Shown here: positions 1 through 23,196 of the stretch, one piece after another | How the letters are laid out: each line of letters begins with the position of its first letter | How positions within the stretch are numbered: position 1 is the stretch's first letter | Assembly (NCBI RefSeq): GCF_000003605.2 | Contig: NW_003122907.1 | Coordinates: 187,430 to 210,625, forward strand | Length of the DNA: 23,196 nucleotides | Direction: 5' to 3' | Source of the DNA: Saccoglossus kowalevskii | Taxonomy: Eukaryota; Hemichordata; Enteropneusta; Harrimaniidae | Translations under genes and position numbers: made by a program | Notes under the pieces: generated by a model | The model's input: the letters and a program-made list of their open reading frames with translations, nothing else | What the model was told of the DNA's origin: nothing | Database searches by the model: none

Positions 1-116
1 ACATCGATTTTGTTTTTCGTTCGGTGGGCTGATGCCTTCAGTGTAGCTTTTGCCTCTTCCGACATAGAAATCATCTGAATCTTCTTTCTACCTCTCTTTC
101 TTTTCACACCACGCAT
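1..116 (-). CDS. possible N-terminus of an unknown basic protein, leaving the window
   Basis: An ATG on the - strand at 116-114 opens a frame that stays open to the window edge (38 codons plus two bases). The predicted peptide is very basic at its start (MRGVKRKRGRKK) and then turns mixed-charge (SMSEEAKATLKAS), which would suit a nuclear or nucleolar protein. I do not recognise the family. No splice acceptor precedes the ATG, so it would be a first coding exon, divergent to gene A about 1 kb away. A frame this short can occur by chance, so this is a tentative call. Confidence 0.3.
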   Translation of the reverse strand, partial: MRGVKRKRGRKKIQMISMSEEAKATLKASAHRTKNKID

Positions 117-1158
117 AATGTAATGATAAAAATTAGGAAAAAACGCTGAGGATATATAATGTTTGGTTTGCTAGCGAGCGAGAACTGATTTGAGAATAAT
201 TGCACATGAATGCGTGAATTGAATGAACTATGACCCGTACAATCTCGATTTGCATATTGTCAATCAAAGGTCTTGTTATTTGGTTACTCATGCAAATTAG
301 GCAATTGGACATAAACATTGCCACGTGTGAGTGTTTTTTATTTTCAACCAGAAAATAAACAGCAATTTTAACGGTGTTCCAATAAGAATTCATTGGTCAA
401 ATTTTCACAGAATGTTCTTTAGATAAAAATCTATATAAAAAACGAAAAAAACTATTTTTGATTGAAATTCACAAATAAACTGCATCTCTACCTTAATTAA
501 GGATTACAACACCATACAAATGATATTAATCACAACATCTATGTTCAAACTCGGATCTCACGCAAATGGGGATGTAACAGACACACTGCCAATTAACAGA
601 TAACATATATTTTACAATTTAATACAATGATGTTCATTAATTAAGCAATAAAAAAAAGAATAATAATACTAAATGGCGACGTCGTCATCATTGTTCAACA
701 TTTGTACTGAAAAACATACGCGTGCATTATTGTAGTGGTGACTCCTACCAATCACAAATGATGGTTCAATCGCAAGTTTTAACGTCACCTCACAAAGATA
801 CAATGTATGAGTGCGACACCGGAATCCACTCCTCCCAAAACAGTCACGGGTCGTTCTAATGCCAAAATAACGATTGTTATGTTTCAAGAACGCTTTCCGT
901 TGATTATGTGTTGCTGTCGACACTGAAAACCTTGTTTAAACGATATCGTTTTAATAATGGCCATTGAATAAAGTTTTTAAATCTAAGAGAACAATTGACT
1001 GCCAAACAATTGGCAAGTTACAGCAACAATTAGATAAAAAAACATAGTCATACAAATATTAGAAATATATATACGGACTTCAATGTCGTTATGTTTCGAA
1101 AAGAAAGTGCGATCCCCTTAGAAAATGTATTTAGCGACACATTACTATACCCTTTTCA
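117..1158. other. intergenic region upstream of gene A
   Basis: This AT-rich stretch has only short frames without splice-site support. It should hold the promoter of gene A and, if the left-edge frame is real, a divergent promoter as well. An ATG at 673 followed by GCGACGTCG opens a 20-codon frame, but no donor of the needed phase follows it. Nothing else recognisable is seen. Confidence 0.5.
1065..1073 (+). promoter_or_regulatory. possible TATA box of gene A
   Basis: The run ATATATATA lies about 90 nt before the proposed ATG at 1159. A start site about 30 nt downstream would leave a 5'UTR of roughly 60 nt. In an AT-rich background such a run is weak evidence, but its spacing agrees with the proposed first exon. 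Confidence 0.25.
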
Positions 1159-7039
<5,881 letters not shown>

Positions 7040-7844
7040 GTTGCCCGATGTTACCTAAGAGAACTGAATCGCGTATGATTTCTGTTAATTTGCTGACTTT
7101 CTTTTTAATTACAAATGATATGCGATATCGCAATTATCAACAAGTCGGCTTTTAAGGAAAAAATAGAATAGTATGTCGCCTTGTAGGTGAATCAGTCACA
7201 CACAAATGTTGTGGCCCTGATTTCCTTCAAGTTCGTTATAAAATGTGAATTTCATTTTGCCAAATTACACATCCTAATACTGTAGTAAGAAAATGTTTCA
7301 GGATCATTACATGAATGTACGAATTCTATTGCGTCGATGACGTGCCAGTGAATTAGCACTTTCCCGGAAGTCGAAGATACGGCGTTTCGCATGCGCGCGC
7401 ATGTCGTTTTGGGGTATAACGTAAACTTGCACTCGTGATATTCTGTTTCTGGGTGTACCAATCGAAGTAACAAAAATTAAATTACCTTCCATCGTATATC
7501 AGCAAAATGACTTATTTGTATTTTCCGCCATGACAAAGCAGGAGTATTTTTGCACCCCAGTTTTTCTACTTCCGGGAAAGTGGTCTATACAACTAGTTGC
7601 GTCACAAGAAATGTCTATGCGTTAATTGCGAACTTAGAGGGCACACTGGATCTCTGGTTGACCGTCATTACAAAAAAATATGTTAAGATTTAATTAAAAT
7701 ATTACAATTGACTATTCTACTAAATACATTAAACCTCTGTGACGTCATAATAGCGTGACGTTACTGTAGCAAATATGTGATTACATCATATTTTTTCTTG
7801 ATATACATTAAAACAGAACACTATAGTCATTCGCTATCAAAATC

Positions 7845-7850
7845 AATAAA
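7845..7850 (+). terminator. candidate polyadenylation signal of gene A
   Basis: AATAAA lies about 800 nt after the stop codon. Closer ATTAAA variants occur around 7690, so a shorter 3'UTR is possible. Confidence 0.4.
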
Positions 7851-8238
7851 ATTGTCATAAGAAAGATTAAATCTATTTTTTTCATCAATAACACTTTCCA
7901 TACATAATTATTGAACTGAAAAGCTATTAAAATAAGTAAATTCTTCACAATAAATGAATGTACAATACTTGTATGACAAAACATGATTTAAAAGTTACAT
8001 CTAATACGAGGTTTATCCAACCTTGGCATCCTGTGCATTTATGAATACCCACTGGGTGATAGAGGGCGCTTCAAATCACCTACCTCAACACACCAAGCAG
8101 TTTATGGGGAATATTCTATTCATAATTATATGTATAAACACGATTTGAAAATGCGCATATCACTGAAATGCAGTAGTACTGGAGAGAATTTAAAGTTGTT
8201 AGTTGGCTTCCATTAAAACACAACTATTACATTGCGGT

Positions 8239-8244
8239 TTTATT
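8239..8244 (-). terminator. candidate polyadenylation signal of gene B
   Basis: TTTATT on the + strand reads AATAAA on the - strand, about 300 nt after the gene B stop. A variant ATTAAA lies almost directly after the stop (about 8526-8531). With the gene A signal at 7845 the two transcripts would end roughly 350-400 bp apart. Confidence 0.4.
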
Positions 8245-8545
8245 TTTTGCTGTAACCGAGACGTAACTAAGACATCATATGACAAGTGTAAGGTGACCAA
8301 ACTAGTTTTCACACAAAAAACGGAATCTGAAATATCAATGAAATATCACTAAAAAAAACTTTAAACATTCCATGGTGCCACAAATGTCCGTTTTTGCAAT
8401 TTGCAGTTTTTCAAAATAGTTTTTACATACTGGGGGAAAAAAAAAGAGTGGTGGCTTGCATTCAAATTATGCAACACTTTTTAAACATGGTTTGTTTTAT
8501 AGAATGTTCGCCCATAATCAATATGTTTAATGCCCGCAAATGACA

Positions 8546-8692
8546 TTAGAATCCGGCCGGAAGTCCGCCTTTTCTGTCATCTGAACATGCGTGCAGTTGG
8601 TCGTCGACGAGGTGTATTGCTTGGACAACAGAATCTCTTCTATCGTACGATGATGTTACGTGGTTTTTCTCGCGAAGACCGGCAAGTATTAC
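8546..8692 (-). CDS. GGT1-like: gene B exon 11 and stop
   Basis: Acceptor TTTTCTCACAG|GTAATAC; stop TAA at 8548-8546. It encodes [33 protein letters not shown] and a C-terminus of [12 protein letters not shown]. The length of 147 nt equals that of gene A exon 11. A long frame on the same strand in another phase overlaps it and is not believed. Confidence 0.94.
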   Translation of the reverse strand, partial: VILAGLREKNHVTSSYDRRDSVVQAIHLVDDQLHACSDDRKGGLPAGF

Positions 8693-11600
8693 CTGTGAGA
8701 AAATTTGGTAATACAGGTATTACCTTGATGAAGTGCCCCCATATCGAGACGGCTATGCAAACACAGGCATCGTTAATGTAATTCATACTAGTATCCTCGG
8801 GGGCGGACATCCGGGCATTTTCACCGCCTCGCAACCGGCGGCGGTGAAAAGAAAGGCCCAAAACTCGCAGAAAACGGTACTTTGGGATGATTGTTGAGAC
8901 TCCTCTGAACAGTGTAACAAGATTAGCCCTACGTGTGTAACATATATAAATTTGGTTGTTCGGGATTACTTCAAAGTTGAGTTTGTGTTGTTTTCTCGAA
9001 TTTTCACCGGCTCGACCGGCGTTCCACAGCAGCGCGCACAAAGCCCATAGAAATACGTGGTACAGTGGTGCGCGTCTTAGCAACGTAGAACGTCCGTGAC
9101 GTAGCTCCGCCCCCGAGGATACAATCCACCATCCCAATAAATCGCGCCCTCTAACGACGAACCGCTTTTGTGACGTATGCAATATTATTTGATCTGTGAT
9201 ACGTTATTTTTTTTCTACACAACCAAACAGTTGTATCACTTGCATCGATCTACGTCATTTCGAAGTCTTATAAACGTTTCGTCGCTAGAGGGCGCGATTT
9301 ATTGGAAAGTTGTATTATAGATGGGGGACAAGGGTTATTTTCGTTCAACGTAATTGCAATATTTTTGTGTTCGTACAACGTAAATTGAAAAAAATAAATT
9401 CCGTAATTCTGTAATCACATGCTAGACATACAACGTAATCAATCAAATATTTTTTTGTACACTGTAAAAATGTGTCATTTTTCTCGGTACGTACAAGAAT
9501 TTACATCCAAATAAAAAAAGTCGTAAAGAATAATCCAGAGAAATTACATTTTCGAAACTGTAACTAGATGACACAATTCACTGCAAAATTCAATTTTCAC
9601 TGTAAACACGTCTTTTTTTCCTTGTAAATTGTGAAAAGCCATTTTTTATTTCCCGTAAAACTGTACCAGCTACCCCCTTCCCCCCATTATACTATACACA
9701 TATCAGATATATGTTGTAGCTGTATGACGAAATGAACATCATCCCAAATCGTTACATATATTTATAATCCCTGAAAGTCAATCAAGCACACTTACGTCAG
9801 AAAACTCTTCTTCATGATCTAATTCATTGGGACTCAATTGATGATGGATTCGTGGTTGGAGTATTGCATCACCCAAGTTTAGCCCAAACCAAAACAAATT
9901 CATTGTCGACTGTAAAGAAACATACATTAATTGCAGTCGTCACGCAACGCCATAATCGCCATGCAGTGTCAGTCTTCACGTAGCGGCACAGTAAGATAAG
10001 ATAGACACTCTTTGAATACGTTGAGTCACAAGGAGCCCAAATACATTGGTAATGGTAGTTGGATGGACGTATTGGACATATAATGTGTATAAATAATGAA
10101 GTAAGAAATGTAACTTTTTTTCCCAAAAATAGAAAGGATAAACAGTCCAAAAAATGTTTAGTCATAAATCCAACTACATCATTGATTCCTCCCGTTGAAC
10201 TATGCATTGATGCCATTGCAACGATGATAAGATGGTGTTCAACCGTAGAAGGTGGCATTGTCAACAATACAAATGCACTTGCACCAATAAAAAATGTCAT
10301 AAATGCTACGTGACCGCATTTCGACCAATCAGTGCAAAGATATATTATATCATTTTCTATGCCAGTTGCATGGTAAAATACGCAACAATGAATGACACAG
10401 AAATAATATGATCTTGCTTGGTAAGTGTTTTTCATTGTTTACTACGTGACCGAATTCAGACCAATCATGCCATATACTACCCTTGTTGACGCTGTACATA
10501 AGACGAATAACTACTCACCAATGACACAGCTGTAGTTATCAGTGTACCGCCCGAACCACCAATAGAAAGCGACACGTTGCCTTGCCCATTGACAACTATA
10601 GCTGGGTCCATAGATGATAGGGGTCGTTTACCAGGTTCGATAAAGTTTACCGGTGATGGCGGCACTTCAAAAAAGTTAGTCGTATTTGGTGACGAGAAAT
10701 CGTCCATCTCATTGTTAAAAATGATACCCGTTCTTGATCCAACAACCTTTGAGCCGAAGCTGTAAATGGTGTACAACGACGTCGATAAATATAATGCAGA
10801 CAGTGAAAGGTTGTTCAGTTTATTGACGTTTGTTATTTCTGATACAGTGAATATGTGGCAGTCAATGATTTTAAAGGTCAATTTTAACCTTTTCACCACC
10901 AGACTTTCTCGCCCCAAATTTTCTTCACTTGAACCAACAGACAAAATTATAGTCAATTTTCAGTTTTTACTCAAAACATTTGCCTATCTTTTTTGTCTCA
11001 TTCCTCTGAAAGAAAGGACAGACTATAAAAGGGAATATTTTGTAAATTTGTGATGAAAAGAGGGATCTGGTGGTGAAAAATGTATAGAGTGTTCATGGTT
11101 ATATATGTAATGGTGTGCCATGTATTGTTATAATTATTACGTATTGATTTTACAAGTTAAATGTAATGAATTGTATTGTACTTGTCACTAATACTCTATC
11201 ACATGGTTACACGTATTGTGTACGTGTATTTATGGTGATTGTACTGAAATAAATAGTTACACTTACTATGTATTGATTGTACTGGTTATATGTACTGAAT
11301 TAAATAGTTACACTTACTATGTATTGATTGTACTGGTAACTGATACTGAATTAAATAGTTACACTTACTATGTATTGATTGTACTGGTAACTGATACTGA
11401 AATAAATAGTTACACTTACTATGTATTGATTGTACTGGTTATATGTACTGAATTAAATAGTTACACTTACTATGTATTGATTGTACTGGTAACTGATACT
11501 GAATTACCGCGTTGGTCAACTACAGACAGATGGGCAGTTCCATGATCTTCGACCAATGAAAAAGATGAATAATAATAATCAATGTCGTGGGTGGTGTTGT

Positions 11601-14600
11601 CATGAATCCGTTCACGTATTTCGGCTGCATACTCCTTTGACATCATTAAGTCGACAAGCTTAAACAAGATATCAAAATAAGAAACATTTTAATCACTAGA
11701 AATGGACAGCCGTCCAACGTCACCTTCTATCCACCTTAAAGCGGGGGAGTCGTCACATGCGCATATGTCATATGGCCATAGCGCGTCATTGTTTACAAAC
11801 AAGCGTCTACCCATGAGCCTTTGTGTTTTTAGCGTGTGTTGTCATCATCGCTTGGGACTCAATTCCCGCGTGCGCAGGCGACGACTCTCCCGCTTCAAGT
11901 TTGTAGTGGCCAATGATGTTCAGCTTATTGTGAGGGTATAAATGCGCACGTATATTTCCGCACTTTTTTCTATTGTTCACTTGTTAAAGTTATGACAGAA
12001 ATAGGACGTATACAGCAAAATCAACTTGTGAACATTCATGAAATTATGAATATTCATGTCTACAATTTGGATGTGATTAGCTTCAAAGACCGGTTACTGA
12101 CAATTGTTGGTAAGAAAATTCGCAACACACCGGGATAAATGGTTAGGGTTATATCACGCAGAGTGGAGAATATATTAATTGGTTAATTTGCATATTACTA
12201 AACAAAAGTAGAAATACCAGTTCCCCTGTTTATCAGATTATTCACAGTCGCTGTTTTTCGTAAAGCATAAGTGCCAAACTTTCCTTTATAATTTACACCC
12301 GGTATGTATTGATTGTGTGATTATTTTACAATACGCCAACAGACTACTAGTAGTCTATGATGTGTGAGAGAAGTATATAACAGTATTTGAATTACATCAC
12401 TGACGGTGTCTTCGTAGTCTTCGTCACCGAGTCCTGTTCTATGTGCAAATGCGTGTTTGAATGCTTCCGTGATGCGATGATACGTCGTCACGTTATCCAT
12501 TGCCATGGTCTTATTATCAAAATGATAACCTATGAAATATTAACGTACGAAGATAGACAATTTCAGTATATTTGCAATGGTATATTATATCAAATAAAGA
12601 TTGTTCATAAGGTAAATCACACTAATCATGTTAAAATTGTCCAAATTGTATTATGAGTCGAAGTTAATATAAGGGTATCAGCGTAAAGGAAAATCGGAAT
12701 CGCGCAAAAAATACAGGAATGTACGCCATTTTGTCAGTTTTTATGTTTGGTCCCACTAGTGAGGATTCCCCATATTTTAATTTGTTGTGTGGTAAAACGT
12801 CAACGTTTGGCCCATTTTTTTTAAACAAAACAGAATTTTTAATATGAAGTCCAATTTTCTGAAATATAAAACATGATATCAATCATACAAAACCTCTTTA
12901 AGCTAATTAATTTAAATTGTAAAATTATATTACAATGTATGATGCACCAGATTTAAAACAGAGTATTTGTTTATTAACTGGCAGAACCTATCACAGCACA
13001 TTTTTGCTGAAAATTATTATGAGTTTATCTGAATTCTTTAAATCTAAACAAACTAACCCTCCAATATGTTGAGAATGAAAGACAGAACAGCGCCACTAGC
13101 AGGCGGAGAAGGAGTGTACATTATCGAGTCGCCCATTCGTAATTCAAGTGGAGCTTTTTTCTTCGCTTCATAGTTCAATAAATCTTGAGATGTAATGATT
13201 CCTCCTGTAGAATAATAAATAATGTATATAGTGAAGAATCATAAATCGTATATCAAGGATTCAATAAATAAGGGTTCGCAAATTGCGCAAAATGCTGAGA
13301 TGATGACCCTAATTTGAGTCACGTGAATTGCGAGATTTCCAGGAACGGAAAATTGTTTAGTGGTCATCTAAAGCTGTTTGATAGTGTCCTTCACATAAAA
13401 TAGTCGATTTCTGGCATTCAAGTCTGTACTACGAGCGTTCACAAATGTCTGTTATAACATTGTACAGAAATACATTCGATTAACGCGCATCATGATGGCG
13501 GAACTAACGCGGAATAAGATCGTCATCGCAAAACATCAAGTGATCCTTTTTTTTGTTGTTGCTAAAATTAACATATTTTGTAGACCCTTATCTTATTAAA
13601 TATTGTCTGTGCAACTAGTAGATTTATTGAGGGTACTAAACACCTTGTATGTGTATGAAAATATATGCACGCGCGGTATAACACTGATCATTTTAAAAGT
13701 GGGTTCAGTGTATGTACGACTTAGTTGATTATGTCACATCACCTGCCCAGGTCAAACATAATGTCCGAGACAAGTCGGAAACTTCGGAAGTATTCGACAT
13801 TTCAACTTGTCACGAACCTTGCCCCGCTACTATTCCAACCGAGTCCTATATCTATGTCTTCATCAACAAGTTGGGCGTTCTAGCCTGAATATGATTTGAA
13901 ATAGATTAATTTGAATCTTTCAAACTATGCCTACCTCTTTCCTGAATATCTGCTACAACGGCTTCCGCAGTTACCCCACTGTAAAACTCCATTGCACCAC
14001 GATCGGCGATTAGTTGCAACGTTGCTGCCAACTTCTTCATGACGCAAATGTCCCCCTCTTTCAGTATTTCCCCATCGTCCCCCACGAAATATTCACTGAA
14101 TGAGTATAAATACGTGTTATTGACCAATCAATCGAGCCCCTTCCAATATAAAAGAGACGATGTGAATAACGTTGAATATTACAAAATAAATGATTGCTGT
14201 GATTTGTCGTAAACTAAGAACTATGTTTTTACAACAATATTTATAATGTGCAAAACAATAAAAATACCAGTGCGCTTGCGATTTAAATCACTTCTACGTA
14301 TGGGCGCGTATCTGGCGCATGCGTATTGGTGTTTATTATTTAATGTATTAAAAGGTTTTATTTTACGATAACACATATCGTACTATATTTCTTATAAAGA
14401 TGTAATATCAAACCCGATGTCAGAATTATTTTAGAACATACCTTTGAAGTGTGGGCTCCGTGATCGAAACAACGACTTAATGATACCGGGAGGGTTCACA
14501 ATTGAAATTTATAATATTTTATAGATTTAAAAACAAACCACTAGAAATCATACCCAGTGTCGATATTTCAATTTCTCAGCCTTTTTATTTTTGCATTTTT

Positions 14601-17600
14601 TATAGATATATTTACTTGGAACAAAGAAAGAAGAAAAGAAACAAACAAACACACATACAAATATACAAACACAAAAACAAACCACGTGTATTCAGAATAA
14701 TACAATGTTAAGCTGTTCGATTGCTGGTATCCTTGGCATCTTACTTTTAAAGGAAATAGCACCGGTTTCCGATTAATAAGCTAGGGTTCACTGATGGCGA
14801 CAATTTGCACTGAATTTTAGCAAAATACTCTACCTCAAACCTTCGTCCGCTAAAATAGTATCATTATATTGCCGTATTGCTTTTGCTAGAGGTGCTCCTA
14901 CTACGAACCCATTCGCGGCCAGTTCGATAGTTGGCTCAAACAGTTTGTCCCATGGTATCAGTCCCCATCTCTGATGAGCCGTCCACATACCATGCAGTTC
15001 GCCGGGCACAGCAATAGCTAAACCACCTATACACACACAAAAATAAACTTGTTGTCATCATGTTTTCCCACATTTCTATACATAAATAAAGCACGTGTTT
15101 TATAATATTGTTTTGCCAATCTCAACAAAACTTGGAATACTACATTATCACACATTTCGTGCATAAATGAAATAAACATGAACAAAATAATTCCATTGTG
15201 AAAAAATAATTCCATTGTGAAAAAATAATTCCGTTTTGAATAAATAACGTAGCGTATTCATTCAATATCGAGCGAATATTCAGCTGTGTCCTACAAGAAC
15301 AAAATGACGAATTATAATCCAAAGTATTTACAATATGCAGTATTAAAAAGTACATGTTCTCATCTGCATTGTATTTGTATGTACGAGTGAGACCTATAAT
15401 ATTCACCTGTTGTTGATGCATCTTCATCTGGGTGATTGGAAAACATGTCGTATGTGGAATTTAGTGGGGCTGTCTCTCTTGCATCGATTACTTCAGTGAC
15501 ACCCCATCGTTTCATGTGTATAACCATAAAGTTTCCTCCGCCTATACCGGTGCTATGACAATTGTGGAGACCCACACACAATAACGCCGCAATAGCCGCG
15601 TCTACTGCGGAGCCATTTTGTTTTAACATTTCACTGTAAAAACAAACACGTTTGTGAAAAGGAGGTTATCGTCACAATCAATGTGTCCAATGTGACGTGT
15701 ACAACGCGCCTAAAATCCTAAAATACATTGTTTACTTGACATTTTACATCGCGTTGCACATCGAACCCGACCTTTCAAATAATCAACGTGTTTGTCTCCG
15801 TGGCAACACGTAGAAACAAAACGTAAAATAAAAGGAACGCACACCAGGGACGTACTAGCTGTTTCAACAAACATTTTAACTTACTATTGATCACGAGATG
15901 ATAACCATAGAGACTGTGTATACGAGGATTTGCAACATAATGTTGTTGATAAATATCATTCTCACCAAAAATGTGCTGATGGTGACTGCCTGGTATTAAA
16001 AATATTTTTAACACAGAGATTTCAAATGAATATTTTTCAATCCCTGTTTGATATGCAGCACAACAATTCTAGGAAATATCATACAACTTACTTTCCAATA
16101 AATGAACAGTTAGCTGCATCAGTGGCAATGGCTGCGTTTTCGTAGATCTCATAATTTGTTAATTCATCAATCACTTCAGGCTCTTCTTCGGGTCTGAACG
16201 CTATACCGATGAATATTCCAGCAATGACTGCCCCGACAAATATCCCGAGCATGAGCAGACAGAAAGGACGGTCAGTCCATCTTCTATTATATATAAAAAA
16301 CACATTTTCGCAGTTAGCAGTGAACGATATATCATATTTTGCTCATGTGCATATTCTCCTGTCTGTCATTTTCCACTATTGTGTATGCGTATGGAAGATT
16401 GGATAAATAAATACCGGTGGACGCTGTCCAATCTTAACAACCATCCATATGTTTCGTATTTATATATTAATAATGTACTTTGACAAGAAAGAAAGAAATA
16501 CGTCATTGTTGGAGCAAAAACATTTCTTCTTTGCATGAATTATAAATGAAACTGTGAAACATTGCATAGAAATTACCAGATTTCAAACTATTCAATAACC
16601 GATAATCAGTTTACACCTCTACTTCCTAGATTTTGGGTATGTTCCATGCACGATTCTAGTGTTCTCTTTTCGAACTGCGCATAATTAGATAACGTTCCGA
16701 AGAGTCTCTACCTTTTCTGGGAATGTTATAAATTTTGTGATCGCACTAATGAAAACACCTGTGGATAACTGTTTTCCGGACATTAATAAATTGTTTTTAA
16801 AATTGCATTGGCATTTTTGTCAGCTCTTAATTGTAAAATCACTCAAAAAAAACAACAACACCAGGCTGCCACCACTATTAAAACGTGATTGTTTGAGTTC
16901 AGATATATACCTCACGTCTTTGAAATGCACTAGTCAAACTTGGTAGGGTGATAAGTTTCGCGATATGTTAGGAATACATATAGATATAAATACACACATT
17001 GGACATAAAGAGGTATTTTAAACATACTGAAAATAGGTTTTACAACATTCATTTAAAGATTTGGATTTCAGCTCTAGCTGAACACAGCTGTTGAGTTTGT
17101 TAATTCTCTGTGGTTCTTCAGTTCTAAAAAGGAATATAGTCCCCTACCCTCTACGCGTCTGAGTTTATTGTTGTTGTCATTGACAACAACACAACTGAAA
17201 AGCATATCCGCAATATTATGCCCCTATAATTAAAATTAAGCAAAACTAGATAAAAACGAGAAATTATATGTCTAGATGTTCAGCAAAAGAATCCCCACTG
17301 TAGAAACTATAGCTTCCTAAAATTAGTGTCACGTCCCCAGCATGTACAAGTATCGGCATGTGTATCGATGTTCTGACAAGTGGGTGATACGTAAATGATA
17401 ATATGATACATTCTTCGTTACTACGAGAATCTTAGCACTGATATAATCCGTTGTTGATAATCCGATCAAGAACATGTCGACAAGAGAAGTACAAATAAAA
17501 CAAAACACACACCTAAATGTAGACTGGCGCAAAAAAATTGTTAGCGCGAAATCCCCTGTAACTGCGAAAACACCCCGACTGGTTTATTCTACATGGTCCT

Positions 17601-19157
17601 CTATCGACACTACAGGAACCCGTCGAATTTTCAACGGGTAATTATGTTAATGAGTGTTCTAATTGACAATCATCTATGCCAATCACAACGTCTCTTCAAC
17701 TGACCTCTGACCGAGAAGACGTCGGCTGATTTTTTTTTAATTCTACGACTAGTACGAGGTACTTTCAACGTGCCGCCATGTTGGGTCTGCAGTGTGACCT
17801 TTACCATGTTGACCTCACTATGCACGTATTTCCGCGCCCACCTCATTACAATATGCGCATTCATGAATATTTAATAGCAATGAATTTCCTACAGAATAAA
17901 CCAGTCGGAGTGATTTCGTGCTCTAACACCTCCATTCCGCGAATTTTGTTATTTTATTTAAACTACAAAAAACAAATTAATCGCCCCGACTGCGCAAGTC
18001 TAACCTAAATGCATAGCCTGTTGAAAATAAACTATTGTCAAATAATTAAACATGTTGATTTATACTTAGATTAAGTCAAGTTTATTTTAGTGTGTCGTTA
18101 GTATAATGAAATAGCAAATACTTGTCCCCCTTCTGAAAGTAACACTATACAATGTCTTCCGATAACGTGCTTTAAATATTTTCTACGAATCGTGCCCTCT
18201 AGTGACATAGGGATTTTAAGAAGTGTATGCATGACACATAGGACGTTCAACTCATCATTATTGTTTTGATCTGTTGTCGTCCATCAATGAGATGTATATT
18301 TTCAAGAGATGTTACTATATGCTAGATGAAGACCGACTACAATTTGACTTTGACGTTATGTTGACGTTACAGAGCGTTTCGCTACAAGAGGGCGCAACTT
18401 ATAAGAATAGCCTACTATACTGGCCACGCCAAATGGTATGATTAGTCGGGCTGCAGGCAGAGGCGGCGGCAGCTTTTTTTTTAACTGTGGGGGCAAAGAT
18501 TTTATGTGAATGTCAACAAATCGAGCGACCTTTCTTTTGCGGTCCGTCCGGGGGTATCCTGCCCCGGGAAAATTAGAAATCTACACCCTCTGAGACGCTG
18601 TTTCCTACATTTTGGGGAGTAAATTTTGATGGTACACTTAGGTATATTTCGCTTACGTTTTAGTGACAAATATAGATGAGTGTTTATTTTTAGTTAGTCA
18701 CTTTATTTTATCGACCGCCAACTGCCCCCACGGTGCCGCCGCCACTGACAGGTATCATATACATTTTTGGCACATCGATGAATTTGAATGTAATATAACA
18801 GTATTCATTCAAATTTTAGCACACCATATAATGAAAAAAATGGTGGTGTTGTGGAACTATTCCGAGTTCATAAGACGCAGGTCAGTGGTGATATAAACAC
18901 CACCGTTGGTTACACAATGGGAATCTGAAGGTGAGGCTCCATTAGAACTGAGAGGCAAGACAGTTTGGATCGTCGACCATGCATACCAGGAATCTACGTC
19001 ATCTATTCTTGTGTGCCTTGTAGAAACACACGATAAATGGAAGGAAAAACAGAACCCTGTGAATAGCGATAACTCACCCAGAATTCTGTAAATGTTCAAC
19101 ATTATCTATCACAGACTGTTCGTCGTCGTCCCGGGAGGGCAGCAGTTTATATTCCAT
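8546..19157 (-). CDS. GGT1-like: gamma-glutamyltransferase gene B (GGT1-like), 11 coding exons
   Basis: Joined exons in transcript order: 19157-19078, 16283-16092, 15633-15407, 15026-14834, 14095-13935, 13204-13058, 12529-12396, 11658-11471, 10759-10519, 9909-9796, 8692-8546. The total is 1824 nt, 607 aa, in frame throughout. Visible in order: an acidic cytosolic tail ([14 protein letters not shown]), an anchor at about residues 34-56, [27 protein letters not shown], the catalytic Thr419 in [41 protein letters not shown] and GGLPAGF. It should be a type II ectoenzyme with the same chemistry as gene A, autocleaved before Thr419. At least six N-glycosylation sequons are present (NDT, NST, NKT, NVT, NTT twice). 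Intron positions and phases equal those of gene A. One oddity is His in place of the first Gly of the animal GGT motif GGT. Confidence 0.96.
9119..9315. mobile_element. MITE-like inverted-repeat element (family 2, copy 1) in gene B intron 10
   Basis: The arms at 9134-9161 and 9278-9305 are 28 nt and match at 27 positions (CCAATAAATCGCGCCCTCTA...). Beyond them ATACAA at 9119 and TTGTAT at 9310 extend the symmetry. The interior is AT-rich and non-coding. No clear target duplication is seen. A diverged relative lies at 18170-18412. Confidence 0.6.
9330..9690. repeat. low-complexity region with repeated GTAAA/TACAACGTAA words
   Basis: The words TACAACGTAA, CTGTAAA and CGTAAA recur irregularly in a T-rich stretch that ends in a C-rich run (TACCCCCTTCCCCCC) at about 9671-9686. 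It may be a decayed dispersed repeat; I cannot assign a family. Confidence 0.3.
9796..9909 (-). CDS. GGT1-like: gene B exon 10
   Basis: Acceptor CTTTACAG|TCG and donor TCTGAC|GTAAGTG give 38 codons, as in gene A. It encodes [34 protein letters not shown] longer open frame overlaps it in another phase but shows no GGT similarity. Confidence 0.94.
10519..10759 (-). CDS. GGT1-like: gene B exon 9 (small-subunit active-site loops)
   Basis: Acceptor CATTTACAG|C and donor TCATTG|GTGAGT give 241 nt. It encodes [48 protein letters not shown] and [10 protein letters not shown]. The conserved Glu/Asp, the Ser pair and the Gly pair are all present. Confidence 0.96.
11206..11506 (-). repeat. 51-bp tandem array containing the exon 8/intron 8 junction of gene B
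   Basis: Copies of GTTACACTTACTATG (+ strand) start at 11256, 11307, 11358, 11409 and 11460, each exactly 51 bp apart, after a degenerate copy at 11206 and weaker traces back to about 11130. The copy at 11460 is the real end of exon 8. On the - strand every full copy contains the last coding bases (ACAATCAATACATA) followed by GTAAGTG. There are thus four extra perfect 5' splice sites downstream of the true one. Two alternate forms, with GGTTATATG or GGTAACTGA, occur in a three-unit order. Confidence 0.93.
11471..11658 (-). CDS. GGT1-like: gene B exon 8 (catalytic Thr)
   Basis: Acceptor TTGTTTAAG|CTTG; donor ACATA|GTAAGTG. It encodes [33 protein letters not shown] and VTSTINTY. The nucleophile is the Thr of HGTAH. 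The last 36 nt of this exon and the first 15 nt of the intron form the unit that is tandemly repeated downstream, so which 5' splice site is used needs transcript data. The site given restores TYFGS and matches gene A. Confidence 0.93.
11737..11897. mobile_element. MITE-like element (family 1, copy 2) in gene B intron 7
   Basis: Inverted ends of about 27 bp begin AAGCGGG[GA]GAGTCGTC at 11739 and, reversed, at 11895. They resemble the ends of the element at 6281-6582 (AAGCGCGG.AGTCGTCG...TGCGCA). The left flank is TA, the right flank CA, so a TA duplication may have mutated. The 157-bp element has no coding capacity. Confidence 0.55.
12396..12529 (-). CDS. GGT1-like: gene B exon 7
   Basis: Acceptor ATTTCATAG|GT and donor AGTGAT|GTAATT give 134 nt. 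It encodes [36 protein letters not shown] and EDYEDTVSD. Confidence 0.95.
13058..13204 (-). CDS. GGT1-like: gene B exon 6
   Basis: Acceptor TTCTACAG|GA and donor TTGGAGG|GTTAGT give 147 nt. It encodes [19 protein letters not shown] and [18 protein letters not shown]. Confidence 0.95.
13935..14095 (-). CDS. GGT1-like: gene B exon 5
   Basis: Acceptor ACTCATTCAG|T and donor AAAGAG|GTAGGC give 161 nt. It encodes [36 protein letters not shown] and [10 protein letters not shown]. Unlike gene A, the intron that follows shows no array made from this exon end. Confidence 0.94.
14616..14685. repeat. A/C-rich low-complexity tract in gene B intron 4
   Basis: A run of AAAGAAAGAAG followed by ACAAACAAACACAC-type words. 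On the transcribed (-) strand it is a long T/G- and pyrimidine-rich tract. It yields spurious frames on both strands. Confidence 0.7.
14834..15026 (-). CDS. GGT1-like: gene B exon 4
   Basis: Acceptor GTGTATAG|GTGG and donor TTTGAG|GTAGAG give 193 nt. It encodes [36 protein letters not shown] and ends LADEGL. The GRLPW of gene A is GLIPW here. Confidence 0.95.
15186..15240. repeat. 19-bp tandem repeat in gene B intron 3
   Basis: Units based on AATAATTCCATTGTGAAAA are spaced 19 bp apart (TTCC at 15191, 15210 and 15229); the third is diverged (TTCCGTTTTGA). Confidence 0.8.
15407..15633 (-). CDS. GGT1-like: gene B exon 3 (substrate-binding Arg)
   Basis: Acceptor GTTTTTACAG|T and donor ACAACAG|GTGAAT. 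It encodes [31 protein letters not shown] and [10 protein letters not shown] with the substrate-binding Arg, then an acidic [11 protein letters not shown]. The exon is 6 nt longer than in gene A. Confidence 0.95.
16092..16283 (-). CDS. GGT1-like: gene B exon 2 (membrane anchor)
   Basis: Acceptor TATAATAG|AAGATGG and donor GGAAA|GTAAGT. It encodes RWTDRPF, a hydrophobic anchor ([20 protein letters not shown]), an acidic stalk ([12 protein letters not shown]) and [16 protein letters not shown], which aligns with the AAVAAD..QCS.IG block of GGT1. No ATG starts this frame upstream within the exon. Confidence 0.93.
17562..17924. repeat. inverted repeat in gene B intron 1
   Basis: CACCCCGACTGGTTTATTCT (17571-17590) faces AGAATAAACCAGTCGGAGTG (17893-17912), with weaker outward similarity (GCGAAAACA versus TGATTTCGTGC). 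A further CGCCCCGACTGCGC lies at about 17982. It may be a decayed palindromic element; no target duplication was recognised. Confidence 0.5.
18170..18412. mobile_element. diverged MITE-like element (family 2, copy 2)
   Basis: CGTGCCCTCTAGTGAC at 18191-18206 faces CGCTACAAGAGGGCGC at 18379-18394. The right arm with its flank (CGTTTCG.CTA.AGAGGGCGC, then TTAT) aligns with the right arm of the element at 9278-9305. The interior is non-coding. Boundaries are approximate. Confidence 0.4.
18458..18747. mobile_element. hAT-like non-autonomous DNA element
   Basis: Termini CAGAGGCGGCGGCA (18458) and TGCCGCCGCCACTG (ending 18747) are inverted repeats with one mismatch. Subterminal CTGTGGGGGCA and TGCCCCCACGG are also inverted. 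CAG...CTG ends with GC-rich then G-rich runs recall hAT-type elements of invertebrates. The expected 8-bp target duplication is not visible (GCTGCAGG versus ACAGGTAT), so the class is a guess. Confidence 0.5.
19078..19157 (-). CDS. GGT1-like: gene B exon 1 (cytosolic tail)
   Basis: The ATG at 19157-19155 has G at -3 and G at +4. The exon encodes 26 residues ([15 protein letters not shown], then [11 protein letters not shown]) and ends TCTGG|GTGAGT, phase 2, which is exactly what exon 2 requires (GG+A = Gly). A TATA box lies 107 nt upstream. The tail is acidic and ends in a helix-prone stretch; a -LLP- dileucine near the start could be a sorting signal (inference). Confidence 0.75.
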
Positions 19158-19232
19158 TTCTAATCTAAATGTTGTAACTCAAGGAAACAATCGAATGTCT
19201 GACGGTTGTTATATTCTCATGCCGAATATTCC

Positions 19233-19256
19233 ATATGGACAATACATTGTCCATAT
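19233..19256. promoter_or_regulatory. perfect 11-bp dyad at the predicted gene B start site
   Basis: ATATGGACAAT, a 2-nt spacer (AC), then ATTGTCCATAT: a perfect inverted repeat of 24 nt. It begins 8 nt downstream of the TATA box and covers the expected start site. It could be a binding site for a dimeric factor; no known motif is assigned. Confidence 0.45.
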
Positions 19257-19263
19257 CAATCTC

Positions 19264-19271
19264 TATTTATA
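19264..19271 (-). promoter_or_regulatory. TATA box of gene B
   Basis: TATAAATA on the - strand (followed by G), 107 nt upstream of the gene B ATG. Transcription would start near 19240, giving a 5'UTR of about 80 nt. Confidence 0.55.
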
Positions 19272-19461
19272 CAGCCTCACCAGCGACAATGCAGTATGCA
19301 AATTAAACCACACATATTATTAACCCTTATTTTATTCTGCTATTTTGATTTAAATGTAGAAGGATTAACCACGGACATGCTCTATTTTTTATATATCTAA
19401 ATTCTGTATAAATTGTGATTAACAATTATATTTTATAAAAAAACAATCATGTACAAAAATG

Positions 19462-19541
<80 letters not shown>
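19462..19541. repeat. (AAT)n microsatellite
   Basis: About 80 nt of uninterrupted ATA/AAT triplets (around 26 copies). It lies about 200 bp upstream of the gene B TATA box. The poly-Tyr frame on the - strand is an artefact of it. Confidence 0.97.
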
Positions 19542-19542
<1 letters not shown>

Positions 19543-20579
19543 TTGAAATTATTATTGTTATAATCTCTGACTGCTTCTGGGCATACATAATATATGTATT
19601 TAATACTAATATATTGAGTATTGTAATATGTTTAAGAACAACTATTTTCAACTATCGCCATTGATCTTATAAAGAAAGATCAACAAATCCAAGATGGTTA
19701 GTAATTTGTTGAAAAGACAAAAAATGGGTCGACAGAATAACTCGTTTCCAATCACACACTGACAGAGTCTATGACGACATCATAGGCTGTGTAATAATTT
19801 AATTCCAATGAGCATTGACTGGTTACTTAGGAATCTCTGACGTTAGACAAAAACTATATTGCTTTATAACCCGTGGTAAATGACGGCTAAACGATTCTCA
19901 AACCCTTTTTTTACAACTTAATATAATCGATATGCTATTTTGGTCTATTTTCGAATATCCAATGGTGTTATTTGGTAATTTGGTATTGTGATCAAACAAT
20001 GAAAAGTTTTCTTTTCAAGTTTTCATTGTTATTTTTACACTCTGTATTTCAAAATTCATGGAACTTTTGCATTTTGATTATACATAGTACCGATTGCCGA
20101 CCCAATACACATTTTCTGAAAACTTTGATTTTGGTGTGTTGTTCCTAAGAGCGATAGTCGTCACGCCTTGTGTTTTTTTCTATATTGTCCAATAGCGACG
20201 TATACAACGTGTCTCGGTAAACTATTTCGTTTACACAAAATTCGAATACGTACTGTGTGACACTCGTTACATGCTTCAAGCGCACATTTTTATAGAAGGA
20301 AATTCTATGATGATTTTAGTCACATCTAACGTGAACTAGTCATTGTTACAATTTGACTCAGAAAAATTAAAAAATATCCTTACTATTATGTTTTCTAATT
20401 AGAGTGCAGAAGCGAAATTAGAATGGCAGAAAATTCTCCCACTTCTTAGCAACCATTAAAACAGTTCAATGGCAACGTGCGCGTTGTAGCGTGAATCGTG
20501 ACAGGTTGGATAATTAAAGTCATTCCAATAAAGCCTTACCATATCACGACTGATGACTGGCCCAAATATGCTCATATGT

Positions 20580-22220
20580 TACTGGGTTCAAAATATGTCT
20601 GGAACTTTGCAAAAGTGAGGTTTATAATCACTGTTGCTAAGTTGGATTTCATGATTAATTTATCACGAGTAGGATTATGATATGCCAAATATATTTTGTA
20701 ATCGATGTGGTTATTGAGATATAAAGGGCACTCGAGTACGAAATGGAATTCGTTGTCGATTGCATTTAACGAGCAAAACGCACATGTCTGTGGTTACCAA
20801 CAGGCATTTTTTTTACTCTAACATACTTTTGAAATTACGATACGTACGTAGTACGTCACTAGCGCACACTTCACTGTACCGCTATTGTTTATATCAATCA
20901 GTTACCCGCTGTCTGAATCCGCCACGAATAACTTAACATTTCTTATATCCTTAGCAAGTCGCGCAACGCCGAATCCATACTAAATAGAATATTTTAAATT
21001 TCTGTTGCCCATGGTATATTCATATTTGTGTCCGAATTTTACATCAATTTATACGCTTCTTTTGCAATTCTCGATTCCGGCAGTTCAGATAAGTATAACC
21101 AAAAATTTATACATTCGGCTGTTTACTTTACATCAATTGGTGTTCTACTCCAACACTCCCCCAGTGCTGATTCATGACATGTTTGCACTACCTAAATTCC
21201 CAACCCCTAGAACGTGTTTACAATACTTTAATGTACCCGCTCTGTTTTCATGTATTTGCGGAAACCCTATATTTCAGCACCGTGCAAATGGATAAGCGTG
21301 ATCAGCATATCGACGAATTTAAAGTAATCTCTAATTTAATATCCGCAAGTTTACGTTGAAATGTTAACAGAAAAAACATTGCATTCCGTGCTTGAACAGC
21401 TTTCGACAAGTTATTTCTACATGATAACAAACCAATATATTTGTAAGAGTTTACCACTTCAATACATACCGCATTCATGGACAATTTTCCTTACGCGCAT
21501 TATGCCCCCCCCCCCTCCGCGAAACACAATAATTTTAGTTTGCGTCAGGTTAACTCTTAGTTTTTATTTGATACAAAAACATTGTAAAATATCAATTAGT
21601 CGCTGTAAACTAGCAATTATATCTAGCTAACTAGCAAACATAACATCGTCTGCATATAGCAGGGAAATCAAATTAAACATTTTCTTGGTCAACTCCCAGT
21701 GCACCTCATTGTAACCTGCACTCAAAACCATTTTATATAATTCGGCAATAATAAGGAGAAGATGACAGAACGTAGAATACTACCCTGTCTCCCACCAATA
21801 CTAGTTACATAATCAGAGGTACCACTTTTAATTTTGATACACTACATCACAATTGCTAGCATCTTACCCATAATGCCTATATTGTTTATTAGTTTGAAGA
21901 AGATACCGGTGGTCCATAGAGTCAAAAGCTTTGAGCAAAAACAAAACAGAAATACAATAAAACTTTCCCTTTTTCTTCCACAGATATTTTCGAAGGATAG
22001 CATAAAGAACGAATATATTGTCTGCAGTATTTTCTGCTTGTCTACCTGAAATTGTCCCAGTATTTATTATTTTCCCATTCGCATTCGAAAATTTCACCAA
22101 ATACACTCCAAACAGAGTAATTCCTTTATGATTATTTGGATCTGATTCTAATTCTGTTTTGAATATTGGGATAATTATTCCACGAGACCAGCCTTTGGCG
22201 TTCATTTACAACGGATTCAA
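20580..22220 (-). mobile_element. degenerate 5'-truncated LINE (reverse transcriptase remnant)
   Basis: Translated in pieces on the - strand it shows, in order, WSRGIIIPIFK with DPNNHKGITLFGV (22200-22090), DNIFVLYAILRKYLWKKKGK and LKAFDSMDH (22050-21900), the catalytic box LLYADDVMFAS (YADD at 21656-21645), YKYIGLLS (about 21450), YCKHVLGVGNLGSANMS (about 21220-21170), AKEAYKLM and NIPWAT (about 21065-21005), and a C-terminal C-x2-C...NEFHFVLECPLYL motif (about 20790-20730). These are the RT and C-terminal region of a non-LTR retrotransposon. Several stops and frame changes make it inactive. No N-terminal or endonuclease part is seen, which fits the 5' truncation usual for LINE copies. Confidence 0.85.
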
Positions 22221-23196
22221 TACACTTTAAACCAAAATAATGTGGTCAATTACTATGGTTCCCGAGAAACTTCGAACAATATTGTTTAGCTAAATGTTGA
22301 TACACTTGTGGTAGCTATTACAAAATACCAATTGCTCCGACTCATTGTGAGGCAGACTTTCTGTCGCCAAATTATACACCTTGGTCGGTATTTAAGTGCT
22401 TTCCGAAAAGCCGTTTACATAAACGTTCACAAATTTGAAAAATTCCGTTGACCAAACAGAACGACAGGCGTGACGTCGCTACGGATAAATGCACGCTCAT
22501 GAAAAGAGATGGCCTAGTCCGCGAGTGTGCGCAGGCGTATCGACCAGGATCTGATTGGCTTTGCAGTACACCGTGGGACACCGGGCGAATTTTTATAGCC
22601 AATGCAATTGTCGCTATTAGATTTGAATTTGAATGGAACGTTCAGTAAATATTAACGGATTTTTTGAAACCATTGTATTTAGTTCATTTTTTTTTCATTG
22701 TTCCTTACTTGCAATCGCTTGGTCATTGCGCCGCGTCCTGTTCGATAGGGGACTCATGGCGACGTACACAGCGCGGGTAAAATACATTGTTTGTTTACAT
22801 GAAATTCGAACACTTGCTGCGCGACGATCACCGATCTATAAAGAGAAAGCATGTCGGAATATATAATCAAATTCGAATTTCTATACTATAATAATAGTAG
22901 AAACGTAGAAACTAGTGTACATAAAGGAAGAGGTGTTTCATTGATTTTGTTACAGGGGGTGTGCATCGTTCGAATAGCACAGCTTCACTAAAGCCGGCCA
23001 TTCATAACCGGCTCACGAACCCGTGCGTGATCGTGTTAGGAACAGCTAAATTTCACTGCAGCTAAACTGAGTCACTTGATTGGGCGCGCCAAAGAGCTGG
23101 CGCCACCAATCAGAGTTGCTGTATCATAAATGAAGTGGCGGATACTCCGTATTTACAATGAATAGAACCGATTGACGAGGGCGGGTAGCGAATTGA
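22221..23196. other. right-edge region without a recognised gene
   Basis: Only short frames without family similarity are present. GC-richer patches occur at 22465-22590 and 22720-22830. CTGATTGGC at 22550 and the dyad at 23078-23111 contain CCAAT boxes, so a promoter of a gene beyond the window is possible. The first bases may still belong to the LINE. Confidence 0.4.
23078..23111. promoter_or_regulatory. inverted pair of CCAAT boxes
   Basis: GATTGGGCGCGCCA and TGGCGCCACCAATC are inverted copies with 12 of 14 matches, separated by 6 nt. Each contains a CCAAT box, the core bound by NF-Y, beside a GC-rich half-site. It lies within 120 bp of the window edge and may belong to a promoter. Confidence 0.35.

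Follow-up and report, generated by a model that had tools for sequence, protein, structure and literature searches.

The closest described counterpart of the repeat analysed here is found in the human gene IFI6, where two downstream repeat units act as donors, as stated in the available part of that report (PMC4526556). In human genes of segmental duplications, splicing is altered by variable internal tandem repeats that lie over the borders of exons and introns, according to the accessible sections of a second study (PMC2812944). Intron gain by tandem duplication is also on record: as far as the available portions of the two papers go, the duplication crossed the border of an intron and an exon in potato RdRp (PMC4974935) and involved 24-nt repeats in fission yeasts (PMC3629103).

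In the present work we analysed a 51-bp tandem array at the border between exon 8 and intron 8 of a gamma-glutamyltranspeptidase (GGT) gene. An initial annotation of this DNA had called it unusual that a tandem repeat begins inside a conserved coding exon and carries its donor into the intron. This is a fair description of the arrangement, but human IFI6 provides a direct precedent for it. Among the best 10 of 13 matches of a literature search, with most subscription papers lying outside its scope, none paired gamma-glutamyl with minisatellite.

Two GGT genes arranged tail to tail

The window, that is the whole stretch of DNA that was analysed (23,196 nt), corresponds to positions 187430–210625 of contig C1549 in a genome of 572 Mb and 4830 contigs. 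It contains two GGT genes that lie tail to tail, gene A on the plus strand and gene B on the minus strand (Table 1). For gene B the exon numbers of the initial annotation were kept; its first exon lacks a defined position, and a plausible last exon is readable by eye within 8719–8546. When exons 2–10 are joined at the borders read here, they give a single frame of 531 aa with 0 stops, the product of which matches Pfam PF01019 (E 1.5e-167, residues 64–530). With this frame, a reading of gene B as a pseudogene is unsupported, and to judge from its sequence gene B has apparently remained functional with the array in place. Its best relatives among solved structures are those of human GGT1. Position 1 of the human light chain (4gg2_B) aligns to residue 391 of gene B, a Thr, which we take to be the counterpart of the catalytic Thr at which the human light chain begins. 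The coding part that is repeated in the array comprises residues 402–413 and lies 11 residues past Thr 391.

Table 1. Positions of the genes, exons, introns and repeat copies within the window
Feature	Position	Strand	Description
GGT gene A	coding exons from about 1300; stop codon ends 7039	+	exons read by eye
GGT gene B	about 16280 down to 8546	-	
Gene B exon 8	11471..11658	-	188 nt; carries the catalytic Thr region
Gene B intron 8	10760..11470	-	711 nt with donor 1
Gene B exon 9	10519..10759	-	in frame from donor 1 only, among the five donors
Copy 1	11455..11505	-	35 nt of exon (11505-11471) followed by 16 nt of intron; donor GT 11470
Copy 2	11404..11454	-	type Y; differs from copy 1 at 5 clustered positions; donor GT 11419
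Copy 3	11353..11403	-	1 difference to copy 1; donor GT 11368
Copy 4	11302..11352	-	identical to copy 1; donor GT 11317
Copy 5	11251..11301	-	identical to copy 2; donor GT 11266
Decayed older 51-bp copies	11080..11250	-	without GTAAGT
Homologous intron of paralogue A	5709..5812	+	104 nt; matches gene B intron 8 in position and phase; 51-bp array absent

Several other repeats and elements were observed in the window. The intron between exons 3 and 4 of gene B holds a 19-bp tandem repeat of 3.6 copies (15179–15247), and a perfect ATA microsatellite of 26 units is located at 19463–19541. Intron 9 of gene A contains a MITE-like element (6278–6585) with 44-nt inverted arms that are 89% complementary and 220 nt apart. 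By eye, intron 7 of gene B has ends resembling this element at about 11740–11900; an inverted-repeat scan of the intron found no arm pair of at least 16 nt there. A second inverted-repeat element with 19-nt arms, 95% complementary, lies downstream of gene A (7357–7582). On the minus strand, an open frame at 21864–22205 resembles part of a reverse transcriptase by eye.

A tandem array across the exon 8/intron 8 border

Tandem Repeats Finder reports an array at 11242–11506 with a period of 51, 5.2 copies and 93% matches. Read on the minus strand from 11505 to 11251, it consists of five copies of a unit which, as the initial annotation had claimed, is made of the end of the exon (35 nt) and the start of the intron (16 nt). 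The split becomes 36 and 15 nt, the register used earlier, when the unit is taken to start one base before. Copy 1 is followed by four further copies that are indeed near-identical to it, the mismatches to copy 1 being 0, 5, 1, 0 and 5 of 51 for copies 1–5, and all five GTAAGTG donors are found exactly where they had been placed (Table 1). Variation among the copies is confined to unit position 2 and to five of the six positions 10–15. Copies 1–2 equal copies 4–5 in sequence. Self-identity of the young array is complete at lag 153 (112/112) in comparison to 196/214 at lag 51, which points to a recent duplication or conversion of 153 bp over older steps of 51 bp.

Beyond copy 5 the array continues in decayed 51-bp copies down to about 11080. 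These are absent from the earlier description and are new here. When the region below copy 5 (11250–10951) was compared with the array it scored 119; dinucleotide shuffles had a mean of 72 and a maximum of 109, and 0 of 300 reached the observed score. The tail beyond 11199 is weakly supported by itself, with 6 of 300 shuffles being as good. One old copy can be aligned without gaps (11172–11122) and is identical to copy 2 at 39 and to copy 1 at 35 of its 51 positions. No GTAAGT is present between copy 5 and exon 9. Young copies on the exon side together with a decayed tail suggest that expansion or conversion happened in two or more layers. Neither the distal intron 8 sequence (174/300 shuffles as good) nor the upstream exon (264/300) could be accepted as more copies.

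By sequence only the first of the five donors is productive

The copy-1 donor had been assumed to mark the true end of exon 8. By sequence this holds: from it the frame runs without a stop into the exon at 10759, and paralogue A has an intron at the same codon and in the same phase. Splicing from donor 1 gives STINT-Y-FGSK across the junction of exons 8 and 9, where the intron divides the Tyr codon as TA/C in phase 2. The corresponding junction of paralogue A reads CTGTA/GTATGTG.

It had also been claimed that use of any later donor would insert an immediate TAG TAA, and the sequence bears this out. Passing over the donor of paralogue A likewise yields a stop (TAG TAT). Since any phase-2 TA/GT junction gives TAG if its donor is passed, the stop reflects the position of the intron and not the array. 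One of the five donor choices, donor 1, is productive. For donors 2–5 the stop lies 50, 101, 152 and 203 nt ahead of the exon 8/9 junction; as this junction and later ones follow downstream, nonsense-mediated decay would be expected for the resulting transcripts.

The array in its gene family and in the genome

The 361-bp array region was searched against its own genome, represented by a single assembly, with very common words skipped and gave one match only. Copy 1 is coding sequence, and its TSTIN is common to gene A and the C2270 locus, so the unit is most likely derived from the exon. A dispersed satellite family was rejected on account of the single match and this likely exonic origin.

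A search of the genome with the exon-8 peptide, up to E 10, resulted in five matches: gene B, gene A and the loci on C2270, C997 and C4612. The C4612 match is weak (E 0.0992) and contains a stop. No tandem array was seen at the exon in the three loci outside the window, with 1.5 kb analysed on each side. For intron 8 of paralogue A we saw no relation to the array (score 31, shuffle mean 29, 114/300 as good). This intron carries a short tandem repeat of 10 bp and 3.5 copies (5738–5772), unrelated to that of gene B. The three loci outside the window (L004, L005 and L006) are GGT-like. L005 holds one 15-bp repeat, which is unrelated to the array, and its intron seemingly lies a few codons earlier (after ...SIT); at the sequence level this hints at GGT subfamilies with differing intron positions.

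Three GTAAGT words at a spacing of 26–56 nt were matched 11,911 times genome-wide (6341 + 5570), counted as overlapping matches so that the number of arrays is lower, and the matches listed were mostly tandem repeats. The reversed pattern, used as a control, gave more matches (16232 + 17577). Donor-like words in tandem repeats are therefore common in this genome, without excess over the control. The count covers all matches irrespective of exon overlap.

Origin of the array and role of the extra donors

We consider it probable that the array is a minisatellite of the ordinary sort that arose where an exon meets its intron, and that its extra donors are passengers. In such a scenario a 51-bp segment reaching from the last part of exon 8 into intron 8 would have been duplicated in tandem, presumably by slippage or unequal exchange, and the array would then have expanded, been homogenised and partly decayed. 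Coding constraint and the need for a donor would have kept copy 1, the later copies being carried along as intronic passengers with an inherited donor. Functional mRNA would be made from donor 1, and donors 2–5 would give at most some transcripts whose reading frame stops immediately (STINT-stop) and that are open to nonsense-mediated decay. We infer that the extra donors lack a selected role.

Three observations count against this explanation. First, GTAAGTG is perfect in all five copies, their differences being limited to other unit positions. This could be compatible with selection on the donors, but recent expansion accounts for it too. Second, SRSF1 promotes the choice of intron-proximal donors and hnRNP A1 that of intron-distal ones, according to the available part of the source (PMC5585400). 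From the preference of SRSF1 one would expect use of donor 5 and not of donor 1, and as the two proteins have opposite preferences, use of donor 1 does not follow from the identity of the donors. Older work on the competition between equal donors is in line with intron-proximal choice. Third, the decayed tail beyond 11199 is weakly supported when taken by itself.

The alternative that survives best, although we regard it as unlikely, is that the array works as a dial of unproductive splicing. U1 would bind to several equal donors, donors 2–5 would lead to decay, and the output of GGT-B would be set by the number of copies or by SR/hnRNP levels. The initial annotation had suggested that the choice of site might tune how much functional enzyme is made or trigger decay. 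It had also spoken of five equal 5' splice sites, and this is true of the sequence, all five donors being identical from −20 to +17. Such identity would suit a dial, as would the restriction of productive splicing to donor 1 and the distance of 50–203 nt that separates the stops of donors 2–5 from the exon 8/9 junction downstream of them. The U1 pairing of the array donors, −7.5 kcal/mol, also exceeds that of the homologous donor of paralogue A (−3.7 kcal/mol) and is mid-range among the 17 other donors read in genes A and B, some A borders of which are doubtful (e.g. exon 3), with 8/17 weaker and 9/17 stronger. However, none of the other four family matches showed the array, and the decayed copies are without GTAAGT. 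RNA structure could be rejected as an explanation, folding of the array RNA being unremarkable (z −0.65, 23/100 shuffles as stable). The abundance of spaced GTAAGT matches in the genome speaks against a dedicated function in general. Still less likely in our view is a graded off-switch for GGT-B that varies with copy number, in which each extra copy would divert pre-mRNA to decay and homogenisation with copy 1 would equalise the donors.

We also considered the array as a nursery of introns or exons, in which the donor of a unit and acceptor-like AGs would produce short cryptic exons or shifted introns; this appears very doubtful. New introns are known to arise when a border is duplicated in tandem, as described in the accessible parts of two reports (PMC4974935; PMC3629103). 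A matrix built from all 15 acceptors read in genes A and B gives the unit-start AGs scores of 4.0 or 5.8, which fall within the range of the acceptors' own left-out scores (−6.1 to 10.4). Among the 47 isoforms with a single cryptic exon within the array, three are in frame, each through a 15-nt exon that adds five residues; the AGs of these exons score 3.1, 3.1 and −3.2. The remaining 44 isoforms are nonproductive, however, and the best other AG of intron 8, located outside the array, scores higher than the unit starts (7.6). Furthermore the matrix rests on few acceptors and its scores are unstable: when gene A exon 7 is left out, so that 14 acceptors are used, they shift by up to about 3.5, the unit-start AGs then having 2.7 to 4.4 and those of the in-frame 15-nt exons −0.4, −0.4 and −5.6. 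Exons of 15 nt are rare, which counts against this possibility as well.

An assembly artefact or collapse, with a wrong copy number in the reference or no array at all, is the least probable reading: the exact identity at lag 153 could come from a mis-join, but a simple mis-join would not give structured differences (three copy types) that grade into decayed copies, and 265 bp are short relative to long reads.

Comparison with known systems

The locus is a natural experiment on the competition between 5' splice sites, since five identical donors are placed 51 nt apart and, of these five, the most intron-distal one alone gives rise to full-length protein. Nearly exclusive use of donor 1 would mean that exon definition or position outweighs identical sequence. 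Otherwise the minisatellite would be costing or tuning enzyme output. The presence of young and decayed copies side by side in addition provides a view of the turnover of an exon-edge minisatellite.

Classified by its sequence, the gene B repeat is probably an IFI6-type minisatellite: a tandem array at the edge of an exon with a donor in each unit, the first donor being the genuine exon end. The likeness to IFI6 consists in this donor per unit, through which downstream copies can be alternative donors. IFI6 units are about 12 bp long and the isoforms stay translatable. In gene B, in contrast, a unit of 51 bp repeats 35 nt of a conserved coding exon and any later donor leads to an immediate stop. 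The human segmental-duplication genes, so far as the available sections describe them, have variable repeats, RNA-supported novel introns and recent paralogues, whereas the gene B array is known from sequence and its intron is common to paralogue A. In potato RdRp and fission yeasts splice signals were likewise copied by tandem duplication; as covered by the accessible portions of those papers, a new intron was formed there, while in gene B an existing intron was lengthened and its donor multiplied. Gene B therefore adds two twists to a known kind of exon-edge minisatellite, namely a long conserved coding part within the unit and extra donors that are all nonproductive.
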